Source of the DNA: Halarcobacter sp.
GTDB lineage: Bacteria; Campylobacterota; Campylobacteria; Campylobacterales; Arcobacteraceae
DNA: 64,000 bases
Reading direction: 5' to 3'
Assembly: GCF_963676935.1 (NCBI RefSeq)
Contig: NZ_OY781470.1
Span: 682,001 to 746,000, forward strand
In this document: piece by piece, positions 1-64,000 of the stretch
Position numbering within the stretch: the stretch's first letter is position 1
Layout of the letters: every line of letters starts with the position of its first letter
The notes under the pieces: generated by a model
The model's input: the letters and a program-made list of their open reading frames with translations, nothing else
The model's database searches: none
Told to the model about the DNA's origin: nothing
Translations under genes and position numbers: made by a program

Positions 1-638
1 TTTATGATGAATATCATGCTTATGAAAATTATAGGGTAATTGTAGAAAAATTTGGAAGTCAGACACCTTTTATAAATATATTACAAGCTGAAATAAATCA
101 TTATGAAGAGTTAACTGTTTTATTAAATAAATATCAAGTTCCTGCCCCATTAAATGATTGGGTTATTAAAGTTGAAACACCTAATTCTATTTTAGAAGCA
201 TCTGAAGTTGGTGTTGCTGAAGAGATTGATAATATTAAAATGTATGATAACTTAATCACTTATGCTAAAGATTATCCTGATGTATTGGATTTATTATATA
301 GACTTCAAGCTGCATCTTATAATAATCATCTACCTGCATTAAGACAAGCAGTTGCGAAACATTCAAATTTAAATATAAATGAAGTAGATGTAAATACGAT
401 CCATCAAGAAAATAGTATTCATAACATTGATGAAGCTATTAGTAAAATGGATGAAATCAGTGCTATGGCATCTAAGTTTTCTACAGGAAATGTAAGTCAA
501 GAAGATATTTTAAAACTTTTAAGTAATTCTAATCTTTCTTTTGTTGGTGGTGCTTTATTAGGTGCTGTAGGTGCTGGAGTATTTTCTCAAGTAACTAAAG
601 ATAAAAAAGAAAATACTACAGAAGAAGAGGAGGTTTAA
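1..638 (+). CDS. Ferritin-like DUF2202 protein with C-terminal membrane helix (5' end outside window)
   Basis: The reading frame is open from base 3, so the start lies to the left of the window and 211 residues are visible. The visible part starts inside a ferritin-like helix with DEYHAY, followed by a second helix with EINHYEE; these E-x-x-H pairs fit the di-iron ligands of DUF2202 proteins. A third helix (LLYRLQAASYNNH) completes the usual DUF2202 ending. After about 60 hydrophilic residues comes a glycine-rich membrane segment (GGALLGAVGAGVF) and a charged tail. DUF2202 proteins are normally soluble, so this helix is unusual. It matches the glycine-rich helices of the small genes that follow within a few bases. 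A role in iron handling at a membrane is inferred from the cluster. Internal ATG codons such as the one at 240 are not the start. Confidence 0.8.
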   Translation, partial: YDEYHAYENYRVIVEKFGSQTPFINILQAEINHYEELTVLLNKYQVPAPLNDWVIKVETPNSILEASEVGVAEEIDNIKMYDNLITYAKDYPDVLDLLYRLQAASYNNHLPALRQAVAKHSNLNINEVDVNTIHQENSIHNIDEAISKMDEISAMASKFSTGNVSQEDILKLLSNSNLSFVGGALLGAVGAGVFSQVTKDKKENTTEEEEV

Positions 639-639
639 T

Positions 640-732
640 ATGCCATTTATACCTTTTGCACTTGGTGCACTTATTGGTGGGTCAGTAGTTGTGTTGTTTT
701 CAAAAACTAAAAAAACTAAAAAGGAGAAATAA
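640..732 (+). CDS. 30-residue membrane peptide
   Basis: ATG at 640 lies one base after the previous stop and is preceded by a strong ribosome binding site (GAGGAGG, 628-634). The product is a proline/glycine-containing hydrophobic helix (MPFIPFALGALIGGSVVVLF) followed by a very basic tail of lysines and threonines. The stop at 730-732 overlaps the next ATG by one base (TAATG), which suggests translational coupling. The same layout, one glycine-rich helix then a charged tail, recurs in the neighbouring genes. No homology can be claimed at this length, but spacing, binding site and overlap support a real gene. Confidence 0.65.
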   Translation: MPFIPFALGALIGGSVVVLFSKTKKTKKEK

Positions 733-983
733 TGTTACCTTTCATTGCTGGAGTTGCAGCTGGTGCTGTAGCTGTTGTTGCGTACAACAATAATAAAGAG
801 ATTAGAAAAAGTGTAAATAGTGGAGCTAAAAAAGCAAAACAATTTGCTGAAGAGGGCTTTGAAAAAACAAAAGAGCTTACAAAAGATGTAAAAGCAACTG
901 TAAGTGAAAAAGTTGAATCAATCAAATCAAAGAAAAAAGAAGAGACAACAGAAGAAAAGGGAGAAATAATTAATGACAACTAA
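732..983 (+). CDS. Small membrane protein with charged helical tail
   Basis: 83 residues. Residues 2-17 form an alanine/glycine-rich membrane helix (FIAGVAAGAVAVVAY). The rest is a long lysine/glutamate-rich amphipathic region that resembles YtxH-like or apolipoprotein-like helices and could lie along a membrane or filament. The ATG overlaps the upstream stop by one base, with a GGAG binding site at 723-726, and the 3' end overlaps the next gene by 11 bases. It is part of the P-type ATPase cluster. Proteins of this kind (one glycine-rich helix plus a charged tail) accompany P1B-6 ATPases in iron-organelle clusters; that link is inference from context. Confidence 0.75.
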   Translation: MLPFIAGVAAGAVAVVAYNNNKEIRKSVNSGAKKAKQFAEEGFEKTKELTKDVKATVSEKVESIKSKKKEETTEEKGEIINDN

Positions 984-1326
984 TTTAGCGATTGATACAG
1001 GTGCACCAAGAAACGTAACTGGTCATGTAGTAAGTGGTTCACTTGCTGCTGGTGCATTAGCTGCAGGAATAAATTATAATAAATATAAAAAAGGTCAGAT
1101 TGGAAAAAATGAGGCTATTCAAGACTCATTAAAACTTTCAATTCAAGGTGGAATTGTTACAGGAAGTTCTATTGCAGTAGCTAATTATGTTGGAGAAGGA
1201 AGTTATATGAAAATGTTAACTGCTCTTTCTATTGGTATGGCAGGAGTTTATGCAGTAGAAAAAATTAATGAAAAGCTTACTCCTAGATTTAAAGAAGAGA
1301 TTATTGAAGAAGAGGAAGAAAAATAA
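973..1326 (+). CDS. Glycine-rich two-helix membrane protein
   Basis: 117 residues. Two alanine/glycine-rich hydrophobic stretches are visible, about residues 17-33 (VVSGSLAAGALAAGI) and 55-70 (IQGGIVTGSSIAVAN), and a third weaker one at 80-95. The C-terminus ends in a run of glutamates. The start overlaps the upstream gene by 11 bases, and the stop shares one base with the next ATG. No named family is recognised with certainty. Helix packing through small residues and the acidic tail recall magnetosome and ferrosome membrane proteins, where acidic tails are thought to bind iron. That role is inferred only from context. Confidence 0.75.
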   Translation: MTTNLAIDTGAPRNVTGHVVSGSLAAGALAAGINYNKYKKGQIGKNEAIQDSLKLSIQGGIVTGSSIAVANYVGEGSYMKMLTALSIGMAGVYAVEKINEKLTPRFKEEIIEEEEEK

Positions 1327-1664
1327 TGGTTGATAATACAAATAATACAATAAATGCAAATCCATACATTACTCAAACAAGTCAAACAGCAAATACTCAA
1401 CAAGCACAGGATGTTAATTTAGTAAATCAAAATCCATATATTGATAATAGTGCCAATAGTAGTTTATTAGGTTCTTTTGATACAAATAAGTTTTTAATGG
1501 GTGCTGTTGTAGGAGCTCTTGGTGCATATATTTTAACTAATGAAAATGCTCAAAAAGCTATTTTTAAAACAATTGCAAAAGGAAGTACTCTTTTTAGTGC
1601 TGGTATTGAAGAGATGAAAGAAAGATTTGAAGATGCCAAAGCTGAAATGGAAGCACAAGATTAA
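1326..1664 (+). CDS. Asn/Gln-rich single-helix membrane protein with NPYI repeats
   Basis: 112 residues. The first 50 are polar and rich in Asn, Gln and Thr, with the motif NPYI occurring twice (residues 12-15 and 36-39). A membrane helix follows at about 55-70 (KFLMGAVVGALGAYIL). The tail is amphipathic and charged (EEMKERFEDAKAEMEAQD). The helix-plus-tail part resembles the DUF6110/YtxH-like small proteins found next to P1B-type ATPases. The ATG shares one base with the upstream stop, and the ATPase gene follows after 8 bases. The polar N-terminal half could be a protein-protein interaction segment. Function unknown. Confidence 0.75.
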   Translation: MVDNTNNTINANPYITQTSQTANTQQAQDVNLVNQNPYIDNSANSSLLGSFDTNKFLMGAVVGALGAYILTNENAQKAIFKTIAKGSTLFSAGIEEMKERFEDAKAEMEAQD

Positions 1665-1672
1665 GAGATAAA

Positions 1673-3784
1673 ATGAGTCAAAACAATATAAAACTTTTAC
1701 ATAAAACTCAAAAAAGAGTTAGATTTTATTTAGAAGAATTAAAAAAAGAGGATTTTAATATTTCATCTTTAGTTCAATATTTGCAATCTATTGATGGTAT
1801 TAATAGTGTAAGGGTTAATAAAAAAATTGGTTCTATTGTTTTTGAACATGATGGAAAAGCTTTAGACACTATAGAGGATTTATTAATAAAACTTGATTTA
1901 GCTAGATATAAAGTTTGTGATACTTTTTTAAGTGATTGTGTAGATTGCGTAGGTGAAGAAAAACCGAGTTTAAATGGAGTTTTAAGAGCTAGTACTGCTT
2001 TAGGTGCAGAAAGATTTATTGATAATGATATAGCCAAATTTGCAATTACTTCATATGCTTCAAAACCTTTACTTATAGAAGGAGCAAAAGAGCTCTTTAC
2101 AGAAGGACTTACTTCTAAAGTGTTAGAAGCAACAGCAGTTGGTGTTAGTATTGCTAGAAAAGATTATTTTGCTGCAAATAGTACTAACGCAATGTTGGAA
2201 TTAGGCGAATATATAGAAGAGACCACTGTTCATAAAAGTGATGATTTAATCAAAGAATTAGCAAAACCAAATGTTAAAAAAGCTTGGATAGAAGTTGAAG
2301 AAAATGGAAAAGCTGTACAAAAACTTGTAGATTCTGCACAAATTAAAATTGGTGATATTGTTATTGTTGGAGCAGGGGATACTATTGCAATTGATGGACA
2401 TATCATTGCCGGTACAGCTTCAGTTAATCAAGTATCGATGACAGGTGAGAGTGAACCTGTTACAAAACAAAGAGGTGGCAGAGTTATCTCAGGAACTGTT
2501 GTTGAAGAGGGAAGACTTAAAATTTGGGCAGAATATGTAGGCGAGGATACTGCAACTGCTAGAATTAAAAACTATATTGCTTCATCTTTAAATGAAAAAT
2601 CAGCAGTTGGTTTAAAAGCAACAAAACTTGCCGATAAGCTTGTCCCTGTTACTTTAGGTTTAGCTGGAGTTTCATATTTTATTAATAAAGATTTTGAAAG
2701 TGTAGCTGCTGTACTTCAAGCTGATTATTCTTGTGCTTTAAAACTTGCAACTCCTGTTGCTTTTAAATCATCTATTTCAAAAGCTGGAAAAGATGGAATT
2801 ATGATAAAGGGTGCTAAGTCAATAGAAGCACTTAACAATGCAGACACTTTTGTTTTTGATAAAACAGGAACTTTAACTTATGGAGAACTTGAAGTTGAAT
2901 CAATAAGCTCTTTTGATAAAAATTGGCTTGAAGAGGATATTCTAAATCTTACAGCTAGTGCCGAAGAACACTATTTTCATCCTGTTGCAGAGGCTGTTGT
3001 AAAAGCTGCAAGAGAAAAAGGGTTTGTTCATATGCACCATGAAGAGGTTGAGTTTATAGTTGCCCATGGTGTAAAAACTATTGTAAATGATAAAGAGGTT
3101 GTTATTGGAAGTAGACACTTTTTAGAGGATGATGAAAAAATAGATTTTTCTAAATATGAAGAAAAAATTGAAGAGTGCTTATTAGATGGTAAAACTTTAT
3201 TATATGTGGGATATGACAAAAAACTCCTTGGTACAATAGGGATGAGAGATAAAGTAAGAGAAAATGCAAAAGAGACTTTAGAAAAACTTAGAACTCTTGG
3301 AGCAAAAAAGCTAGTTATGCTTACAGGTGATATTCAAGAAAAAGCAGATGTTTTAGCTAAAGAATTAGGTATTGATGTTGTATTTGCAAATATGAGACCT
3401 ACTGGTAAAGCAGATGTTGTTAAAAAATTAAAAGATGAAGGTGCTAATGTTGCTTTTGTTGGAGATGGTATAAATGATGCTCCTGCACTTATGAGTGCAA
3501 ATGTAGGTATAAGTATGAGTAAGGGTGCAGATATTGCAAAAGCTACTGCTGATATAGGTCTTTTGATTGATGATATATCAGCTATTTCAGATGTAAAAGA
3601 GTTAGCAAATAAAACTATGAAACTTATAAATTATAATTTTGCTGCTACAGTTGGAATTAATAGTTTGATTTTAACTGGAGCAACAGTAGGTTTATTTTCT
3701 CCTGTAACAACTGCATTTTTACATAATGGAACAACAATAGGTTTATTACTTAATTCAATGAAAGGAGTAAATGTAAAAAAATAG
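1673..3784 (+). CDS. P1B-type metal ATPase, probable ferrosome iron pump (FezB-like, P1B-6)
   Basis: 703 residues with a full P-type ATPase core: TGES (actuator domain, T257), phosphorylation site DKTGT (D396), the HP of the nucleotide-binding domain (H436-P437), TGD and GDGINDAP (G597). The membrane metal-site motif is YSCALKLATP (C354) instead of CPCALGLATP. This loss of the first Cys and the Pro points to the P1B-6 group, the type that loads iron into ferrosomes. Residues about 8-65 resemble a degenerate HMA domain without a CxxC. The membrane segments before the actuator domain are weak and short compared with CopA, again as in this subgroup. It lies in an operon with small glycine-rich membrane proteins, the layout of fez clusters. 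Direction and metal are inferred; a Cu/Zn pump is less likely given the missing ligands. Confidence 0.8.
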   Translation: MSQNNIKLLHKTQKRVRFYLEELKKEDFNISSLVQYLQSIDGINSVRVNKKIGSIVFEHDGKALDTIEDLLIKLDLARYKVCDTFLSDCVDCVGEEKPSLNGVLRASTALGAERFIDNDIAKFAITSYASKPLLIEGAKELFTEGLTSKVLEATAVGVSIARKDYFAANSTNAMLELGEYIEETTVHKSDDLIKELAKPNVKKAWIEVEENGKAVQKLVDSAQIKIGDIVIVGAGDTIAIDGHIIAGTASVNQVSMTGESEPVTKQRGGRVISGTVVEEGRLKIWAEYVGEDTATARIKNYIASSLNEKSAVGLKATKLADKLVPVTLGLAGVSYFINKDFESVAAVLQADYSCALKLATPVAFKSSISKAGKDGIMIKGAKSIEALNNADTFVFDKTGTLTYGELEVESISSFDKNWLEEDILNLTASAEEHYFHPVAEAVVKAAREKGFVHMHHEEVEFIVAHGVKTIVNDKEVVIGSRHFLEDDEKIDFSKYEEKIEECLLDGKTLLYVGYDKKLLGTIGMRDKVRENAKETLEKLRTLGAKKLVMLTGDIQEKADVLAKELGIDVVFANMRPTGKADVVKKLKDEGANVAFVGDGINDAPALMSANVGISMSKGADIAKATADIGLLIDDISAISDVKELANKTMKLINYNFAATVGINSLILTGATVGLFSPVTTAFLHNGTTIGLLLNSMKGVNVKK

Positions 3785-3803
3785 TTTTACATTTAAAATA
3801 TAT

Positions 3804-4472
3804 ATGGAAAAACAAGATATAACTATAGAAGAAAAAAAGCCTCTTTTACCAAGAATTGAGATTGATTTAGATACTAAAAAAGAGATAGCAAAAATCGGCA
3901 TGACAGCCACAATGGGAATAACCGTTGCGACATCAATGTATATGAAAAATAAATTTATGAAAAGACTTCATGTTGTTGCTGGTGTAGCTTTAGTGGGGTT
4001 TTCTTATTGGCATCATACCTTATATCAACCAACAAAGAAAAAATCTAAAAATATTAATACTCAAAAAGAAACAATAATTTCAAAAAAAGATGAAATTATA
4101 GAAGAGCTTAATGAAGATAGTTTCGCAATATCTTTAAATAACTTTTTTGTTGAATTAGCAATAAAGGGTAATCTAACCCATGTAGAATTTAAATCATTTC
4201 AAGAAAAAATAGAGACTTTATTGGATACTTATGAAGTTCCATCTATAAATATCTTACTTGACATTACTCAAATAGAAGGTGTTGAGTTAAAGGCTTTATG
4301 GGATGATTTAACTTTTACTATGAAGCATATAAAAGAGTTAAATAAAATTGCTATTGTTGGTAATAATAAACTTGAAGAGTATTCTGTACATTTAGTTGAT
4401 AAAGTATTCTCTTTTGATTTAGAGTATTTTGAAGAATATGATAAAGCTAAAACTTGGCTTTTAAATAGTTAG
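3804..4472 (+). CDS. Membrane protein with C-terminal SpoIIAA-like (STAS) domain
   Basis: 222 residues. Residues 1-25 are polar. Two short hydrophobic stretches at about 30-45 and 55-70 (VVAGVALVGFSYWHH) are followed by a lysine-rich linker. Residues about 105-222 match the SpoIIAA-like fold (PF11964 type): NILLDITQIEGVELKALWDD is typical of that family's core strand and helix. Stand-alone SpoIIAA-like proteins are soluble and poorly understood; fusion to a membrane part is not common. The gene follows the ATPase by 19 bases and ends the operon, with a strong hairpin just downstream. A structural or lipid-associated role in the same compartment is possible but not shown. Confidence 0.7.
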   Translation: MEKQDITIEEKKPLLPRIEIDLDTKKEIAKIGMTATMGITVATSMYMKNKFMKRLHVVAGVALVGFSYWHHTLYQPTKKKSKNINTQKETIISKKDEIIEELNEDSFAISLNNFFVELAIKGNLTHVEFKSFQEKIETLLDTYEVPSINILLDITQIEGVELKALWDDLTFTMKHIKELNKIAIVGNNKLEEYSVHLVDKVFSFDLEYFEEYDKAKTWLLNS

Positions 4473-4483
4473 AGTTAGTAGTC

Positions 4484-4519
4484 TTAAATACTAAAGGTGC
4501 TTTAGCCTTTAGTATTTAA
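4484..4519 (+). terminator. Hairpin ending the ferrosome-like operon
   Basis: Perfect 14-bp inverted repeat (arms 4484-4497 and 4506-4519, core CTAAAGG/CCTTTAG) with an 8-base loop, 12 bases after the last stop. There is only a weak T-run, but position and stem strength fit a terminator. Confidence 0.7.
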
Positions 4520-4579
4520 TTGTATTTTACCAAACTTCCTGAAAATAAAAAGAATAAAAATCATCTTTTTTAAACTCTC

Positions 4580-4609
4580 TTATAACTAAACTATTTTTAA
4601 TAGTTATAA
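4580..4609. promoter_or_regulatory. Inverted repeat in the copA promoter, probable operator
   Basis: TTATAACTA and TAGTTATAA form perfect 9-bp arms around a 12-base spacer, and the spacer makes a second overlapping palindrome (AACTATT-TTT-AATAGTT). It sits just upstream of a TATAAT (4622-4627), about 40 bases before the copA ATG, where a copper-responsive repressor or activator would bind. The regulator is not in the window. Confidence 0.5.
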
Positions 4610-4621
4610 CTTTAAAAAGTG

Positions 4622-4627
4622 TATAAT
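4622..4627 (+). promoter_or_regulatory. -10 element of copA
   Basis: TATAAT preceded by GTG, 38 bases upstream of the copA ATG. No good TTGACA lies at -35, which is usual in Campylobacterota. Confidence 0.45.
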
Positions 4628-4665
4628 CGTTTTTTTAATAAAACAAAAACCAAAAAGGTTTTAAT

Positions 4666-6993
4666 ATGGATTACAATTTATCAATAAAAGGTATGACTTG
4701 TGCAGCTTGCTCAGGTAGAATAGAAAAACTTTTAAATAAAAATGAAGAGATACAAGAAGCTAATGTAAATCTTACAACAAACAAAGCTTTCTTTAAAAGC
4801 GATGAAAAACTAGATTTAGACCCAATTATAGAAAAAATTGAAAAATATGGTTTTGAAGTGGAAAAAGAAAAAATCGAATTTGATATTAGTGGTATGAGTT
4901 GCTCAGCTTGCTCTAGTAGGATAGAAAAACAAGTAGCAAAAATGGATGGGGTAGTTGAATCAAATGTAAATCTTACTACAAATAAGGGAACTTTTACTAT
5001 TTTAAAAGGCTTACAAACTAGTGATTCAATTATAAAAAGAATAGAAAAACTAGGCTTTAGTGCAAAAGAGGCTAAAGGTGTTGAGTTAAATAATAACGAT
5101 GAAGAGTTAAAAGAGAAAAAGATTAAACTGATTATCTCTGCTATATTTAGTATTCCTATGCTTTTAGGGATGTTTGATATGATATTTTCATTGAGTATTA
5201 TTCCCGATTTTTTCTCAAATGGATATTTTCAACTTCTTTTAGCAACTGTTGTTCAGTTTTATTGTGGAGCACAATTTTATAAAGGTGCGTATGCAAACCT
5301 AACACACTTTAGTGCAAATATGGATGTACTAGTAGCTATGGGGACAAGTGCAGCGTATATCTTCTCTATTTATAATATAACAACAGGTGGACACTTATAT
5401 TTTGAGACTTCAGCAGTTTTAATTACTCTTATTTTATTGGGTAAATATTTAGAACAAAGAGCAAAATCTAAAACAAGTGAAGCTATTTCAAAACTTTTAA
5501 ATCTAAGTCCTAAAAAAGCAAATGTAATAAGAGATGAAAAAGAGATTACAATAACTACTAATGAGGTTTTAAAAGGTGATATTATTTTAGTAAAGCCAGG
5601 TGAAAAGATACCTGTTGATGGAGTTGTTATTGAAGGGGAAAGTTATATTGATGAATCTATGGTTACAGGGGAGAGTAAGCCCGTAAAAAAAATTATAGAA
5701 AATAGTGTTATTGGTGGAACAATTAATGGAAATTCAACATTTAAATATAAAGCTACAAAATTAGGTGATGAGAGTTTTCTCTCCCAAATAGTAAAAGTGG
5801 TAGAGCAAGCCCAAGGAAGTAAAGCTTCTATCCAAAGATTTGCAGATGTTATCTCAGGTTATTTTGTACCAACAGTTATAGTAATAGCTTTTTTAGTGTT
5901 TTTATATTGGAACTTTTTAGCAAAAGATACCACTTTTGAAACTGCTATTATAAATATGGTTGCAGTTTTAGTTATAGCTTGCCCGTGTGCTTTGGGACTT
6001 GCAACTCCAACTTCTATTATGGTTGGAAGTGGAAAAGGGGCACAAAATGGAATACTTTTTAAAGGTGGGGAACACCTTGAAAATATGCAAAAAGTTGATA
6101 CAGTAGTTTTTGATAAAACAGGAACAATAACTCTTGGAAAACCAAGTGTAACAAAGGTTTTGGCAAAAGATGAAAATAGAGTTTTACAATTAGCCGCATC
6201 CATTGAAAAACATTCAGAACATCCTTTAGGAAAAGCAATTACAGAGTTTTTTGAAGGAAAACTTTTAGAGGTTAAAAATGTAGAAGCTATTACGGGCTTA
6301 GGGATTAAAGGCGAAATTGATTCCAAAGAGATTTTAGTTGGTTCAAAAAAATTTATTGAACAAAATATTAAAATAGAAAATGATGAGATAAAAGATGAAG
6401 TTGGTTCACTTATTTATGTGGCTTATGATAACTTTTATGAGGGAGTTATTGTAGTTGCAGATGAGATTAAAGCAGATACAAAACAAGCAATACAAAATCT
6501 TAAAGATTTAGGAATTGATGTATATATGTTAACAGGAGACAATGAAAAAACTGCTTTACATATTGCAAAACAAGTAGGTATTGAACATGTTTTTGCAGAG
6601 GTTTTACCAACACAAAAAAGTGAAAAAGTAAAACAACTTCAAGAGAAAGGAGCTTTTGTTGCAATGGTTGGTGATGGGATAAATGATGCACCGGCACTTG
6701 CAGTTGCAAATATTGGAATTGCCATTGGTAGTGGAACTGATATTGCCATAGAAGCCTCTGATGTAACTTTACTTCAAGGTGATATTACAAGTGTTTCAAA
6801 AGCGATAAATCTTAGTAGAAAAACTATGGCAAATATAAAACAAAACCTGTTTTGGGCATTGATTTATAATATAATAGGTATTCCAATTGCAGCAGCAGGA
6901 TTACTTAATCCTATAGTTGCAGGAACTGCTATGGCATTTAGTTCAGTATCTGTTGTAACAAATGCTTTAAGATTAAAACAAACAAAATTATAA
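4666..6993 (+). CDS. copA: Copper-exporting P1B-1 ATPase CopA
   Basis: 775 residues. Pumps Cu(I) out of the cytoplasm using ATP. Two N-terminal HMA domains carry GMTCAAC (C12, C15) and GMSCSAC (C79, C82). Eight hydrophobic segments surround the actuator (TGES), the membrane copper site CPC (C439, C441, in CPCALGLATP), the phosphorylated Asp483 in DKTGT, the HP motif and GDGINDAP. Length and layout are those of standard bacterial CopA. It has its own promoter after the preceding terminator, and a copZ-type chaperone follows after 13 bases. Comparison with the P-type ATPase just upstream is useful: this one keeps every canonical copper ligand, the other does not. Confidence 0.95.
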   Translation: MDYNLSIKGMTCAACSGRIEKLLNKNEEIQEANVNLTTNKAFFKSDEKLDLDPIIEKIEKYGFEVEKEKIEFDISGMSCSACSSRIEKQVAKMDGVVESNVNLTTNKGTFTILKGLQTSDSIIKRIEKLGFSAKEAKGVELNNNDEELKEKKIKLIISAIFSIPMLLGMFDMIFSLSIIPDFFSNGYFQLLLATVVQFYCGAQFYKGAYANLTHFSANMDVLVAMGTSAAYIFSIYNITTGGHLYFETSAVLITLILLGKYLEQRAKSKTSEAISKLLNLSPKKANVIRDEKEITITTNEVLKGDIILVKPGEKIPVDGVVIEGESYIDESMVTGESKPVKKIIENSVIGGTINGNSTFKYKATKLGDESFLSQIVKVVEQAQGSKASIQRFADVISGYFVPTVIVIAFLVFLYWNFLAKDTTFETAIINMVAVLVIACPCALGLATPTSIMVGSGKGAQNGILFKGGEHLENMQKVDTVVFDKTGTITLGKPSVTKVLAKDENRVLQLAASIEKHSEHPLGKAITEFFEGKLLEVKNVEAITGLGIKGEIDSKEILVGSKKFIEQNIKIENDEIKDEVGSLIYVAYDNFYEGVIVVADEIKADTKQAIQNLKDLGIDVYMLTGDNEKTALHIAKQVGIEHVFAEVLPTQKSEKVKQLQEKGAFVAMVGDGINDAPALAVANIGIAIGSGTDIAIEASDVTLLQGDITSVSKAINLSRKTMANIKQNLFWALIYNIIGIPIAAAGLLNPIVAGTAMAFSSVSVVTNALRLKQTKL

Positions 6994-7006
6994 ATAAGGA
7001 GATTTT

Positions 7007-7216
7007 ATGAAAGAATTAGAAATTGGTGTAAATGGTATGAATTGTGGTCATTGTAAAATGGCTGTTGAAAATGAATTAAAAGATTTATCTGGTGTAAGTA
7101 ATGCAGAGGTTAGTTTAGAAGAAAAAAAAGTAACTGTAAGTTTAGAAGATGAATCTTTATCTGTTGATAAACTTTATGAAGCTATTGAAGAAGCAGGATT
7201 TGAACCTGTAAAATAG
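7007..7216 (+). CDS. copZ: CopZ-like copper chaperone
   Basis: 69-residue single HMA domain with the metal-binding motif GMNCGHC (C13, C16). Proteins of this size bind Cu(I) in the cytoplasm and hand it to CopA. The gene lies 13 bases after copA with a good TAAGGAG binding site, so the two are co-transcribed. The His in the CxxC spacer (GHC) is common in the CopZ/ZntA-type chaperone group; context favours copper. Confidence 0.9.
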   Translation: MKELEIGVNGMNCGHCKMAVENELKDLSGVSNAEVSLEEKKVTVSLEDESLSVDKLYEAIEEAGFEPVK

Positions 7217-7223
7217 TTTTATA

Positions 7224-7249
7224 AAAAAGCAGCTATTATGCTGCTTTTT
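7224..7249. terminator. Bidirectional terminator between copZ and hcp
   Basis: AAAAAGCAGC and GCTGCTTTTT form a 10-bp stem with a 6-base loop, flanked by A and T runs on both sides. It overlaps the last codons of the convergent hcp gene. Confidence 0.8.
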
Positions 7250-8561
7250 CAATAAGAAGTTTTTTTAGATCCTCTTTTGCATCACCTGTTAAGTGAAGGT
7301 TGAAATTTTCAACTAAGAAGTTAAATATATCTTCATTTACAAATTGTGGTGGTTTTGGTCCTAGGTAAATATCTTTTATACCTAAAGAGAATAGGGCTAA
7401 AAGAATAATAACAGCTTTTTGCTCCATCCAAGAAAGTACAATAGATATAGGTAGATCATTTATAGGAGTATTTAAAGCCGAGCTTACTGCTTTTGCAATC
7501 TCTACTGCGCCATTTGAATCATTACATTGTCCTAAGTCTAAATATCTAGGGATACCAGTACCTTCTATTTCCCCAAAATCTATGTCATTGAATCTAAATT
7601 TACCACAACTTGAAGTTATAATCACACAATCTTCTGGTAAATTTTCAACTAGTTCTCTATAATAATTTCCGGCACTTCCTGGTGCATCACATCCTGCAAC
7701 TACAAAAAATTGTCTTATTTTTCCCTCTTCTACTGCTTTTAAGATTTGTGGCGCAAGTGTTAAAATAGTTTTATAGTGATGACCTGTTGTTAGAGTAAGA
7801 TTCTCTTGCATATTTGTATCTTCACATTGTAAAGTTTTTTCTATTAGTTCATCAAAGTTATCATCAACTATTGCTGTACCACCTTCAATACCCACAATTT
7901 TGTATGTGAATACTCTATCAACATATGTTGCACTTTTTTTAGGTGGTACAATACAGTTTGTACTAACAACAAAAGTTCCTTTGAATTTTTCCATTAGTTT
8001 TGCTTGGTCAAACCATGCTTTTCCTACATTTCCTCTTAGGTGGGGATATTTTTTTAATTCAGGATATCCATGGGCTGGAAGCATCTCTGAGTGAGTATAT
8101 ATATTTATACCTTTGTCTTGCGTAGCTATAAGAAGTTTTTCTAACATATCTAAGTTGTGACCTGTAACTAATATAGCTTTACCCTCAACCACATTTTGAC
8201 TAACTTTCACAGGACTTGGAATACCAAACTTATTTGTGTGTGCATTTGATAACTTATCCATAACTTCTACCCCAGCACTTCCCACTTTCATAAGTTGGTT
8301 TATATGATCATTAAAATTAAAATTCACATTTGTAAGTGTAAAATATAAAGTTTCACTAATAATATCATCTACATTTTTAGTTTGATTTGGTTTTAGTTCA
8401 TTTAAATGCTCTCTATATGCACTTAATCCCTTTAGTCCAAAAATCATAATATCTTGAAGTCTAGCAAGGTTTTCATCTTTTCCACATGTTCCAGTTGTTG
8501 CGCCTGTAGAACCACAGCCATTTGGAGCACTCATTTCACATTGATAACAAAACATACTCAT
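7236..8561 (-). CDS. hcp: Hybrid-cluster protein / hydroxylamine reductase (short form)
   Basis: 441 residues, about 100 fewer than class I and II Hcp. The N-terminus has the proximal-cluster cysteines in a C-x2-C-x7-C-x9-C spacing (C5, C8, C16, C26). Hybrid-cluster motifs follow: THSEMLPAHGYP, a TNC motif, GCDAPG and SSCGKFR. The missing segment is the second helical bundle after the first cysteines, as in class III Hcp. The family reduces hydroxylamine and nitric oxide in the cytoplasm and protects against nitrosative stress; in E. coli it also transfers NO to protein thiols. No hcr reductase gene is adjacent. A perfect FNR-type box lies 58-71 bases before the ATG, which fits anaerobic or NO-dependent induction. 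Single-gene transcript, convergent with copAZ. Confidence 0.92.
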   Translation of the reverse strand: MSMFCYQCEMSAPNGCGSTGATTGTCGKDENLARLQDIMIFGLKGLSAYREHLNELKPNQTKNVDDIISETLYFTLTNVNFNFNDHINQLMKVGSAGVEVMDKLSNAHTNKFGIPSPVKVSQNVVEGKAILVTGHNLDMLEKLLIATQDKGINIYTHSEMLPAHGYPELKKYPHLRGNVGKAWFDQAKLMEKFKGTFVVSTNCIVPPKKSATYVDRVFTYKIVGIEGGTAIVDDNFDELIEKTLQCEDTNMQENLTLTTGHHYKTILTLAPQILKAVEEGKIRQFFVVAGCDAPGSAGNYYRELVENLPEDCVIITSSCGKFRFNDIDFGEIEGTGIPRYLDLGQCNDSNGAVEIAKAVSSALNTPINDLPISIVLSWMEQKAVIILLALFSLGIKDIYLGPKPPQFVNEDIFNFLVENFNLHLTGDAKEDLKKLLIEKAA

Positions 8562-8618
8562 AAAATTCCTTTATTCTAAATTGAGTTGAAATACTATATG
8601 AAATAGGTATATGTTTCA

Positions 8619-8632
8619 TTGATTTAAATCAA
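8619..8632. promoter_or_regulatory. FNR/NNR-type box upstream of hcp
   Basis: TTGATTTAAATCAA, a perfect match to the TTGAT-N4-ATCAA consensus of CRP/FNR-family regulators. It is centred 64 bases before the hcp ATG, compatible with class II activation at about -41.5. Confidence 0.75.
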
Positions 8633-8724
8633 TAATACTATTACAGTACTATCTTAATGTATAATTGTAATGGTTATTTAAGTTATTATATTTAATAATC
8701 ATAATAAATTAATATAGGAAAAAG

Positions 8725-11193
8725 ATGGCAAAAAAATTTCTCCAACAAGTTTTATCATTACATTTCATTAAATTTTCTTTAATTCCAATTTTAGTAGTTG
8801 AGGTCGCTTTATTAATACTTTACTTTTCAATAAATGCATATATTTCATCAAAAAATACAAATTTGCTATTAAATGAAGCACAATCACATGTAAAAGATAT
8901 CTTATCTAATGAAGTAGAACTTATAGAAGATAAATTAAATGAAGTTTCAATGATGGCAAAACTATTGCAAAATGAACATCAAGTACTATTTAAAAATCTT
9001 AAAAATAATAGATTGCCAAATGGAAAACCTAGTTTTGATGTTGCACCAAATGGAGTTTTTTATAAAACCAATAAAGTTGGTTCAAGTGTTTATTATTCTG
9101 CACAAACAAAAATAGATGAAAAAGCAATAGAAAAAGCAACTTTTACAGAAGCAATGGATACTAGTTTTAAAAGTATTACAGAGATAAATCCTATTATTGT
9201 TGCGGCATACTTTAATAGTTGGGACAATATGAATAGACTTTATCCTTTTATTGATAAAGTTTATGAACAGTATGGTCCACATATTCAAATGCAAGATTAC
9301 AATTTTTACTATTTAGCTGATTTAAAACACAACCCTAAAAAAGAACCAGTTTGGACTGGTGCTTATCTTGATCCAGCAGGAAATGGTTGGATGCTTTCTT
9401 GTATTGTTCCTATTTATAATGGTGATTTTTTAGAAGGTGTTACAGGATTAGATATAACAATTGATAGTTTTATAAAAAATATTTTAAATACAAAACTAGT
9501 TTATAATGCAAAATTTTTCATGCTTAGTAAAGATGGTATGATAATTGCCATGCCAGAAAAAATAGAGAATCTTTTGGGATTAAAAGAGTTAAAAGAACAT
9601 CTTTATACAGATAAGATTTTGAAAACAATAGAAAAGCCTGAAGAGTTTAATATATTAAAAAATAAATCTCCATTTGCGTCACATTTTAAAAATCTTATAG
9701 AAAATAATTTAGAATTAGATTCCCTAAAAATTAAAGATGATGAATATTTAACGCTACAACAATCTGTTAAAGAAACAGATTGGAAATTGATGGTTTTAAT
9801 TGATAAAAAAGAGATTTTTAATTCAATTGAAAATTTAAAAGAGTTATCAAATCAGATTGGATATTTAGCAATAGGATTTTTACTTTTGTTTTATGTAGTT
9901 TTCTTTTATATGCTTTTAAAAAGAATAAATAAGTTTTCAAAAGTTATCACTGAGCCAATCATTAAATTATCAGATCAAACTTCAGAGATTAAATCTACAG
10001 ATTTCAAAATTGAACTTATAAAAACTGATATTAGAGAAATAGAACAACTAAATCAAAACTTTACGAGTATGATGAATGAGTTAAATGATAGTACGAGAAA
10101 ACTTTATGAGGCAAAAGAGTTAGCTGAAGAATTATCAAGAGCAAAAGATGATTTCTTGGCGAATATGAGTCATGAATTAAAAACTCCATTAAATTCAATT
10201 AATGTAATTAGTGAATTGATGAGAAACAATAATACTGGTAATTTAGACCAAAAACAAGTAAAAAGTTTAGAGATAATTAATAAATGTGGTAAAGACCTAC
10301 TATATCTAATAAATGATGTACTTGATATCTCAAAACTAGAGGCTGGACAAATTGAACTTGATTATACAACTTTAGATGTAAAAGAGTTAATGGAAACAAT
10401 AAATGATATGTTTAGCTCACAAGCTGAAGAAAAAGGGATAAATCTTAGTTTAGAAATAGATAAAAGTTTAAATTTTATTTATAGTGATGAATCTAGGATT
10501 AAACAGATAGTAAAAAATTTATTATCTAATTCTTTAAAGTTTACTCCAAAAGATAAAAATATTATATTTAAAGTAAAAGATGAAGATAAATTTATTAAAA
10601 TCATAATTGAGGATGAAGGGGTAGGGATACCTCAAGATAAATTAGAACACATTTTTGATAGATTTAAACAAGTTGATACAAGTATTACACGACAATATGG
10701 TGGTACTGGACTTGGACTTGCTATATGTAAAGATCTTTTGATACTTTTAGATGGAGAAATAAAAGTTTCTAGTGAAGTGGGAAGTGGTAGTAGATTTGAA
10801 GTTCTAATACCTAAAAATGAAGATAAAATAGATGAGGTATTTAAAAAGAATTTTGAACTAAAAGATATCTCTAAAAGTGAAAAATTAAAAGATAAAATCT
10901 TAGTTTATAATAGTGATCCTGTAAGTTTTATGCATCATATTATGGAAATAAAAAAACATTTTGAAACCTCTTTTACAACAATTTTAGATGAGCTTATAAA
11001 AAAATATGAAAAAGAGACCTCAAAAGTGTTAATTGAAGAAAAAAATTTAACTCAAAATGATATAGATAAAATTTCAAGTAATATACGAAAAGAGGATTTA
11101 ATTGTTATTGTAGAAGATAATGAAGATTCTAAACTTAAAAACTTTGCAGATAAAACAATAAAAAAGAGTTTTAATATAGAAGATTTATATTAA
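8725..11193 (+). CDS. Membrane sensor histidine kinase with periplasmic Cache domain
   Basis: 822 residues. A membrane helix at about 15-37 and another at about 378-398 bracket a large periplasmic region of the double-Cache type (DPAGNGWMLSCIVPIYNGDF and TGLDITID are typical Cache strands). A HAMP-like linker is followed by HisKA with phospho-acceptor H483 in NMSHELKTP and a HATPase domain with DEGVGIP and GGTGLGLAI. The last ~100 residues (from KDKILVYNSDP) look like a receiver domain without a convincing phospho-Asp. Cache domains usually bind small carboxylates or amino acids. No response regulator gene is adjacent. The BCCT transporter gene downstream is separated by 181 bases and has its own promoter region, so a link is possible but unproven. 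Confidence 0.85.
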   Translation: MAKKFLQQVLSLHFIKFSLIPILVVEVALLILYFSINAYISSKNTNLLLNEAQSHVKDILSNEVELIEDKLNEVSMMAKLLQNEHQVLFKNLKNNRLPNGKPSFDVAPNGVFYKTNKVGSSVYYSAQTKIDEKAIEKATFTEAMDTSFKSITEINPIIVAAYFNSWDNMNRLYPFIDKVYEQYGPHIQMQDYNFYYLADLKHNPKKEPVWTGAYLDPAGNGWMLSCIVPIYNGDFLEGVTGLDITIDSFIKNILNTKLVYNAKFFMLSKDGMIIAMPEKIENLLGLKELKEHLYTDKILKTIEKPEEFNILKNKSPFASHFKNLIENNLELDSLKIKDDEYLTLQQSVKETDWKLMVLIDKKEIFNSIENLKELSNQIGYLAIGFLLLFYVVFFYMLLKRINKFSKVITEPIIKLSDQTSEIKSTDFKIELIKTDIREIEQLNQNFTSMMNELNDSTRKLYEAKELAEELSRAKDDFLANMSHELKTPLNSINVISELMRNNNTGNLDQKQVKSLEIINKCGKDLLYLINDVLDISKLEAGQIELDYTTLDVKELMETINDMFSSQAEEKGINLSLEIDKSLNFIYSDESRIKQIVKNLLSNSLKFTPKDKNIIFKVKDEDKFIKIIIEDEGVGIPQDKLEHIFDRFKQVDTSITRQYGGTGLGLAICKDLLILLDGEIKVSSEVGSGSRFEVLIPKNEDKIDEVFKKNFELKDISKSEKLKDKILVYNSDPVSFMHHIMEIKKHFETSFTTILDELIKKYEKETSKVLIEEKNLTQNDIDKISSNIRKEDLIVIVEDNEDSKLKNFADKTIKKSFNIEDLY

Positions 11194-11248
11194 AATTCTT
11201 CTCTTCTTACCTAAATAAAAAATCAAATTTATTAATATTTAATATACT

Positions 11249-11270
11249 ATATGTTAAAACATTAACATAT
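11249..11270. promoter_or_regulatory. Palindrome upstream of the BCCT transporter
   Basis: Perfect 9-bp arms ATATGTTAA and TTAACATAT around a 4-base spacer, about 105 bases before the ATG. It is a candidate operator for an unidentified regulator. Between it and the gene lie two loose direct repeats of ATATTG(T/G)(A)ATATT at about 11313-11347. Confidence 0.4.
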
Positions 11271-11374
11271 GCTATGATAAAAAATTACATAAAGTATGTC
11301 AATATTATCATCTATATTGTGATATTTTTTAAAAATATTGTAATATTCTTACATAATTCAAAGAGGAAAATTTA

Positions 11375-12928
11375 ATGTCAACAAAAGTATATGAAACTGA
11401 CTATGAAGTTGGTCAGGATAATGTCGAAATAATGGGTATGGATTTACATAACCCAGTATTTTTTATGAGTGCAGTGTTAATTTTATTGTTTGTAATGTTA
11501 ACGTTAGTGTTTCCAGTTGGAGCTAAAGAGGCTTTAGAAAGTGCAAAGTGGTGGTCTATAAATAATTTTGACTGGCTATTTATGTTAGCAGGAAATATAT
11601 TTGTTCTTTTTTGTTTTGCTCTTATTTTTCTTCCAGTTGGAAAAATAAGACTTGGTGGGAAAGATGCTAAACCTGAATTTTCTAGAATCTCTTGGTTTGC
11701 TATGTTATTTGCAGCAGGTATGGGTATTGGTCTTATGTTTTGGAGTGTTGCTGAACCAATTGCTTATTATACTGCATGGTATAAAACACCATTAGGTGTT
11801 GCAGCAAATACACCTGAAGCTGCAAGTATGGCTATGGGTGCAACAATGTACCATTGGGGATTACATCCTTGGGCTATTTATTGTGTTGTTGCTTTATCTT
11901 TGGCATTTTTTACTTATAATAAAAAATTGCCATTAACTGTAAGATCAGCATTCTATCCAATTTTTGGTGATAAAATTTGGGGATGGCCAGGTCATATTAT
12001 TGATCTATTAGCTGTATTGGCAACAATATTTGGTTTAGCCACTTCTTTAGGATTAGGTGCACAGCAAGCAAGTAGTGGATTACACTTTTTATTTGGAGTA
12101 GATGCAAGTATTTCAACTCAAGTTGCAATTATTATTTTTGTTACAGCAATAGCAACTTTTTCAGTTATAAGAGGAGTTGATGGTGGTGTTAAACTATTAA
12201 GTAATATAAATATGTTAATTGCTGTATTTTTACTATTTTTTGTTATCTTAGCAGGTTCTTCTTTTGATATTTTTTCAACTTTCTTCTCAACAGCAAAGGA
12301 TTATATTGTAAATATTATTCCACTTAGTAACTGGGTTGGAAGAGAAGATACAGCTTGGTTTCATGGTTGGACTGTATTTTATTGGGCTTGGTGGATATCA
12401 TGGTCACCATTTGTAGGTATGTTTATTGCAAGAATTTCAAAAGGTAGAACTGTAAGAGAATTTATTTCTGCAGTATTATTGATACCAACAGTAATCACTA
12501 TTTTATGGATGAGTGCATTTGGTGGTTCAGCTTTAAAACAATCAATTTCAGGGATAGGAGAACTAGCTAATGGTATTTCTGATGTATCATTATCTATGTT
12601 TCAAATGTTAGAACATATGCCTTTTAGTTCAATTACATCATTTCTAGCAATTGTTTTAGTTTTAGTATTTTTTATTACTTCATCAGATTCTGGGTCGTTG
12701 GTAATTGATAGTATTACAGCAGGTGGAAAAGTTGATGCACCAGTTCCTCAAAGAATATTTTGGGCAGTTGTTGAAGGTCTTATTGCTGGGTCACTATTAT
12801 TTGTAGGTGGAAAAGAAGCCTTAAAAGCCTTACAAGCTGGAGCTGTAACTACAGGTTTACCTTTTACAATCGTATTGTTAGTTATGTGTGTATCATTATA
12901 TAAAGGTTTAAAAAGTGAAAAAATATAA
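11375..12928 (+). CDS. BCCT-family betaine/choline/carnitine transporter
   Basis: 517 residues with about 12 membrane helices. The signature region of the family is present: FYWAWWISWSPFVGMFIARIS with the Trp cluster that cages quaternary ammonium groups, and GMGIGLMFWSVAEP near the N-terminus with the glycine stretch of the sodium/substrate site. It probably takes up glycine betaine or a related osmolyte. The cytoplasmic C-terminal tail is short, so direct osmosensing like that of BetP is unlikely. Exact substrate cannot be read from the sequence. The gene stands alone, with an upstream palindrome and a terminator directly after it. Confidence 0.92.
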   Translation: MSTKVYETDYEVGQDNVEIMGMDLHNPVFFMSAVLILLFVMLTLVFPVGAKEALESAKWWSINNFDWLFMLAGNIFVLFCFALIFLPVGKIRLGGKDAKPEFSRISWFAMLFAAGMGIGLMFWSVAEPIAYYTAWYKTPLGVAANTPEAASMAMGATMYHWGLHPWAIYCVVALSLAFFTYNKKLPLTVRSAFYPIFGDKIWGWPGHIIDLLAVLATIFGLATSLGLGAQQASSGLHFLFGVDASISTQVAIIIFVTAIATFSVIRGVDGGVKLLSNINMLIAVFLLFFVILAGSSFDIFSTFFSTAKDYIVNIIPLSNWVGREDTAWFHGWTVFYWAWWISWSPFVGMFIARISKGRTVREFISAVLLIPTVITILWMSAFGGSALKQSISGIGELANGISDVSLSMFQMLEHMPFSSITSFLAIVLVLVFFITSSDSGSLVIDSITAGGKVDAPVPQRIFWAVVEGLIAGSLLFVGGKEALKALQAGAVTTGLPFTIVLLVMCVSLYKGLKSEKI

Positions 12929-12959
12929 GATTAGAATAATTAACTCTAATCTTTTTTTA
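12927..12959. terminator. Terminator after the BCCT gene
   Basis: AAGATTAGA and TCTAATCTT (12927-12935, 12945-12953) followed by seven T. It overlaps the 3' end of the convergent kinase gene, so it may act in both directions. Confidence 0.75.
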
Positions 12960-14154
12960 TAGGGAACAAAATTTGAAAACATGTTCCCTTTTCTTTATTA
13001 AATACTTTTATCTCAGCATCAATTTTTTCTATTATCTGCTTAGTTAGATATAGTCCTATACCTGTCCCTTTATCTCTTTGTTTTGTTGTGAAATTTGCTT
13101 CAAATATTTTTTCTAATATATTTTCAGGTATACCTCCTGCTTGATCTAAAAACTCTAGAACTACAAAATCTTCATTTTCAAATATGTTTATGTTTATATT
13201 TTTTTGAGAAATATTATGTTCTATATAAGCATCTTTACTATTACTAATTAGGTTTATCAAAACATGCTTGAATTGATTTTGTATTAATTCTACTTTTTTA
13301 TTTGTAGTATTATTAACATTTATATTAATTTTGTGTTTTATTAATTCATCTTTTAGTAATACAGAAACTGAGTTAGTTAGTTCAAATAAACAAGTTGTTT
13401 GTGTCTGAATATCTGGTCTAAAGAAGTTTCTAAATTCATCTAATGTTTCTAATAAATGGTCAACTTTGTCAATGATTTTTTTTGTATCTACTTTTAGTTC
13501 TTCTTCACTAATACCATCAAATAATTCTATATCGAGATTAATAGAGTCTGCAATAAGTTTTATAACACTTAGAGGAGATTTCCATTGGTGTGCAATAGAA
13601 TCAATCATTTCACCCATCATTGCATCTCTTGATTGTTTTAAAATTATTTCATTTTTTTCATTTATCTCTTTTACAGCTTTTTTTATCTCTTCTTCTAAAT
13701 TATCATTTAAATATTTTAATTTTTGTTTTGTTTTTGTTAGTTCTCTTGAAGTATTAGAAAAGTCGTTTATTAAAGAGAGATAAAGTTTTGCATCAGCTTG
13801 TGAAAGTGCTAATCTTGGTTCTGCTACAACTGTTATTGTATTATCTTTATTCAGAAAAAGTATAACATTATATGAAGTAGGAATATCTTCTACATCTTGA
13901 TTGTTAAAGCTAAAATTACTCATTAGTTTTATAATTTTATTATCTGAGTTTAAGGTGTTGATTTTATTTTTAAAATCTTTAATATGAGTATAAGTAATAA
14001 ATTCAGTCATATAAGTAAAATCAAAATTTTGTTCATAAAAAGTTTTATTAGAATTAAGTATCTTTGTTTGTTTATCAATAACAAAAATTAATTTATCACT
14101 CTCCTCAAATAATTTTTTAACTATATCTGTATTTATTAGCTTATGTGTTTCCAT
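12946..14154 (-). CDS. Cytoplasmic sensor histidine kinase paired with a B12-binding protein
   Basis: 402 residues without membrane helices. Residues about 15-110 look like a PAS-type input domain (KLIFVIDKQTKILNSNKTFY). A coiled coil at about 135-175 leads into HisKA with H189 in DSIAHQWKSPL, the HQW(R/K)xPL form common in Campylobacterota kinases. The HATPase domain has an N-box (NLISNSKDAY) and GTGIGLYLTKQII; the G1 box reads DQAGGIPE. The gene starts 3 bases after the stop of the B12-binding protein gene, so both are made from one message and the kinase probably reads the state of that protein. A partner response regulator is missing, though a broken receiver gene lies just beyond the B12 gene. 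Confidence 0.85.
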   Translation of the reverse strand: METHKLINTDIVKKLFEESDKLIFVIDKQTKILNSNKTFYEQNFDFTYMTEFITYTHIKDFKNKINTLNSDNKIIKLMSNFSFNNQDVEDIPTSYNVILFLNKDNTITVVAEPRLALSQADAKLYLSLINDFSNTSRELTKTKQKLKYLNDNLEEEIKKAVKEINEKNEIILKQSRDAMMGEMIDSIAHQWKSPLSVIKLIADSINLDIELFDGISEEELKVDTKKIIDKVDHLLETLDEFRNFFRPDIQTQTTCLFELTNSVSVLLKDELIKHKININVNNTTNKKVELIQNQFKHVLINLISNSKDAYIEHNISQKNININIFENEDFVVLEFLDQAGGIPENILEKIFEANFTTKQRDKGTGIGLYLTKQIIEKIDAEIKVFNKEKGTCFQILFPIKKD

Positions 14155-14157
14155 TGT

Positions 14158-15222
14158 TTATTTTTCCAAAATATCTATTAATTCATCAAAAGAGTTTATA
14201 TATAAATCTGCACCTGTGATTTTGGTCACATTATCTAAATTACTAAATGCTTGACCACCTACGTAAATTTCTATAATTTTATCTTTTGTTAGATCTCTTA
14301 TATCTTTGATTAATTGCTTAGTCATCGATATATTTGAAGCCATGGTTGTTGATATTAAAATATTTTTTATATTTTCTTCATTTATAGTTTTTACTATCTC
14401 TTCTGTAGTCTTCTTTGAACCTAAAAAATATGTATCATAACCATTAAATTCTAAAAGGTCTGCAATCATTCTTGCTCCAATTTCATGTAATTCATTAGGA
14501 GATACTACAATAAGTACTTTTTTCATATTAATTTTTACATTTAATACCTTATCATAGTGCAAAGACATAACTCTTTGACATATAGAAGTTGCAGTATGTT
14601 CTTGACCTACAGATATTTCTCCTCTAGACCACATCTCACCTATAGTATATAATGAATTTAAAATAATTTGTTCCCAAAAAATTTTTAGTTCATTTTTATT
14701 TTTGATATATCTATTTGAAATATCAATTGCATTTGTTAAATTCGGTTCTAAAAGGGCTGATACAAACTCTTTATATGTTTCATCTTTATAGTTTGTATTA
14801 TCTTTTAGTGTATAATTTTTTGCATCTATTTCAATTTGTGAAAAGTTACTTATTAAAAGTTGGTATACAGGGATTAGATTAAAAAGTTTTGAATCTTTAT
14901 TCTCTATTAAAGTTTCTAAAATTACTTGGAAAAGAATTTTAAAAAAATCATTTGAAAGTTGCATTTTGTTATATGTAGATATTTCCCATAAAATATGATC
15001 ATAAATTAAATTAGGATTTTTTATTATAAATATCTCTTTCATATAGTAAATATGATTTTTCACTAACGAGTCAATATAACTTTTTTTATATTTATCTTCA
15101 AAAAAATTATTTTTATAAATATTATTAGTTATTTCATTTATTATTTTTAAATCAGACTCAACTATATTGTCTATATGTGACTTATTTAGTATGGTATCTA
15201 ATTTATTAATTAATTCATGCAT
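14158..15222 (-). CDS. Cobalamin-binding sensor protein with CarH-type W-x9-EH motif
   Basis: 354 residues from the preferred start MHELINK; the frame is open to 15267 but the extra 15 residues have no support. Residues 1-150 are helical and of unknown family. Residues about 155-225 form the four-helix cap of B12-binding domains and contain W198-x9-E208-H209, the signature of adenosylcobalamin photoreceptors of the CarH/LitR type. Residues 234-354 are the Rossmann-like B12 domain, with E244-x-H246-x-x-G249 in place of D-x-H-x-x-G, so the cobalt-ligating His is kept. It has no DNA-binding domain, unlike CarH. Together with the kinase gene 3 bases downstream it could form a light- or B12-responsive two-component input. 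Cobalamin binding is well supported; light sensing is inference. Confidence 0.85.
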   Translation of the reverse strand: MHELINKLDTILNKSHIDNIVESDLKIINEITNNIYKNNFFEDKYKKSYIDSLVKNHIYYMKEIFIIKNPNLIYDHILWEISTYNKMQLSNDFFKILFQVILETLIENKDSKLFNLIPVYQLLISNFSQIEIDAKNYTLKDNTNYKDETYKEFVSALLEPNLTNAIDISNRYIKNKNELKIFWEQIILNSLYTIGEMWSRGEISVGQEHTATSICQRVMSLHYDKVLNVKINMKKVLIVVSPNELHEIGARMIADLLEFNGYDTYFLGSKKTTEEIVKTINEENIKNILISTTMASNISMTKQLIKDIRDLTKDKIIEIYVGGQAFSNLDNVTKITGADLYINSFDELIDILEK

Positions 15223-15358
15223 TTTAAACTCTTTAAAATAAATTAGTAAATTTATAATACAACACAAATGACTGTATCATGGTTATATTATATTGAAAAA
15301 ATACTTTATTAATGATACAATTTAATTTTTAAATTAAAACTTATATTAAGGTTATGTA

Positions 15359-15526
15359 GTGAAAAATAATTTTATTAATAATTTAAATATCTTAGTAATT
15401 GATGATGAAGAACTTATAAGAGAAAAAATTGAAACAATATTTTTAAAATTATTTGCAAAAGTATTTGTTGCTGAAACTGGATTATCTGGTTTAAAAATAA
15501 TTCGTGATGAAATCTATTGCAGATAA
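15359..15526 (+). pseudogene. Truncated response regulator receiver fragment
   Basis: GTG start with an AAGG binding site 7 bases upstream. 55 residues match the start of a receiver domain: NILVIDDEELIREKIETIF carries the acidic pair, then one helix and strand (VFVAETGLSGLKII). The frame stops at two consecutive TAA codons before the phospho-acceptor Asp would appear. It is divergent from the B12/kinase pair. Probably the remnant of the cognate regulator after a deletion. Confidence 0.65.
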
Positions 15527-15879
15527 TAAAAGACAAAATATCAGTGCACGACTAAAAATTGATGAGTTAAAATCAAAAACTTATATCTCAGATAGCTTAT
15601 TATGAAGATGAGATTAAAAGGTTAAATACAGAATACCTAGAATCAAAAAAAGCTTTAAAGGAAGAATCACAAAGTTTTTATAACAAATATAAAACTGAAC
15701 AAAAACAAAATGAAATGAATACAAAAAGAATCTTATCTTTAACAAATGAGCTAAATAGTAGGCAAGAAAAATATACAAAAATAAATGAACAATTAGCTGA
15801 ACAAAGCAAAATTATTAAAAACTTAAAAGATGTAATTGAGTATCGAGAGAGTCAAATAGAGGGATTAAAATTAAAATAA
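15507..15879 (+). pseudogene. Frameshifted coiled-coil gene fragment
   Basis: One frame from ATG 15507 encodes 32 residues and stops at 15603-15605. A second frame (15592-15879) continues with about 95 residues of charged heptad-like coiled coil (YEDEIKRLNTEYLE...) to a TAA at 15877-15879. Joining them needs a single frameshift near 15595, which would read SDS then AYYEDE. The fragment abuts the broken receiver gene, so the two may derive from one receiver/coiled-coil protein or from a deletion that fused two genes. No family recognised. Confidence 0.5.
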
Positions 15880-15881
15880 AA

Positions 15882-15966
15882 TGGTGCGACCGATGGGATT
15901 TGAACCCATACACCCGAAAGCACTACCCCCTCAAGATAGCGTGTCTACCAATTTCACCACGGTCGC
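15882..15966 (-). tRNA. tRNA-Leu (GAG)
   Basis: Reading the minus strand, acceptor arms GCGACCG/CGGTCGC pair over 7 bp and the 3' CCA is encoded. The anticodon loop TTGAGGG gives GAG, the T arm has GTTCAAATC, and there is a long variable arm typical of leucine tRNAs. 85 bases including CCA. Confidence 0.95.
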
Positions 15967-16033
15967 TTTAAAGATTGAGATTATATCTTTTTAGCTTTAA
16001 AAAAATGTTTAAAGTCTAAAAATTAGGAATAAA

Positions 16034-16064
16034 AAAAGGCCAAGAGCAAAACTCTTGACCTTTT
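16034..16064 (-). terminator. Terminator of atpE
   Basis: 13-bp stem with one mismatch (AAAAGGCCAAGAG / CTCTTGACCTTTT) and a 5-base loop, about 35 bases beyond the atpE stop. A run of A on the plus strand gives the U-tail on the atpE transcript. Confidence 0.8.
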
Positions 16065-16097
16065 AAGTTTTTATAATATCTGTAGTTAAATCAGATC

Positions 16098-16406
16098 TTA
16101 CATAAATGGATTAGCATATAATGCGATCATCGCAATAACTAATGCATAAATAACTTGTGCTTCGATCATCGCTAATGCAATGAACATAGTAGTCATTAAT
16201 TTTCCACCTAAACCTGGGTTTCTAGCAGTACCAGCAATAGTTGCAGCAGCAGTATTACCCATACCAATAGCACCACCAAGTGCAGCAAGACCAAGACCAA
16301 CACCTGCAGCAACTACAGAGTAAGCTTTTAATAATTCACCAGCTTCTGCATCAGCAGCAAAAGCAAAACCAGCGAAAGCTAGCATTAAAAGAACGATTTT
16401 TTTCAT
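16098..16406 (-). CDS. atpE: F0F1 ATP synthase subunit c
   Basis: 102 residues from MKKIVLLMLAFAGFAFA, preceded by AAGGA; upstream in-frame codons to 16469 are not needed. It has an N-terminal leader-like helix (about 1-17), as in other Campylobacterota, then two membrane helices. Helix one is glycine-rich (GVGLGLAALGGAIGMGN), followed by the polar loop RNPG. Helix two carries the ion-carrying glutamate in ALAMIEAQVIYAL. It forms the rotating c-ring in the inner membrane. The gene stands alone, away from the other atp genes, which is normal in this phylum. The lack of the extra polar ligands of sodium-type rings near the Glu suggests proton coupling. Confidence 0.95.
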   Translation of the reverse strand: MKKIVLLMLAFAGFAFAADAEAGELLKAYSVVAAGVGLGLAALGGAIGMGNTAAATIAGTARNPGLGGKLMTTMFIALAMIEAQVIYALVIAMIALYANPFM

Positions 16407-16742
16407 TCTATATTCCTTAATATTTATTTTTAACAAAGTCCGTTCGGCTTGCGTATCCCTACTTATCACTTTGCATAGGTGGTATTTTATAAATTTTTTA
16501 ATTAAATCTTTATAAAGAACTCCTCTTTTTTTTAAAAGTATTGACTTTTTTATATAGTGTTACTTTATGTAAATATATTAATATTTTTTATTAAACTCTA
16601 TAGCTATCTATTTTCAGTGCTTATCTTTTGTTTTTAAGTTACAGATTGTTTACTTAAGTTAATAGCATAATAAGGACTTCAATTTTATTGATGTATAATC
16701 AAAACATCTTCAAATACAAAAGTAAAATACAAAAGGTAACTA
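16407..16742. other. Divergent intergenic region between atpE and the AsmA-like gene
   Basis: 336 bases, very AT-rich. It holds the atpE promoter region on one side and a TATAAT at 16694-16699 about 45 bases before the AsmA-like gene on the other. No further gene, palindrome or RNA is evident. Confidence 0.5.
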
Positions 16743-18908
16743 ATGAAAAAACTATTCTTTGGTCTTACATTATTTATAATTATAATTATTGGTGCAATTT
16801 ATGGACTACTATTTACAAGTCCTGGAAACTCTTATGTAGCTTCTATTATTGAGACGAAAGTAAATGAAGGACAGCAAGATGTTAATATGAAGGTTAATGA
16901 TTTTAAATTAACTATGAGTGACATTTTATTCAAAGCAACACTTGATGAAAACTCTGTAATAAATATAGAGGGAAAATTAAACATTTTTGCAAAAAGTGTA
17001 GATTTAAAATATGATATAAATGTAAAAGACTTATCTAAACTTCAAAATATAACTAAACAAAAACTAAACGGCTCTTTTTCTACAAAGGGTACAATTGTTG
17101 GAAATCAAGAATTAACAACAATAGAAGGTAATAGTTTAGTTGCTTCTAGTAATACTTCTTATAAAGTTAAACTTGTAGATTTTAAACCAGATAATATTTT
17201 ATTTAAAATGAAAAATGCAAAAATGCAAGAACTTCTACATCTAGTAAACCAACCAATATATGCAAAAGGTTTATTAAATATTGATGCAAATATAAATAAT
17301 GCAAATATTCCAACATTAGATGGATTAGTAAATACTTCAATTACTAATGGGGTACTTAATGCAAAAGCAATTAATAAAGAATTAAAAGAGGATAAACTTC
17401 CAATTATTTTTGAAGCAAAAACTACAACAAATCTTATCCCAAATAATGCAAATACAAAACTAGATTTTGATAGTTCAATTGCAAAATTAAATATAAAAGA
17501 TGCAAATGTAAATCTAAATACTATGGTTGTAAATAGTGATTACGATTTATTTGTTAAAAATTTATCAAAACTTGAAGCTTTGATAAATCAAAAGTTTAAT
17601 GGTTCATTTTCTACAAAAGGGAATGTTGTTATAGAAGATAAAAATATTACTTTAAAAGGTGATAGTGACATTTTCGGAAGTGAAACGATTTATGATATTA
17701 AAGTTGAAAACTCAAAACCAAAATCTGCAAATGTACTTATTAGCAATGCTAAAATTGAATCGATACTTAATTTAGTAAATCAACCAAAATATGCAGCGGG
17801 AATACTTGATATTGTTGCAAAAGTAGATGATGCAAATATGGAAAATTTAGCTGGTACAATTACTACAAAAATATCAAATTGTATAGTAAATAACACTATA
17901 ATAAATAAGCAATTTAATCAAAAATTAAAAGATAAACTTAATTTCAAAGCTGATATTACAACAAATTTAGAAGATACTAAAGCAATTTCACTTGTAAATG
18001 TTGATACAAGTATGGCTAAGTTAGATATGAAAAAAGCAGTATTTGATGTAAAAGATGTAAGTTTTATAAGTGATTATAGTTTATTAGCAAGTGATTTATC
18101 AAAGCTTTATGATGTAACTCAACAAAAAATGAGAGGTTCATTAAAAGTTGATGGAAATATTAAACAAGAAAATCAAAATCTTAGTATTGATGGTGTTAGT
18201 TCATTATTTGGTGGAGATATAAAGTTTAATTTATTAAATGATGACTTTAAAGCCAATATTAAAGATGTTGAAGTAAAACAATTAACTCATATGCTTTATT
18301 ATCCTGAAATTTTTCAATCTAAGTCAAATATTGATGTGGATTATAATTTAGCTTCAAAAGTTGGTAAAATATCTGGTAATTTACTAAATGGAAAGTTTAT
18401 AAAAAATGAGTACTCAACTATAATTAATACTTTTGCAAAGTTTGATATTACAAGAGAGATTTATGAAAAAGTTGATTTAAAAAGTGATATTAATGATAAT
18501 ATCATAAATTCTGTTGTTGATATGAAGAGTAAAAATACTTCAATTGTAGTTCCAAGTAGTACAATAAATACAAAAAATAATACTGTAATTGCATTAATTC
18601 AATCTAAAATAAAGGATTATAGTTTTGATACAACAGTAAAAGGAAACTTATCAAATCCTAAAGTCTCTGTTGATACAAAAGCATTTTTAAAATCAGCTGC
18701 AGGTAAAAAAATAAAAGAGAAATATAAAGAAAAATTAGAGAAAAAGATTCAAGAAAAACTTGGAGATAAAATTAATCTTGATAAATTATTTAATAAAAAT
18801 GAATCAAAACCAAAAATAAAAAAATCAGTGAAAACTGTAAAAGTTGATAAGGTTGCTACAGACCAAGAGATAGCAAAAGCTTTTAAAGAGATGTTTGGTC
18901 AAAACTAA
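16743..18908 (+). CDS. AsmA/TamB-like repeat protein of the cell envelope
   Basis: 721 residues. One N-terminal membrane helix (about 4-25) is followed by a long beta-rich region. An internal repeat of about 177 residues occurs three times: K-L-x-x-I-x-x-Q-K-x-N/R-G-S-F/L begins near residues 99, 276 and 454, and a LVNQPxYAxG element near the middle of each of the first two units. The C-terminus has GNLSNPKVSVDTKAFLKS and a lysine-rich helix, as at the end of AsmA-family proteins. Members of this family form a long groove between the inner and outer membranes and carry phospholipids or affect outer-membrane assembly. The family call rests on architecture and the C-terminal motif. Single gene. 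Confidence 0.65.
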   Translation: MKKLFFGLTLFIIIIIGAIYGLLFTSPGNSYVASIIETKVNEGQQDVNMKVNDFKLTMSDILFKATLDENSVINIEGKLNIFAKSVDLKYDINVKDLSKLQNITKQKLNGSFSTKGTIVGNQELTTIEGNSLVASSNTSYKVKLVDFKPDNILFKMKNAKMQELLHLVNQPIYAKGLLNIDANINNANIPTLDGLVNTSITNGVLNAKAINKELKEDKLPIIFEAKTTTNLIPNNANTKLDFDSSIAKLNIKDANVNLNTMVVNSDYDLFVKNLSKLEALINQKFNGSFSTKGNVVIEDKNITLKGDSDIFGSETIYDIKVENSKPKSANVLISNAKIESILNLVNQPKYAAGILDIVAKVDDANMENLAGTITTKISNCIVNNTIINKQFNQKLKDKLNFKADITTNLEDTKAISLVNVDTSMAKLDMKKAVFDVKDVSFISDYSLLASDLSKLYDVTQQKMRGSLKVDGNIKQENQNLSIDGVSSLFGGDIKFNLLNDDFKANIKDVEVKQLTHMLYYPEIFQSKSNIDVDYNLASKVGKISGNLLNGKFIKNEYSTIINTFAKFDITREIYEKVDLKSDINDNIINSVVDMKSKNTSIVVPSSTINTKNNTVIALIQSKIKDYSFDTTVKGNLSNPKVSVDTKAFLKSAAGKKIKEKYKEKLEKKIQEKLGDKINLDKLFNKNESKPKIKKSVKTVKVDKVATDQEIAKAFKEMFGQN

Positions 18909-18929
18909 GAGGCTACTTTTTAGCCTCTT
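18907..18929. terminator. Terminator shared by convergent genes
   Basis: AAGAGGCTA and TAGCCTCTT with a 5-base loop, then GTTTTTT on the plus side. It overlaps the end of both flanking genes. Confidence 0.75.
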
Positions 18930-19623
18930 GTTTTTTCGTTAGTGTCAAAGATAATCCTGCCCAAGAAGCAATTCCACCTCTATACCACATAATTTTTTCT
19001 TTTGGGTAACCTATTTTTACTAATTGTTTAATTGCCCTTGGGGATTGGGCACACCAAGCTCCATTACAAAAAAAGATAGCAGTTTTGGCATCTGAAAAAT
19101 CATATTTATTTTTAGCTAAAGTTTTCACACCTAACAATTCATAGGCTCTTTCATATTCAAGTTCAAAGTCTTCATCATATGTTAATTCATCATAAGGAAT
19201 ATTAACTGCACTTGGAATGGTGCCAGCTTGATACCAATCGTTGGTTCTGCTATCAATTAAAATATATTTATTTGCATTTTTAGATGATTTATTTTCAATG
19301 AAATCTAATACTTCGATTTCTGCAACAGTTTTTATTCCCTCTATTATAATTAAAGGTTGAATTACACCTTTTGTTACTATAAAAGTTTTTTTACATATAT
19401 TGTCAATATTTTTTGAAGCCAAATTCCCAGATTGAAAGTTTTCTACATTTATAGCTATATCCATACATTTAGAATCAACTTCTCTTTGGATTAAATACTC
19501 TTTTTTTACTCCATTATCAAATTGATGAGTAACTTTTACTCCTTTAAGTGGTAACATAATTGGATCAACGGCATAAGAATAAAATATTAATGAGATTATT
19601 ATAAGTATAGCTTTCATTTTCAT
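18913..19623 (-). CDS. Periplasmic rhodanese-like protein
   Basis: 236 residues with a signal peptide (about 1-18). Residues about 25-100 are a non-catalytic lead domain with two cysteines. Residues about 105-232 form a rhodanese domain: ILIDSRTNDWYQAGTIPSAVNIP is the substrate-side strand, and the active-site loop is CNGAWCAQSPRA with C186 as the likely sulfur carrier and a second Cys at 191. Such proteins move sulfane sulfur or act as thiol redox partners in the periplasm. The six-residue spacing between the two Cys is atypical and could allow a disulfide. Single gene, convergent with the AsmA-like gene. Confidence 0.85.
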   Translation of the reverse strand: MKMKAILIIISLIFYSYAVDPIMLPLKGVKVTHQFDNGVKKEYLIQREVDSKCMDIAINVENFQSGNLASKNIDNICKKTFIVTKGVIQPLIIIEGIKTVAEIEVLDFIENKSSKNANKYILIDSRTNDWYQAGTIPSAVNIPYDELTYDEDFELEYERAYELLGVKTLAKNKYDFSDAKTAIFFCNGAWCAQSPRAIKQLVKIGYPKEKIMWYRGGIASWAGLSLTLTKKQEAKK

Positions 19624-19710
19624 CCTTTTTTATTTAGAGTATATTTGAAAAATCATAAAATTTTTATATAATTTTATTAAAATCTATAATATAAAATATG
19701 AAAAGGAAAT

Positions 19711-20418
19711 ATGATGTTAAATAGAGTATTAGTAACAGGCGGAAATAAAGGGATAGGTTTAGAAGTAGTGAAAAAATTTTTAGAAGTTGATTTTGAAGTT
19801 ATAGCTGTTGCTAGAGATTTTTCAAATTTTCCATTAAAAGATAATCCAAAAGTAAGAACAATAGAATATGATTTATCAAATATGGATGGTCTTAAAGATT
19901 TAGCAAAAGAGGTTGGAGAGATTGATGTTTTAGTTAACAATGCAGGTTATATGCAACCAAAATATACATATGATAACTATCCATTAGAGGCCAAAGAGCA
20001 TATTATGAATGTAGACCTTTATGCACCAGTTGAACTTATGACACTATTTAGTGAAGGGATGAAAAAAAGAGGTTATGGAAAGATTGTAAACACTGCTTCA
20101 ATTGCAGGTCAAATTGGTCACCCAGATATTTGGTATGGAATAGCAAAAGCAGGGCTTATAAATGCTACTAAAATATTTGCAAAACTATTAGGAAGCCATG
20201 GAATTGTAGTAAACTGTATTGCTCCAAGTCCTGTTGAAACTGATATGCAAAAAGATAATTCCGAAGAGAGAAAAGCTGAATTTAAAAAAGCAGTTCCAAG
20301 TGGTAGATTTGCTGAGCCTGATGAAGCAGCTGAAGTTATTTTTTGGTTAGGTACCGATTGTCCTGAATATGTAAATGGTACAACTGTCGATTTTAATAAT
20401 GCTTCATATGTAAGATAA
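19711..20418 (+). CDS. Short-chain dehydrogenase/reductase
   Basis: 235 residues with all classical SDR features: NAD(P)-binding TGGNKGIG (residues 9-16), NNAG at 76-79, catalytic Ser130, and Y142-x3-K146 in WYGIAKAG. It is closest in layout to FabG-like 3-oxoacyl reductases, but no acyl carrier or fatty acid gene is adjacent and the substrate is unknown. Two consecutive ATG codons (19711 and 19714) follow an AAGGA binding site, so either may be used. Single gene between two terminators. Confidence 0.88.
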   Translation: MMLNRVLVTGGNKGIGLEVVKKFLEVDFEVIAVARDFSNFPLKDNPKVRTIEYDLSNMDGLKDLAKEVGEIDVLVNNAGYMQPKYTYDNYPLEAKEHIMNVDLYAPVELMTLFSEGMKKRGYGKIVNTASIAGQIGHPDIWYGIAKAGLINATKIFAKLLGSHGIVVNCIAPSPVETDMQKDNSEERKAEFKKAVPSGRFAEPDEAAEVIFWLGTDCPEYVNGTTVDFNNASYVR

Positions 20419-20421
20419 AAG

Positions 20422-20447
20422 AGTGTAGATTTTAAATCTACACTTTT
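20422..20447. terminator. Bidirectional terminator after the SDR gene
   Basis: AGTGTAGATTT and AAATCTACACT (20422-20432, 20434-20444) followed by TTT, between two convergent stops. Confidence 0.7.
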
Positions 20448-21152
20448 CTAATTTAATATTTCAAATTTACCATTTACGCCTATTATTTCATACTTAAAGC
20501 CGTATCCATAATCTACATTAGTGTTTATTGTTCCTATCACTTTTACTTTATCACCAATAGTCACTTTTTCATCTTCATTAGGAGATCTGAATATTACAGC
20601 ATCTTTACCATTATATATTTTTACCCAGGTGTTACCCATAACTTTATTTGAAACTTGAAGTACATTTCCTTGGATTTCAACATTTTTATTTTTATATTTC
20701 TCTTTTTGTGTATAAAGATTAGAGATAGTAGTTTTTATCGGTTTACTATTTGATATTATAAGATCATCATTAAATGTTGGATTTGGTTTTAATTGATTAT
20801 CTTGTTTTTTCCTTATCATCTTACCATGTATGTTGTGAATATCATTTGAACCAGATATAGCTTTTTTAGGTATTTGAGCAAATAAAATCTTATCAAATGT
20901 TTTGTTTAATGCTTTACTTTTAAAATTTTTCATCCAAACTTGTTCATGTATAGTGATAGTTTGACCAATTTTTATATTTGATTTTGTTATTGCTACCCAA
21001 TAATTATCCTTCTTTTCTTTTACTTTTATATAAGTATAAACGCCAGCATTTTTGGTTTCTAAAACTTTTACAGTATGTGGTTCATTTAGTGCGAACAAAT
21101 AATTTGTAAAAAATAAAGTTGTTAAACAGCTAAGAATTGTTTTTTTTAACAT
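20448..21152 (-). CDS. Exported protein with two OB-fold domains (NrfJ-like)
   Basis: 234 residues with a signal peptide (about 1-21). Residues 28-105 contain VLETKNAGVYTYIKVKEK, the opening of OB-fold proteins annotated as NrfJ-like in nitrite-reducing proteobacteria. Residues about 140-232 form a second OB-like domain (VEIQGNVLQVSNKVMGNTWVKI, then GDKVKVIGTI). OB folds in the periplasm can bind small ligands or haem-maturation partners. Function is not established. No nrf gene is nearby. A TATGAAT-GTTT-ATTCATA palindrome lies just 5' of its ribosome binding site. Confidence 0.65.
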   Translation of the reverse strand: MLKKTILSCLTTLFFTNYLFALNEPHTVKVLETKNAGVYTYIKVKEKKDNYWVAITKSNIKIGQTITIHEQVWMKNFKSKALNKTFDKILFAQIPKKAISGSNDIHNIHGKMIRKKQDNQLKPNPTFNDDLIISNSKPIKTTISNLYTQKEKYKNKNVEIQGNVLQVSNKVMGNTWVKIYNGKDAVIFRSPNEDEKVTIGDKVKVIGTINTNVDYGYGFKYEIIGVNGKFEILN

Positions 21153-21164
21153 AATATGCCTTTA

Positions 21165-21182
21165 TATGAATGTTTATTCATA
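21165..21182. promoter_or_regulatory. Palindrome before the OB-fold gene
   Basis: TATGAAT and ATTCATA, perfect 7-bp arms with a GTTT spacer, starting 12 bases upstream of the ATG (minus strand). It could be a repressor site or an mRNA hairpin next to the ribosome binding site. Confidence 0.4.
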
Positions 21183-21246
21183 ATAATAGCAATATAATTG
21201 AGAAAAGAAATTAACCTAGGTCAATTTTTTATTTAAGTCTTAATTT

Positions 21247-21280
21247 AGAACAGATGTTCTAAAATTAGAACAAATGTTCT
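21247..21280. promoter_or_regulatory. Double operator of the TetR/RND efflux operon
   Basis: AGAACAGATGTTCT (21247-21260) and AGAACAAATGTTCT (21267-21280) are two near-identical palindromes, 20 bp centre to centre, which places them two helical turns apart on the same face. They end 14 bases before the TetR start codon. Strong candidate autoregulatory site. Confidence 0.75.
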
Positions 21281-21294
21281 AAAAAGGTTATTTT

Positions 21295-21927
21295 TTGAAG
21301 ACAACAAAAGAAAAAATACTTGAAACGTCACTTAATCTTTTTAATGAAAAAGGTTGTATAAATACTTCTACAAGGCATATTGCAAGTGCATTAAATATTA
21401 GTGTTGGAAATCTTTATTATTATTTTAAAAATAAAGAAGTGATACTTATAGAGATATTTTTACAATATATAGAAAATATTTTCTCTCAAATAGAAAAACA
21501 AAATTTCCAAAAAGATGAGATATTTTTGTTAAAAGATTTTTTGATTAATTGTTTAGAAGCAGATACAAAATATAGATTTTTGCACCAAGAGTTAAATTTA
21601 CTAATGATAACTTTCCCGAAGTTTAAAGAGGTTATGCAAATTGAGTTGAAAAAAGAGATTGAGCTAATTTCAAAACTTGTTCAACACCAAATCAAATTTG
21701 GTTATATCAAAAACATGAGTGAAGATAAGATACTGTTTTTTGTATCAAACTCTTGGATTATAGCTACAAATAGTTATTCTTTTTGGGATTTGTTAGATAA
21801 AGACAAAAGTGACAATGGGAAAAAAGGTACAGCAAATTTATACTATTTTATAAAACCTTATTTGACACAAAAAAGTTTAGATGATGAACAAATTAAAGAG
21901 ATTGAAATTGTATTAGGGAGTAAATAA
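21295..21927 (+). CDS. TetR-family repressor of the adjacent RND efflux operon
   Basis: 210 residues, TTG start with an AAGG site upstream. Residues 1-50 form the TetR helix-turn-helix (TSTRHIASALNISVGNLYYYFKNKEVIL). The rest is a helical ligand-binding domain of unknown specificity. The gene shares its last base with the start of the outer-membrane channel gene, giving a regulator-channel-adaptor-pump operon. Two palindromes immediately upstream are its likely binding sites, so the operon would be self-repressed and released by a pump substrate. Confidence 0.9.
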   Translation: MKTTKEKILETSLNLFNEKGCINTSTRHIASALNISVGNLYYYFKNKEVILIEIFLQYIENIFSQIEKQNFQKDEIFLLKDFLINCLEADTKYRFLHQELNLLMITFPKFKEVMQIELKKEIELISKLVQHQIKFGYIKNMSEDKILFFVSNSWIIATNSYSFWDLLDKDKSDNGKKGTANLYYFIKPYLTQKSLDDEQIKEIEIVLGSK

Positions 21928-23684
21928 TGATTAAAAAAATATTAATTGTTACTTTTTTATCAAGTCTTTTATTAAACATATTAAATGCAAAAGAATACAA
22001 AATAAGGCTTGTCTTAGATGATAACTCAAGTGGGTTTATAAAAGATATTAAAGAGGAAACAAAAACACTTTTTAATCTAGAAGATGAAATAAATTATCAA
22101 ATAATTAAATGTAAAACAACAAATTGTATAGATAAAGAGAATCGTATATATTTAATTAAAAGTGAAAATAAAAATAAAAAAATAAAAAATAGTTATATAG
22201 TAAGTTATAATGATTTTTTTTCAAAATTAGACAAACAAAAAATAGTAAGAGCAACGGCATTAAGTATTTTTGAGTTTTTAAAAGAGAAAAAAAGTTCATC
22301 AATACATATAGAAAATAAAAAAAATAAAAAATTAGTTTTAACAAAAAAGGATGTTAAACTACTAAATTTAGATGATGTTTACTCTAATCTTATAAAAAAC
22401 AACTTTTCTATAAAACAAAATTACAATAATACTTTATTAAGTTCACTTGATATTGAATCTGCAAAATCAAACTATAAACCTCAGGTTGAATTTTTTTCAA
22501 ATGTTATTCAAATAGATTCTGATAGAGCAGAGTATAGTAGTGGACAATATTCTGAGGGTACAGTTGATATGGGAGTGAAACTTACACAGTTAATATATTC
22601 AAATAGTGTAATAAAAAATATTGAGATAAAAAAACTATTAGATAAATCAGTAGAAAATCAAATAAAAGCTTCAAATGATGAAATACTTTATAGAATAGTC
22701 CTAACCTACTTAGATATTACAAGAGCAAAAAATAGTATAGATATTATCAATACAAATCAACAATTTATAAAAGAGAATTTAGAGTTTGCAAAAGAGCAAT
22801 TTGATATTGGAGTTGCTGACAAAAGTGATGTTTTTAGATGGGAAAGTGAACTTGCTGATGTTAGTATGAAGTTGACAACAGCTCAAAATAGCTTAAAATT
22901 ATTAAAAACAGAATTGGCAAATACAATTTTAATAAATAAGGATTATATTCTTAAAAAATATGATTTAGACTCTGAAGTTTTTAGAATTTTTAATAATGAT
23001 GCAATAAAAGTATTAGATAATTCAAAAGTACAAAATTTGTTATCAGAAGAGATTGTACTCACTCACCCAAATTTAAAATATATAAAGAGACTAATAGAGG
23101 CAAAAAAAGAGGAAAAATCAATAAATGAAGCTTCAAGATACTCTCCAAAAATAGCATTTGAAGCCCAAGCAAGAAAAATAGTAGATAGGTATGGTCAAGC
23201 AGAAAATTTCCAAAGACCTTGGGATGATGAAGAGTATCAAGCAGTTTTAAATCTAACTATACCTATTTACGAAGGTGGAAAAAAAAGTGTTGATATACAA
23301 AAAAATGAGTTAGAATTGATAAATTTAAAATTAAAATATGAAGAAACAAAAAACCTGATAAATAAAAATATTAAACAAAATATTGATGCTTTAGATAGTT
23401 CTTTCAAAAAACTATTTTATGCAAAAAAATCTATGAAATTCACAAAAAAGAACTATCAATCTGTATTAGATAAATATAAAAAAGGTGAAGTAAATATTAT
23501 TACACTCTTAGATGCACAAAACACATATACAATATCAAGATTAAACAAAAATATTTCAGAAATTGAATATTTGAGTAATCTATCATCAATATATTATTTC
23601 ACAGGAAATATTGATGTATTAGTAGATAAAAACAAAAAAAATAATTTAGAGAAAAAAATATTAAAGGCTATAGATGAAAAATAA
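21927..23684 (+). CDS. TolC-type outer-membrane efflux protein
   Basis: 585 residues with a signal peptide (about 1-21). The first ~130 residues after it (KIRLVLDDNSSGFIK...) are an additional domain that ordinary TolC proteins lack, resembling a short periplasmic alpha/beta module. From about 145 on there are two repeats of the outer-membrane efflux fold with long coiled coils; TYLDITRAKNSIDI and GVADKSDVFRWESELAD mark the first, GEVNIITLLDAQNTY the second. It forms the exit duct for the RND pump. The 3' end overlaps the adaptor gene by 11 bases. Confidence 0.9.
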   Translation: MIKKILIVTFLSSLLLNILNAKEYKIRLVLDDNSSGFIKDIKEETKTLFNLEDEINYQIIKCKTTNCIDKENRIYLIKSENKNKKIKNSYIVSYNDFFSKLDKQKIVRATALSIFEFLKEKKSSSIHIENKKNKKLVLTKKDVKLLNLDDVYSNLIKNNFSIKQNYNNTLLSSLDIESAKSNYKPQVEFFSNVIQIDSDRAEYSSGQYSEGTVDMGVKLTQLIYSNSVIKNIEIKKLLDKSVENQIKASNDEILYRIVLTYLDITRAKNSIDIINTNQQFIKENLEFAKEQFDIGVADKSDVFRWESELADVSMKLTTAQNSLKLLKTELANTILINKDYILKKYDLDSEVFRIFNNDAIKVLDNSKVQNLLSEEIVLTHPNLKYIKRLIEAKKEEKSINEASRYSPKIAFEAQARKIVDRYGQAENFQRPWDDEEYQAVLNLTIPIYEGGKKSVDIQKNELELINLKLKYEETKNLINKNIKQNIDALDSSFKKLFYAKKSMKFTKKNYQSVLDKYKKGEVNIITLLDAQNTYTISRLNKNISEIEYLSNLSSIYYFTGNIDVLVDKNKKNNLEKKILKAIDEK

Positions 23685-24777
23685 AATTTTACTTACAGTA
23701 GCTTGTCTTGCATTAACTTTTAGTGCTTGTTCAAAAAAAGATGATGATTCACAAAATATAGAAAATGTAAAAAGTGTATTTGTCACAAAACCTATAGCAA
23801 CAGATAAAAATGAGTATAGAGTTTTTAATGCAGTAGCAACTGCAAAAGAGCAGATAAAATTGAGTTTTAAAGTCCAAGGAAATCTAAAAGATTTTGATAT
23901 TGAAGTTGGTGATGAATTAAAAAGAGGTGAGGTATTTACATCTTTAGATAAAGAACCTTACAAGATAAAGGTTTCCCAAGCAATGTTTTCATTAAAAGAA
24001 GCAAAAGCTAGTTTGAAACTTGCAAAAAGTAGTTACGAAAGAACAAAAAAACTATATATAAATCAAAATGCAAGTGCAAGTGATATTGATAATGCTAAAG
24101 CAGCTTATGATTCAGCTCTTGCAAAAGTAGAAAATATTTCGAAGCAATTAGAATATGCAAGGCTTCAACTCTCTTATACTGATTTGAAAGCACCAATTAA
24201 TGGTTATATAACTACAAAGTATGTAAATGAAAATGAGAATATAAATGCTGGTACACCTATAATATTATTAGGGAATAAAGTAGTCGATGAGGTTCATTTA
24301 AAAGTACCGGAAACTTTAATTAATAGAGTTCTAAAAGATGAAAAAGTTGTATTAAAATTTGATTCTTTGACAAATGAAGAGTTTAATGGAAAGATAAAAG
24401 AGGTTTCAAAAAGTACATCTACTAATGAAAAGAATTATTTAGTGATTATCAAAATCTTAAATAGTTCAGAAAAAATAAAAGCAGGTATGTCAGCTAGTGT
24501 ATATTTTAGTTTTAAAAATCTTGATAAAGATAAACTTTTAATCCCCTCAAACTCAGTTCTAAATGACAAAAAAGGTTTTTTTGTTTATGTGATAAAAAAA
24601 GAAAATAATAAAAGTATTATAAAAAGAGTTGATATAAAAGTTGGGAAACTTACTGAATTTGGTTATGAAGTTACTGAAGGCTTAAGTATTGATGACTTGG
24701 TTTTAAAAGCTGGAATGAGTGAGGTTTTTGAAAATATGCATGTTAAGATAGGTAATAAAAAAGATTTAGGTAAATAA
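23674..24777 (+). CDS. RND efflux periplasmic adaptor (lipoprotein)
   Basis: 367 residues. The N-terminus is a lipoprotein signal with the lipobox Cys19 in TFSACSKK. Then come the lipoyl-like half motif (VQGNLKDFDIEVGDELKRGE), a coiled-coil hairpin at about 95-160 and its second half (TDLKAPINGYITTKYVNENENI), followed by beta-barrel and membrane-proximal domains. It links the inner-membrane pump to the outer-membrane channel. It overlaps the upstream gene by 11 bases and is followed by the pump gene after one base. Confidence 0.92.
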   Translation: MKNKILLTVACLALTFSACSKKDDDSQNIENVKSVFVTKPIATDKNEYRVFNAVATAKEQIKLSFKVQGNLKDFDIEVGDELKRGEVFTSLDKEPYKIKVSQAMFSLKEAKASLKLAKSSYERTKKLYINQNASASDIDNAKAAYDSALAKVENISKQLEYARLQLSYTDLKAPINGYITTKYVNENENINAGTPIILLGNKVVDEVHLKVPETLINRVLKDEKVVLKFDSLTNEEFNGKIKEVSKSTSTNEKNYLVIIKILNSSEKIKAGMSASVYFSFKNLDKDKLLIPSNSVLNDKKGFFVYVIKKENNKSIIKRVDIKVGKLTEFGYEVTEGLSIDDLVLKAGMSEVFENMHVKIGNKKDLGK

Positions 24778-24778
24778 G

Positions 24779-27700
24779 ATGAATATCACTAAATTTGCTT
24801 TGAAAAATGATAAGGTTACTATAGTTTTTACACTATGTATATTTATTTATGGGCTTATATCTTTTCTTGATTTACCTAGGGCAAAAGACCCAGGTTTTAT
24901 TATAAGAACAGCGACAGTAGTTACATATTTCCCTGGAGCAAGTGCAAAAAGAGTAGAGCAGTTAGTAACTGATAAGTTAGAAAAAGAGATACAGCAAATG
25001 GCTGAAATAGATTTTATTAGTTCTACTTCCAAAAATGGTGTCTCAATTATTTTTGTTAATATCTTAGAAAAATACAAAAAAATGAGACCTATTTGGGATG
25101 ATTTGAGAAGAAAAGTTGAAACAGGTGCACGATCTTTACCTCGTGGTACTTCTACACCAATTGTTAATGATGAGTTTGGAGATGTTTATGGAACAATAAT
25201 CTCTGTAACAAGTGATGGATTAGATTATGATGAGTTAGAAGATATAGCAAATGATACTAGGGATATTTTTCTAAGACTTGATGATGTAGCAAAAATAAAT
25301 TTAATAGGTGTTCAAGAAGAGGTTGTTTATGTAGAGTTTGATAATTCAAAACTTGCAAAATTAAACCTTAGTGCTAGTTATTTAAAATCAATTTTAGAAA
25401 ATAAAAATATAGTTATCTCAGGTGGACATATAAAGTTAAATAAAAACAGATTATCAATAGAACCAACTGGTAATTATGAAAATATTGAACAAATAAAAAA
25501 TACAATTATTCCTTTAAAAAATGGTGAAAAACTTTTTTTAAGAGATATTGCAGATGTGATAAAGTCTTATAAAACACCAAGTGATATGATTGTAAAAAAA
25601 GATTCAGAACCAACTGTTCTTATAGCTATTTCTATGAAAGATGATGGCGATATCATAAGAATGGGTGAGCAAATAACACAAAAAATGCATGAGATTCAAA
25701 GTAAACTACCGCTTGGTGTAAAACTTGATAGATTGTTTAATGAACCAAAAATTGTTGGACGGATAATAGATAATTTTGTATCAAATCTTTTGCAAGCGAT
25801 AGTTTTAGTAATAATTATTATGCTATTTACCTTAGGTATGAGAACAGGTTTAATTGTTGCATTTTTAATCCCTATGTCAATCTTAATGTCTTTTATTATT
25901 ATGTCAATGTTTAATATTTGGCTTGACCAAGTCTCATTGGCTGCTTTAATTATCTCATTGGGACTTTTAGTTGATAGTGCTATTGTAATGAGTGAATCAA
26001 TTATGGTATTAAGGCAAAATGGAAAAGATGTTGTGGAGGCTTCACTTCAAAGTGCAAAAGAGTTAAAGATTCCATTATTGACATCTGCATTGACAACATC
26101 TGCTGCATTTTTACCAATATTTTTAGCAAAGTCGACAACCGGAGAATATACAAATTCCATATTTAAAGTTGTAACCATTACATTATTATCATCTTGGGTT
26201 TTAGCATTAACATTAACACCAGTTTTAAGTAAATATTTTATGAAAAAAGAACCAAAAGAGGATAGAAAAACTAAATTTTTTGAAATTTATAAAAATTCAA
26301 TAATTATAGCTTTAAAATATAAAAAAACTGTCTTGCTTTTAACTTTTCTTATATTTCTAGGTGCAATTAAATTATTAGATTTTATACCAAAAAAATTCTT
26401 CCCACCTTCAAGTGAAAATACTTTTACAGTTGAGATAACTTTACCTGTAGGAACAGCAATTGAAACAACAACAAAAGATGTAAGTGTAATTGAAAAATTT
26501 ATAAAACAAAAATATATGGGTGAAAAAAATCAAAACAAAGTTGAGAATTTTGTAACTTTTATAGGTGAAAGTGCACCAAGATTTTGGCTTTCTTATGACC
26601 AGAAACTTTCTAGTGTGGAGTATAGTACTATTTTAGTAAATATAAAAGAGTTTAAAGATATGCATGAGATTAGAACTTCAATTGAAAATTTTGCCAAAAA
26701 TAGTTTTCCTGATATGCAAGTTATTACAAAAGCTTTATCCATGGGTCCACCCGTTAAAAAACCTATAGAGATTAGAGTTAGTGGAAAAGATATTGATAAA
26801 CTTTTTGAAATGAGCTCAAAAATAAAACAAGAATTAGCCAAAATTGATGGGGTAAAAAATATTGTAGATGATTGGGGCTTGAGAAATAAAAAACTTGTCG
26901 TTCAAATAGATGAAGACAAGGCTTTAAAAGAGGGAATCTCTAATATGGATATTGCCTTATCTTTACAGACAAGTCAAAGTGGATATCAAGTAGCAACATA
27001 TAGAAAAGATGATACTCTTATTCCTATAATGTTAAGGTCTAAGCATAATAGTAGAGATGATTTGCAAAGATTAAGAACATTAAATGTTTATTCTCAATCT
27101 ACAGGTAGAAATGTACCTTTATCACAAGTTGCAGATATAAAAGTGGTATATGAAGAATCAGTTATATTAAGAAGAGATAGATTAAAAACAGTGATTGTTG
27201 GAGCCGAGGTTCAAGCAGGATATAATGCACTTGCTATTAATGAACAGATTCAGCCTTTTATGGATGAGTTTTCAAAGTCTTTTGAGTTGGGTTATTATTA
27301 TACTTATGGTGGAGAATATGAAGCTTCTGGAAAAGCTAATAAGTCAATTGTTGTTAATCTTCCAATAGCATTTATGGCTATACTTTTATTGATGGTTATG
27401 CAATTTAATTCTGTAAAAAAACCAATAATCATCTTGACAACAATACCTTTAGGTATTATTGGAGTTAGTATTGGTCTTTTTGTTATGAACTCTTATTTTG
27501 GTTTTATGACTCTACTTGGAATAATCTCTTTAAGTGGGATTGTTATTAATAATGCGATAGTTTTATTAGAAAAGATTAAAATAGAACAAGAAGAAAACAA
27601 CTTTAGTCATTATGATGCTATTATTGAAGCTAGTTTAAATAGGTATAGACCAATTATGCTTACTACAATGACAACTGTTTTAGGCCTTGTTCCTTTATGG

Positions 27701-27835
27701 TATAGTGGAGGAGTTATGTGGGAGCCTATGGCTATCTCTATTATTTTTGGATTAATGATTTCAACAATGTTTACTTTGATTTTCATCCCAACATTTTATG
27801 CAACAATATTTAAAGTGAAAAAAGAGAATAGCTAA
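24779..27835 (+). CDS. RND-family efflux pump (inner membrane)
   Basis: 1018 residues, the normal size for an AcrB/MexB-type trimeric proton-driven pump. Membrane helix 1 is followed by the porter region (GASAKRVEQLVTDKLEKEIQQ). Helices 2-6 include the proton-relay region SLAALIISLGLLVDSAIVMSES with an Asp typical of helix 4; the second half repeats this plan. The N-terminus (DLPRAKDPGF) resembles the subgroup often paired with TetR-regulated three-gene operons. Substrates are probably hydrophobic or amphiphilic toxic compounds, but cannot be read from the sequence. Last gene of the operon, with a terminator at its end. Confidence 0.93.
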   Translation: MNITKFALKNDKVTIVFTLCIFIYGLISFLDLPRAKDPGFIIRTATVVTYFPGASAKRVEQLVTDKLEKEIQQMAEIDFISSTSKNGVSIIFVNILEKYKKMRPIWDDLRRKVETGARSLPRGTSTPIVNDEFGDVYGTIISVTSDGLDYDELEDIANDTRDIFLRLDDVAKINLIGVQEEVVYVEFDNSKLAKLNLSASYLKSILENKNIVISGGHIKLNKNRLSIEPTGNYENIEQIKNTIIPLKNGEKLFLRDIADVIKSYKTPSDMIVKKDSEPTVLIAISMKDDGDIIRMGEQITQKMHEIQSKLPLGVKLDRLFNEPKIVGRIIDNFVSNLLQAIVLVIIIMLFTLGMRTGLIVAFLIPMSILMSFIIMSMFNIWLDQVSLAALIISLGLLVDSAIVMSESIMVLRQNGKDVVEASLQSAKELKIPLLTSALTTSAAFLPIFLAKSTTGEYTNSIFKVVTITLLSSWVLALTLTPVLSKYFMKKEPKEDRKTKFFEIYKNSIIIALKYKKTVLLLTFLIFLGAIKLLDFIPKKFFPPSSENTFTVEITLPVGTAIETTTKDVSVIEKFIKQKYMGEKNQNKVENFVTFIGESAPRFWLSYDQKLSSVEYSTILVNIKEFKDMHEIRTSIENFAKNSFPDMQVITKALSMGPPVKKPIEIRVSGKDIDKLFEMSSKIKQELAKIDGVKNIVDDWGLRNKKLVVQIDEDKALKEGISNMDIALSLQTSQSGYQVATYRKDDTLIPIMLRSKHNSRDDLQRLRTLNVYSQSTGRNVPLSQVADIKVVYEESVILRRDRLKTVIVGAEVQAGYNALAINEQIQPFMDEFSKSFELGYYYTYGGEYEASGKANKSIVVNLPIAFMAILLLMVMQFNSVKKPIIILTTIPLGIIGVSIGLFVMNSYFGFMTLLGIISLSGIVINNAIVLLEKIKIEQEENNFSHYDAIIEASLNRYRPIMLTTMTTVLGLVPLWYSGGVMWEPMAISIIFGLMISTMFTLIFIPTFYATIFKVKKENS

Positions 27836-27850
27836 GCTATTTTCTTTTTT
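27818..27850. terminator. Bidirectional terminator after the RND pump
   Basis: AAAAAAGAGAATAGCT and AGCTATTTTCTTTTTT, a 16-bp near-perfect inverted repeat with A and T ends, lying across the 3' ends of both convergent genes. Confidence 0.75.
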
Positions 27851-28730
27851 TTAGTATTTTTATATTATTTAAAATTTTTACTGCAAAAATTGTTAATGCT
27901 GTACCAATTATAATTGAGATTGTAATCTCTTCTTTTAAAAATATTGAACTTAAAATTATGGCTGCAAAAGGAACAAAGAAGATAAAACTACTAACTTCTC
28001 TTGCTCCAAGTTTTTCTATTCCCAGAAAATATATTGTATTAGCAAATGTAGAAGCTATTATTGTTAATACAAATATATTTATATAAAAATATTTGTCAAA
28101 TTTTGTGTAATCAATTTCACTTATATCTACAAAAAATATTATATTTAACAATGAAGTTACAAGGTATAAATAAAAGGTAAATACAATAGGAGATATTTTT
28201 GTTGATTTCGAACTAAGTATAGTTACTATAGGCCAAAAGATTGAAGCTAAAATAAAATACATATTATGAATAGTAAATATTTCATCTATATTAAAACTCC
28301 ATACATTTAACATAGTCATAACTCCAATTGCACCAATAAATAATGCAAATGCATCTTTCCTTTCTATTTTTTTACTTCCAAATATTGCTAAAATCAAAAA
28401 TGTATTAATAGGTATTAATGTAGTTACAAAGGCTCCACCTAAACTTGCTGTTCCATATTTAGTTCCCAAAAAGAAATATTTCATATAGGAGATAAAAACA
28501 ATAGCTGTAACTATTACTAAAAGTAAACTTTTTAAATCAATTCTAAAAGATTTTCTCAGTAGCAAAATGATAGGTATCATTGTAATTGCAGTTATAAAAA
28601 ATCTTAAAAACATTGTTTCAAATTCGTTTATATATGAACTTAAAACCTTTACATTTACCCAAGATGCTCCCCAGCCTATCATAGCAAGGAATAATAAGAA
28701 ATAAAATATATTTTTATTTGATTCTGTCAT
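27837..28730 (-). CDS. EamA/DMT-family transporter
   Basis: 297 residues from the preferred start MTESNKNIFYF; an in-frame ATG at 28784 would add 18 residues that cover the regulatory repeat. Ten hydrophobic segments are arranged as two EamA repeats of five. Typical motifs are GWGASWVNVK in helix 1 and a closing FVPFAAIILSSIFLKEEITI in the second repeat. Members export amino acids, purines or other metabolites across the inner membrane; the substrate is unknown. It lies directly downstream of, and in the same direction as, an AraC-type activator gene, which probably controls it. Confidence 0.85.
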   Translation of the reverse strand: MTESNKNIFYFLLFLAMIGWGASWVNVKVLSSYINEFETMFLRFFITAITMIPIILLLRKSFRIDLKSLLLVIVTAIVFISYMKYFFLGTKYGTASLGGAFVTTLIPINTFLILAIFGSKKIERKDAFALFIGAIGVMTMLNVWSFNIDEIFTIHNMYFILASIFWPIVTILSSKSTKISPIVFTFYLYLVTSLLNIIFFVDISEIDYTKFDKYFYINIFVLTIIASTFANTIYFLGIEKLGAREVSSFIFFVPFAAIILSSIFLKEEITISIIIGTALTIFAVKILNNIKILKKRK

Positions 28731-28775
28731 AAAAACTCTTTTTATTTTAAATATAACAAAGAAGTAGTTTTTTGT

Positions 28776-28791
28776 ATAGAACAAAATTGCT
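28776..28791. promoter_or_regulatory. AraC-site copy before the EamA gene
   Basis: ATAGAACAAAATTGCT, identical over 16 bases to 29622-29637. It lies 46 bases upstream of the EamA start on the minus strand and overlaps the stop codon of the AraC gene. Confidence 0.65.
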
Positions 28792-29590
28792 ATTGTTTGG
28801 TTTTGAAAATATTTTTATTTAAAGTACTAGGTGAATATCCATAAACTCTTTTAAAACTTCTATTAAAATGGGATTGGTCACTAAAACCAGTATGGTATGC
28901 TATCTCATTTAGATTAATCCCTTTTGAAATAAGCTCTTTACCTTTTTCAACTCTTTTTATAAGTATATATTGATGGGGTGTTAAGCCAGTTGTATTTTTA
29001 AAAGTTCTTAAAAAATGGTATTTACTAAGATTAGAGATTTGTGCTAAATCATCAAGTGTAATATTTGACTCTAAAGAATCTTGTATAAATTCAACTGAGT
29101 TTTTTATAATAGGTTTCTTATTAAATACTGGTTCATAAACTTTTGTTTTATGGGTATAGTTTTTTATTAGATATGAAAGTGCAGTTATAAGACTTGTTTC
29201 TGTTTCCATTTTATTACTATTTGAATAGGTATTGATAAAAAATTGTCTTAATAGATTACATAAAACAACATCATCAATAGTATGTTTAGTAAAAATAGGG
29301 CTTTTCTTTTCATAGAAAATTTGTTCATATATTTGACTTATTAGTTCTATACTTGGATAGAAATTTGTGTATTTCCATGAATTTGAATCTCCACCATGAA
29401 CCTCTCCTGGATTAATTACTTTTGTTGAATTTTTATATAAATAAAATGTTTTTTTCCCATGTAAGGATTTAAATTTTCCATCATGGGTTATCCCTATAGT
29501 ATATGTATCATGAAAGTGTTTTGTAAATTGATCATTTGTATTTTTTACATGCTCAAAGATTGTTTTATCAAAGGTTTGAAGTTTATTCAT
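28790..29590 (-). CDS. AraC-family transcriptional regulator
   Basis: 266 residues. The N-terminal ~150 residues are a cupin-like sensing domain (FHDTYTIGITHDGKF, then NPGEVHGGDSN with conserved Pro, Gly, Glu and His). The C-terminal ~100 residues carry two helix-turn-helix units: LDDLAQISNLSKYHFLRTFK and NEIAYHTGFSDQSHFNRSFK, followed by the family signature GYSPS. The same 16-base sequence lies in front of this gene and in front of the EamA transporter gene, so it probably controls both. The inducer is likely the exported compound. Confidence 0.92.
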   Translation of the reverse strand: MNKLQTFDKTIFEHVKNTNDQFTKHFHDTYTIGITHDGKFKSLHGKKTFYLYKNSTKVINPGEVHGGDSNSWKYTNFYPSIELISQIYEQIFYEKKSPIFTKHTIDDVVLCNLLRQFFINTYSNSNKMETETSLITALSYLIKNYTHKTKVYEPVFNKKPIIKNSVEFIQDSLESNITLDDLAQISNLSKYHFLRTFKNTTGLTPHQYILIKRVEKGKELISKGINLNEIAYHTGFSDQSHFNRSFKRVYGYSPSTLNKNIFKTKQ

Positions 29591-29621
29591 AAGATATTAT
29601 ATCTAAAATAAAAATATAAAA

Positions 29622-29637
29622 ATAGAACAAAATTGCT
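29622..29637. promoter_or_regulatory. AraC-site copy before the araC-type gene
   Basis: ATAGAACAAAATTGCT, 16 bases identical to 28776-28791. It lies 32 bases upstream of the regulator start codon (minus strand). Confidence 0.65.
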
Positions 29638-29643
29638 CTATTT

Positions 29644-30951
29644 TTATGCTTTTTTAACTCTAAGTAGAAGAACAACACCAATTAGTGCTGCTATAAATGA
29701 AGCTGCAAATACTGCTAATTTAACAGCAGCAATAATACTTTCATCAACAAAGGCTAAGTGGGTGATGAAAATTGACATTGTAAAACCAATTCCAGCAATA
29801 AAACCTACAGCTAAGATTTCACTCCATGATAATTCATCGGGTTTTTTTACAATACCAAATTTTGAGGCAAGATAAGTTAGTCCTAAAATACCAACAGGTT
29901 TTCCTATAACAAGTCCTAAAACTACACCTAAAACAATCATAAGGTTTTCATTTATTCCTGAAAAGTCTATAAGTACCCCTGCATTTGAAAAAGCAAAAAG
30001 TGGCATAATAAAAAATGCAGATAGTCCATGAAGATTATGTTCTAATCTTATTAAAGGGTTTTGTACTTTATCATAGTTATATCCAATATTTTCCAATGAA
30101 TCTATTTGATGGTGGTTGATAATTGGAATATCATCAATATGTGCTTCAAAATCATCTAAATCTTTTCTTGATTCTGAGATAAATTTTTTTTCATCAATTT
30201 TAGAATTAATAGGAATAGCAAAAGCTAAAAGAACACCTGCAATAGTTGCATGGATACCAATTGCATGGATATATATCCATAATCCAATACCTAATATTAA
30301 ATAGGGAGTTAATTTTTTAACACCTTTAATATTTAATCCCCAAATTAAAGCATAAATAATTCCTGCATGTAGAAAATATTCTGCATGAATCTCATTTGTA
30401 TAAACAGTAGCTACTACAAGTACAGCACCTAAATCATCCACAACAGCAAGAGCTACTAGAAATAGCTTTAATGCTGGATTAACTTTTGTACCCATTAGCA
30501 TCAAAATACCAAGTGCAAAAGCAATATCTGTTGCCATAGGTATTCCAAATCCATAAGGATTATCTGTATTAAATCCTACATAAATTAAAGCAGGAATTAA
30601 CATCCCACCTATAGCTGCAACAATGGGAAATGCTGCTTTTGAAACAGAAGAGAGTTCACCTATTAACATCTCCCTTTTTATCTCAAGTCCAACCATTAAG
30701 AAAAATAAAGCCATAAGCCCATCATCAATCCAATAAGTTAAACTCATAGAGATTTCATGACCACCAAGATTTATTCCTAGTGGAAGATGCCAAAGGTCAT
30801 AATACTCTTGACCCAAACTTGAGTTTGCAACAATTACAGCAGCAACAGTTGCAATAAAAAGTATGATACCACTTAGGGCTTCTTTATTTATAAATTTTTC
30901 TAAAGTTATTAACTTTTGAATCACTTTTGATTCTCCTGCTTGTTTAAACAT
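29644..30951 (-). CDS. nhaA: Na+/H+ antiporter NhaA (first copy)
   Basis: 435 residues with about 12 membrane helices. The transport-site Asp pair is visible in ALAVVDDLGAV, with further hallmarks WIDDGLMALFFLMVGLEIKRE, PMATDIAFALGIL and, near the end, GIGFTMSIFI. It exchanges external protons for internal sodium and supports pH and salt balance. There is a hydrophilic insert of about 60 residues between helices (KIDEKKFISESRKDL...), as in other Campylobacterota copies. The start overlaps the 3' end of the Fur-family gene by 31 bases, so it is probably co-transcribed with that regulator. A second, distinct NhaA is encoded at 44512-45867. Confidence 0.93.
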   Translation of the reverse strand: MFKQAGESKVIQKLITLEKFINKEALSGIILFIATVAAVIVANSSLGQEYYDLWHLPLGINLGGHEISMSLTYWIDDGLMALFFLMVGLEIKREMLIGELSSVSKAAFPIVAAIGGMLIPALIYVGFNTDNPYGFGIPMATDIAFALGILMLMGTKVNPALKLFLVALAVVDDLGAVLVVATVYTNEIHAEYFLHAGIIYALIWGLNIKGVKKLTPYLILGIGLWIYIHAIGIHATIAGVLLAFAIPINSKIDEKKFISESRKDLDDFEAHIDDIPIINHHQIDSLENIGYNYDKVQNPLIRLEHNLHGLSAFFIMPLFAFSNAGVLIDFSGINENLMIVLGVVLGLVIGKPVGILGLTYLASKFGIVKKPDELSWSEILAVGFIAGIGFTMSIFITHLAFVDESIIAAVKLAVFAASFIAALIGVVLLLRVKKA

Positions 30952-31298
30952 TTAGGGCAAATTCCTTTTATAATAATATTATCGATTTCATATCCTTTTA
31001 AATCAATATCAATTTTTTCATGTATACATTCTATTTTTGAACATTCATTACAAATAAAATGGGAATGTTTTGTTTTTGCTATTTCATAATATCTTTTTTT
31101 GTCATTTGATTCAAAGGAACTAATTATAGATTCTTCTTCAAACTTTATTATATTTCTATAAAAAGTTGCTTTATCCATACTAAGATTGTTTTTAATATCT
31201 TCATAACATAAAGGTTTTTTTGAAGAGATTAAAATCTCCAGTATTGCTTTTCTAGCTGAGGTAAGTTTTATTGTTTTTGATATGTTTTCTAAGTTCAT
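30921..31298 (-). CDS. Fur-family regulator, probable zinc regulator (Zur)
   Basis: 125 residues. Residues 1-75 form the winged helix (SARKAILEILISSKKPLCYEDI, then TFYRNIIKFEEESII). The structural zinc site is complete with CNEC and CPKC, and a His-containing segment (TKHSHFIC) supplies the regulatory ligands. It is divergent from znuA, and two 15-base TGCAA/TTGCA palindromes lie between them, so zinc is the most likely signal. PerR or Fur identity is less likely from context. The 3' end overlaps nhaA. Confidence 0.8.
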   Translation of the reverse strand: MNLENISKTIKLTSARKAILEILISSKKPLCYEDIKNNLSMDKATFYRNIIKFEEESIISSFESNDKKRYYEIAKTKHSHFICNECSKIECIHEKIDIDLKGYEIDNIIIKGICPKCLNKQENQK

Positions 31299-31353
31299 AA
31301 AATATTATATCTTTATATTTTTAAAAAAAAGTTTTATTCATTTTTTGTTTATT

Positions 31354-31368
31354 CGCAATTCAGTTGCA
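31354..31368. promoter_or_regulatory. Zur-type box 1
   Basis: CGCAATTCAGTTGCA, 12 of 15 matches to the perfect palindrome at 42641. It lies in the divergent promoter between the Fur-family gene and znuA, 56 bases upstream of the regulator start. Confidence 0.6.
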
Positions 31369-31399
31369 TTAAAGTTTTTATAGATTAAAATTCCAAAAA

Positions 31400-31414
31400 T
31401 GCAACTTGATTGCA
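31400..31414. promoter_or_regulatory. Zur-type box 2
   Basis: TGCAACTTGATTGCA, 13 of 15 matches to the box at 42641. It is 12 bases before the znuA ATG, overlapping the start of its leader, a position suited to repression. Confidence 0.65.
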
Positions 31415-31426
31415 AAAAGGATAGAA

Positions 31427-32410
31427 ATGAAATTAATATTATTTATGTTGTTAAGTTTAAGTAGTTTAGTTCTTGCAAAAGAAGTAACAGTATCTATACT
31501 TCCTCAAAAATACTTTGTAGATAAAATTGCAAAGGGTAAAGTAGATGTAAATGTGATGGTTAAACCAGGTGCAAGTCCAGCAACTTATGAACCAAAAACA
31601 TCACAAATGAAACTTTTATCTAAGTCTATTGCATATTTTTCTATTGGAGTACCATTTGAAAAAGTATGGTTAGAAAAATTTGAAAGTGCAAATAAAAATA
31701 TGCTTATGGTAGATACTTCAGAAGGTATTAAAAAACTTCCAATTGCTGCACATGAGCATCATGAAGATGAAGATCATGCAGATGAGCATCACGACCATGA
31801 AGAGCATGCTGATGAAAACCATGAACATGAAGAACATGCTGATGAAAACCATGATCACGAAGAACATGCAGATGAAAACCATGAACATGAAGAGCATGCA
31901 GATGAACATGGACATGAACATTCTGGTTTAGATCCACATATCTGGCTTGAACCAAACTTAGTTAAAATTCAAGCAAAAAACATTTATAATGCCTTAGTAA
32001 AAGTTGATTCAGAAAATAAAGAATTTTACAAAAATAACTTAGACAAGTTCTTAGTTGAATTAGATACATTAGATAAAAAAATTGAATCAATTTTGGAAGA
32101 TTATAAAGATAAAGCATTTATGGTTTTTCACCCATCTTGGGGATATTTTTCAAAAAGATATGATTTAGAACAAATCTCAATTGAAATTGAAGGAAAAGAG
32201 CCTAAGCCTGCACAACTTGTAGAATTGGTAAAAGAAGCAAAAATTCATGATATAAAAATAGTTTTTGTAGCTCCTCAATTTTCTCAAAAAGGTGCTAAAA
32301 CTATATCTAAGAGTATTAATGGTAATGTTGCTACAATCAATCCCTTAGCTGAAAAATGGGATGAAAATTTAATAAAAGTAGCTGAAGAAATTGCAAAATC
32401 GTATAAATAA
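31427..32410 (+). CDS. znuA: Zinc-binding periplasmic protein ZnuA
   Basis: 327 residues from MKLILFMLL, placed 11 bases after AAAAGG; a signal peptide covers about 1-18. It belongs to the cluster A-I metal-binding proteins: VSILPQKYFVDKIA and PGASPATYEPK at the start, GLDPHIWLEP and VFHPSWGYFSKRY with metal-ligand His residues. Between the first ligands and the rest is a His/Asp/Glu-rich loop of about 55 residues built from 10-residue units, which traps zinc in ZnuA proteins. It would normally feed ZnuBC, but those genes are absent here. Instead the next gene, overlapping by 20 bases, encodes a ZevAB-like fusion. Regulated by two upstream boxes. Confidence 0.92.
   Translation: MKLILFMLLSLSSLVLAKEVTVSILPQKYFVDKIAKGKVDVNVMVKPGASPATYEPKTSQMKLLSKSIAYFSIGVPFEKVWLEKFESANKNMLMVDTSEGIKKLPIAAHEHHEDEDHADEHHDHEEHADENHEHEEHADENHDHEEHADENHEHEEHADEHGHEHSGLDPHIWLEPNLVKIQAKNIYNALVKVDSENKEFYKNNLDKFLVELDTLDKKIESILEDYKDKAFMVFHPSWGYFSKRYDLEQISIEIEGKEPKPAQLVELVKEAKIHDIKIVFVAPQFSQKGAKTISKSINGNVATINPLAEKWDENLIKVAEEIAKSYK
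31775..31921 (+). repeat. 30-bp tandem repeat in the His-rich loop of znuA
   Basis: Four full 30-bp units (from 31775, 31805, 31835, 31865) and a partial fifth, each encoding H-A-D-E-N/H-H-x-H-E-E. In-frame unit gain or loss would change the zinc-loop length. Confidence 0.85.
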
Positions 32411-33818
32411 ATATCTATTTATTATCTTAATATTTACGCACACTCTTTACGGGTGTGCACTTTGTACAATATATTCCCCCGAAACAAGAGTTGCCGTAAC
32501 TTTAAAAACAACACAAACAAAAATAAAAGAGGCTAAAATACTTTGGGTTTTAACCAAAGAGTTTACTCAACAATTAGAGACTGTTTATGATGTCAATCAG
32601 AACAATTATTTAGATAAAGATGAATTGATACCTGTTGAGCAATCTTTATTAGACTATATTATTCCTAAAAATTATTTGACACATATCTCTTATGATAAAG
32701 TTATAAATAAAGATAAATCAAGGCCAGTTGAAGTAAAAGAGTATAAAACTTTTATAAAAAATTCACTTTTACATTTTGAATATACAATTGAGTTAAATTA
32801 TGATGTAATTAAAGATAACATTTTATTTATAAATGTAAATGATGACGAAAACTATTTTATTTTATTAATGGCAAAAAATAGTTTAAAAATTGATTCGCCT
32901 ATTGAAATTGATAAAGAAGTAAATAAACAAAGTGTTGCTTTTTATATCTCATCTTCTGCTCCTGTAAAAGTTGTTGATGAAGAGGAAAATACTGTTACAC
33001 CAGCTATAGAAGAGACAGGCAAAACATTAGAAAAAGAAAAAAAAGAAGAAACTTTACTTTCTAAATACACAAAAAAACTAAAAGAGTATTTGATTAAAAT
33101 AGATAAAGGTGACGATTTTGCTTTATTTACATTACTTCTAATCTCATTTTTATATGGAATAATTCATGCTTTAGGTCCAGGACATGGAAAATCTCTTGCT
33201 TTTTCATATTTCGTTTCAAATAAAAGTTCATATACAAAAGCATTTTTTATTTCACAAGCAAGTGCTTTTATTCATATAATTGGTGCATTAATTTTAGTTG
33301 TAGTTTCTGTTTTTATTTTAGAATCTATTTTAAATAATTTTGTAAATGATTCTGTAGAGATTTTAACTAGAGTCTCTGCTATACTTATTATGATATTAGC
33401 TATGTATATTTTATATAATAAATTTAATAACAAATCTTGTTCTTGCAGTTCTTGTTGCTCTTCGAACACATCTTCAACTTGGAGTACACAAGTACCAAAA
33501 AATACTACAAAACTAAAACCAAATTTTATGAAAAAAGATTTATATTTTGTATTAACTGCTGGATTAATTCCTTGTCCAGGTACAGTAATATTATTTATCT
33601 ATGCATTTATATTAAAAACATATTTTGCTGTACTTTTAGCTTCAATATTTATAAGTCTTGGTATGGGAATTGTAATATTTATCTCTTCATTTTTAGGTGT
33701 AAGTTTACAAAAAGTTTCATCGAAATCCCACAGTATAACAAATTTTTTAGAGATTGCATCACCTGTTATTATGTTTGTTTTAGGAATGTTATTATTTTTA
33801 AATGCTTCAATTATTTAA
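32391..33818 (+). CDS. ZevA-ZevB-like fusion: DUF1007 domain plus NicO-type metal transporter
   Basis: 475 residues, TTG start inside the end of znuA. A signal anchor (about 8-22) is followed by a periplasmic DUF1007 domain (about 25-215): KILWVLTKEFTQQLETVYD and an EF-hand-like loop DVNQNNYLDKDEL. After a charged linker come six or more helices of the NicO family, with HALGPGHGKS in helix 1 and a second half starting at AGLIPCPG. A Cys cluster (SCSCSSCCSS) lies in the central loop. In Haemophilus the two halves are separate proteins, ZevA and ZevB, needed for growth at low zinc. Fusion and linkage to znuA suggest a one-piece zinc uptake system; NicO relatives such as RcnA export nickel/cobalt, so direction is not certain. 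Confidence 0.8.
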   Translation: MQNRINKYLFIILIFTHTLYGCALCTIYSPETRVAVTLKTTQTKIKEAKILWVLTKEFTQQLETVYDVNQNNYLDKDELIPVEQSLLDYIIPKNYLTHISYDKVINKDKSRPVEVKEYKTFIKNSLLHFEYTIELNYDVIKDNILFINVNDDENYFILLMAKNSLKIDSPIEIDKEVNKQSVAFYISSSAPVKVVDEEENTVTPAIEETGKTLEKEKKEETLLSKYTKKLKEYLIKIDKGDDFALFTLLLISFLYGIIHALGPGHGKSLAFSYFVSNKSSYTKAFFISQASAFIHIIGALILVVVSVFILESILNNFVNDSVEILTRVSAILIMILAMYILYNKFNNKSCSCSSCCSSNTSSTWSTQVPKNTTKLKPNFMKKDLYFVLTAGLIPCPGTVILFIYAFILKTYFAVLLASIFISLGMGIVIFISSFLGVSLQKVSSKSHSITNFLEIASPVIMFVLGMLLFLNASII

Positions 33819-33828
33819 GTGAGAAAGC

Positions 33829-35838
33829 CTAAAAACTTTCCCACTCATCATCGTCATTATTGTTTGCAGTTATAGTTTTATTTTTAAAATCAGACTTAGA
33901 TTCATGAACTTTTTTAGGTTCATTTTTAATAGAAGGTTTAGAAGTACTATCTTGAGAAGTATTTATTTTAGAAATACTACTAGAGTTTGAAGATTTTCTA
34001 GTATTATTAGAAGAAACAGTGATATTGTCTTTACCAATAAACTCTTTTTCATCAGCTTCTTTGACAATTTCATTTGCAATATCCTGAGTTTTGTCAGCAA
34101 TATCTTTAGTTTCATTAGCAACAGCAGCATTTTGTTGAGTTTGTTGGTCAAGAAGATTAATAGCATCATTGATTTGAACGATACCTGATTGTTGCTCTTT
34201 ACTAGCAATTTCAACATCAGAGATAAGCTCTAAAGTAGTATTGATATTTTTATTAAGACCTTCATAGCCTTTAATCATAATGTCGGCACTATTTTTACCA
34301 TCATTAGCTTTAACTGTAGCATTTTCAACTAAATCTTTAATCTCTTTAGCAGCTTCAGCAGATCTACTTGCTAAATTTCTAACCTCTTGTGCAACAACAG
34401 CAAATCCTTTACCAGCTTCACCTGCAGTAGCAGCTTCAACAGCAGCATTAAGTGAAAGAATGTTGGTTTGGAAAGCTATTTGATCAATAATAGAAATTGC
34501 ATCATTAATAGCACTTACTTGTTCATTTATACTATCCATAGCAGTAGTAGTTTGAGTTGCAAGTTTTTCACCTTCAGCAGAAGATTTTTTTAGTTCATTG
34601 GCATTTTGAGCCATTTTTACAACATTTTCAGTATTATGTGAGATATTTGAAGTTATCTCTTCTAATGCTGCTGCTGTTTCTTCTAAAGAAGCTGCTGCTT
34701 CGTTTGATGATTTACTTAATTCATCTACATTTATTAGTAGTTCATTTGAACTTTTGTTAAGAGATAAACCTCTATTTTTGTTTTCTACTAACATATGAGA
34801 AATACTTTCCCCTAAACTATTAATCCCTTTTAAAAGTTTATCAATATCACCTTCTAAAGACATTGAAGTTTTAGCTTTAAAATCATCATTTTGATATTTT
34901 ATTAAGGTATCTAATGTATGTTCAATTATATTATGAAGTGTGTTTAGCATATCATTTAAAGTATCTACTAATTTCATAATTGTATTATTTGTCGTAGTAG
35001 TTGTTACTCTATGTGTGAGGTTACCTTTTTTTATCTCATTTACAACATTTTGTACATCATTGATAACTAGTTCATCTTCTCTCTTATTTTCTTCTATTTT
35101 ATCAATATATTTATTGAAGCTTTTAGCTATTTGTGCCGTTTCATCTTTTGATTTTATATCAATTTTTATTTGAGTAGAACCATCTTTAGATAAATTATCC
35201 ATAGCATCTTCAAGTATTTCTAATGGTACGATAATACTTCTAGATAATAAAATGTTAAAAATAAAAATGATTAGTAAAATTACAAGCAATAAAATCACTA
35301 TAGTTGTCAGATACTCTTCTATTGATTTATTATAATTATCTTGTGCTTTTTGTGAATCTTTTTTTAATATTTTAATTATATCTGCAATAGTAAACTTTAA
35401 ATCTCTCCAAGCTTTTAAAGAGATTTTCATATCCTCTTTTTCTAATACTTTCCCTTCACTAACCTTTTTATAAAGAGGTTTAGCTATGTTAAGAAAATTT
35501 ATAACTTTTGTATCAAATTTTTTATATAGATTTATATTTAGTTCTTTAAAGTTATTTGCAGCATTTTCAACTTTTGATATTGCAGTAGTCATAGTTTTTT
35601 TAGCTTTTTGGGAATTGGGATTTTGGAAAACTACTCCAGATGAAGAGTTATATAAAAGACCATTTATAAAAATTGCATTTATCGTGTCATTTTGTTTGGC
35701 AATATCTATAGAATATTTATATTCTTTAGATAAAGAATTTAAAGCATTGTATATAACAAATCCTGAAATCAAAAGACCAATTACAATTAATAAACTATTT
35801 ATTTTCAATTTTAAGCTAATAGATAAATTATTTAACAT
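33829..35838 (-). CDS. Membrane chemoreceptor (MCP) with WESF-type tail
   Basis: 669 residues. Membrane helix at about 12-32, periplasmic four-helix-type sensing domain (about 35-180) with many Lys and Asn, second helix at about 182-202, HAMP (about 205-260) plus a second HAMP-like unit, then a long signalling coiled coil. The tip contains [32 protein letters not shown] in the normal order and binds CheA and CheW. The last residues are DDDEWESF after a flexible Ser/Lys-rich linker; this resembles the NWETF pentapeptide that tethers CheR. The signalling domain is almost the same as that of the soluble receptor at 59550. Ligand unknown. Confidence 0.93.
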
Positions 35839-35901
35839 ATTATACCTTTAATAAAGTTATTAAATATTATATAATATTATTTCTTAAAATCTAAATATTA
35901 T

Positions 35902-37395
35902 TTATTTTATATTTTCAAACTCTTCGATGATTTTTTCAATAGGCTCAGTACCCACTGAAATTCTTATTAAATCAATAGGAAGTTCAATATTTTCTAAAAA
36001 TTTTTTACCTTTTTTAGTTTTGATTAAATCATAATGAGCCAAATAAGTATAAGGCATAAGAAGTGTGAATTCAGTACCTAAACTAGGGCCTTTTGCAAAA
36101 TTTAGTTTATCGTATGTTTCTTTTAAAGGTTTATTAAAAGTTACAGATACAATTCCTACATATGAATTATCATCAATCATTGTTTGAGAATAGTTAACTT
36201 TATTTTTTTCATCTAAACAATAATACAAATTTTTAATATAAGGACATGTTTTTAAATAATCTACTAGTTTTTTCGTATTTGAAGAAATTATTTTTACTCT
36301 TTTTTCATAATTTTTAATCTCAAAAGCCATTCTTTGAATATCTTTGATAAACACTTTTTCACAATGTCCAAAGAACTCTTTATTCATATGTGATAGTCTA
36401 TGTTTTTTGTTTAATATAATTGCACCCATCAATACATCAGCATTTCCAGAAGCAAATTTAGTAAGAGATTCCACAAATATATCTGCATAATCTGTCAAGT
36501 CTAGATTATATGGTGTCGCAAAAGTTGAATCTATTACTAATGGTATATTATATTTATCACAAAGTGATTTTAATCTTTTTATATCAACACATTTTAATAA
36601 AGGGTTTGTTGGAACTTCAGTAATAATAGCTGTAACTCTAAGTCCATAATCTTTTAAATACTCTTCTAATAAATCAAGATTTGAAATATCAGGAAATACT
36701 TTTTGCCTTTGGAAATGATGATTTACAATATTCATTGTATCTAAATAAAGCCAACCAAACTGTATTAAAGTATCTCTACCATTATGTGCTTGTATAGAGT
36801 TAAGACCTCTTACAACTGAATAGATTGCATTCATGCCAGATGGAGTTAACTCTATGTTTTCTAGAGGTTGTTTATATGCATTAGCTAAAGTCTCTTTTAC
36901 AATCTTTTCAGAGACTTCTTTATCTTCTAACTCCTCTTTATGCAGGGTATCAATTAAACCCTCATTGAAAAGGTATTCTTCTGCTAGCCTTGAAGAAAGA
37001 TTACATCCTACATGTTGAATATAACTTAATACTTTTTGAAGTTGAGTGGTACCATTTTGTACAAGTATAACTCCAAAAGGCTCATCTATCTCAATTTTAT
37101 TATAAATATAGTATTTGTCACTTACTAAGTCAACTGCTTTTTTTGAACTTAATAGAACAACTTCATATATATTTGATATTTTGTATTTCTCTTTTATAAA
37201 AGAACTAAGTTTTTTTAAGTATGGATGTAATATAAATCTTGGATAACCACTTTTTATAACCTTTAATGTATCTTCATCAAACTCTTCATACCCTATTACA
37301 TCAGATATTGTTGGCATAGATACAGATACTGCATGAACATTTTTAGGTGGTAATGTTTCCCCCACAGCAATATGGTTAAAAAAAGCTTTTTTCAT
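35902..37395 (-). CDS. Cystathionine gamma-synthase-like PLP enzyme with N-terminal extension
   Basis: 497 residues, about 110 longer than bacterial MetB. The PLP lysine is K313 in SLTKFASGNADV. N-terminal residues 18-60 (HAVSVSMPTISDVIGYEEF, SGYPRFILHPY) match the extended form known from fungal cystathionine gamma-synthases (STR2/met-7 type). The enzyme family joins cysteine to an activated homoserine in methionine synthesis. Its stop-start junction with the next gene is direct: the upstream gene ends at 37396. The two probably cooperate in transsulfuration. The extended type has been noted in few bacteria. Confidence 0.8.
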   Translation of the reverse strand: MKKAFFNHIAVGETLPPKNVHAVSVSMPTISDVIGYEEFDEDTLKVIKSGYPRFILHPYLKKLSSFIKEKYKISNIYEVVLLSSKKAVDLVSDKYYIYNKIEIDEPFGVILVQNGTTQLQKVLSYIQHVGCNLSSRLAEEYLFNEGLIDTLHKEELEDKEVSEKIVKETLANAYKQPLENIELTPSGMNAIYSVVRGLNSIQAHNGRDTLIQFGWLYLDTMNIVNHHFQRQKVFPDISNLDLLEEYLKDYGLRVTAIITEVPTNPLLKCVDIKRLKSLCDKYNIPLVIDSTFATPYNLDLTDYADIFVESLTKFASGNADVLMGAIILNKKHRLSHMNKEFFGHCEKVFIKDIQRMAFEIKNYEKRVKIISSNTKKLVDYLKTCPYIKNLYYCLDEKNKVNYSQTMIDDNSYVGIVSVTFNKPLKETYDKLNFAKGPSLGTEFTLLMPYTYLAHYDLIKTKKGKKFLENIELPIDLIRISVGTEPIEKIIEEFENIK

Positions 37396-38550
37396 CTATT
37401 TTACAGCTTGTTTAATATCTTCAATTAAGTCATCAATATTTTCTAATCCAATAGAAAATCTAACTGTACCTTCAGCTATACCAATTGCCTTAAGTTCCTC
37501 TTTGGAAAAAGATGCGTGTGAAATTTTTGCAGGTATTTCTACTCTTGAATCAGGACTACCAAAAGAACATTTCTCTCCAAATATTTTTGTATTTTCAATA
37601 AACTTTTCAGCTAATTCTAGGGATTCAAAATCTGCACAAAATACACCTGGAATATATTTCATCTGTTTTTTTGCTAACTCATATTGAGGATGGGATTTTA
37701 AAGCAGGGTGGGTTACTTTTTTTATATAACTTTGTTCTTCTAAATAGTTAGCAATTTTTATAGAGTTTTCTTGATGTTCTTTCATTCTAACTTTAAGTGT
37801 AGGAATTCCTAAAGATATTAGATATACATCCATTGGGTTTTGACTTCTACCATGAGCATTTGCATAATAATGAATCTGTTCAGCTAACTCTTCTGTTTTA
37901 GCTACTATTGCTCCTGCAACCACTGCTCCATGACCAGAAATATATTTTGTAGTTGAAAATAAAGAAAAATCAGCACCCAACTTAAGAGGCAATTGACTAA
38001 TAAAAGTAGCTAATGAATTATCAACTGCAAATAGTGAATTATATTTATGAGATAAAGTAGCTATTTTTTCTAAATCAATAATCTTTAAGCCTGGATTTGT
38101 AGGAGATTCACATAATACTAATTCTATAGGATTTTCTTGTAGTATTTTTTCAACATTATCAAACTCTAAAAAGTTTGCAAAGTGAACAGTTATATTGTAT
38201 TTGTCTTTAAATACTTTTAATAATCTAAATGTTCCTCCATAACAATCTGCTTCAACTAAAATATGTGAATTTGCTTTTAGTACTGTTTCAAATAATAGAG
38301 CAACAGAAGCAATACCTGTATGGGTACAAACACAACCAGCCCCACCTTCAACTTCAGTAAATAGGTTTTCTAAAGTTTCCCTTGTTGGGTTGTCACTTCT
38401 TGTATAATCATATATTTTGTCTCCATTTTGTTTTTTTAAATCAAAAGTTCCAGTGTTATATATTGGAAAGTGAGAAGCTCCTGCTTTATCTTCAAAAGGA
38501 GCAAATTTTGTTATATGACTAAGTGCTGTCTCTATTTTTATTTTATTCAT
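37396..38550 (-). CDS. Trans-sulfuration PLP enzyme (cystathionine gamma-synthase/lyase type)
   Basis: 384 residues, normal length for the Cys/Met metabolism PLP family. K202 in FSTTKYISGHGAV binds PLP; YTRSDNPTRETLE and ADCYGGTFRLL are active-site segments. Family members include MetB, MetC, MGL and O-acetylhomoserine sulfhydrylase, which cannot be separated here by motif alone. The gene is immediately upstream of the extended synthase at 35902 with no gap, so they form an operon; the pair could run homocysteine/cystathionine conversion. Confidence 0.85.
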   Translation of the reverse strand: MNKIKIETALSHITKFAPFEDKAGASHFPIYNTGTFDLKKQNGDKIYDYTRSDNPTRETLENLFTEVEGGAGCVCTHTGIASVALLFETVLKANSHILVEADCYGGTFRLLKVFKDKYNITVHFANFLEFDNVEKILQENPIELVLCESPTNPGLKIIDLEKIATLSHKYNSLFAVDNSLATFISQLPLKLGADFSLFSTTKYISGHGAVVAGAIVAKTEELAEQIHYYANAHGRSQNPMDVYLISLGIPTLKVRMKEHQENSIKIANYLEEQSYIKKVTHPALKSHPQYELAKKQMKYIPGVFCADFESLELAEKFIENTKIFGEKCSFGSPDSRVEIPAKISHASFSKEELKAIGIAEGTVRFSIGLENIDDLIEDIKQAVK

Positions 38551-38692
38551 GCATATCCTATTTTTTTGGGAATTATAACCTATTTTTTATAAGAGTTAAA
38601 TCACCTTAATTTTAGTTATTAATTTTTCTAATATAAGACAAATTTTATCTTATTTTGATAATCTACTATGAAATAAAGTATAGAAGTAATAA

Positions 38693-40150
38693 ATGAAATT
38701 AAATGAATTAGAGTTAAGTGTTGATTATTTTCAATTTGATAAAAAATTTTATCAAAAACTTGAATCGACTCCATTAAACAATCCTCATCTAATCTCTTAC
38801 AGTAAAAGTGCTTGCGATTTGATAGGTTTAGATTATAGCAGTTGTGAAAGTGAATCTTTTGTAGCATTTATGAATGGTGAAAATGTTTTAAAAGGTTCAG
38901 TTCCATATTCAATGGCATATGCAGGGCATCAATTTGGATATTTTGTACCTCAATTAGGAGATGGACGAGCAATAAATTTAGGCAGTATTAATGGTTGGCA
39001 TCTTCAAACAAAGGGTTCAGGACTTACGCGATTTTCAAGGCAAGGTGATGGTAGGGCTGTTTTACGTTCATCTATTAGAGAATATATTATGAGTGAACAT
39101 ATGCATGCTTTGGGAATACCAACTACAAGAGCTTTGGCATTGATTGGTTCTACTCATCCTATATATAGAAGTTATGATGATATTGATACTGGTGCGATAG
39201 TTATGAGAATGTCAACTTCTTGGATTAGAATTGGAACTTTTGAGTATTTCTCTCGTGGAAAAGATGCACAGGAAAATCTAAAAAAGTTAACAGATTATGT
39301 TATAAAACAATCTTATCCTCATCTAGAAAATGAAGATAATAAATATGAAAGATTTTATTGTGAACTAGTTGAGAAAACTGCTAAACTACTTGCAATGTGG
39401 CAAGCTTATGGTTTTATGCATGGAGTTATGAACACGGATAATATGAGTGTTGCTGGACTTACTATTGATTATGGCCCCTTTGCATTTATGGATACTTTTG
39501 AGATGAATTGTATATGTAATCATACAGATATGGAAGGAAGATACTCTTTTTGCAATCAACCAGAAATTGCAAGATGGAATCTTGAAGTATTAGCTTACAA
39601 TCTTGGGAAAATTTGCAGTTTTAAAAAGCTAATAGGATATTTAAAAAGTTTTATAACTATACATCAAAAAGAGTATTTAGATCTTATGAACAAAAGATTA
39701 GGCTTAGATAAAAGATTAAGCAAAGATAGTAATATTGATTTAGTTATCTCTTTATTAGAAGCGTTAGAAAAATCAAAGATTGATTATAACTGTTTCTTTT
39801 ACCGTTTATCAAAACTAAAAAGCCTTGATTCTATTAATAGTATTACAGATATTTCAATTTTTAGAGATTCTATTATTAAGTGGTTTGAAGAATATAAAAA
39901 AGTGATAGAAAATCAAAATCAAGACTTTAAATATATGAAAGAGTTGATGTTAAAAGTTAATCCAAAATTTGTAATAAAAAACTATATGTTGCAAGAAGCA
40001 ATTGAAAATGCTAAAAATGGGGATTTCAAATTAACTAATGATTTATTATTTATTGCACAAAATCCATTTTTAGAACATAAAGAGTATGATAGATATTCTA
40101 ACCCTACACCAATAGAGTATGCTAATATTCAACTTAGCTGTTCTTCATAA
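38693..40150 (+). CDS. selO: Protein adenylyltransferase SelO
   Basis: 485 residues, the usual length of bacterial SelO (YdiU). Conserved pseudokinase motifs are clear: YAGHQFGYFVPQLGDGRA, LQTKGSGLTRFSRQGDGRAV, the catalytic-loop-like GVMNTDNMS and TIDYGPFAFMD. SelO transfers AMP to Ser, Thr or Tyr of target proteins and is linked to redox stress. The protein ends in CSS: the antepenultimate position is Sec in animal SelO and Cys here. Single gene. Confidence 0.95.
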   Translation: MKLNELELSVDYFQFDKKFYQKLESTPLNNPHLISYSKSACDLIGLDYSSCESESFVAFMNGENVLKGSVPYSMAYAGHQFGYFVPQLGDGRAINLGSINGWHLQTKGSGLTRFSRQGDGRAVLRSSIREYIMSEHMHALGIPTTRALALIGSTHPIYRSYDDIDTGAIVMRMSTSWIRIGTFEYFSRGKDAQENLKKLTDYVIKQSYPHLENEDNKYERFYCELVEKTAKLLAMWQAYGFMHGVMNTDNMSVAGLTIDYGPFAFMDTFEMNCICNHTDMEGRYSFCNQPEIARWNLEVLAYNLGKICSFKKLIGYLKSFITIHQKEYLDLMNKRLGLDKRLSKDSNIDLVISLLEALEKSKIDYNCFFYRLSKLKSLDSINSITDISIFRDSIIKWFEEYKKVIENQNQDFKYMKELMLKVNPKFVIKNYMLQEAIENAKNGDFKLTNDLLFIAQNPFLEHKEYDRYSNPTPIEYANIQLSCSS

Positions 40151-40224
40151 GCTTCATATTGATACTGATATTGATTTTAAGAGTTATTTAGATAAAATAA
40201 ATTAGATGTTTGATAAGGAGTTAT

Positions 40225-40455
40225 ATGATATCGCCTAAATATAGAAGGTTAGTATTTGCATTTTTTATGTCAATGTTTATGAGTTTTATTATGAGTTTGG
40301 TTATTACATTTATAAATTTAGGAATAGTAGATAATTTTTTCATAAAATGGATGGAAGCTTTTATAAAAGCATTTATATGTGCATTTCCAATTGTATTTTT
40401 TGTTGCACCAGCTGTTAATAAATTGACAAATAGATTAGTAAGGGAAAACCATTAA
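40225..40455 (+). CDS. DUF2798 two-helix membrane protein
   Basis: 76 residues from the ATG at 40225, placed 6 bases after TAAGGAG; the longer TTG-started frame from 40210 would include the binding site and is rejected. Two membrane helices (about 9-34 and 42-66) and the pattern YRRLVFAFFMSMFMSFIMS match DUF2798 proteins, small inner-membrane proteins of unknown role. The stop overlaps the end of the convergent 50-residue gene by 4 bases. Confidence 0.8.
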   Translation: MISPKYRRLVFAFFMSMFMSFIMSLVITFINLGIVDNFFIKWMEAFIKAFICAFPIVFFVAPAVNKLTNRLVRENH

Positions 40456-40604
40456 TCAAAATATTTAAAATCATCATCTTCACTTTTATCTTTTTTTCTA
40501 TTTTTAAATTTCCACATAGTTAAAAAATATTTGATTGAAGAGATGCTTATAATTATAGAGATAATAATAAGTAAAATAAAACCTATTATATATAGAGTTT
40601 CCAT
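40452..40604 (-). CDS. 50-residue single-helix membrane protein
   Basis: A hydrophobic helix rich in Ile (about 4-24, IIGFILLIIISIIISIS) is followed by a basic stretch and an acidic end (KSEDDDFKYFD). The ATG is 5 bases after the stop of the next upstream minus-strand gene, so the two are co-transcribed. The size and small-subunit layout recall accessory peptides of respiratory oxidases (CcoQ/CcoS type), but no such genes adjoin it. Function unknown. Confidence 0.6.
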   Translation of the reverse strand: METLYIIGFILLIIISIIISISSIKYFLTMWKFKNRKKDKSEDDDFKYFD

Positions 40605-40609
40605 TTTAC

Positions 40610-40921
40610 TTATTTGTTTCTTTGACTTTCATATTGTAAAAAGTTCTGACCTTCTCCTGAACTTCCACCTTTTTTAGTATTCTTATCTGGAACATTTTCA
40701 ATACCTTTAAAATCATCAAACCATTTAAGTTCTGATGGCATTCTTGCATCTTTTTTGCTTTTTGATGCAGAACTAAAATCAAATCCATCTGATATACTTA
40801 TTTTATGATAAGCAACAAATCCTAGTATAATTAAAACAACTATGAAAAGTAGCTTAATTAGTGTTTCTAAAACAAAATGTGTAGTTGTTTTCTTTTTTTG
40901 TGTTTTATAATTTTTTGACAT
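40610..40921 (-). CDS. Membrane-anchored hypothetical protein
   Basis: 103 residues: a basic N-terminus (KTQKKKTTTH), one membrane helix (about 19-40) and a polar outer part with DGFDFSSASKSKKD and Gly/Ser-rich end. No family is recognised. It is followed after 5 bases by the 50-residue membrane protein gene, and is divergent from the YjbQ gene. Confidence 0.65.
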   Translation of the reverse strand: MSKNYKTQKKKTTTHFVLETLIKLLFIVVLIILGFVAYHKISISDGFDFSSASKSKKDARMPSELKWFDDFKGIENVPDKNTKKGGSSGEGQNFLQYESQRNK

Positions 40922-40967
40922 ATATCATTATACACAAATATTATTGATTTTTAGATATTATTACTAT

Positions 40968-41402
40968 ATGAAAGTAATCCAAAAAGAATTTAATTTAAAA
41001 AATTATTCAAGAGGTTTTCACTTAATAACTGATGAAGTTATTAATAAACTTAATGAGATAAAAAATATAGAAATGGGAACTTTGAATTTATTCCTAAAAC
41101 ACACAAGTGCAAGCCTAACAATTAATGAAAATTGTGATAGCAGTGTAAGAAGTGATATGGAAAATTTCATAAATGATATTGTCTCAAATAAAAATTATTT
41201 TATACATACTTATGAAGGGGAAGATGATATGCCAGCACATATTAAGTCATCAATCTTTGGAAGCTCTCTTACTCTTCCTATTACAAATGGAAAACTCAAT
41301 CTAGGAACTTGGCAAGGTATATACTTAGGTGAACATAGAGATTTTGGAGGAAGCAGAAGAATAGTTGCTACTATTATGGGAATATCTACTAATGATTTTT
41401 AG
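40968..41402 (+). CDS. YjbQ/UPF0047 family protein (secondary thiamine-phosphate synthase)
   Basis: 144 residues from ATG 40968; the ORF is open to 40944 but the first eight residues (Phe/Tyr-rich) are not conserved in the family. The UPF0047 signature is complete: LKHTSASLTINEN, then MPAHIKSSIFGSSLTLPI, GTWQGIYLGEHRDFGG and RRIVATIMG. Family members show weak thiamine-phosphate synthase activity in E. coli tests; the physiological role is uncertain. Its His residues form a probable metal site. Confidence 0.9.
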   Translation: MKVIQKEFNLKNYSRGFHLITDEVINKLNEIKNIEMGTLNLFLKHTSASLTINENCDSSVRSDMENFINDIVSNKNYFIHTYEGEDDMPAHIKSSIFGSSLTLPITNGKLNLGTWQGIYLGEHRDFGGSRRIVATIMGISTNDF

Positions 41403-41514
41403 TTTTTTATTGACTGTAATATGTATCACTTAAAATATCTGTATTATCTACTTCATCTTCATAAAATCTTCTATGCTATTTTACTTAATTGTCTTCTATT
41501 AAATAATTTTTTAT

Positions 41515-42438
41515 TTAAAGTAAATGTCCTAACTTATCTTTTTTTGTTCTCAAATAATTTACATTGAACTTATTTGTTTTGGTAATTGCAGGAATTCTTT
41601 CAATTATTTCAATACCAGTACTTTCTATAAATTTTATTTTTCTAGGATTATTTGTAATAAGTCTCATTTTTTTTAGTCCTAGATTTTTTAAAATATAAGC
41701 TATGGCTGTATAATCTCTCTCATCCTCTTTAAAACCTAATTTTAAATTTGCTTCTACTGTATTAAAACCTTGATCTTGTAAATTATATGCATTTACCTTA
41801 TTTACCAAACCTATATTTCTCCCTTCTTGTCTATGATAAATAACCAATCCACCTTCTTTTGAAATAAGTTCTAAAGCTAAGTTTAGTTGGTTATTACAAT
41901 CACATTTTAAACTACCAATACTATCTCCTGTTAAACATTCACTATGAATTCTCACAAGTGGCATTTCAATTGAAGAAAAATCTTTACTCATAATTGCAAG
42001 ATGCTCTTGAGAACCATCTTTATAAGCTTTTATATCAAAGTTTCCAAATTTAGAGGGAAGATTTGCAATCTTTGATTCAACAATTGTTCTCTCGTTTTTT
42101 TCTTTTAGATAAGATCTAAAGAAACAAGACTTAGCTCCAGTATGACAAGCTGAGTTTCCAACTTGTTCTACTATAGCTAGAATTGTATCTTCATCACAAT
42201 CAACTCTTAAATCAATTAACTTTTGAATATGTCCACTTGTTTCACCTTTTTTCCAAATTCTATTTTTACTTCTTGAAAAATAGTGAACAATTTTAGTTTC
42301 TACAGTTAAATCTAATGCTTCTTTATTCATATATCCCAGCATTAGAACCTCATTTGTTCCATATTCTTGTGTTATTACTGGAACTAAACCATTTGATTTT
42401 TTAAAATCTATTTCCATTTTTTCTCTTTTAATATTCAT
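41515..42438 (-). CDS. Fusion of phosphoribosyl-AMP cyclohydrolase (HisI) and GTP cyclohydrolase II (RibA)
   Basis: 307 residues. Residues about 8-115 are HisI-like: VLMLGYMNKEAL, YFSRSKNRIWKKGETSGH, and the zinc/magnesium ligands VDCDED and ACHTGAKSCF. Residues about 120-307 are RibA-like: zinc site CLTGDSIGSLKCDC, and YHRQEGRNIGLVNK of the GTP-hydrolysis site. HisI opens the AMP ring in histidine synthesis; RibA opens GTP in riboflavin synthesis. Both are cyclohydrolases that use zinc, but such a fusion is unusual. The gene lies 203 bases from a perfect Zur-type palindrome. The start at 42438 has an AAAGG site; 42417 is an alternative. Confidence 0.88.
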   Translation of the reverse strand: MNIKREKMEIDFKKSNGLVPVITQEYGTNEVLMLGYMNKEALDLTVETKIVHYFSRSKNRIWKKGETSGHIQKLIDLRVDCDEDTILAIVEQVGNSACHTGAKSCFFRSYLKEKNERTIVESKIANLPSKFGNFDIKAYKDGSQEHLAIMSKDFSSIEMPLVRIHSECLTGDSIGSLKCDCNNQLNLALELISKEGGLVIYHRQEGRNIGLVNKVNAYNLQDQGFNTVEANLKLGFKEDERDYTAIAYILKNLGLKKMRLITNNPRKIKFIESTGIEIIERIPAITKTNKFNVNYLRTKKDKLGHLL

Positions 42439-42862
42439 TTTACACCTTTTAGGTTTGCATATTTGCTATCATAAGTTATTCTAAAATATTTCTATAAAAA
42501 TGTGACTAAGTAAAAGTGTAGCTATATATCAAATCAAATAAATAACTTATTTTGCTCTTTATGTGCAAAGTTTAAATCTGATGCTTCTATTTATACTATT
42601 AAACTATTGCCCAAATAATTTATCCTTTAGTGTAATAGTCTGCAACTTAGTTGCATTTGGAATTTTATCATAGGAAAATTAAGTTGAACTTAGCTTTTAT
42701 ATTGAGTTATAAATGTAAAGCTAAGGTATTTTAAAATGTGAAAATATTTTTTGAGATTTATTAATATAAAATTATATCTTCAATAGATAGAAACACGGAC
42801 TTTTTAACTAGTAATTAACAAAAAAAATACTAATATAATAATATATTATAAAAAGGATATAA
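42439..42862. other. Intergenic region with a Zur-type palindrome
   Basis: 424 bases between two divergent genes, very AT-rich. Besides the palindrome at 42641-42655 and promoter-like sequences near 42830, no gene or RNA is evident. The region may contain the divergent promoters of the HisI-RibA gene and the copper-delivery operon. Confidence 0.55.
42641..42655. promoter_or_regulatory. Zur-type box 3 (perfect palindrome)
   Basis: TGCAACTTAGTTGCA, a perfect 15-bp palindrome around one base. It matches the boxes at 31400 (13/15) and 31354 (12/15). It lies between the HisI-RibA gene and the copper-chaperone operon. Confidence 0.6.
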
Positions 42863-43315
42863 ATGAAAAAAATTGTTGTATTTATGATATTTAGTATATC
42901 AATACTTTTTGCTTCTAATTTAAAAGTTGAAGATGGATATGTTAGAGCTACTCCTCCAAGTTTACCTAATTCAGCAGCTTTTATGAAAGTTATAAATAGT
43001 TCTAATGAAACAGTATCAATAGTTAAAGCATTATCTAATGTATCTAAAGTGGTTGAATTGCATACCCATCTAATGAAAGATGGTATTATGAAAATGGTTC
43101 AAGTTCCAAAAATAGAAGTACCTGCAAATGGAGAAGTATCACTTCAACCTGGTGGTTTTCATATTATGTTAATTGGTTTAAATAAAGCTTTAAAAGAGGG
43201 TGAAAGTGTAACTTTAACTTTAGAGTTTTCAAATGGTGAAAGTAAAACAATTACTGTACCTGTTAAAACAGTAATGGATGGTATGAAACACCATGGTAAT
43301 CATATGCACAACTAA
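42863..43315 (+). CDS. Periplasmic copper chaperone PCu(A)C
   Basis: 150 residues with a signal peptide (about 1-18). The copper-binding pattern H-x(n)-M-x(n)-H-x-M is present: ELHTHLMKDG, a Met at MKMVQVP, then PGGFHIMLIGL. The C-terminus has extra His and Met (MKHHGNHMHN), common in these proteins. PCuAC carries Cu(I) in the periplasm to cytochrome oxidase CuA sites. It is followed after 12 bases by two further genes that end with SCO, so copper delivery to an oxidase is the likely job. Confidence 0.92.
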   Translation: MKKIVVFMIFSISILFASNLKVEDGYVRATPPSLPNSAAFMKVINSSNETVSIVKALSNVSKVVELHTHLMKDGIMKMVQVPKIEVPANGEVSLQPGGFHIMLIGLNKALKEGESVTLTLEFSNGESKTITVPVKTVMDGMKHHGNHMHN

Positions 43316-43327
43316 GTTTATTTGTAA

Positions 43328-43813
43328 ATGACTAAAAACAAAAATGATTTAAAAAGTTTAATAATATCTTCAGTAGCTATTATTGCAATAGTTTTGGGAT
43401 ATTTTCTAATTGATTTTAATGTTTTATATCAATCTTTTAAAGGTGAAGTAAAATTTGTTACTCAAAAAGCAGATTGTGATTTACATAAAAGAAGTTGTAC
43501 CATAACAATACAGGATGGTACAACTTTTGAATTAAGTATAACACCTAAAGATATTCCTTTAATGAAACCTTTGAAATTTACCATAAAAAGTAATAATCCT
43601 AATTTAGAAAAGTTAAATTTAAATATTTATGCTACAAATATGTTTATGGGAGATTTTAATTTACCTATTAAGAATTTATCAAATGGAAATTATGAAGCAA
43701 TTGGCACACTTCCTACTTGTCCTGTTGGAGATATGAAGTGGAATGCAGAAATAAGAATTGAAAAATTAAATGAAACAATTGGAGCAAGATTCCAATTTAA
43801 AACGGATATATAA
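43328..43813 (+). CDS. Membrane-anchored periplasmic protein between PCuAC and SCO
   Basis: 161 residues. One N-terminal membrane helix (about 10-30) and a periplasmic beta-rich domain. It has three Cys (CDLHKRSC and TLPTCPVGDMKW) and a Met-containing stretch NMFMGDFNLPI that could bind copper. Domain length and the FxxxGDxxxP pattern are compatible with FixH-like or copper-accessory folds, but no family is assigned with confidence. Its stop shares one base with the SCO ATG, so it works in the same operon. Confidence 0.7.
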   Translation: MTKNKNDLKSLIISSVAIIAIVLGYFLIDFNVLYQSFKGEVKFVTQKADCDLHKRSCTITIQDGTTFELSITPKDIPLMKPLKFTIKSNNPNLEKLNLNIYATNMFMGDFNLPIKNLSNGNYEAIGTLPTCPVGDMKWNAEIRIEKLNETIGARFQFKTDI

Positions 43814-44385
43814 TGAGAATGATTTCAAAACTAAGTATTGTAGTTGTTATTGCAGCTCTTTTAATTGTATTTTTAAAACCATATGTTGACGAATACAAAG
43901 AAGCAAAAAAATATGATTTTAAAGTAAACACTTTAGATGGTGAAGTGACTAAAGAAAGTTTCAAAGGAAAGGCTTTAGCTGTTTACTTTGGTTATACATA
44001 TTGTCCAGATGTATGTCCTACATCATTAAGTAGTTTATCAAGTGCATTAAAAAAATTTGATAAAGAAAAAACTGATAACTTTGTAGGTTTATTTATAAGT
44101 GTAGACCCTAATAGAGATACTTTAAAAAATCTAAAAGAGTATGCACATTATTTTAATAAAAATTTTATTGGTGCTACATCAACTAAAGAAAATATAGATG
44201 ATATCACAAGTAGGTATGGATCATATTATAAGAAGATACCTTTAGAAAATTCTGCAATGGGATATTCTGTTTCACATACATCATTTATCTATTTATTTGA
44301 TAAAAATGGGAGATTTGTTGCAAAAGTTGATCATTTTTCAGACCCAAGTAAAATTGAAGAAAGCTTAAAGAAAATATTAAATTAG
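43813..44385 (+). CDS. SCO1/SenC family copper-delivery protein
   Basis: 190 residues with an N-terminal membrane anchor (about 5-22). The thioredoxin-like fold carries the copper ligands C-x3-C in YCPDVCP and a distal His in VSHTSFIYLF. Members insert copper into the CuA centre of cytochrome oxidase or reduce its Cys. The ATG overlaps the stop of the preceding gene by one base. Last gene of the three-gene operon. Confidence 0.93.
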   Translation: MRMISKLSIVVVIAALLIVFLKPYVDEYKEAKKYDFKVNTLDGEVTKESFKGKALAVYFGYTYCPDVCPTSLSSLSSALKKFDKEKTDNFVGLFISVDPNRDTLKNLKEYAHYFNKNFIGATSTKENIDDITSRYGSYYKKIPLENSAMGYSVSHTSFIYLFDKNGRFVAKVDHFSDPSKIEESLKKILN

Positions 44386-44410
44386 TATAATTATTATATT
44401 TACTATAACT

Positions 44411-44432
44411 TGTCAAGAAAATGTCAAGAAAT
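44411..44432 (+). promoter_or_regulatory. 11-bp direct repeats, probable response-regulator site before nhaA/RR/HK
   Basis: TGTCAAGAAAA and TGTCAAGAAAT in tandem with an 11-bp period, the spacing used by OmpR-type regulators. A related pair is found at 47916-47937. The adjacent operon encodes such a regulator. Confidence 0.7.
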
Positions 44433-44446
44433 AATGTATAAATCTA

Positions 44447-44467
44447 TTGACATTAATAGGGTATAAT
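44447..44467 (+). promoter_or_regulatory. Promoter elements of the nhaA operon
   Basis: TTGACA (44447-44452), then TATAAT (44462-44467) 9 bases later. Direct repeats start exactly 36 bases before TTGACA, the same spacing as in the second copy. With a 9-base gap, TTGACA is more likely part of the regulator or extended site than a -35 box. Confidence 0.5.
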
Positions 44468-44511
44468 TTTACATTTAAAAATAAAAATTTACGAATTTAA
44501 TAGGATTTAAA

Positions 44512-45867
44512 ATGAAATTATATGCACCTTGGGAAAAGGCTTTTAAAAAAGTCTCTACCCCCTTTGAAGAATTTTTACATGCACAAACTACAACAGGGTT
44601 GATATTAATGGTAACAACAGTATTAGCATTAATTCTTGCTAATACAACATTATATGAAACTTATTCTCACTTTTTTCATATGAATATTGATCTTAATGTT
44701 GGTTCTTGGGCTTTTTCTCACTCGTTACATCATTGGATAAATGATGGACTTATGGCTATTTTCTTTTTTCTTATTGGATTAGAGATAAAAAGAGAGATAA
44801 CAGCAGGAGAACTTTCAAATATAAAAGTTGCAATTCTCCCAATCTTAGCTGCTATTGGAGGTATGGTTTTTCCTGCACTAATTTATACAAGCTTAAATTA
44901 TGGAACTCTAGGCTCAAATGGTTGGGGAATTCCTATGGCAACAGATATTGCATTTGCAATTAGTGCTTTAGTTTTATTAGGGAAAAGAATTCCAACTACA
45001 CTTGTAACATTTTTAGTTGCATTGGCTATTGTTGATGATTTAGGTGCGGTTATTGTTATTGCATTATTTTACACTGAAACAATAAATATATTGCCTTTAG
45101 GTTTAGCTGGAGTTATGCTTTTAATAATGATCTCTTTTAATAGATTTGGGATACATATGATTTTGCCATATTTTATAGTTGGTTTATTTATGTGGTTTTT
45201 TATGCTTGAATCAGGTGTTCATGCTACAATTGCCGGTGTATTAGCAGCTTTAGCAATACCTTCAAAACCTAAAAGAGTTCCAGCTAGTCTTACAAAAGAC
45301 ACTAGAGTTTTGTTAGATGAGTATGAAAAATATCCAGAGCAAGAAAATTTTGAATTACATGAAAAACAAAAAAAGATTTTAACAAATATAAAAGATAAAA
45401 TTGATGAAGTAGGCACTCCTGCTGCAAGACTAGAACATGGACTTCATTTACCTGTGGCACTTATTGTTATTCCTATTTTTGCCCTTGCTAATGCTGGAAT
45501 TAAAATCGATTTTTCTTCTATTGGTTCAACTATACTTGAGCCAGTTTCTTTAGGTATTATTGCTGGTTTAATTTTAGGAAAAGTTATAGGGATATTTGGA
45601 GTATCTTGGCTTGCTATTAAATTAAAACTTGCAGAGCTTCCAAAAGGAAGTTCAATGAATCAAATTTTTGGAGTAGCATTTTTAGGTGGAATAGGTTTTA
45701 CTATGTCAATCTTTGTTGCAGATTTAGCTTTTATAGGGAATCCAGAGCTTATATTTCAAGCAAAAATTGGAATTCTTAGTGCTTCATTATTTTCAGGTTT
45801 ATTTGGATATTTTTGGTTAAAGTCAGTATCTTCACACAATGATGAGATTAAAAGTAAAGGTCAATAG
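44512..45867 (+). CDS. nhaA: Na+/H+ antiporter NhaA (second copy)
   Basis: 451 residues, about 12 membrane helices. Transport site in LAIVDDLGAVIVIA; other family segments are HHWINDGLMAIFFFLIGLEIKRE, IPMATDIAFAISALV, and GGIGFTMSIFV. Like the first copy it has a long polar insert (about 255-300). Sequence differs from the first copy, so they are not recent duplicates. Start follows a TAGGA-type site 12 bases upstream. The last base of its stop begins the GTG of a response-regulator gene, so antiporter, regulator and kinase form one operon. Confidence 0.93.
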   Translation: MKLYAPWEKAFKKVSTPFEEFLHAQTTTGLILMVTTVLALILANTTLYETYSHFFHMNIDLNVGSWAFSHSLHHWINDGLMAIFFFLIGLEIKREITAGELSNIKVAILPILAAIGGMVFPALIYTSLNYGTLGSNGWGIPMATDIAFAISALVLLGKRIPTTLVTFLVALAIVDDLGAVIVIALFYTETINILPLGLAGVMLLIMISFNRFGIHMILPYFIVGLFMWFFMLESGVHATIAGVLAALAIPSKPKRVPASLTKDTRVLLDEYEKYPEQENFELHEKQKKILTNIKDKIDEVGTPAARLEHGLHLPVALIVIPIFALANAGIKIDFSSIGSTILEPVSLGIIAGLILGKVIGIFGVSWLAIKLKLAELPKGSSMNQIFGVAFLGGIGFTMSIFVADLAFIGNPELIFQAKIGILSASLFSGLFGYFWLKSVSSHNDEIKSKGQ

Positions 45868-46547
45868 TGAAAAATAAAAATGTACTCTTAATTGAAGATA
45901 ATATTGAGTTACAAAATTTAATAAGTAATTTTTTAAAAGCTTACAATTATGATTGTCATGTCTATTCACAACCTTTAGAGGCTTTAGAAGAGTTTAAATT
46001 AAATCATTCTATATATTCTATAGTAATATTAGATTTAGGACTTCCAGGTATGGATGGTTTTGATCTTTTTAAAAAATTAAAAGAGTTAAAAAATATTCCA
46101 ATTATCATCTCAACAGCAAGAGATGATATTGGAAATAAAATACATGGTTTTGAATTAGGCGCTGATGATTATCTTTCAAAACCTTATGAACCAAGAGAAT
46201 TAGTTTTAAGAATTGATGCAATATTAAAAAGAAATATAAATGACAATGAGATACAAATAAATGAATTAAAAATAGACTTAGATAAAAAAAGTGTATTTTT
46301 AGAAAATCATGAGATAGAATTTACAAAAATAGAATCAGAGATATTTTTTATGTTTATGAATAATATCAATAAAGTTGTTTCAAGAGAAGATATAATCAAT
46401 CAAACTTCATTAAAAAAAGATACAAAAAATAGAACAATTGATATGCATGTAAGTAATATAAGGTTTAAAATCAATGATGACTCAAAAGAGTCAAAATATA
46501 TTAAATCTGTATGGGGAATAGGGTATAAATTTATAAATGACAATTAG
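45867..46547 (+). CDS. OmpR-family response regulator in the nhaA operon
   Basis: 226 residues, GTG start overlapping the nhaA stop. Receiver domain at 1-120 with acidic pair E10-D11, phospho-acceptor D56 in VILDLGLPGMDG and a Lys in LSKPYEP. The C-terminal ~95 residues form a winged-helix domain (EFTKIESEIFFMFM, SNIRFKIN). It belongs with ArsRS/CrdRS-like systems of Campylobacterota. Direct repeats upstream of nhaA and of the peptide gene at 48005 are its likely targets. Overlaps the kinase gene by 11 bases. Confidence 0.9.
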   Translation: MKNKNVLLIEDNIELQNLISNFLKAYNYDCHVYSQPLEALEEFKLNHSIYSIVILDLGLPGMDGFDLFKKLKELKNIPIIISTARDDIGNKIHGFELGADDYLSKPYEPRELVLRIDAILKRNINDNEIQINELKIDLDKKSVFLENHEIEFTKIESEIFFMFMNNINKVVSREDIINQTSLKKDTKNRTIDMHVSNIRFKINDDSKESKYIKSVWGIGYKFINDN

Positions 46548-47913
46548 ACAACGACTTTTTATCTCTTTTTCTTTAATACTTCTTATTACTGTTTTTATAA
46601 TAGGGGTATTCTTTTATTCAATATATAATTTCAATGAAATACATAATTCTCAGATACATCGTTATGACCAGATAAGAAGAGTTGAAAAATTAAAAGAACA
46701 TAGCAACTCTTTTTCTTGGATTGTATTGGATATTATAACTGATTATGATAAATTGAGTATAGTTAAAGAAAGGCTTAACAAAGCAGAAGATATTTATAAA
46801 AGTGTACTTTTTTTACAAAATAAAACAATAGAAAATTCAGAATCAAATAGTGAAAAAAAGAATTTAGAGTTGATTTTTCTACATTTTAAAGAGATCAATT
46901 TTTTAATAAAAAATAGACTATATGAAATTGTAAAACAAAAACAAAGTAGTTTTGACAAATTTAATATTGATTTTGAAAAGTTAAGCAATGATACAAAAAA
47001 TTTACTTGACCAAGAGGTTGTTTATCTTCAAAATGAGCTTAATAAAACAGAAAAAAATAAAAATCAATTTATAGAAACTATAAAAATAGAAGTGGTTTTA
47101 TTACTTCTAATAGCATTTACCTTAGCTTTTGTAATTTCATCAAAAATTATAAAAGAGATAAAGGGGATGTTAGAGAAATTAAACAAAGGTGTTTTACAGC
47201 TATTTAATGATGATGAAAATAGTATAAAAGTAGATATTGGTAAAAACAATGAACTTAGTGAAATAACTAAAAATTTAAATTCATATTTAGAAAAACAAAG
47301 CGATATTATACATTCAAGAGAAGAGCTTTTAAGAAATATAAGTCATGAATTAAAAACTCCAATTACAAAAGGGAAATTTTTACTTGAAGATTTAAAGAAC
47401 AGTAAATATAAAATAGAAGTTGAACATATAAACAATGTATTTATAGATATAGAAGAGTTAACAAATAAATTACTTCAAAGGGAGAAATTAAATTTTGCTA
47501 TTTTAAAAACATACAAGTTTAAAGTAAGCAGTTTAATATTAGAGGCTTTATCGAAACTATCTATTGATGATGAATCAAAAATTATATTAGAAATAGATGA
47601 TGATTTTGAAATAGAAGCAGATAAATATTATATGACTATAGCATTAAAAAACTTGATTGATAATGCTATGAAATATGCATTAGAATTTCCTATTAAAATA
47701 AAAGCCAAAAACAAAATCTTGTTTGTTGAAAATATTGCAGATGAATTATCAAATGACTTGATATATTATATCAGACCCTTTACTAGAGAACCTAACCAAC
47801 AAATGGGACATGGTTTGGGTTTAAATATTGTAAATAAAATCATTCAAATGCATAAATTCAGATTGGGATATAACTACAAAAATTCACATAACATTTTTTA
47901 TATAGTTTTCTAG
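46537..47913 (+). CDS. ArsS-like sensor histidine kinase
   Basis: 458 residues. Membrane helices at about 8-28 and 183-203 bracket a periplasmic helical sensing domain of about 150 residues rich in Lys/Asn and one His-rich start (NEIHNSQIHRYDQ). HAMP-like linker at about 204-255; phospho-acceptor H270 in NISHELKTPITKGK, identical in form to ArsS of Helicobacter and Campylobacter. The ATP domain has NLIDNAMKYAL and MGHGLGLNIV; the DxGxG box is degenerate, as in other ArsS proteins. In H. pylori ArsS responds to acid. With NhaA in the same operon, a pH or sodium response is the most plausible role. Confidence 0.88.
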   Translation: MTIRQRLFISFSLILLITVFIIGVFFYSIYNFNEIHNSQIHRYDQIRRVEKLKEHSNSFSWIVLDIITDYDKLSIVKERLNKAEDIYKSVLFLQNKTIENSESNSEKKNLELIFLHFKEINFLIKNRLYEIVKQKQSSFDKFNIDFEKLSNDTKNLLDQEVVYLQNELNKTEKNKNQFIETIKIEVVLLLLIAFTLAFVISSKIIKEIKGMLEKLNKGVLQLFNDDENSIKVDIGKNNELSEITKNLNSYLEKQSDIIHSREELLRNISHELKTPITKGKFLLEDLKNSKYKIEVEHINNVFIDIEELTNKLLQREKLNFAILKTYKFKVSSLILEALSKLSIDDESKIILEIDDDFEIEADKYYMTIALKNLIDNAMKYALEFPIKIKAKNKILFVENIADELSNDLIYYIRPFTREPNQQMGHGLGLNIVNKIIQMHKFRLGYNYKNSHNIFYIVF

Positions 47914-47915
47914 TT

Positions 47916-47937
47916 TGTCAAGAAAATGTAAAGAATT
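47916..47937 (+). promoter_or_regulatory. Second copy of the 11-bp direct-repeat site
   Basis: TGTCAAGAAAA followed by TGTAAAGAATT (8 of 11 matches). First unit identical to that at 44411. It starts 3 bases after the kinase stop and precedes a 25-codon gene. Confidence 0.65.
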
Positions 47938-47951
47938 ATTACCTTTTATAA

Positions 47952-47972
47952 TTGACATAAATAATGTAAAAT
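47952..47972 (+). promoter_or_regulatory. Promoter elements before the 25-residue peptide gene
   Basis: TTGACA (47952-47957) and TAAAAT (47967-47972). The spacings (36 bases from repeat to TTGACA, 15 from TTGACA to the -10) equal those before nhaA at 44411-44467. Confidence 0.5.
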
Positions 47973-48004
47973 TTTATTAAGAATTAAAATTAAAAGGATG
48001 TGTT

Positions 48005-48082
48005 ATGAAGTTTGTAGTTAAATATGTTGTATTCGTTGTTGTATCATTTCTTACAATAGGTTTAATCAGTTCAAGCTTTTAA
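48005..48082 (+). CDS. 25-residue hydrophobic membrane peptide
   Basis: ATG 48005, with AAAAGGA ending 6 bases before; 25 codons to TAA at 48080-48082. The peptide is one membrane helix, MKFVVKYVVFVVVSFLTIGL, ending in ISSSF. A promoter copy matching that of nhaA lies upstream and a hairpin terminator downstream, so this is a complete transcription unit. It resembles known stress-induced single-helix peptides that tune membrane transporters or kinases. Function inferred only from co-regulation with the NhaA/two-component operon. Confidence 0.65.
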   Translation: MKFVVKYVVFVVVSFLTIGLISSSF

Positions 48083-48108
48083 ATCTAGAAAAGAAAAAAT
48101 TCCATATT

Positions 48109-48139
48109 GAAAAGTTAGAGTTCAACCATCTAGCTTTTC
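48109..48139 (+). terminator. Terminator of the small peptide gene
   Basis: GAAAAGTTAGA and TCTAGCTTTTC with a 9-base loop and one wobble, ending in TTTTC. 27 bases after the stop. Confidence 0.55.
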
Positions 48140-48236
48140 TTACTAATCAGAACCTTACTAAATCTCTCATCATATATCAAAAAATTTGTTTTTAAAATTA
48201 AACTTCTAAGTACTCCTTTTAATTTGATTCCTCTTA

Positions 48237-49385
48237 CTAATTATATGCTTTAAATAGTTTTCTACTTAAAAGAATAAAAAACATAATAAATACAAGTAAA
48301 GTTGCAAATAGTAAAATCGTCATATTCCAACCAAATTTATCATATACTATTGCTGGTATAATTGAACCAACTGCACCACCTATATAATAAAAACTTAGAT
48401 ACATCCCTGATGTTAATCCTCTTTGTGAAGCTTTAAGTGAATTTGCAAGTCTTGTTGAAACTGTATGAATAGTAAACATACCAACACAAAAAATAAATAC
48501 AACAGAAAATAAAATAAGAGCATTTGTACTTAAAAACATTAGTGTTGAGATGAGAAATATACTAAGCCCCGCAACAATAGTTCTTATCTCTTTTTTGAAA
48601 AAATTGATGATTTTATGTATTGTAAGTGAGATTATAATTCCCATTCCATAACCTAAATACAATAATCCAATTTGAGTTTCACTAGTATTTGGTAGTAACT
48701 CTTTTATTCTAAATGGTAAGATATTTAATAGCCCAGCAAATACGAAGAATACTATAAACATAAGAGTATAAATCACTATATATCTTTTATCTTTTAATAT
48801 ATGAACAATATCAAGCATTTTAGGTTTTACTAGCTCTGCATCTCCTCTAAATTCTATTTTACTTATTAAATAATAGGCTAAGAGTAGTGCAAAAGACAAA
48901 GAGATAAATACTATTCTCCATCCAAATTCTTCTGCTATAAAACCAGAAAATACTCTACCAACCATACCACCAAATACTGTTGCTGCAACATATATTGACA
49001 TATTTAGTTTTGTATTTTCTTTATCTTTTGCCAAAATTGTCATGGCACCTGTTAAAATTGCAGGGATTACAATAGCTTCAATTGTTCTAATTGTTAAAAA
49101 AATTTCATAACTGTTTGCAAGGGATAATGCAAAGTTGGTTATAAGTAAAGTAATAAGTGCAATTTTTAAAACAGTTTTAGTTTTGACCGATTCTAAAATA
49201 TAACCGTATATAATTGGGGATATTGCTAAAAACAACATAATTACAGCTGTAAAAGTGGATGCTTTTGTCATTGATACATCAAACTCTTTTGCTAATAGTG
49301 GCTGTAAAGGTTGAGTAGCATACATCACAGAAAGTAGAATTGTGATTGTATATACAATTATTATAAGTTTAGATTTTCTAGTCAA
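48237..49385 (-). CDS. MFS transporter (YnfM/AraJ-like)
   Basis: 382 residues with 12 membrane helices. The N-terminal loop has ATQPLQPLLAKEFDVSMTKAS, typical of the YnfM/arabinose-efflux group, and the second half has the motif SLKASQRGLTSGMYLSFYYIGGAVG. A drug or metabolite exporter driven by protons is likely, without a specific substrate. It lies one base downstream of the DUF59 gene that ends the suf operon (start 49385, previous stop 49386), so it may be co-transcribed with suf by read-through. Confidence 0.85.
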   Translation of the reverse strand: MTRKSKLIIIVYTITILLSVMYATQPLQPLLAKEFDVSMTKASTFTAVIMLFLAISPIIYGYILESVKTKTVLKIALITLLITNFALSLANSYEIFLTIRTIEAIVIPAILTGAMTILAKDKENTKLNMSIYVAATVFGGMVGRVFSGFIAEEFGWRIVFISLSFALLLAYYLISKIEFRGDAELVKPKMLDIVHILKDKRYIVIYTLMFIVFFVFAGLLNILPFRIKELLPNTSETQIGLLYLGYGMGIIISLTIHKIINFFKKEIRTIVAGLSIFLISTLMFLSTNALILFSVVFIFCVGMFTIHTVSTRLANSLKASQRGLTSGMYLSFYYIGGAVGSIIPAIVYDKFGWNMTILLFATLLVFIMFFILLSRKLFKAYN

Positions 49386-49727
49386 TTAAATAGCCGCTCC
49401 TGATGCTGATAAAATATCTCTTGCTTCGTCACTCATCTTAGAAGGTTCCCACATAGGTTCAAAAACTAAATGTACATTTGCTTCATCTACTTCTGGAACT
49501 TGTTTTGTATAATAGCTTACTTGCTCAACTAAACTATCACTTACAGGACATGATGGTGAGGTTAAAGTCATCTCAATAGTGCAATAAGTATAGTTGTTTT
49601 TTACTTCAAGTTCAATAGAATAAATCAATCCTAAATCATAGATATTTACTGGAATTTCTGGGTCATATACATTTTTTAAACTTTCAATAATCTTTTCTTT
49701 AATAGCATCTTTATTTAGTGATTCCAT
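49386..49727 (-). CDS. sufT: SUF-associated DUF59/MIP18-type protein (SufT-like)
   Basis: 113 residues. DUF59 signature: IIESLKNVYDPEIPVNIYDLGLIYSIE, and the conserved Cys in MTLTSPSCPVSDSLVEQV. Such proteins help deliver Fe-S clusters to target enzymes. It follows the sufE gene after 3 bases. The C-terminal PMWEPSKMSDEAR is typical for SufT-type members. Confidence 0.88.
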   Translation of the reverse strand: MESLNKDAIKEKIIESLKNVYDPEIPVNIYDLGLIYSIELEVKNNYTYCTIEMTLTSPSCPVSDSLVEQVSYYTKQVPEVDEANVHLVFEPMWEPSKMSDEARDILSASGAAI

Positions 49728-49730
49728 CTT

Positions 49731-50138
49731 TTATCCTTTTTGTGCAATCTCTTTTATTTTTTTAATCATTCCTATTACGCCACTTTGTCTATTTGGTGTA
49801 ATTACTTCAGATAAACCTAATTCATAAATAATATCCATATCTACATTTTTAAGAGTTTCTATATCTTCACCTGAAAATATCTCAAGAATTATATATATTA
49901 GTCCTTTAACAATAATTGCATCTGAAGTGCCTTTGAAATATAGTTTTCCATCTTTTTCTTCACTTATTAACCAAACTTGTGAGGTGCATCCATGAACAAT
50001 ATTTTCAGCAGTTTTATATTTATCCTCTAATGAGTCTAATTTTTTACCTAAATCAATAATATATTCATATTTTTGTAATTCATCTTCAAAAAAATCTAAA
50101 TCATCTTTTATATTTTCAACTTTTGTTTTTATTGACAT
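49731..50138 (-). CDS. sufE: SufE sulfur-acceptor protein
   Basis: 135 residues. The reactive Cys is in NIVHGCTSQVWLI, the site that accepts persulfide from SufS and raises its activity. YIIDLGKKLDSLEDKYK matches the family start. It lies 10 bases downstream of sufS in the suf operon. Confidence 0.92.
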   Translation of the reverse strand: MSIKTKVENIKDDLDFFEDELQKYEYIIDLGKKLDSLEDKYKTAENIVHGCTSQVWLISEEKDGKLYFKGTSDAIIVKGLIYIILEIFSGEDIETLKNVDMDIIYELGLSEVITPNRQSGVIGMIKKIKEIAQKG

Positions 50139-50148
50139 TTATATTCCT

Positions 50149-51330
50149 TTAGTTTAACATCTCTAAAGCTTTTTTTAGAGCTTCTATTAGTTTATTAATA
50201 TCTTCATAGTCATTGTAAAAAGCTAAAGAAACTCTAATTGTTCCTCTTATATTAAGTTGTTTCATAATTGGTTGTGCACAATGGTGTCCAACTCTTATAG
50301 CAATACCCATTTTATCTAATAGTATTCCAATATCATCATGGGAAATATTTTCAAAATTAAAACTTTTGCTTCCTATACAGTTTTCACTATCATTATAAAA
50401 AATTATTCCAGGAAGTTTTTCAAGTTCAAGCTCAAGATAATTGTAAAGATCTTTTTCTATTATCTCTATATTTTCATATCCTATATGTTTTAGATATTTT
50501 AAAGCCTCTCCAAAACCAATAACTCCTGCAATATTTTGTGTTCCTGCTTCAAATTTAAAAGGTGCATCAAGTAGAGTGGAACTATTATAATCAACTTCAT
50601 GAATAGTCGCACCACCTGTTTGATAAGGTTTTAACTCTTTTAAATATTTATCTTTTACATAAATAGCCCCAACTCCTGTTGGTCCAAATGTTTTGTGTGA
50701 GGAGATAGCCACAAAATCTACATCTAATTCTTTTACATCCATTTTTGTATGTGCTAAACTTTGTGCGGCATCTATTAAAACTACACTATCATATTTGTGA
50801 GCTAGGTGAATTATTTTTATAATATCGTGAACTTTTCCAAAAGCATTTGATATATGAGTTATACTTACAAAAGATTTTGGATTGTTTTTTAAAATTTTTT
50901 CATAATCCTCAAAATCGAAATTTAGGTTACTATCGCACTTTACAACCTCAAGTCCATTGTTTAAACTTCTTCCTTGCATATGCCATGGAACAATATTTGA
51001 ATGGTGTTCTAATGAAGAGATAATAACAGTTTTATAATCCTTTGTAAAAGAATTAGCAATAAAATTGATTGACTCACTCACTCCCTTAGTAAAAATTATC
51101 TCTTCTTTCGAAGATGCATTTATGAACTCTTTTAAAATGTTTCTACTCTCTTCATATTTTTGTGTTGCAGTATTTGCATCATTAAAACTACTTCTATGAG
51201 TATTTGCACAATATTTTTCATAATATTCTACTTGCGAATCGATAACACATTTAGGCTTTTGTGTTGTTGCTGCATTATCTAGATATACTGTATTTGAGTG
51301 TTTGAAGTATGGAAAATCTTTTTTAAACAT
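50149..51330 (-). CDS. sufS: Cysteine desulfurase SufS
   Basis: 393 residues, group II cysteine desulfurase. PLP Lys in SSHKTFGPTGVGAI; catalytic Cys at about 351 in RVGHHCAQPIM with the short loop of SufS-type enzymes. It removes sulfur from cysteine for cluster assembly by SufBCD, passing it through SufE. Its start overlaps the sufD end by 8 bases. The start codon for MFKKDFPYFKHS has good spacing to a GAGAA site. Confidence 0.93.
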   Translation of the reverse strand: MFKKDFPYFKHSNTVYLDNAATTQKPKCVIDSQVEYYEKYCANTHRSSFNDANTATQKYEESRNILKEFINASSKEEIIFTKGVSESINFIANSFTKDYKTVIISSLEHHSNIVPWHMQGRSLNNGLEVVKCDSNLNFDFEDYEKILKNNPKSFVSITHISNAFGKVHDIIKIIHLAHKYDSVVLIDAAQSLAHTKMDVKELDVDFVAISSHKTFGPTGVGAIYVKDKYLKELKPYQTGGATIHEVDYNSSTLLDAPFKFEAGTQNIAGVIGFGEALKYLKHIGYENIEIIEKDLYNYLELELEKLPGIIFYNDSENCIGSKSFNFENISHDDIGILLDKMGIAIRVGHHCAQPIMKQLNIRGTIRVSLAFYNDYEDINKLIEALKKALEMLN

Positions 51331-52159
51331 TTCTTTCTCCCTCTAATTCTTGAAGAAATTCTTTTATTTTAATATCTTCTATATTATCGTATACTTCATT
51401 TTCAAAAGCTTTTAGAAGCATCTGTTTTGCTTTTTTATTCTCTATACCTCTTGATTCTAAATATAAAAGTTGTTCTTTATTTAAACTCCCAGTTGTAGCA
51501 CCATGGGCAGCTTCAAGCTCATCAATATTTATTTCAAGATGAGGTTGTGCAAAAATTACTGCATCATCACTTAATAATATTGTATTAGAGTTTTGTAACA
51601 CTTTTGAGTTTAATGCTTCTTCATTTACTACACTTAAAGCTTCAAATGTTGCTTTTGAAGAATCATCTAGAATATGTTTGTATTTAATATCACTAAAACA
51701 ATTTTGATTATTGTGAAATGTTTTAAATATAGATTTTGAATTAGTAGTGTTTGCTATTTTTACTAAACCATAAATATTTAGATTAGAATTAATACTATTT
51801 AGTTTAGTATTAAATTGATTGATATTTTTACCTTTTCCTAATTCTATATTAGTCATCTTTATCTTTGCATCATTTTTTAAATCAATATTGTATTCTAATT
51901 CAATATTTGAATTTTCACCAATATTTTGATATTTCATATATTCTAAATTTCCATTATCTTCAACTATTAATTCTCTCGTAAATTTTTCATTTAAGTCATT
52001 TCCTGCAAATACTTCTATAATAGAAGCTTTAATACCCTTTTTTATTCTTATTTTCAAAGAATTAGTTTTTTCCTCTTTGGGATAATATATTAATTTTATA
52101 GGTTCATTTGTATTTTCATCAATTAAAAGTTCTTCATTTTTAAGATTCATAAGTCTCAT
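51323..52159 (-). CDS. sufD: SufD component of the SUF scaffold (short)
   Basis: 278 residues, shorter than E. coli SufD (about 420) since the N-terminal helical region is reduced. The right-handed beta-helix core and the end AHGATTGSLNKEQLLYLESRGI with the conserved His-Gly are clear. It forms the SufBC2D complex where clusters are built. Overlaps sufC by 20 bases and sufS by 8. Confidence 0.88.
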   Translation of the reverse strand: MRLMNLKNEELLIDENTNEPIKLIYYPKEEKTNSLKIRIKKGIKASIIEVFAGNDLNEKFTRELIVEDNGNLEYMKYQNIGENSNIELEYNIDLKNDAKIKMTNIELGKGKNINQFNTKLNSINSNLNIYGLVKIANTTNSKSIFKTFHNNQNCFSDIKYKHILDDSSKATFEALSVVNEEALNSKVLQNSNTILLSDDAVIFAQPHLEINIDELEAAHGATTGSLNKEQLLYLESRGIENKKAKQMLLKAFENEVYDNIEDIKIKEFLQELEGERNV

Positions 52160-52901
52160 TTTTAATTCCTATTCCTTCATAACCTTTGCTGTCAAGTTCT
52201 AAAGCTAAGTTGTAATCACCAGTTTTTACAATTTGCCCATCTTGCATAATATGTACGAAATCTGGTTTAATTTGTGATAATAGTTTGTCATAGTGAGTAA
52301 TCATTAATATTGAACGATTACCATCTAATAGTTCATTTATAACTTTTGCAACGGTTTTAATCGCATCAACATCTAATCCTGAATCAATCTCATCTAATAA
52401 AATTAGATCAGGTTTTAATAATAATAGTTGGATTAATTCATTTCTTTTTTTCTCCCCACCACTAAAACCATCATTTAAATCCCTTTGTAGAAGTTTTTTA
52501 TCAATATCAAACTTTCCTAATTCTTCTTTTGTCAATTTTAAAAAACTGATTGCATCTAACTCTTCTTCTTTATTATATTTTCTTTTTTCATTTACGGCTG
52601 TTCTTAAAAAGTAGCTGTTATTTACTCCTGGAATCTCCACTGGATTTTGAAAACTCATAAAGATACCTTCATTTGCCCTATCACTTACACTTAAATCTAA
52701 TAGATTTTTATCTTTATATTTAAGTTCACCTTCTTTTACTTCGCAATCATAGTGTGCACTTAATGTTTTTACTAAAGTTGATTTTCCTGCTCCATTTTGT
52801 CCCATAAGAACATGCACTTCACCTTTTTTTATATCTAGGTCTAAACCTTTTAATATCTCTTTATTATCTATATTAACTTTTAAATTTTTTATATTAAGCA
52901 T
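52140..52901 (-). CDS. sufC: SufC ATPase of the SUF complex
   Basis: 253 residues with Walker A GQNGAGKSTLV, Q-loop FMSFQNP, signature FSGGEKKRNEL and Walker B LILLDEIDSGLD, then the H-loop ITHYDKLL. ABC-type ATPase without membrane part; drives conformational change in SufB/SufD. Sequence LDVDAIKTVAKVIN is typical for SufC. Confidence 0.95.
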   Translation of the reverse strand: MLNIKNLKVNIDNKEILKGLDLDIKKGEVHVLMGQNGAGKSTLVKTLSAHYDCEVKEGELKYKDKNLLDLSVSDRANEGIFMSFQNPVEIPGVNNSYFLRTAVNEKRKYNKEEELDAISFLKLTKEELGKFDIDKKLLQRDLNDGFSGGEKKRNELIQLLLLKPDLILLDEIDSGLDVDAIKTVAKVINELLDGNRSILMITHYDKLLSQIKPDFVHIMQDGQIVKTGDYNLALELDSKGYEGIGIKNETYES

Positions 52902-52929
52902 GATATACCTCCTATTTTTTTTCTTTTTA

Positions 52930-54366
52930 TTAACCTACACTTCCCTCTAAAGAGATACTTAATAACTCTTTAGCTTCAGCTGCAAACTCCATTGGTAACT
53001 CTTTTAATACCTCTTTACAAAAACCATTTACAATCATAGCAATTGCATCCTCTTCTTCTATCCCTCTTTGATTTAGATAAAATAGTTGCTCATCTGAAAT
53101 TTTTGAAGTTGTTGCTTCATGTTCAATCTGCGCTGAAGAGTTTTTTATCTCATGGTATGGAAATGTGTGTGCTTTACATTTGTTTCCAATTAATAAAGAA
53201 TCACACTCCGAAACATTTCTCGCATTTTTTGCATTTTTCCCAATTCTTACCAATCCTCTGTAGGCATTTACACCTTTCATAGCTGAGATACCTTTTGAGA
53301 TAATTGTTGATTTTGTATTTTCACCTAAGTGAATCATTTTTGTACCAGTATCAGCTTGTTGGGCATGACTTGAAATAGCAACCGAATAAAACTCTCCAAC
53401 AGAATTTTTACCCTTTAAGATACATGATGGATATTTCCATGTAATAGATGAACCAGTTTCAACTTGTGTCCAAGATATTTTTGAGTTTTCACCTTTACAT
53501 AAACCTCTTTTTGTAACAAAGTTTAAAATACCACCTTTACCCTCATCATCACCTGGAAACCAGTTTTGAATAGTTGAGTATTTTATTTGTGCATTATCTA
53601 AGGCAATTAACTCTACAACTGCTGCATGAAGTTGTCTATCATCTCTACTTGGAGCTGAACATCCTTCATTATATGAAACATAACTTCCTTCATCACATAT
53701 TATTAATGTTCTTTCAAACTGACCTGTATTTAATGCATTTATTCTAAAATATGTAGATAACTCCATTGGACATCTAGTATTTGGTGGAATATATACAAAA
53801 CTTCCATCTGTAAATACTGCACTGTTTAATGCTGCAAAATAGTTATCTGCTTTTCCTACAACAGAAGCCAAATATTTTTTTAATATATCTTCATGTTTAT
53901 GTGCTGCTTCTGAGATTGAACAAAATATAATTCCTAATTTTTCTAATTCATCTTGAAAAGTTGTTTTAACTGAAACAGAGTCAAATACAGCATCAACAGC
54001 AACACCTGCTAACATTTTTTGCTCTTCTAAAGGAATACCAAGCTTTTCATATGTTTTTAATATTTCAGGGTCAACTTCATCTAAAGAATCTAAATTCTTT
54101 TTTGGCGCAGAAAAATATGAAATATCTTGATAGTCAATTTTTAGATACTTTAAATTTGCCCAAGATGGTTCTTCCATTTTTAGCCATTTTTTATAAGCAC
54201 TTAATCTAAAGTCTAATAACCATTGTGGTTCATCTTTCTTTTTTGATATGGCTTTTATGACATCTTCATTTAAACCTTTTGGGAATGTATCACTCTCAAT
54301 AAGTGTTTCAAAGCCTAATTTATAGTCTCTATTTAAAATATCTTTTATTTGTTTATTATCACTCAT
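52930..54366 (-). CDS. sufB: SufB scaffold protein
   Basis: 478 residues, full length. C-terminal segments [21 protein letters not shown] and [28 protein letters not shown] are diagnostic. It is the first gene of the order sufB-C-D-S-E-T. The scaffold on which Fe-S clusters are assembled. The start follows AGGGG. A TATTT/AAATA-rich inverted repeat directly upstream of the binding site is shared with the NifS/NifU operon. Confidence 0.95.
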
Positions 54367-54382
54367 TTTAAACCCCTTTTTT

Positions 54383-54407
54383 AAATAGGACTATTTTTAT
54401 CCTATTT
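54383..54407. promoter_or_regulatory. Candidate Fe-S regulator site at sufB
   Basis: AAATAGGA and TCCTATTT are perfect 8-bp arms around 9 bases. The core GACTATTTTTATCCTATTT (54389-54407) also occurs at 57102-57120, 19 of 19 identical. It lies 17-41 bases upstream of the sufB ATG. Confidence 0.6.
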
Positions 54408-54544
54408 CTAAAAATAAATGTAACATATGTTCATTAAAAAAATATTTATATAAATTAGTAAAATACCAATTTAAATTTATTTTAATATATTTAATCGTTC
54501 CTAAATATTATTATAATATAATTTATTATCTAAAAAGGAGATTT

Positions 54545-54766
54545 ATGGAAACTAATAGATATAAAGAGTATAAAGTTATTCATATAGTTGAGGGCGGATG
54601 TGGAACAATTTTTTTAGGTTCTTCAGGCTTACCATTGAAGAAAATTGAGGCTGAATTAAACCTACATGCAAGTGAAGGTTGGCAAATGGTATTCCAAGTT
54701 ATTGAAAGTAAAAGATTTTGGTTATTTTGGACAAGAGAAGCTGCAATAATTACTTTAGGTCGTTAG
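54545..54766 (+). CDS. DUF4177 family small protein
   Basis: 73 residues: YKEYKVIHIVE, then a Gly-rich turn and LNLHASEGWQMVFQVIESKRFWLFWTREAAIITLGR, the typical DUF4177 pattern in which EGWQ(L/M)V is conserved. Function unknown in the family. It has a GGAG site, is divergent from sufB and is followed after one base by yidD. Confidence 0.8.
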   Translation: METNRYKEYKVIHIVEGGCGTIFLGSSGLPLKKIEAELNLHASEGWQMVFQVIESKRFWLFWTREAAIITLGR

Positions 54767-54767
54767 A

Positions 54768-54989
54768 TTGAAAAAAGTTATTTTATTTATGATAAATCTT
54801 TATCGTAAAAGTGGAGGAAGTAAAAGATGGTTTGGAATTGAGTGTAATTTTGAACCAACTTGTTCTTTATTTACTTATAACGCAATAGAAAAATATGGAA
54901 TAAAAAAGGGAATAACTTTAGGTTTTCATAGAATAAATGATTGTAAAAAAAGTGATTCAATTTGTAAATGTATAGATCCCCTTAAATAA
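54768..54989 (+). CDS. yidD: Membrane protein insertion factor YidD
   Basis: 73 residues, TTG start one base after the DUF4177 stop. Contains the YidD core: LYRKSGGSKRWFGIECNFEPTCSLFTYNAIEKYG, with CxPTCS-like Cys, and GFHRINDC near the end. The usual form is YRYxxxPxLPxxCRFxPTCSxY; this one is divergent at the first half (KSGGSKRWFGIECNF), so it may be an atypical or paralogous member rather than the one linked to rnpA/yidC. Lies along the membrane surface. Confidence 0.75.
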   Translation: MKKVILFMINLYRKSGGSKRWFGIECNFEPTCSLFTYNAIEKYGIKKGITLGFHRINDCKKSDSICKCIDPLK

Positions 54990-55000
54990 AAGGATTATTT

Positions 55001-55378
55001 GTGTTAAAAAAAGATGAAGTTGATTTAGAAGAGGAAAAAATTCGTATAAAAATTAATAATCTTGATGATGAAAAAAGAAAAGTCTTTTATAAAGATGTTA
55101 AAGATAAATTGAAAGACCCTGATACTTATGCTGTTTTAAATTGGTTTTTTATAGCAGGGTTACACCATTTTTATTTAGAAAAATGGAAAAGGGGTGTATT
55201 TAATTTATCAATTTTTATTATAGGTATAATTTTTTTGTCTCTTTCCTTTTTTGAAATAGGATTTTTTATAATAATAATTATCTCAGTGATTGAATTAGGA
55301 GCATTATTTAATTCACAAGTAATTGTGCAAGATTATAATAATAAAGTATATGAAGACACATTAAATAAAATAAAATAA
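55001..55378 (+). CDS. TM2-domain membrane protein
   Basis: 125 residues, GTG start 11 bases after yidD with an AAAGGA site. A charged N-terminal helix (about 1-42) precedes a TM2-like region: FFIAGLHHFYLEKWKRGVFNL then two membrane helices. The Gly-x-H-x-F-Y-L-G/E pattern is the TM2 signature. Function unknown. It ends 3 bases before the stop of the convergent ABC permease gene. Confidence 0.75.
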   Translation: MLKKDEVDLEEEKIRIKINNLDDEKRKVFYKDVKDKLKDPDTYAVLNWFFIAGLHHFYLEKWKRGVFNLSIFIIGIIFLSLSFFEIGFFIIIIISVIELGALFNSQVIVQDYNNKVYEDTLNKIK

Positions 55379-55381
55379 CTC

Positions 55382-56173
55382 TTATTTTTTTATATGTGCT
55401 TCAAGTTTATTTGTATAATAAGAGATAGGATAAGTTAAAATTAAATAACCCAATGCAAGTGGAATATAACTCTCTAAAGTAGAATATGTATATGCATTTA
55501 CCTCTTGTGCATTCATTGTAAATTCACTTATTGATATTATTGATAACAAAGATGAATCTTTTATTATACTAGCAAATTGTCCTGTTAAAGCAGGTAACAT
55601 TCTTTTAAATGCTTGTGGGAAAACTACATATCTATACATTTGATAGTTTGTCATTCCCAGGCTTAAAGCTGTTTCATATTGTTCAAAGTCTACAGATTCA
55701 ATTGCACCTCTTATGATTTCACAAACATAAGCTCCTGCAAATAAAGCTAAAATCACAACACCAACAACATATCTGTTATCTAAACCTAAATTATTTGCAA
55801 AAACATAAAAAAATATTAAAATTTGTACTAAAAGGGGAGTTCCTCTTATTATCTCAATATAAAATTTTGAAAAATATCTAAGTATTAATAGTTTTGAATT
55901 CTGAGCATATGCAAAAAATAATCCAATAATAAAACTTAATATTAATGCAAAAAAAGAGATTATGATAGTTATAAAGAATCCATCAATGAATTTTTGCCTA
56001 TATTCATAAACACTATCCCAATTAAAACTATATGAGACATTTTTAAACATTAAGTAAAATGTAACAGAAACTAAGATTGTAAGTAGAAAAAGATTAAAAA
56101 GGTAGATAGGTTTATCTACCTTTTTATCTCCTTTTAAACCTTTTTCATGGATAAAAAGTTTTTTTATATTCAA
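55382..56173 (-). CDS. Polar amino-acid ABC transporter permease
   Basis: 263 residues with five membrane helices and the His/Glu/Gln-type permease signature: GFFITIIISFFALIL, EIIRGTPLLVQILIFF and the EAA loop YETALSLGMTNYQMYRYVVFPQAF. It pairs with the binding protein encoded 13 bases upstream. No ATPase gene is adjacent, so a shared one elsewhere must power it. A 13-bp perfect hairpin with a T-run lies inside its first codons (56096-56125) and may limit its transcription relative to the binding protein. Confidence 0.9.
   Translation of the reverse strand: MNIKKLFIHEKGLKGDKKVDKPIYLFNLFLLTILVSVTFYLMFKNVSYSFNWDSVYEYRQKFIDGFFITIIISFFALILSFIIGLFFAYAQNSKLLILRYFSKFYIEIIRGTPLLVQILIFFYVFANNLGLDNRYVVGVVILALFAGAYVCEIIRGAIESVDFEQYETALSLGMTNYQMYRYVVFPQAFKRMLPALTGQFASIIKDSSLLSIISISEFTMNAQEVNAYTYSTLESYIPLALGYLILTYPISYYTNKLEAHIKK
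56096..56125 (-). terminator. Terminator-like hairpin inside the permease gene
   Basis: AAAAAGGTAGATA and TATCTACCTTTTT, perfect 13-bp arms with a 4-base loop. Reading the minus strand it ends in five T. It covers codons about 17-26 of the permease and lies 62 bases after the binding-protein stop, where it could end most binding-protein transcripts. Confidence 0.6.
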
Positions 56174-56186
56174 TTTATATTATTTC

Positions 56187-57005
56187 CTAGAAGAAAAATG
56201 GGATACCAAGTTCATCAAATGTGTTTTTGGCATCAGTTAAATATTTTTTAGCAAATGTATCAAAAGTTCCATCCTCTTTTGCTTTTTTGATAAACTCATT
56301 TACTTTTTCTTTTAATGGATCATTTTGTCTTAAAGCAACTCCCCAATATTCAAAATCTTTTTGAAATGGTTTAAGAAGTGGTTTTGTTGTATCCATATGT
56401 TTTGCATAGTTTTTATAAATAGTTAATTGGTCATATAAAAATCCATCAGCTTTACCTTGAACAACTTCAAGTACACATGCAGCTTCTTTATCAAAAACTA
56501 GAATATCAGCATTTGGTAAATTATTTTTTGCGTATAAGTGACCAGTTGAACCTTTTTTTACAGCAACTTTTTTCCCTTCTTTATTTAAATCTTCTATTGA
56601 GTCAACATCAGAATCTTTGTTTGCTAAGATTGCAAGTGAAGTTTGTGCATAAGGAATTGAAAAATCTATAGATTTTTTTCTTTCATCTGTAATTGTCATT
56701 GAAGAGATGATTAGATCAATTTTACCTGTTTTAAGAGATGGAATAAGACCATCCCATGCAATATTCTCAATTACAACTTCTTTATTTAAATATTTACCTA
56801 ATGCTTTAGCAAAATCAACAGAAACACCTGAAGGTGTACCATCTTTATCACTCATTTCAAATGGTGGATAAGCTAATTCCATACCAACTGTTAAAATATC
56901 TTTCTTTACATTCTCTTGAGAATCTGAAGCAACTTTTTGTTCACCACACCCAATAAATAGGAGACTAACAAATAAAACTAAAAAACTAAAAAATAATTTT
57001 TTCAT
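56187..57005 (-). CDS. Amino-acid ABC transporter substrate-binding lipoprotein
   Basis: 272 residues. Lipobox Cys20 in LLFIGCGEQ. SBP family 3 pattern: LTVGMELAYPPFEMSDKDG, GVSVDFAKALGKYLN, GLIPSLKTGKIDLIISSMTIT and the Arg of ERKKSIDFSIPYAQT that binds the amino-acid carboxylate. Located in the outer leaf of the inner membrane. First gene of a two-gene operon with the permease. Substrate likely a polar amino acid such as Gln, Glu, His or Cys. Confidence 0.92.
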   Translation of the reverse strand: MKKLFFSFLVLFVSLLFIGCGEQKVASDSQENVKKDILTVGMELAYPPFEMSDKDGTPSGVSVDFAKALGKYLNKEVVIENIAWDGLIPSLKTGKIDLIISSMTITDERKKSIDFSIPYAQTSLAILANKDSDVDSIEDLNKEGKKVAVKKGSTGHLYAKNNLPNADILVFDKEAACVLEVVQGKADGFLYDQLTIYKNYAKHMDTTKPLLKPFQKDFEYWGVALRQNDPLKEKVNEFIKKAKEDGTFDTFAKKYLTDAKNTFDELGIPFFF

Positions 57006-57101
57006 AGTATAACCTTTATAAAATTTGGTATATTATCTCAGAAGTAAACTTATGTTAAAATTAGAAAAGGAATAGTGTAAAAGTATAGTTTTATTAATTA
57101 A

Positions 57102-57120
57102 GACTATTTTTATCCTATTT
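57102..57120. promoter_or_regulatory. Candidate Fe-S regulator site before nifS
   Basis: GACTATTTTTATCCTATTT, identical over 19 bases to 54389-54407 in front of sufB. 91-109 bases before the nifS start. The left half of the palindrome is only partly kept here. Confidence 0.55.
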
Positions 57121-57180
57121 TAATTATAATTCAAAATTAAAATTCAAGAGGGTACTTTTTATGGAACACTTATTGCATAA

Positions 57181-58407
<1,227 letters not shown>

Positions 58408-58427
58408 AAAAGAAGAAGGAATTAATA

Positions 58428-59408
58428 ATGGCAAAGAATGATTTAATTACTGGTTCAATTTGGGATGAATACTCAAACCAAGTAATCAGAAGAATGGATG
58501 ATCCAACTCATCAAGGTGAAATTACTGAAGAAAGAGCAAAAGAATTAGGTGGAAAATTAATTGTAGCTGATTTTGGTGCAGAGTCTTGTGGTGATGCAGT
58601 AAGACTTTACTGGTGTGTTGATGAAAAAACTGATAAGATTTTAGATTCAAAATTTAAATCTTTTGGTTGTGGTACAGCTATTGCTTCATCTGATGCTATG
58701 GCAGAGCTTTGTATTGGTAAAACTGTTGATGAAGCAGTAAAAATTACAAATATTGATGTTGAAAAAGCTTTAAGAGATCATCCAGATGTTCCTGCAGTTC
58801 CTCCTCAAAAAATGCACTGCTCAGTTATGGCTTATGATGTTATTAAAAAAGCTGCTGGTACATATAAAGGTGTAGATATGGAATCTTTTGAAGAGGAGTT
58901 CATTATCTGTGAGTGTGCAAGAGTTTCTTTAGCAACTATACAAGAAGTTATTAAATTAAATGACCTTAAAACTGTTGAAGAGATTACTGATTATACAAAA
59001 GCAGGGGCATTTTGTAAATCATGTATTAAACCAGGTGGTCACGAAGAAAAAGAGATGTACTTAGTTGATATATTAGAAAATACAAGAGCTGAAATGGATC
59101 ATGAAAGAATGAAATCTGCTGCAGATGCTAGTGAAAGTGGGCAATCTTCATTTGATAAAATGACAATTGTTCAAAGAATTAAACTAGTAGATGAAGTTTT
59201 AGATACTGATATCAGACCAATGCTAATGATGGATGGTGGTAATATGGAGATTATTGATATTAAAGAAAATATTCCACACTATGATATTTATATCAGATAC
59301 TTAGGTGCATGTAATGGTTGTGCATCTGGTGATACAGGTACTTTATACGCTATTGAATCAGTACTTAAACAAAAAGTTGATGAGAATATTAGAGTTTTAC
59401 CTATCTAA
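58428..59408 (+). CDS. nifU: Modular Fe-S scaffold NifU
   Basis: 326 residues in three domains. An IscU-like N-terminal part with cysteines in ESCGDAVRLYW, GCGTAIASSD and PQKMHCSVMA. A central BFD-like [2Fe-2S] domain with IICECARVS and FCKSCIKPGG. A C-terminal Nfu domain with the cluster motif LGACNGCASGDTGTLYAIE. Full length, as in Helicobacter NifU. Co-transcribed with nifS and closed by a strong terminator. Confidence 0.95.
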   Translation: MAKNDLITGSIWDEYSNQVIRRMDDPTHQGEITEERAKELGGKLIVADFGAESCGDAVRLYWCVDEKTDKILDSKFKSFGCGTAIASSDAMAELCIGKTVDEAVKITNIDVEKALRDHPDVPAVPPQKMHCSVMAYDVIKKAAGTYKGVDMESFEEEFIICECARVSLATIQEVIKLNDLKTVEEITDYTKAGAFCKSCIKPGGHEEKEMYLVDILENTRAEMDHERMKSAADASESGQSSFDKMTIVQRIKLVDEVLDTDIRPMLMMDGGNMEIIDIKENIPHYDIYIRYLGACNGCASGDTGTLYAIESVLKQKVDENIRVLPI

Positions 59409-59430
59409 TTAATTTAATCAAAATTACCCA

Positions 59431-59464
59431 AAACCCAAGTTATTTAGTTAACTTGGGTTTTTTT
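59431..59464 (+). terminator. Terminator of nifSU
   Basis: AAACCCAAGTTA and TAACTTGGGTTT, 12-bp perfect stem with a 6-base loop, followed by TTTT. 23 bases after the nifU stop. Confidence 0.9.
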
Positions 59465-59549
59465 ATACTTAAGTGAACTTTCATTCAAAATTAAATTAAA
59501 ATAAAAGAAAAAAAAGATAAGATTTATTAAATTATTTTGGGAGTATTTT

Positions 59550-61121
59550 ATGTTTAATTTTGGTAAAACTGACGAGGAAGCAGCAAGATTAGCTGCAATG
59601 GAAGAAAACTATGCAATTATATCATTTAAACCAGATGGAACAATTATCCATGCAAATGATAACTTTTTAAATGCCTTAGGTTACAATTTAAATGAGGTTG
59701 TTGGAAAACATCATAGAATGTTTTGTGACAAAAATTACATAAATACTACTGAATATACTAATTTTTGGAAAGATTTATCAAGTGGAAAATCGCAAATAGA
59801 TGAGTTCGAAAGGATTCATAAAAATGGAAGTTCTGTTTGGATTCAAGCCTCATATACACCAGTAAAAGATAAAAGTGGAAGAGTCAATCGTGTAGTTAAA
59901 TTTGCACAAGATATTACTTCTGCAAAAACTGTAATAGATAGTGTTAATAATGCAATTGAGTTAGCAAAAACTGGAATTATGAAAAATACTATAACTGAAA
60001 CAACACAAAATTCAGCTATAGAAGAGTTGAAAAATGGAATTAATGATTTATTTAATGTAGTATCATCAAAAGTTGATGGAGACTTAAATAATATCTCAAA
60101 AGCTTTAAGTTTTTATCAAAAACTTGATTTTACATATAGAATAGATGGAAATGATTTAGGTGATACTGCAAGTGGTCTAAATAATCTTGCTGATGTAATA
60201 AATCAAATGTTAGTTAAAAACAAAGAAAATGGTTTGACTCTAGGTGAAAGTTCAAATATTTTACTTAAAAATGTTGATACTTTAAATGTAAATTCTAATG
60301 AAGCAGCAGCTTCTTTAGAAGAAACGGCAGCTGCATTAGAAGAGATTACCTCTAACATCTCTCACAATACAGAAAATGTTGTAAAAATGTCAAATTTTGC
60401 AAATGAAGTTACAAACTCAACAAATGAAGGGAAAGATTTAGCACAACAAACAACTGTAGCAATGAATGAGATAGATGAAGAGGTTAATGCAATTAATGAT
60501 GCAATTACAGTTATCGATCAAATTGCTTTTCAAACAAATATTCTTTCACTTAATGCAGCTGTTGAAGCTGCCACTGCAGGAGAAGCAGGAAAAGGATTTG
60601 CTGTCGTTGCTCAAGAGGTAAGAAACCTTGCAGCTAGATCTGCTGAAGCTGCTAAAGAGATTAAAGATCTTGTAGAAAATGCTACAAATAAAGCTAATAG
60701 TGGTAAAGCAATTTCAGATAAGATGATTCAAGGATATAATGGTTTAAGTGAGAATATTACTAAAACAATAGAATTGATTTCTCATATTGAAATAGCTTCA
60801 AAAGAACAATTAACAGGAATTGAGCAAATAAATGATGCAATAAATAGTCTTGATCAACAGACACAACAAAATGCATCAATTGCAAATCAAACACATGATA
60901 TAGCTGCTCAAACTGATGAGATAGCAAAACTAATTGTATCTGATGCAGATGAAAAACAATTTATTGGTAAAGATAAAGTAAAAGCAAAAGTTTTAGGTAA
61001 TCAAAATAAAACTATAAGTTCAAATGCAACAAAGCATACACAATCAAAATCTATACAAAAAACTGAAAATAGAAAAATTGAATCTAAAATTTCAAATAGT
61101 GATGAATGGGAAAGTTTTTAA
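59550..61121 (+). CDS. Soluble PAS-domain chemoreceptor with WESF-type tail
   Basis: 523 residues with no membrane helix, so cytoplasmic. PAS domain at about 15-125 ([24 protein letters not shown], then [17 protein letters not shown]), of the type that binds FAD in Aer-like receptors, then a HAMP-like segment and the MCP signalling domain with [20 protein letters not shown]. The C-terminus SDEWESF resembles the CheR-tethering pentapeptide. Probable redox or energy taxis receptor. Signalling domain nearly the same as that of the membrane receptor at 33829. Confidence 0.93.
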
Positions 61122-61154
61122 TAAAATAAACAAATCTGCTTTTATTGATTTAAG

Positions 61155-61184
61155 AAAGGTCTAGTTATTCTAGGCCTTTTTTTA
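61155..61184 (+). terminator. Terminator of the PAS chemoreceptor gene
   Basis: AAAGGTCTAG and CTAGGCCTTT (one wobble) with a 5-base loop and a run of T. 33 bases after the stop. Confidence 0.85.
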
Positions 61185-61226
61185 TTTATGATATAATTAT
61201 TTAAATTTATTAAATAGGAGAATGTT

Positions 61227-61409
61227 ATGACAGCACAAGATAAAGAGTTAGAACAACTTCATGATACTATTGTTGACGATGTTAAAGATTTATTAGATAA
61301 ATATATGACGATTGTAGGTTGGGATGTACCTGAAAATGATGAAGATGAAGCTAAAAAAAAGATTTTAGCTATTATCAAAGATACAATTGAAAAAATAGAA
61401 AAAGAGTAG
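61227..61409 (+). CDS. 60-residue acidic hypothetical protein
   Basis: Highly charged helical protein: KELEQLHDTIVDDVKDLLDKYMTI, a central WDVPENDEDEAKKKI, and a C-terminal helix ending EKIEKE. Preceded by AGGAG. No family recognised; its compact, soluble helical-hairpin look and single-gene unit with hairpins on both sides suggest a genuine conserved small protein. Role unknown. Confidence 0.7.
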   Translation: MTAQDKELEQLHDTIVDDVKDLLDKYMTIVGWDVPENDEDEAKKKILAIIKDTIEKIEKE

Positions 61410-61425
61410 TGCTTTATGCACTACT
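61405..61425 (+). terminator. Hairpin after the 60-residue gene
   Basis: AGTAGTGC and GCACTACT around a 5-base loop, overlapping the stop codon. The T-run is poor, so termination strength is uncertain. Confidence 0.45.
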
Positions 61426-61487
61426 TAACTACATTAAACTAAATACACTTATGTTATAATTTCACAACTATCAAAATAGGATAATTT

Positions 61488-62879
61488 ATGTCAAATCAAA
61501 ATAATCAAATACTTAAAAATACTAATGCTCAAATTTTAGATGAATTTAATGCTTCTATAATGTTTGATAAAGAGTTATACGCGCAAGATATTGCAGGTTC
61601 AATTGCACACTCAAAAATGCTATATACTCAAGGAATATTAACAAAAGAGGAACAAGAAGCAATTGAGAAAGGTCTTCTTCAAGTTAAAGATGAGATTGAG
61701 TCGGGTGAATTTAAATTTTCATTAGAAACAGAAGATATTCATATGGCAGTTGAGAGTAGATTAACTGAAATCATTGGAGAACCAGGGAAAAGACTTCATA
61801 CAGCAAGAAGTAGAAATGATCAAGTTGCTACAGATTTTAGACTATATGTTCAAGATAAAAGTGAAAGTATAAAAGCTCAATTAAAAGAACTAATAAAAGT
61901 TTTTGTTGAAGTAGCAGATAAACATACTACAACTTTAATCCCAGGAATGACACACTTACAACATGCTCAACCTTTAAACTTTGGATACCATTTACTTGCT
62001 TATGCAAATATGTTCAAAAGAGATTTTGAAAGGTTTGAAAGTTCATATGAGAGAAACAATTTTTCGCCACTTGGAAGTGCTGCATTAGCAGGAACTCCAC
62101 ACAATATTGATCGATTTTTAAGTAGCGAGATACTTGGATTTACTGCTCCAACTTCCCATGCAATGGATACAGTAAGTGATAGAGATTTTGCTTTGGAGAT
62201 TTTATTTAATATCTCAACTTGTATGATGCATGTTAGTAGAATATCTGAAGAGTTAGTTACTTGGTCTTCATATGAGTTTCAATTTGTTAGAATGAGTGAT
62301 GAGTATGCAACAACAAGTTCAATTATGCCACAAAAAAAGAACCCTGATGTACCAGAACTATTAAGAGGTAAAACAGGTAGAGTTTATGGAAACTTAATCT
62401 CACTACTTACTGTTATGAAAGGTTTACCATTAGCTTACAATAAAGATACACAAGAAGACAAAGAGGGTGTTTTTGATTCAGTTAAAACTGTAGAGATTTC
62501 ACTTAAAATTTTAACTGAAGTTATAAGAACAATGATTGTAAATGTTGATAAGATGGAAGCAGCTTGTAAAATTGGACACTTAAGTGCAACAGATTTAGCT
62601 GACTTTCTAGTTCAAAAACAAAATATGCCATTTAGAACGGCTTATTATATTACAAAAGATGTAGTTGCTTGTGCAAACTCTTTAAACAAAGATATAAGTG
62701 AATTAACTTTAGATGAAATTAGAAGTGCAAATGAAGAGTTAAAAAATATTGATGAAGAGATAATCATGTATTTAGATTTAAGAAACTCTATGAACGCACG
62801 AACATCATTTGGTGGCACATCAACAATTCAAACAGTTGAACAAATAAAAGTATTTGAAGATTGGTTAAAAAAGGTATAA
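61488..62879 (+). CDS. argH: Argininosuccinate lyase
   Basis: 463 residues, standard length. Catalytic and family segments: [37 protein letters not shown], and the fumarase-superfamily signature [18 protein letters not shown]. It splits argininosuccinate into arginine and fumarate, the last step of arginine synthesis, in the cytoplasm as a tetramer. Stands alone, with no other arg gene near. Confidence 0.96.
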
Positions 62880-62909
62880 ATATTAGATGAGTTTAACTCA
62901 TCTAATATT
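62879..62909. terminator. Bidirectional terminator between argH and cheV
   Basis: AATATTAGATGAGTT and AACTCATCTAATATT, 15-bp perfect palindrome with one central base, touching both convergent stop codons. Confidence 0.75.
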
Positions 62910-63813
62910 AGTGTAGTAAATGTTGTTTAACAGCTTGATAAAGTGCTTGAATATCAGTTTTACCAATAAAGTCTTCAACTCCAATATTAATCATCTTGTT
63001 TTTTACTGCATCAGTTGTCATTGAAGAGTTAACAATAATTGGAATATGACTATATTCATCATTTGTTTTAATAAAAGTTGCCACTTGGAATCCATCAGCT
63101 TCTGGCATCTCAATATCTGTTATAATTAGACCTATATCTTCTGGATCTAATTCTTGAATTCTATTAAGTAGTTGTGCCCCATTAATATAGATTTCATAAT
63201 GTGCTTTAGCTTTTTTGAAAAATTTTGTTAAAACTTCTCTTGCTACATTTGAGTCTTCTGCTGCTAAGATTACTTTAGAAGTGTTAAATGAAGATTCAAC
63301 ATATTTATTTAATACATCATCTCCATCTTCAACCCAACCTAAATCTTTTAACATCTGTTCTGCATTGAAAACTGTACAAAGTTCATCTTTATTATGAACT
63401 TTTACATATGTAGTATATGTAATCTTTGAGTTAGTTTCTTCTGAATGTCTTAATTCATCTGTAGTTTTTTCTACAATATCAAGCATGTCTTTTATTAAAA
63501 AACCAACTTTTTTATGATTAAACTCACAATATATTATTAGCTTGTACTCTTTTAGATCAAGTTTTTGATGTCCTAACCATGCATCTAGGTTAACTAGTGT
63601 AACAGGTTCACCTCTAATCGTTGCTATACCAGCAATAACATCTGTATCAGTTGGTGTATCATTGATAGTTACTTCTTCTGTAATTATGAATGCTTTTACT
63701 TTTGCAATATTAATTGCATAAATATTATTGTGACCAGTGTAAAATACAGCTAATTGCTGAACATTTCTTAAATGACCTTGAGTCATTTGTTCAACACTAT
63801 TGATACCACTCAT
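62908..63813 (-). CDS. cheV: Chemotaxis adaptor CheV
   Basis: 301 residues. CheW-like domain at about 15-165 (YAINIAKVKAFIITEEV, IATIRGEPVTLVNLDAWLG) linking receptors with CheA. Receiver domain at about 175-301 with acidic pair A-E-D (ILAAEDSNVAREVL), phospho-acceptor Asp in LIITDIEMPEADG and Lys in DFIGKTD. Typical Campylobacterota CheV. Single gene. Confidence 0.94.
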   Translation of the reverse strand: MSGINSVEQMTQGHLRNVQQLAVFYTGHNNIYAINIAKVKAFIITEEVTINDTPTDTDVIAGIATIRGEPVTLVNLDAWLGHQKLDLKEYKLIIYCEFNHKKVGFLIKDMLDIVEKTTDELRHSEETNSKITYTTYVKVHNKDELCTVFNAEQMLKDLGWVEDGDDVLNKYVESSFNTSKVILAAEDSNVAREVLTKFFKKAKAHYEIYINGAQLLNRIQELDPEDIGLIITDIEMPEADGFQVATFIKTNDEYSHIPIIVNSSMTTDAVKNKMINIGVEDFIGKTDIQALYQAVKQHLLH

Positions 63814-63884
63814 GAAAACCCTTTATGTGCTTTATTGCTAAATTATATTGCTTTTTTTCTTATACTTAACTTTAAAAAATTATT

Positions 63885-64000
63885 TTACTTTTTACTGTTT
63901 AAGATCTTTTTTACTGTAAGTGAAGCCATCATAAATCCAAATGAGCCTGTAACCGCTTCAAAACTCCCCTTTTCTAGACAGTTTGGATTCTCACTAGAAA
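63885..64000 (-). CDS. End of a ThiF/HesA-family protein (TcdA-like), truncated by window
   Basis: The last 38 residues are visible on the minus strand: CLEKGSFEAVTGSFGFMMAS followed by LTVKKILNSKK and a TAA at 63885-63887. This matches the C-terminal end of E1-like enzymes of the TcdA (tRNA t6A dehydratase) or MoeB/ThiF type, where a Gly-Ser strand and a final helix close the fold. Only the end is in view, so the exact member is uncertain. Confidence 0.55.
   Translation of the reverse strand, partial: SSENPNCLEKGSFEAVTGSFGFMMASLTVKKILNSKK

Follow-up and report, generated by a model that had tools for sequence, protein, structure and literature searches.

A probable ferrosome (fez) operon of extended type in Halarcobacter sp. 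and other Campylobacterota

Introduction

To our knowledge, the bacteria in which ferrosomes have been demonstrated are few. Rhodopseudomonas palustris CGA009 builds them with a run of six adjacent fez genes, RPA2333-2338 (PMC12016538), and FezC has been described as a heme-binding DUF4405-like cytochrome (PMC11334425). The gene sets of Desulfovibrio magneticus (three Fez proteins) and Clostridioides difficile (fezA/fezB) combine a P1B-6 ATPase with small membrane proteins, with Fur repression in the case of C. difficile (PMC12574912, in part general knowledge); both contain fewer genes than the locus reported here and are likened to it by description, not by sequence.

This locus lies at the beginning of the window, a 64,000-nucleotide stretch of the Halarcobacter sp. 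genome (contig NZ_OY781470.1, positions 682,001 to 746,000), where an initial annotation made from the letters of the DNA had proposed a ferrosome-type cluster. The operon is very probably a fez operon of the six-gene type that has been extended in Campylobacterota; orthology and gene order were demonstrated by the comparisons given below, and it is from them that we infer the function.

Operon layout and distribution

The seven genes initially described, including the P-type ATPase with a YSC metal site, were all found at their places, either overlapping or separated by gaps of no more than 20 bp, and the terminator suggested behind the last gene corresponds to a hairpin (Table 1). The genes are real, but the cluster had been drawn too short, as whole-genome ORF reading adds a second P-type ATPase (ATP1) and an HMA2-domain protein upstream, which results in a nine-gene operon starting 2.7 kb upstream of the window. 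It runs from ATP1 through the HMA2-domain protein, the ferritin-like protein and the 30-, 83-, 117- and 112-aa membrane proteins to the FezB-type ATPase (ATP2) and a FezC-like-SpoIIAA fusion. No element was found by an Rfam scan of the 18-kb region.

Table 1 Features of the operon. Positions are those of the window unless prefixed with L008; window position 1 is L008:10002.
Feature	Position	Strand	Basis or remark
ATP1, second P-ATPase, 717 aa, MSCPC motif	L008:7330-9483		Outside window, upstream
HMA2 protein, 104 aa	L008:9546-9860		Outside window, upstream; Pfam PF19991, E=6.5e-10
Ferritin-like protein (DUF2202/rubrerythrin-type)	3..638, cut by window start; full 258 aa, L008:9863-10639	+	ORF, AlphaFold2, ligand residues
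30-aa single-helix protein	640..732	+	ORF; same family as 83-aa protein
S83, 83-aa YtxH-like membrane-anchored protein	732..983	+	hhalign to S83 of six-gene operons
117-aa two-helix glycine-rich MamC-like protein	973..1326	+	hhalign, NCBIfam MamC
S112, 112-aa glycine-zipper membrane protein	1326..1664	+	hhalign 99.3%
ATP2, FezB-type P1B ATPase, 703 aa	1673..3784	+	Motifs, tree, orthologue survey
FezC-like domain (about residues 20-75) and SpoIIAA-like domain (116-219), 222 aa	3804..4472	+	Pfam, hhalign
Terminator-like hairpin, 15 pairs, at operon end	4484..4519	+	Hairpin search

Orthologues of ATP2 are present in 136 of 397 Campylobacterota genomes representing 28 of 68 genera. The order HMA2, ferritin-like, S83, MamC-like, S112, ATPase, FezC is conserved in the majority of the approximately 40 genomes examined, which puts the cluster far beyond chance. 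Among 14 control genomes, Pfam HMA_2 gave weak matches in one.

Comparison with six-gene operons

The order HMA2-S83-MamC-S112-FezB is common to Campylobacterota and the matching six-gene operons, which were found in Rhodopseudomonas, Rhodoblastus, Magnetospirillum and others, and the five non-ATPase families of the two pair one to one, giving a diagonal hhalign matrix (99.5% for the HMA2 proteins). A complete Rhodopseudomonas genome has the locus at 2.55 of 5.27 Mb, in agreement with the RPA2333-2338 numbering. The R. palustris genes share with the operon described here an orthologous FezB-type ATPase, the HMA2-S83-MamC-like-S112 order and a FezC-type domain with two histidines. The difference is that in Rhodopseudomonas-type operons FezC stands behind an HMA2 domain in a fusion at the operon start, whereas here the FezC-like domain belongs to a separate last gene and is fused to SpoIIAA; the ferritin-like gene, the 30-aa gene and ATP1 also go beyond the Rhodopseudomonas plan. 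Betaproteobacterial fez-type loci (Aromatoleum, Thauera, Rhodocyclus, Chitiniphilus) resemble the present one in having a homologous ferritin-like gene upstream of S83-MamC-S112-FezB, but no ATP1 was seen in them and many carry a FezC-HMA2 fusion.

The FezB-type ATPase

ATP2 has an HMA2 domain at its N-terminus and all the motifs sought, namely ADYSCALKLATP at TM4, DKTGTLT, TGES and GDGINDAP, with the DYSC of TM4 being near-invariant among its relatives. Placement in a copper or zinc clade, which the initial annotation had named as evidence against its own reading, was looked for, and the tree instead groups ATP2 with FezB of Rhodopseudomonas, Azospirillum and Aeromonas (support 100/99) and keeps it away from CopA and ZntA of E. 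coli, the P1B-1/P1B-2 references of this comparison. Assignment to the P1B-1/P1B-2 (Cu, Zn) pumps was rejected, given YSC in place of CPC in TM4 and this position in the tree. The link to proven ferrosomes passes through the Rhodopseudomonas relatives and not through FezB and FezC of D. magneticus, Shewanella putrefaciens and C. difficile. On the basis of orthology, ATP2 is presumed to pump Fe(II) across the ferrosome membrane and to be specific for iron.

Small membrane proteins and the relation to MamC

S83 is the counterpart of the third gene of six-gene operons (hhalign 96.8%), and its match to Pfam YtxH (E=1.7e-4) falls below the cut-off; the 30-aa protein is a short relative of the same family, retained in a few close genomes. 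The 117-aa protein and S112 correspond to the fourth (hhalign 98.2%) and fifth genes, and direct HMM searches of a Rhodopseudomonas genome gave hits too, the S112 profile finding its counterpart there at 8e-15. The additional subunits announced initially do exist, but they are in part other than had been thought: the 83-, 117- and 112-aa proteins belong to the regular six-gene set, and the true extras are ATP1, the ferritin-like protein and the SpoIIAA fusion.

The 117-aa protein matches the NCBIfam MamC model (NF038051) with 33.4 bits and E=4e-8, where the curated cut-off is 100 bits, and the same model matches 20 of 40 of its relatives at E<=1e-3. In the reverse search the Campylobacterota profile finds true MamC at 5.7e-9 and 30.9 bits, compared with at most 12.5 bits in 400 shuffles. 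Direct comparison of the proteobacterial MamC-like subunits with true MamC was not significant, and the link passes through the Campylobacterota family. By these profile searches, the 117-aa subunit is remotely homologous to MamC (Mms13) of magnetosomes and not a member of NF038051: the remote homology extends over the full length, and both proteins have two membrane helices with a charged loop, although the 117-aa protein is encoded outside any magnetosome island. MamC possesses an acidic pair, Glu66/Asp70 (PMC6584501); an E-x3-D aligned with it in the window protein is absent from most relatives, and the pair was rejected as a kept feature.

The FezC-like protein with a SpoIIAA-like domain

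The last protein had been read initially as a membrane/SpoIIAA-like protein. Its SpoIIAA-like part stands (Pfam E=9.7e-22), but the nature of the N-terminal third had been missed. This third aligns over 39 columns with the FezC-type domain found in six-gene operons (hhalign 95.8%), and its His56 and His70 are invariant in 37 of 37 relatives. On this evidence the protein carries a FezC-like, DUF4405-half domain with two predicted heme histidines. The FezC-SpoIIAA fusion occurs in 6 genomes, and in the rest the FezC-like protein stands alone.

The ferritin-like protein and the second ATPase

The ferritin-like protein had been assigned to DUF2202. Its own match is below the cut-off (E=0.05), but half of the family is matched (DUF2202/rubrerythrin, 18-19 of 36 relatives), and the AlphaFold2 model is a four-helix bundle with pLDDT >90 over the core, for which Foldseek against PDB gave MJ0754 as the best hit, followed by bacterioferritins. 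The protein has the E, ExxH, E, H ligand pattern of the ferritin-like superfamily (E50, E77xxH80, E121, H156) and ends in a C-terminal glycine-rich membrane helix. The metal ligands are lost in part of the phylum, so an enzymatic role of the protein cannot be general.

ATP1 was found in 19 of 397 Campylobacterota genomes, every time directly upstream of the cluster, and a plasmid search for its relatives returned none at E<1e-90. It contains a CPC motif, typical of Cu/Zn/Cd pumps. ATP1 might be a second pump dedicated to the ferrosome, for which iron release or loading of another ion would be the two obvious options.

Regulation, neighbourhood and alternative readings

The intergenic region ahead of ATP1, which holds the putative ATP1 promoter at L008:7112-7258 and from which imelysin, DHOR and MauG-type genes diverge, contains three Fur-box-like sites, one of them with 1 mismatch and the others with 2. 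Over 42 loci, such upstream sites occur at 10.5 times the background rate, being absent from some genomes, and several proteobacterial copies of the cluster are flanked by feoAB-like or iron ABC-transporter genes.

It could be argued that ATP2 simply exports iron across the plasma membrane, with the small proteins as accessories in Fe(II) efflux or detoxification and no organelle formed. Metal export is usual for P1B pumps, and kinship of the parts is no proof of vesicle formation; however, the small membrane proteins have been retained together as a full set, as in the ferrosome-making Rhodopseudomonas operon type, and going by the Fur-box-like sites the operon would be induced when iron is short, whereas a detoxification pump would need the reverse, so we consider plain efflux improbable. 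Less probable still is a vesicle that stores some other metal (Mn, Cu or Zn), with ATP2 belonging to the copper/zinc pumps and the CopA/CopZ-like genes at 4666-7216, only 0.2 kb downstream of the operon, marking a copper locus. Such a reading would fit the CPC motif of ATP1, but ATP2 itself lacks CPC and falls outside the CopA/ZntA group, the terminal hairpin separates the fez-type operon from the CopA/CopZ transcription unit, and both the upstream neighbours and the predicted regulation indicate iron. A magnetosome-like biomineralisation cluster, as the MamC match and its reverse confirmation might suggest, is hardly credible with a score so far under the curated cut-off, no other mam gene recognised when the operon and the genes close to it were scanned for families, and the same subunit present in fez-type operons of many bacteria.

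Discussion

The ferrosome-type reading is supported by the position of ATP2 in the FezB clade, the one-to-one pairing of the small proteins with those of the six-gene operon and the FezC-like domain. If the ferrosome is built as this gene content suggests, iron scarcity would cause Fur to leave the promoter and the operon to be expressed, and the glycine-zipper proteins (S83, S30, S112 and the MamC-like protein) would bend and line the cytoplasmic membrane into vesicles. Fe(II) delivered by the HMA2 protein and by the HMA2 domain that ATP2 itself carries would be moved into the vesicle by ATP2 (FezB) and, upon the return of iron, stored there as an amorphous iron-phosphate solid. The FezC-like cytochrome may move electrons across the vesicle membrane and in this way set the Fe(II)/Fe(III) state, the ferritin-like protein, held by its C-terminal helix, may bind or oxidise iron at the vesicle surface, and the SpoIIAA-like domain most likely serves as a tail for regulation or lipid binding.

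A further proposal is put forward tentatively, with slightly less in its favour than against it: that Campylobacterota possess a two-pump ferrosome, in which ATP1, of a lineage of its own and serving the organelle only, would load or unload it together with the ferritin-like protein and the SpoIIAA-tailed cytochrome, and that the ferrosome subunit and MamC share ancestry. If true, this common ancestry would link the two iron organelles of bacteria.

About a third of the sampled related species carry the operon, so iron organelles are probably common in Campylobacterota. Storage of iron inside membranes may accordingly be widespread in this phylum, whose members live at hydrothermal vents, in water and in association with hosts. 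Iron organelles are now open to testing there, with the second ATPase, the ferritin-like protein and the MamC-like subunit as genetic handles on iron exit, redox state and a possible shared origin of ferrosomes and magnetosomes.

Operon organization and surroundings

All seven open reading frames described in the initial annotation were recovered in place at the left end of the window, and the terminator proposed after the last gene was found as a 15-pair hairpin. The cluster, however, extends further than proposed: the window start cuts the first of these seven genes, and the start of the operon lies 2.7 kb to the left of the window. The genome is a single contig of 3.1 Mb, of which the window covers 682001-746000, and the 5′ part of the operon consists there of genes coding for a second P-type ATPase, ATP1 (717 aa), an HMA2-domain protein (104 aa, matching PF19991 with E=6.5e-10) and the ferritin-like protein at its full length of 258 aa. 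ATP1 and HMA2 are separated by 62 bp, and the genes from HMA2 through the last one are spaced by -11 to +20 bp.

A set of five genes is divergent from ATP1 and shares with the operon an intergenic region with Fur-box-like sites, the neighborhood upstream of ATP1 being partly iron-linked. The CopA-type ATPase and CopZ-like genes directly 3′ of the operon are probably an independent copper unit. Further into the window, the putative SUF-type and NIF-type sets lie about 3 kb apart.

Features of the operon and its surroundings (L008 is the wider genome stretch, window position 1 being L008:10002)
Feature	Coordinates	Strand	Remarks
Imelysin (M75) genes (two), DHOR di-heme gene, fatty-acid-hydroxylase-type gene, MauG/cytochrome-c-peroxidase-type gene	L008:1303-7087		divergent from ATP1
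ATP2, FezB-type ATPase	window 1673-3784	+
FezC/SpoIIAA-like protein, 222 aa	window 3804-4472	+	last gene
CopA-type ATPase and CopZ-like HMA protein	window 4666-7216		two HMA domains in the ATPase
Hybrid cluster protein (prismane family)	window 7236-8561	-
ZnuA-like metal-binding protein	window 31406-32410		long repeated His/Glu/Asp-rich insert (HEHEEHADEN repeats)
SUF-type and NIF-type (NifS/NifU) Fe-S cluster assembly sets	window 50149-54366 and 57211-59408		candidate, by eye

Distribution in Campylobacterota

Orthologues of ATP2 (E<=1e-95, identities 47-95%) are present in 136 of 397 genomes, which come from 28 of 68 genera and no fewer than seven families; the set is taken as Campylobacterota because of Arcobacter plasmid relatives. 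The order HMA2, ferritin-like, S83 (83-aa membrane protein), MamC-like (117 aa), S112 (112-aa membrane protein), ATP2, FezC is almost invariant across the 42 loci analyzed closely. The small 30-aa gene, matched by the S83 profile, occurs in a few close genomes only, and the SpoIIAA tail on FezC in six genomes, the FezC-like protein elsewhere standing alone with a length of about 70-130 aa.

The core operon without ATP1 is also found in the same layout on the 134-kb plasmid CP129951 of Arcobacter sp. DSM 115972, with a recombinase gene a few kb away, which suggests horizontal transfer. Two loci, L053 and L054 (genomes G117 and G007), contain FezB relatives that are distant, about 615 aa long and devoid of an N-terminal HMA2 domain; the clusters around them are reduced, with neither a ferritin-like nor a FezC-like gene. 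One in-frame stop apiece was seen in two ATP2 orthologues (G374:C1:592044-594149 and G292:C29:106675-108771), perhaps decaying copies or assembly errors.

The two ATPases

ATP2 possesses the full set of catalytic motifs, with the TM4 sequence ADYSCALKLATPVAF, and its family has near-invariant residues including D351, Y352, S353, V362, F364 and K365, none of which occurs in CPC-type comparators. The initial annotation had named a copper or zinc clade as counting against its ferrosome reading; in the maximum-likelihood tree the protein falls in a clade (support 100/99) that also contains Rhodopseudomonas, Magnetospirillum, Azospirillum, Aeromonas and Vibrio sequences, separate from E. coli CopA, E. 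coli ZntA, the adjoining CopA and ATP1. In the ferrosome literature FezB is labeled P1B-6.

ATP1 forms a clade of its own and carries an invariant SCPC motif missing the usual next proline, as well as a CxxC that precedes the membrane domain. It was detected in 19 of the 397 genomes, each of which also has ATP2, and always lies about 2-2.3 kb upstream of ATP2 on the same strand. Since it is linked exclusively to the ATP2 cluster, ATP1 is, judging by this linkage, a dedicated part of the operon.

Relationship to fez operons of other bacteria

When 85,000 species genomes were scanned with a TM1-TM4 profile of 12 sequences, headed by one from Azospirillum, 513 relatives were returned, the best 80 of which belong to Azospirillum, Magnetospirillum, Rhodoblastus, Rhodopseudomonas, Rhodocyclales, Aeromonas and others. 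Their most frequent layout comprises six genes: HMA2-FezC fusion, HMA2, S83, MamC-like, S112, FezB. Profile-profile comparison pairs these families with those of Campylobacterota (HMA2 99.5%, S112 99.3%, MamC-like 98.2%, S83 96.8%, FezC domain 95.8%) in a matrix with a clean diagonal and low off-diagonal values, except for the YtxH-like S83/S112 pair, the HMA2 domains mutually and the glycine-rich tail of the ferritin-like protein.

At the threshold applied, a single FezB-type match was obtained in each of 5 of 16 Rhodopseudomonas genomes. One complete genome of 5.27 Mb carries the full six-gene set in order at 2.55 Mb, with direct matches to the Campylobacterota HMMs for HMA2 (4e-17), S83 (3e-5), MamC-like (9e-9) and S112 (8e-15). 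This position agrees with the numbering of RPA2333-2338, the six consecutive fez genes with which R. palustris CGA009 is reported to make ferrosomes (PMC12016538), so from genus, gene number and position the locus would correspond to it.

Whereas FezC is fused with HMA2 in the six-gene operons, the Halarcobacter FezC-like domain is fused to a SpoIIAA-like one (E=9.7e-22). Two histidines in the N-terminal part of this last protein are invariant in 37 of 37 relatives, and the six-gene operons show the same pattern in their FezC-type domain. FezC has been shown to bind heme b and was modeled as a homodimer whose heme sites are DUF4405-like; FezB is described as a putative ferrous iron transporter (PMC11334425).

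Ferritin-like and MamC-like subunits

The ferritin-like protein is predicted by AlphaFold2 to have a four-helix core (pLDDT >90) followed by a low-confidence glycine-rich C-terminal helix; the top PDB match to the model is MJ0754 (1.6e-4), after which come bacterioferritins and ferritins, the best of them at 2e-3. Ligand-type residues (E50, E77xxH80, E121, H156) are found in the Halarcobacter protein and most Arcobacter-like members and are substituted in several other lineages, where the remaining protein is retained. The subunit is not peculiar to Campylobacterota, because homologues lie upstream of S83 in 18 betaproteobacterial fez-type loci, with a weak match in Cereibacter.

The 117-aa protein matches NCBIfam MamC at 4e-8 over almost the whole model; 20 of 40 relatives also match this family at E<=1e-3, with no second family recurring. 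The match holds in the opposite direction too: searched with the Campylobacterota profile, the true MamC of Magnetospirillum sp. SS-4, itself above the curated cut-off, scores 30.9 bits (5.7e-9), whereas 400 shuffles gave no more than 12.5 bits, and hhalign gives 93.7% over 87 columns. None of the remaining operon subunits matched this MamC, and the proteobacterial MamC-like counterparts gave no direct match to MamC. The comparisons support the view that a ferrosome-type subunit and a magnetosome protein are remote homologues.

Regulation

The intergenic region that precedes ATP1 contains three Fur-box-like sites with up to two mismatches to TGATAATNATTATCA, one of them with a single mismatch; no site within one mismatch is present in the 64-kb window. 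Taking the 42 loci together, the density of such sites upstream of the operon is 10.5 times that found elsewhere. They often lie 70-90 bp ahead of the first start codon and are mostly missing in genomes outside the Arcobacter-like group, perhaps due to differing Fur sites there. The operon may be under Fur control.

Novelty and putative function

Ferrosome operons are of an already known kind. In a partial sample of the literature, none of 30 papers mentioning ferrosomes is evidently about ferrosomes of Campylobacterota; two of them, a review on gut metals and a diet study on C. difficile, also mention Campylobacter. What is new, as far as could be checked, is how the operon is laid out in detail and how widely it occurs in Campylobacterota, along with the linkage of ATP1, the fusion to SpoIIAA and the homology to MamC. 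The analysis establishes gene content, orthology, gene order and conserved residues, together with a predicted fold. Judging by its sequence relationships, the operon would have iron as its cargo and may form vesicles, with roles that we infer for its single subunits and for the SpoIIAA-like domain.

Follow-up and report, generated by a model that had tools for sequence, protein, structure and literature searches.

Ferrosome (fez) gene clusters, as described in Desulfovibrio magneticus, Rhodopseudomonas palustris and Clostridioides difficile, encode a P1B-type ATPase, a DUF4405-like haem protein and small membrane proteins. The haem-binding ferrosome protein is FezC (PMC11334425), and roles in ferrosomes have been described for both FezC and FezB (PMC11334425, PMC12574912). 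A second point of reference is the free-standing DUF2202 protein (PF09968; MJ0754, PDB 3q4n/3q4r), which has a ferritin-like bundle, five ligand positions and a serine in the fourth helix. The stretch of DNA analysed here (the window, 64,000 nucleotides from a 3.1-Mb, Arcobacteraceae-type genome of Halarcobacter sp.) opens inside an operon that has the three kinds of component found in fez clusters and differs from them in that a DUF2202 protein with a tail anchor and a MamC-like protein are regular members. We propose, with a probability of roughly 60%, that the DUF2202 protein is a tail-anchored, ferritin-like accessory of a Campylobacterota ferrosome (fez-type) operon, the organelle itself being one whose presence we infer. 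No mention of DUF2202 was found in the open-access papers searched, and an earlier description within a fez cluster is possible.

Operon members and links to iron

The order of the operon, read from upstream, is a CPC-motif P1B ATPase (in some genomes), an HMA_2 protein, the DUF2202 protein with its transmembrane helix, a 30-aa peptide, a YtxH-like protein, a MamC-like protein, a 112-aa protein, a SCALK-motif ATPase and a FezC-like protein. The features in and just upstream of the window are listed below (window position equals L001 position minus 10000).

L001:7329-9482, before window position 1: an additional P1B ATPase with a CPC motif, heading the operon
3..638, + strand: 3' part (aa 48-258) of the DUF2202 ferritin-like tail-anchored protein, from its ORF, tblastn, the family profile and a homologue model
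534..590, + strand: glycine-zipper membrane helix of the DUF2202 protein, about LSFVGGALLGAVGAGVFSQ, from the sequence, with G230 and G234 conserved
640..732, + strand: 30-aa glycine-zipper peptide MPFIPFALGALIGGSVVVLFSKTKKTKKEK, an ORF with a counterpart at this position in each of the four closest relatives
732..983, + strand: YtxH-like small membrane protein, 83 aa
973..1326, + strand: MamC-like membrane protein, 117 aa, below the NCBIfam NF038051 cut-off
1326..1664, + strand: 112-aa protein with a glycine-zipper helix, conserved in the operon
1673..3784, + strand: P1B-type ATPase (FezB-like) with an N-terminal HMA_2 domain and the motif ADYSCALKLATP
3804..4472, + strand: two-helix FezC/DUF4405-like domain, with H56 and H70 invariant, joined to a SpoIIAA-like domain

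The CPC ATPase is present in the closest relatives and at several Sulfurospirillum, Sulfurovum and Campylobacteraceae loci, and is missing in most Arcobacteraceae. An Rfam scan of window positions 1-9000 returned no match.

The ATPase within the window combines an HMA_2/Arg-rich N-terminus with an ADYSCALK motif, of which SCALK was kept in all 115 of the ATPases used, and this motif together with its context suggests that the protein may be the P1B-6 ATPase FezB. DUF4405 was matched by 23 of 24 FezC-like members, albeit weakly (best E 0.0017, the FezC-like protein of the window falling below the curated cut-off), and H56 and H70 were invariant. The fusion to a SpoIIAA-like domain occurs in three of these 24 aligned proteins (those of the window and two Sulfurospirillum loci); elsewhere the FezC-like domain stands alone. 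In the neighbouring MamC-like family, 34 of 37 members matched the model of the magnetosome protein MamC (NF038051, best E 3e-8), but below its cut-off; the member in the window scored 33 bits where the curated threshold is 100. The structural model of the MamC-like protein is helical and confident (pLDDT 88) and gave no significant match in a fold search of the PDB, a result that says nothing on kinship with MamC. The sister zipper proteins in the window did not match MamC, and no magnetosome genes were seen beside the MamC-like gene at this locus. The operon regularly includes a MamC-like gene across Campylobacterota.

The divergent neighbour operon encodes an imelysin, a di-haem oxidoreductase and a second imelysin, and the 242-base intergenic region that the two operons share (L001:7086-7328) contains three Fur-box-like sites by consensus match, whereas dinucleotide shuffles of the region averaged 0.05 and none of 3000 reached three. 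These observations bear on a reading in which the operon is not a ferrosome operon but an envelope efflux system for another metal, to which the ferritin-like protein would bind. The ATPase sequence does not fix its metal, and MJ0754 was crystallised with Zn2+ (3q4r), but the FezC-like and MamC-like proteins, the iron-related neighbour operon and the Fur-like sites all indicate iron, and we consider efflux of another metal very improbable.

A ferritin-like domain with a membrane tail

The full DUF2202 gene encodes 258 aa (L001:9862-10638) and starts 139 bases 5' of the window, leaving 47 aa outside it. In the protein, a ferritin-like domain (residues ~37-166) is followed by a linker, then by a glycine-zipper membrane helix FVGGALLGAVGAGVFSQV and finally by a short, charged C-terminal tail. 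Both C-terminal elements that had been claimed for it, GGALLGAVGAGVF and an acidic tail, are present, the tail reading ...KENTTEEEEV, and G230 and G234 of the membrane helix are kept in nearly all of the relatives aligned.

Membership of the window protein in PF09968 is established through its family and not by its own score, which was 13.5 bits against a cut-off of 22; a search of its own genome with the Pfam model likewise gave no match, a false negative of that model. When used as a tblastn query, the window protein recovered proteins annotated as DUF2202 at E values of 1e-10 to 1e-42, and 47 of 55 aligned relatives matched PF09968 (27.9 bits for the first member). The family profile also matched the solved DUF2202-like protein MJ0754 (E 2e-6); the profile was needed, as phmmer with the window protein against the PDB found no real match. 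Because part of the window protein lies outside the window, we modelled a full-length homologue instead (L061, 50% identical), for which AlphaFold2 predicted a ferritin-like four-helix bundle with pLDDT ~97 in the bundle. MJ0754 was the top Foldseek match of this model, and MJ0754, bacterioferritin and nigerythrin all scored at Z ~16. A search of viral contigs found no relative.

Together, the family profile, the homologue model and the zipper helix bear out the proposal of the preliminary description that a ferritin-like DUF2202 domain is tethered to the membrane. The accompanying statement that DUF2202 proteins are normally soluble is only partly right, in that many of the free ones have, on inspection, an N-terminal export signal. 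The free proteins further differ from the fused ones in lacking the C-terminal membrane helix (a zipper tail was found in 0 of 16 free-standing genes, 13 from named genomes and three from plasmids), and none of those sampled lay in the operon. A free, tailless gene on a Methylotuvimicrobium plasmid (NC_016108.1) sits directly 5' of feoB and a cation P-type ATPase (L003:2726-7804), an arrangement that is another link of DUF2202 to iron transport.

All five canonical di-iron positions (E50, E77, H80, E121 and H156, numbered as in the window protein and assigned as ligands by the E, ExxH, E, H pattern of ferritin-like proteins) carry the expected residue in the window protein, so the concern that E/H ligands might be missing does not hold for this protein. 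A serine replaces the fourth-helix glutamate of canonical ferritins, both here and in the free DUF2202 proteins. The five ligands were invariant among 55 fused and free proteins, a sample biased toward intact proteins because the NNH stretch was part of the patterns searched for. With a profile search, which carries less of this bias, all five were found in 23 of 24 strong free-standing matches.

Recurrence of the fused gene

A match to the fused protein was found in 64 of 104 Arcobacteraceae genomes and was nearly always full-length, including the tail, which argues that the fusion is not due to chance. An initial set of 22 loci (the window genome, 20 relatives and one plasmid) shared one core operon order, except that two contigs showed no FezC-like gene within reach. 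Among 62 loci from named genomes, 49 lay in the operon, and all 49 encoded a C-terminal zipper helix, that of one locus (L089) being only weakly hydrophobic. The neighbours at these 49 loci were an HMA_2 protein and small membrane proteins, most often of the MamC-like and YtxH-like kinds, with a SCALK-motif P1B ATPase wherever the contig reaches and a FezC/DUF4405-like cytochrome in most. The operon loci are related by descent, so these counts are not independent. Named hosts include Arcobacter, Sulfurospirillum, Sulfurimonas, Sulfurovum, Hydrogenimonas, Helicobacter and Campylobacter.

Outside Campylobacterota the fused protein is hardly found. Among 1056 genomes of three other large clades, the match extended into the tail in one genome only, a Burkholderiaceae metagenome-assembled genome (MAG) whose cluster is the most distant (L100) and contains the HMA_2 protein, the 112-aa type and the ATPase, with the MamC-like gene not recognised. 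The operon also turns up in a few MAGs with the labels Gammaproteobacteria, Desulfurellales or Desulfosporosinus, for which misbinning or mislabelling is possible. The fusion thus recurs beside other P1B-type ATPases, which disposes of the objection that it might be peculiar to one genome, and the suggestion that the locus marks a new branch of the system gains support in the form of a distinct Campylobacterota branch of ferrosome-type operons.

A plasmid of Arcobacter sp. AZ-2023 (CP134847.1) also carries the operon (L002:8678-13152), and genes for TonB receptors and a Tn3 transposase lie close to it; there the N-terminal domain of the ATPase and its remainder are separate ORFs.

Ligand loss, gene absence and the role of the anchored protein

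In a profile search across the class, 132 of 397 Campylobacteria genomes gave a match, and many of the syntenic orthologues had lost ligands while keeping the tail (Helicobacteraceae and Campylobacteraceae labels in the genome search were assigned from close relatives). Among 99 non-redundant operons, 63 had all five ligands, compared with the 23 of 24 strong free DUF2202 matches, and 36 lacked at least one. A tree built from the SCALK-motif ATPase only required eight changes, seven of them forced by well supported branches, or nine if only losses are allowed, and the tail and operon were retained in every one of these 7–9 lineages of ligand loss. Some losses affect a single residue (TEHEH, EKHEH), so a metal-free state is not proven in every case. 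One change spans a Campylobacteraceae clade in which all 29 members of the type have K or R at position 77, G or A at 80 and Y at 156, with E50 and E121 unchanged; the helix B alignment is less certain in this degenerate set, but the ExxH pattern is missing under any register. The possibility that the degenerate proteins are not orthologues was rejected, as profile comparison joined a degenerate set to the family with 99.7% probability (E 2e-25) over 202 columns that include the tail.

The gene itself can also be absent. Of the 397 Campylobacteria genomes, 130 have a MamC-like gene, 125 with the fused DUF2202 gene and five without, and apparently none of the 397 has the fused gene without the MamC-like one; seven further genomes gave only DUF2202 matches that end before the tail. 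In the five operons without DUF2202, the HMA_2 gene is followed by the YtxH-like gene, and the MamC-like gene, the ATPase and the rest are retained. The repeated ligand loss and these five absences disfavour an essential iron-oxidising role, and the idea that the protein couples iron oxidation to storage fails as a general mechanism, although such coupling may operate in the window organism, where the ligands are intact. Across the phylum, the iron chemistry of the anchored protein looks optional rather than central.

How might the protein then act? The missing export signal and the C-terminal anchor suggest that the domain probably faces the cytosol and not the organelle lumen; N-terminal hydrophobicity is low in nearly all members, and the charges flanking the membrane helix (mean K+R 1.6 before, 2.0 after) leave the topology undecided. 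The ferritin-like domain would then sit on the ferrosome membrane, most likely on the cytosolic face where the ATPase takes up its substrate, and its glycine-zipper helix could pack against the remaining small zipper proteins encoded beside it. In the window organism, the five intact ligands make it most likely that the domain binds Fe(II) in a di-iron site by the FezB-like ATPase, buffering or oxidising it, whereas degenerate members would keep only a surface or scaffold role; since many relatives retain just the fold, the anchor and the place in the operon, the minimal role appears structural. Judged from its residues, the protein is thus likely metal-active in the window organism and a scaffold or remnant elsewhere. 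The anchored protein offers a concrete candidate for Fe(II)/Fe(III) conversion in ferrosomes, one that is a regular operon member in relatives of Arcobacter, Sulfurospirillum, Helicobacter and Campylobacter.

The losses could be taken further, to a reading in which the bundle serves solely to coat the organelle membrane or as an adaptor there, and the Arcobacter-type metal site is an ancestral leftover of little importance. Ligands lost eight to nine times with tail and operon kept would fit such a scaffold, as would the higher identity of helix D (0.65) and the membrane helix (0.56) than of helices A–C (0.33–0.44) in the Campylobacteraceae set. We nonetheless think it unlikely, as 63 of 99 non-redundant members, among them all Arcobacteraceae members examined, retain the five ligands at an overall identity of 40–50%, which implies selection on the metal site in intact members. 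Less probable still is a rubrerythrin-like guard clearing H2O2 or O2 around iron-loaded membranes. Rubrerythrin was matched by 29 of the 55 aligned relatives, nigerythrin is among the best structural matches, and loss in Campylobacter and Helicobacter lines would fit their low-oxygen lives, but the operon showed neither a rubredoxin domain nor an obvious redox partner. We know of no peroxidase role for DUF2202 proteins.

For the accessory that we favour, metal-active in some lineages and structural in others, a parallel exists in mammalian ferritin, in which E62K/H65G swaps H-ferritin residues for those of L-ferritin and abolishes ferroxidase activity (PMC6929972). The Campylobacteraceae replacements of E77 by K/R and H80 by G/A resemble this H-to-L change, although the bacterial form differs from L-ferritin in its membrane anchor, the additional H156-to-Y replacement and its independent origin, and the cage is not part of the likeness. 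By analogy, anchored ferritins on organelle membranes might come in two forms, an H-like, metal-active one and a repeatedly arisen L-like one (Lys/Arg plus Gly/Ala) that nucleates mineral or scaffolds without oxidising, a generalisation we regard as doubtful. The parallel makes the purpose of a ferritin without ferroxidase activity testable in bacteria, where orthologues with active sites, orthologues with dead sites and operons lacking the gene occur naturally and can be compared directly.

In three of the five operons that lack DUF2202, the MamC-like and 112-aa proteins are encoded as one ORF of ~175 aa:

L246:3862-4389: fused MamC-like/112-aa ORF
L247:4551-5081: fused MamC-like/112-aa ORF
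L248:4325-4846: fused MamC-like/112-aa ORF

Follow-up and report, generated by a model that had tools for sequence, protein, structure and literature searches.

In E. coli, nhaA is controlled by NhaR, a LysR-type regulator. Among two-component systems, PhoQ is inhibited by MgrB, a 47-aa protein that is itself PhoP-regulated (PMC2789325). The PHO box is made of two 11-nt direct repeats, with the core CTGTCAT in E. coli, on which PhoB binds head to tail (PMC4415409). For H. pylori ArsR a clear consensus site is not described (PMC11162790). A literature search for nhaA and two-component control in Arcobacter found no paper. The locus reported here comes from a 64,000-nt stretch of a Halarcobacter sp. 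genome (contig NZ_OY781470.1, positions 682,001 to 746,000; hereafter the window, in which the features below are numbered). It combines an nhaA, regulator and kinase operon with a 25-residue peptide gene that has a promoter of its own.

The nhaA operon and the two promoters

The operon is compact, with overlapping genes, and each of the three was confirmed with Pfam. The first gene (44512..45867, +) encodes a type 1 Na+/H+ antiporter of 451 aa (PF06965, E 1.6e-147), which scored 414 bits with the NhaA family model TIGR00773 (cut-off 254). It is followed by the genes for a 226-aa OmpR/PhoB-type response regulator (45867..46547, +; Response_reg and Trans_reg_C in Pfam) and a 458-aa histidine kinase (46537..47913, +), a distant ArsS relative. 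The two adjoin, an OmpR-type regulator being paired with a kinase as in ArsRS. The best NCBIfam match of the kinase was ArsS (NF038389, residues 66-456) at 173 bits, under the cut-off of 250. The term “ArsR-like”, used in the earlier note for this OmpR/PhoB-type regulator, is thus appropriate in the Helicobacter ArsRS sense only.

In the kinase, two membrane spans flank an all-helical periplasmic region, and the structure model was confident for this helical sensor (pLDDT ~90 over residues 40-170). Since the overall pTM was low (0.44) and the best 50 matches of the model in the PDB were kinase cores only, no ligand could be inferred for the sensor. Upstream of the locus (window 42863-44385) are the genes of a 161-aa protein that had no significant match in Pfam, a SCO1/SenC protein (Pfam) and a 150-aa protein, which we take to resemble periplasmic copper chaperones; the composite search detected no box of their own for these genes. 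Rfam matched a tRNA and no other known RNA element.

The nhaA operon promoter begins with tandem 11-bp direct repeats, a putative regulator box (44411..44432, +; about -63 to -42), composed of TGTCAAGAAAA (44411-44421) and TGTCAAGAAAT (44422-44432). These are followed by TTGACA (44447..44452, +; about -27 to -22) and the -10 TATAAT (44462..44467, +). The corresponding box of the peptide promoter (47916..47937, +) is composed of TGTCAAGAAAA (47916-47926) and TGTAAAGAATT (47927-47937), with TTGACA at 47952..47957 (+) and the -10 TAAAAT at 47967..47972 (+). Read directly from the coordinates, the repeats start 36 bp before TTGACA, and TTGACA starts 15 bp before the -10, in both promoters. The layout described in the earlier note, of 11-bp repeats with identical spacing, is therefore correct, and a genome-wide composite search found it in full only at these two promoters of the 3.1-Mb genome.

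Two readings of the promoters, TTGACA as the -35 and a recent promoter duplication, had to be given up. TTGACA lies inside the spacer with a gap of 9 bp to the -10 in both promoters, and therefore it is not the -35 of that -10. A second start located another 17 bp on, with TTGACA as its -35, was rejected, as no conserved -10 was present there. At 44439 and 47944, the expected -35 positions for a 17-bp spacer, the first T was invariant in all 42 matrix sites. TTGACA reverse-complements TGTCAA, and its C/A ambiguity mirrors that of the direct repeats (TTGACA/TTTACA and TGTCAA/TGTAAA); the most fitting interpretation is therefore a third half-site in inverted orientation. The element was partly fixed by the search pattern, yet it had first been noticed in alignments made without that pattern, and in the box survey of relatives some clades had CTTTGCA. 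A further TTGACA or TTTACA directly follows the -10 in most nhaA promoters, 21 bp below the first; here it is TTTACA (44468..44473, +), a second putative inverted half-site at the expected transcription start. No such second half-site after the -10 was found in peptide promoters. As for duplication, each promoter was closer to its counterpart in another species (89-91%, nearest relative) than to the other promoter (72%).

The single 11-mer is common, with 47 matches in the window at up to 2 mismatches, below the number in shuffles. Tandems with up to 3 mismatches were found four times in the whole genome and not once in the reversed-pattern control. They represented the nhaA promoter, the peptide promoter, one intragenic site and the promoter of a paralogous operon. 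From base composition, the expected number of full composites is ~0.002 per genome. A chance repeat was ruled out by these genome-wide tandem and composite searches together with the composite search of 104 genomes. A box-like match at 56901 was set aside as intragenic, being located in an apparent amino-acid binding protein gene.

The peptide and its distribution in Arcobacteraceae

The peptide promoter starts right behind the kinase stop codon. The gene (48005..48082, +) encodes a single-span membrane peptide of 25 aa, MKFVVKYVVFVVVSFLTIGLISSSF, and has the ribosome-binding site AAAAGGA (47992..47998, +), which is conserved in orthologues. Members of the family are 25-27 aa long, have a mean hydropathy of up to 2.5 over 19 residues and possess one span; one or two residues close to the N-terminus are basic, and G19 and S22 are conserved. 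These features are consistent with a predicted N-in orientation and helix packing. Orthologues differed at 9.6, 5.4 and 13.1 sites per pair at codon positions 1, 2 and 3, respectively, with a mean pS of 0.59 and a mean pN of 0.33, a pattern which indicates, on evolutionary grounds, that the peptide is translated under selection. A spurious ORF was ruled out by short-ORF listing, profile search and codon-position statistics. Neither Pfam nor NCBIfam contained a known family for the peptide, and we know of no described peptide with a MKFVVKYVVFVVVSFLTIGLISSSF-type sequence. No convincing match outside Arcobacteraceae was found among 397 sampled Campylobacterota genomes; one partial match (1.8e-4) covered 15 residues. 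To judge from these searches, the 25-27 aa family is an undescribed one.

Kinase orthologues (E <= 1e-100) were found in 29 of the 104 Arcobacteraceae genomes sampled, and most of these keep the gene order nhaA, regulator, kinase. The peptide was found by eye 3′ of the kinase in several genomes, then by short-ORF listing and then by profile search (E < 1e-3). It was recovered from 24 genomes, all among the 29 kinase carriers, and from 0 of the 75 others; four extra weak matches (E 0.003-0.05) were treated as chance. The expectation that related species would possess the peptide as a coding gene was thus borne out. It was not detected in the kinase genomes G024, G026, G104, G117 and G122, and therefore the peptide is not indispensable.

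The exact 57-bp composite occurred at 43 sites in 25 of the 29 kinase genomes and in none of the 75 others, with no control matches in any of the 104 genomes. Boxes with one or two deviations were present in the other four carriers. This comparative evidence agrees with the earlier note in that the box marks both the nhaA operon and the peptide gene and, all 43 exact composites being in kinase carriers, most likely belongs to the system of this response regulator. Fisher p values were ~5e-19 for the peptide and ~3e-20 for the box, although the genomes are related and these values overstate independence. Presence was patchy inside the genera g1, g11, g15, g12, g16 and g6, with box, peptide and kinase nearly always occurring together. 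In about half of the carriers the peptide gene follows the kinase on the same strand, and in most others it has a box of its own and is encoded on the other strand (G004, G020, G030, G090, G113, G118, G119, G121, G123 and G124). The peptide gene was ~1.1 kb downstream in G033 and ~790 kb away in G002, where it has retained its box.

The candidate regulon and the target of the peptide

A second NhaA, ~43% identical and encoded directly after the kinase in G002, G024 and G117, is preceded by a box. In G002 and G004 a boxed peptide gene is immediately followed by an Mrp antiporter operon (MNHE, MnhB and MnhG Pfam matches), so that the peptide is the first gene ahead of mrpE, with one box for both. 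A second regulator gene is found just upstream of this arrangement, behind another box. Boxes also precede further protein genes in G024 and G104. The common theme of the predicted regulon is Na+/H+ antiport and small membrane peptides.

Several further boxes were recorded. One precedes an unrelated 28-aa single-span peptide in G026 (MENIGLIVFLGIVIVAVVLGFIALAKKR; L049:3700, -) and another an unrelated 29-aa single-span peptide in G002 (MAIIDIVLFVFIGLVFVGTLIGFYIYNFK; L125:242, -); the two may represent another type of peptide in this regulon. A composite box downstream of the Mrp operon in G002 (L125:9075-9212) and in G004 (L126:10380-10528) precedes a strong RNA hairpin (z -6.4 and -4.3, respectively). 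No plausible ORF was found behind these two boxes, and the hairpins are candidates for a box-driven small RNA. The highest-scoring box of all (61 bits) lies upstream of nhaA in G017 (L040:1688-1860); neither an ORF nor a stable RNA fold was found behind it. In G004 the nhaA beside the regulator (L045) is reduced to a remnant of ~70 C-terminal codons. One peptide copy in this genome is apparently frameshifted in a T run and other copies are intact. The regulator, the kinase and at least one peptide copy are intact in G004 despite the nhaA remnant.

The Halarcobacter genome also contains a paralogous operon (L035, C1:2955000-2968000, at 5968-10326) with a tandem TGTAAAGAAATTGTCAAGAAC box of its own. 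It includes genes for a cytochrome c, a second c-type cytochrome, a cytochrome b with an overlapping frame near 7705-7754, a Spy/CpxP-like protein, a regulator and an ArsS-like kinase, and boxes like TGTAAAGAAATTGTCAAGAAC were found in many relatives. With a regulator 62% identical to the one studied here and a tandem box at its own promoter, such an operon could supply the protein (e.g. that beside the cytochrome operon, 2960968) which binds the boxes instead of, or in addition to, the regulator encoded with nhaA. We consider this very improbable, as the TTGACA-N9-TANNNT composite was found solely in genomes with the nhaA-type kinase, the paralogous promoters have a TTGAAA-like sequence at the TTGACA position and ArsS-like paralogous kinases occur also in composite-free genomes. 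Cross-regulation between the paralogous regulator and the boxes here would be possible.

With respect to the target of the peptide, five genomes had a type 1 NhaA without the kinase and 0 of these 5 had the peptide or the box, whereas among nine genomes with the kinase and no intact type 1 NhaA, five had the peptide. This presence and absence pattern favours the kinase over NhaA as the likely target. Peptide divergence was correlated with that of the kinase sensor (0.75), regulator (0.74), kinase core (0.73) and NhaA (0.67). The partial rho was 0.46 against the kinase sensor and 0.16 against NhaA, a small difference obtained from pairs that are not independent, and the mirror-tree values are a weak indication that the peptide is tied to the kinase sensor. 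Together with the nhaA remnant of G004, these patterns favour a peptide role linked to the two-component system, and feedback on the kinase would be its simplest form. There are known cases of transporter-binding small membrane proteins, and the peptide could instead be an accessory subunit or regulator which stabilises or gates the NhaA and Mrp antiporters with no kinase contact. All the identified neighbouring transport targets are Na+/H+ antiporters, and the position at the head of the Mrp operon in G002 and G004 is equally compatible with an antiporter partner. This is unlikely, however, given that the peptide is missing wherever type 1 NhaA occurs without the kinase and is retained in five genomes without an intact type 1 NhaA, including G004. 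We assign a similarly small probability to the peptide being a membrane stress effector that changes the packing of the membrane or its proton leak, or acts on a further, unnamed target; it would then be an output of the regulon and not its regulator. The box-driven single-span peptides of G026 (28 aa) and G002 (29 aa) are unrelated in sequence, as if the regulon favoured such peptides; against this, a specific partner for helix packing is suggested by the conservation of G19 and S22 and by a length that hardly varies. Nor does the central span of the peptide contain charges like those of TisB and other pore-forming peptides.

Proposed mechanism and relation to known systems

We suggest, with about even confidence, that the locus encodes an autoregulated two-component system for Na+/H+ homeostasis, in which the regulator acts on the tandem repeats and the peptide feeds back on the kinase. 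The kinase, with its helical periplasmic sensor, would phosphorylate the OmpR/PhoB-type regulator in response to a signal that is presumably Na+ or alkali. The regulator would bind the tandem 11-bp TGTCAAG repeats, which lie immediately 5′ of the -35 region (about -63 to -42), and, judging by the position of the box, would most likely activate both promoters. Activation of the operon promoter would provide positive autoregulation as well as antiporter output, the peptide being expressed from its separate promoter. At high levels of the regulator, expression would probably be limited by the inverted half-sites, which lie in the spacer and, in nhaA promoters, also at the start site. The peptide would most likely pack on the membrane helices of the kinase and tune its activity, as MgrB does on PhoQ.

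More tentatively, the peptides could constitute a novel family of intramembrane feedback peptides which, at 25 residues, would rank with the shortest known and would belong to an antiporter-controlling two-component system, with box and peptide forming a portable module. This module would invert, duplicate and relocate, and in two genomes it fronts Mrp where the usual nhaA was lost or replaced. Such natural experiments, in which NhaA was lost, Mrp recruited or the peptide inverted or relocated, would dissociate the peptide from NhaA and link it with the kinase. The binding sites of ArsRS-type regulators in Campylobacterota have so far been hard to define, and the system would provide a compact, testable regulon consisting of a single regulator, two or few targets in each genome and a rigid 57-bp promoter that is essentially free of background in ~100 genomes. 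It would also add a hitherto undescribed membrane peptide family (25-27 aa), the coding status of which is supported by evolution.

Like PhoQ/PhoP and MgrB (PMC2789325), the system includes a small single-span membrane peptide in a putative two-component regulon, the kinase feedback being proposed here. The peptide gene has the same box as the operon and appears coextensive with the two-component system across genomes. Unlike MgrB (47 aa), the peptide is 25-27 aa long and shows no evident sequence relation; moreover, almost all carriers have it next to the two-component operon, and the predicted regulon is centred on antiporters. With H. pylori ArsRS the system shares its occurrence in Campylobacterota, an OmpR-type regulator and a kinase whose best NCBIfam match is ArsS, whereas the kinase is located in one operon with nhaA and its score remains below the family cut-off. 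The rigid 57-bp promoter arrangement is a further difference from H. pylori ArsR (PMC11162790). Two 11-nt direct repeats upstream of the target promoters, as in OmpR/PhoB tandem boxes, and their TGTCA core resemble the PHO box (PMC4415409). Unlike the PHO box, the box here stands ~29 bp ahead of the -10, and the spacer contains a conserved, putative inverted half-site; in contrast to the PhoB regulon, its predicted targets encode antiporters and peptides rather than phosphate functions. As with NhaR and nhaA in E. coli, a Na+/H+ antiporter gene would be under dedicated control, exerted not by a LysR-type regulator but by a two-component system encoded in the nhaA operon itself.
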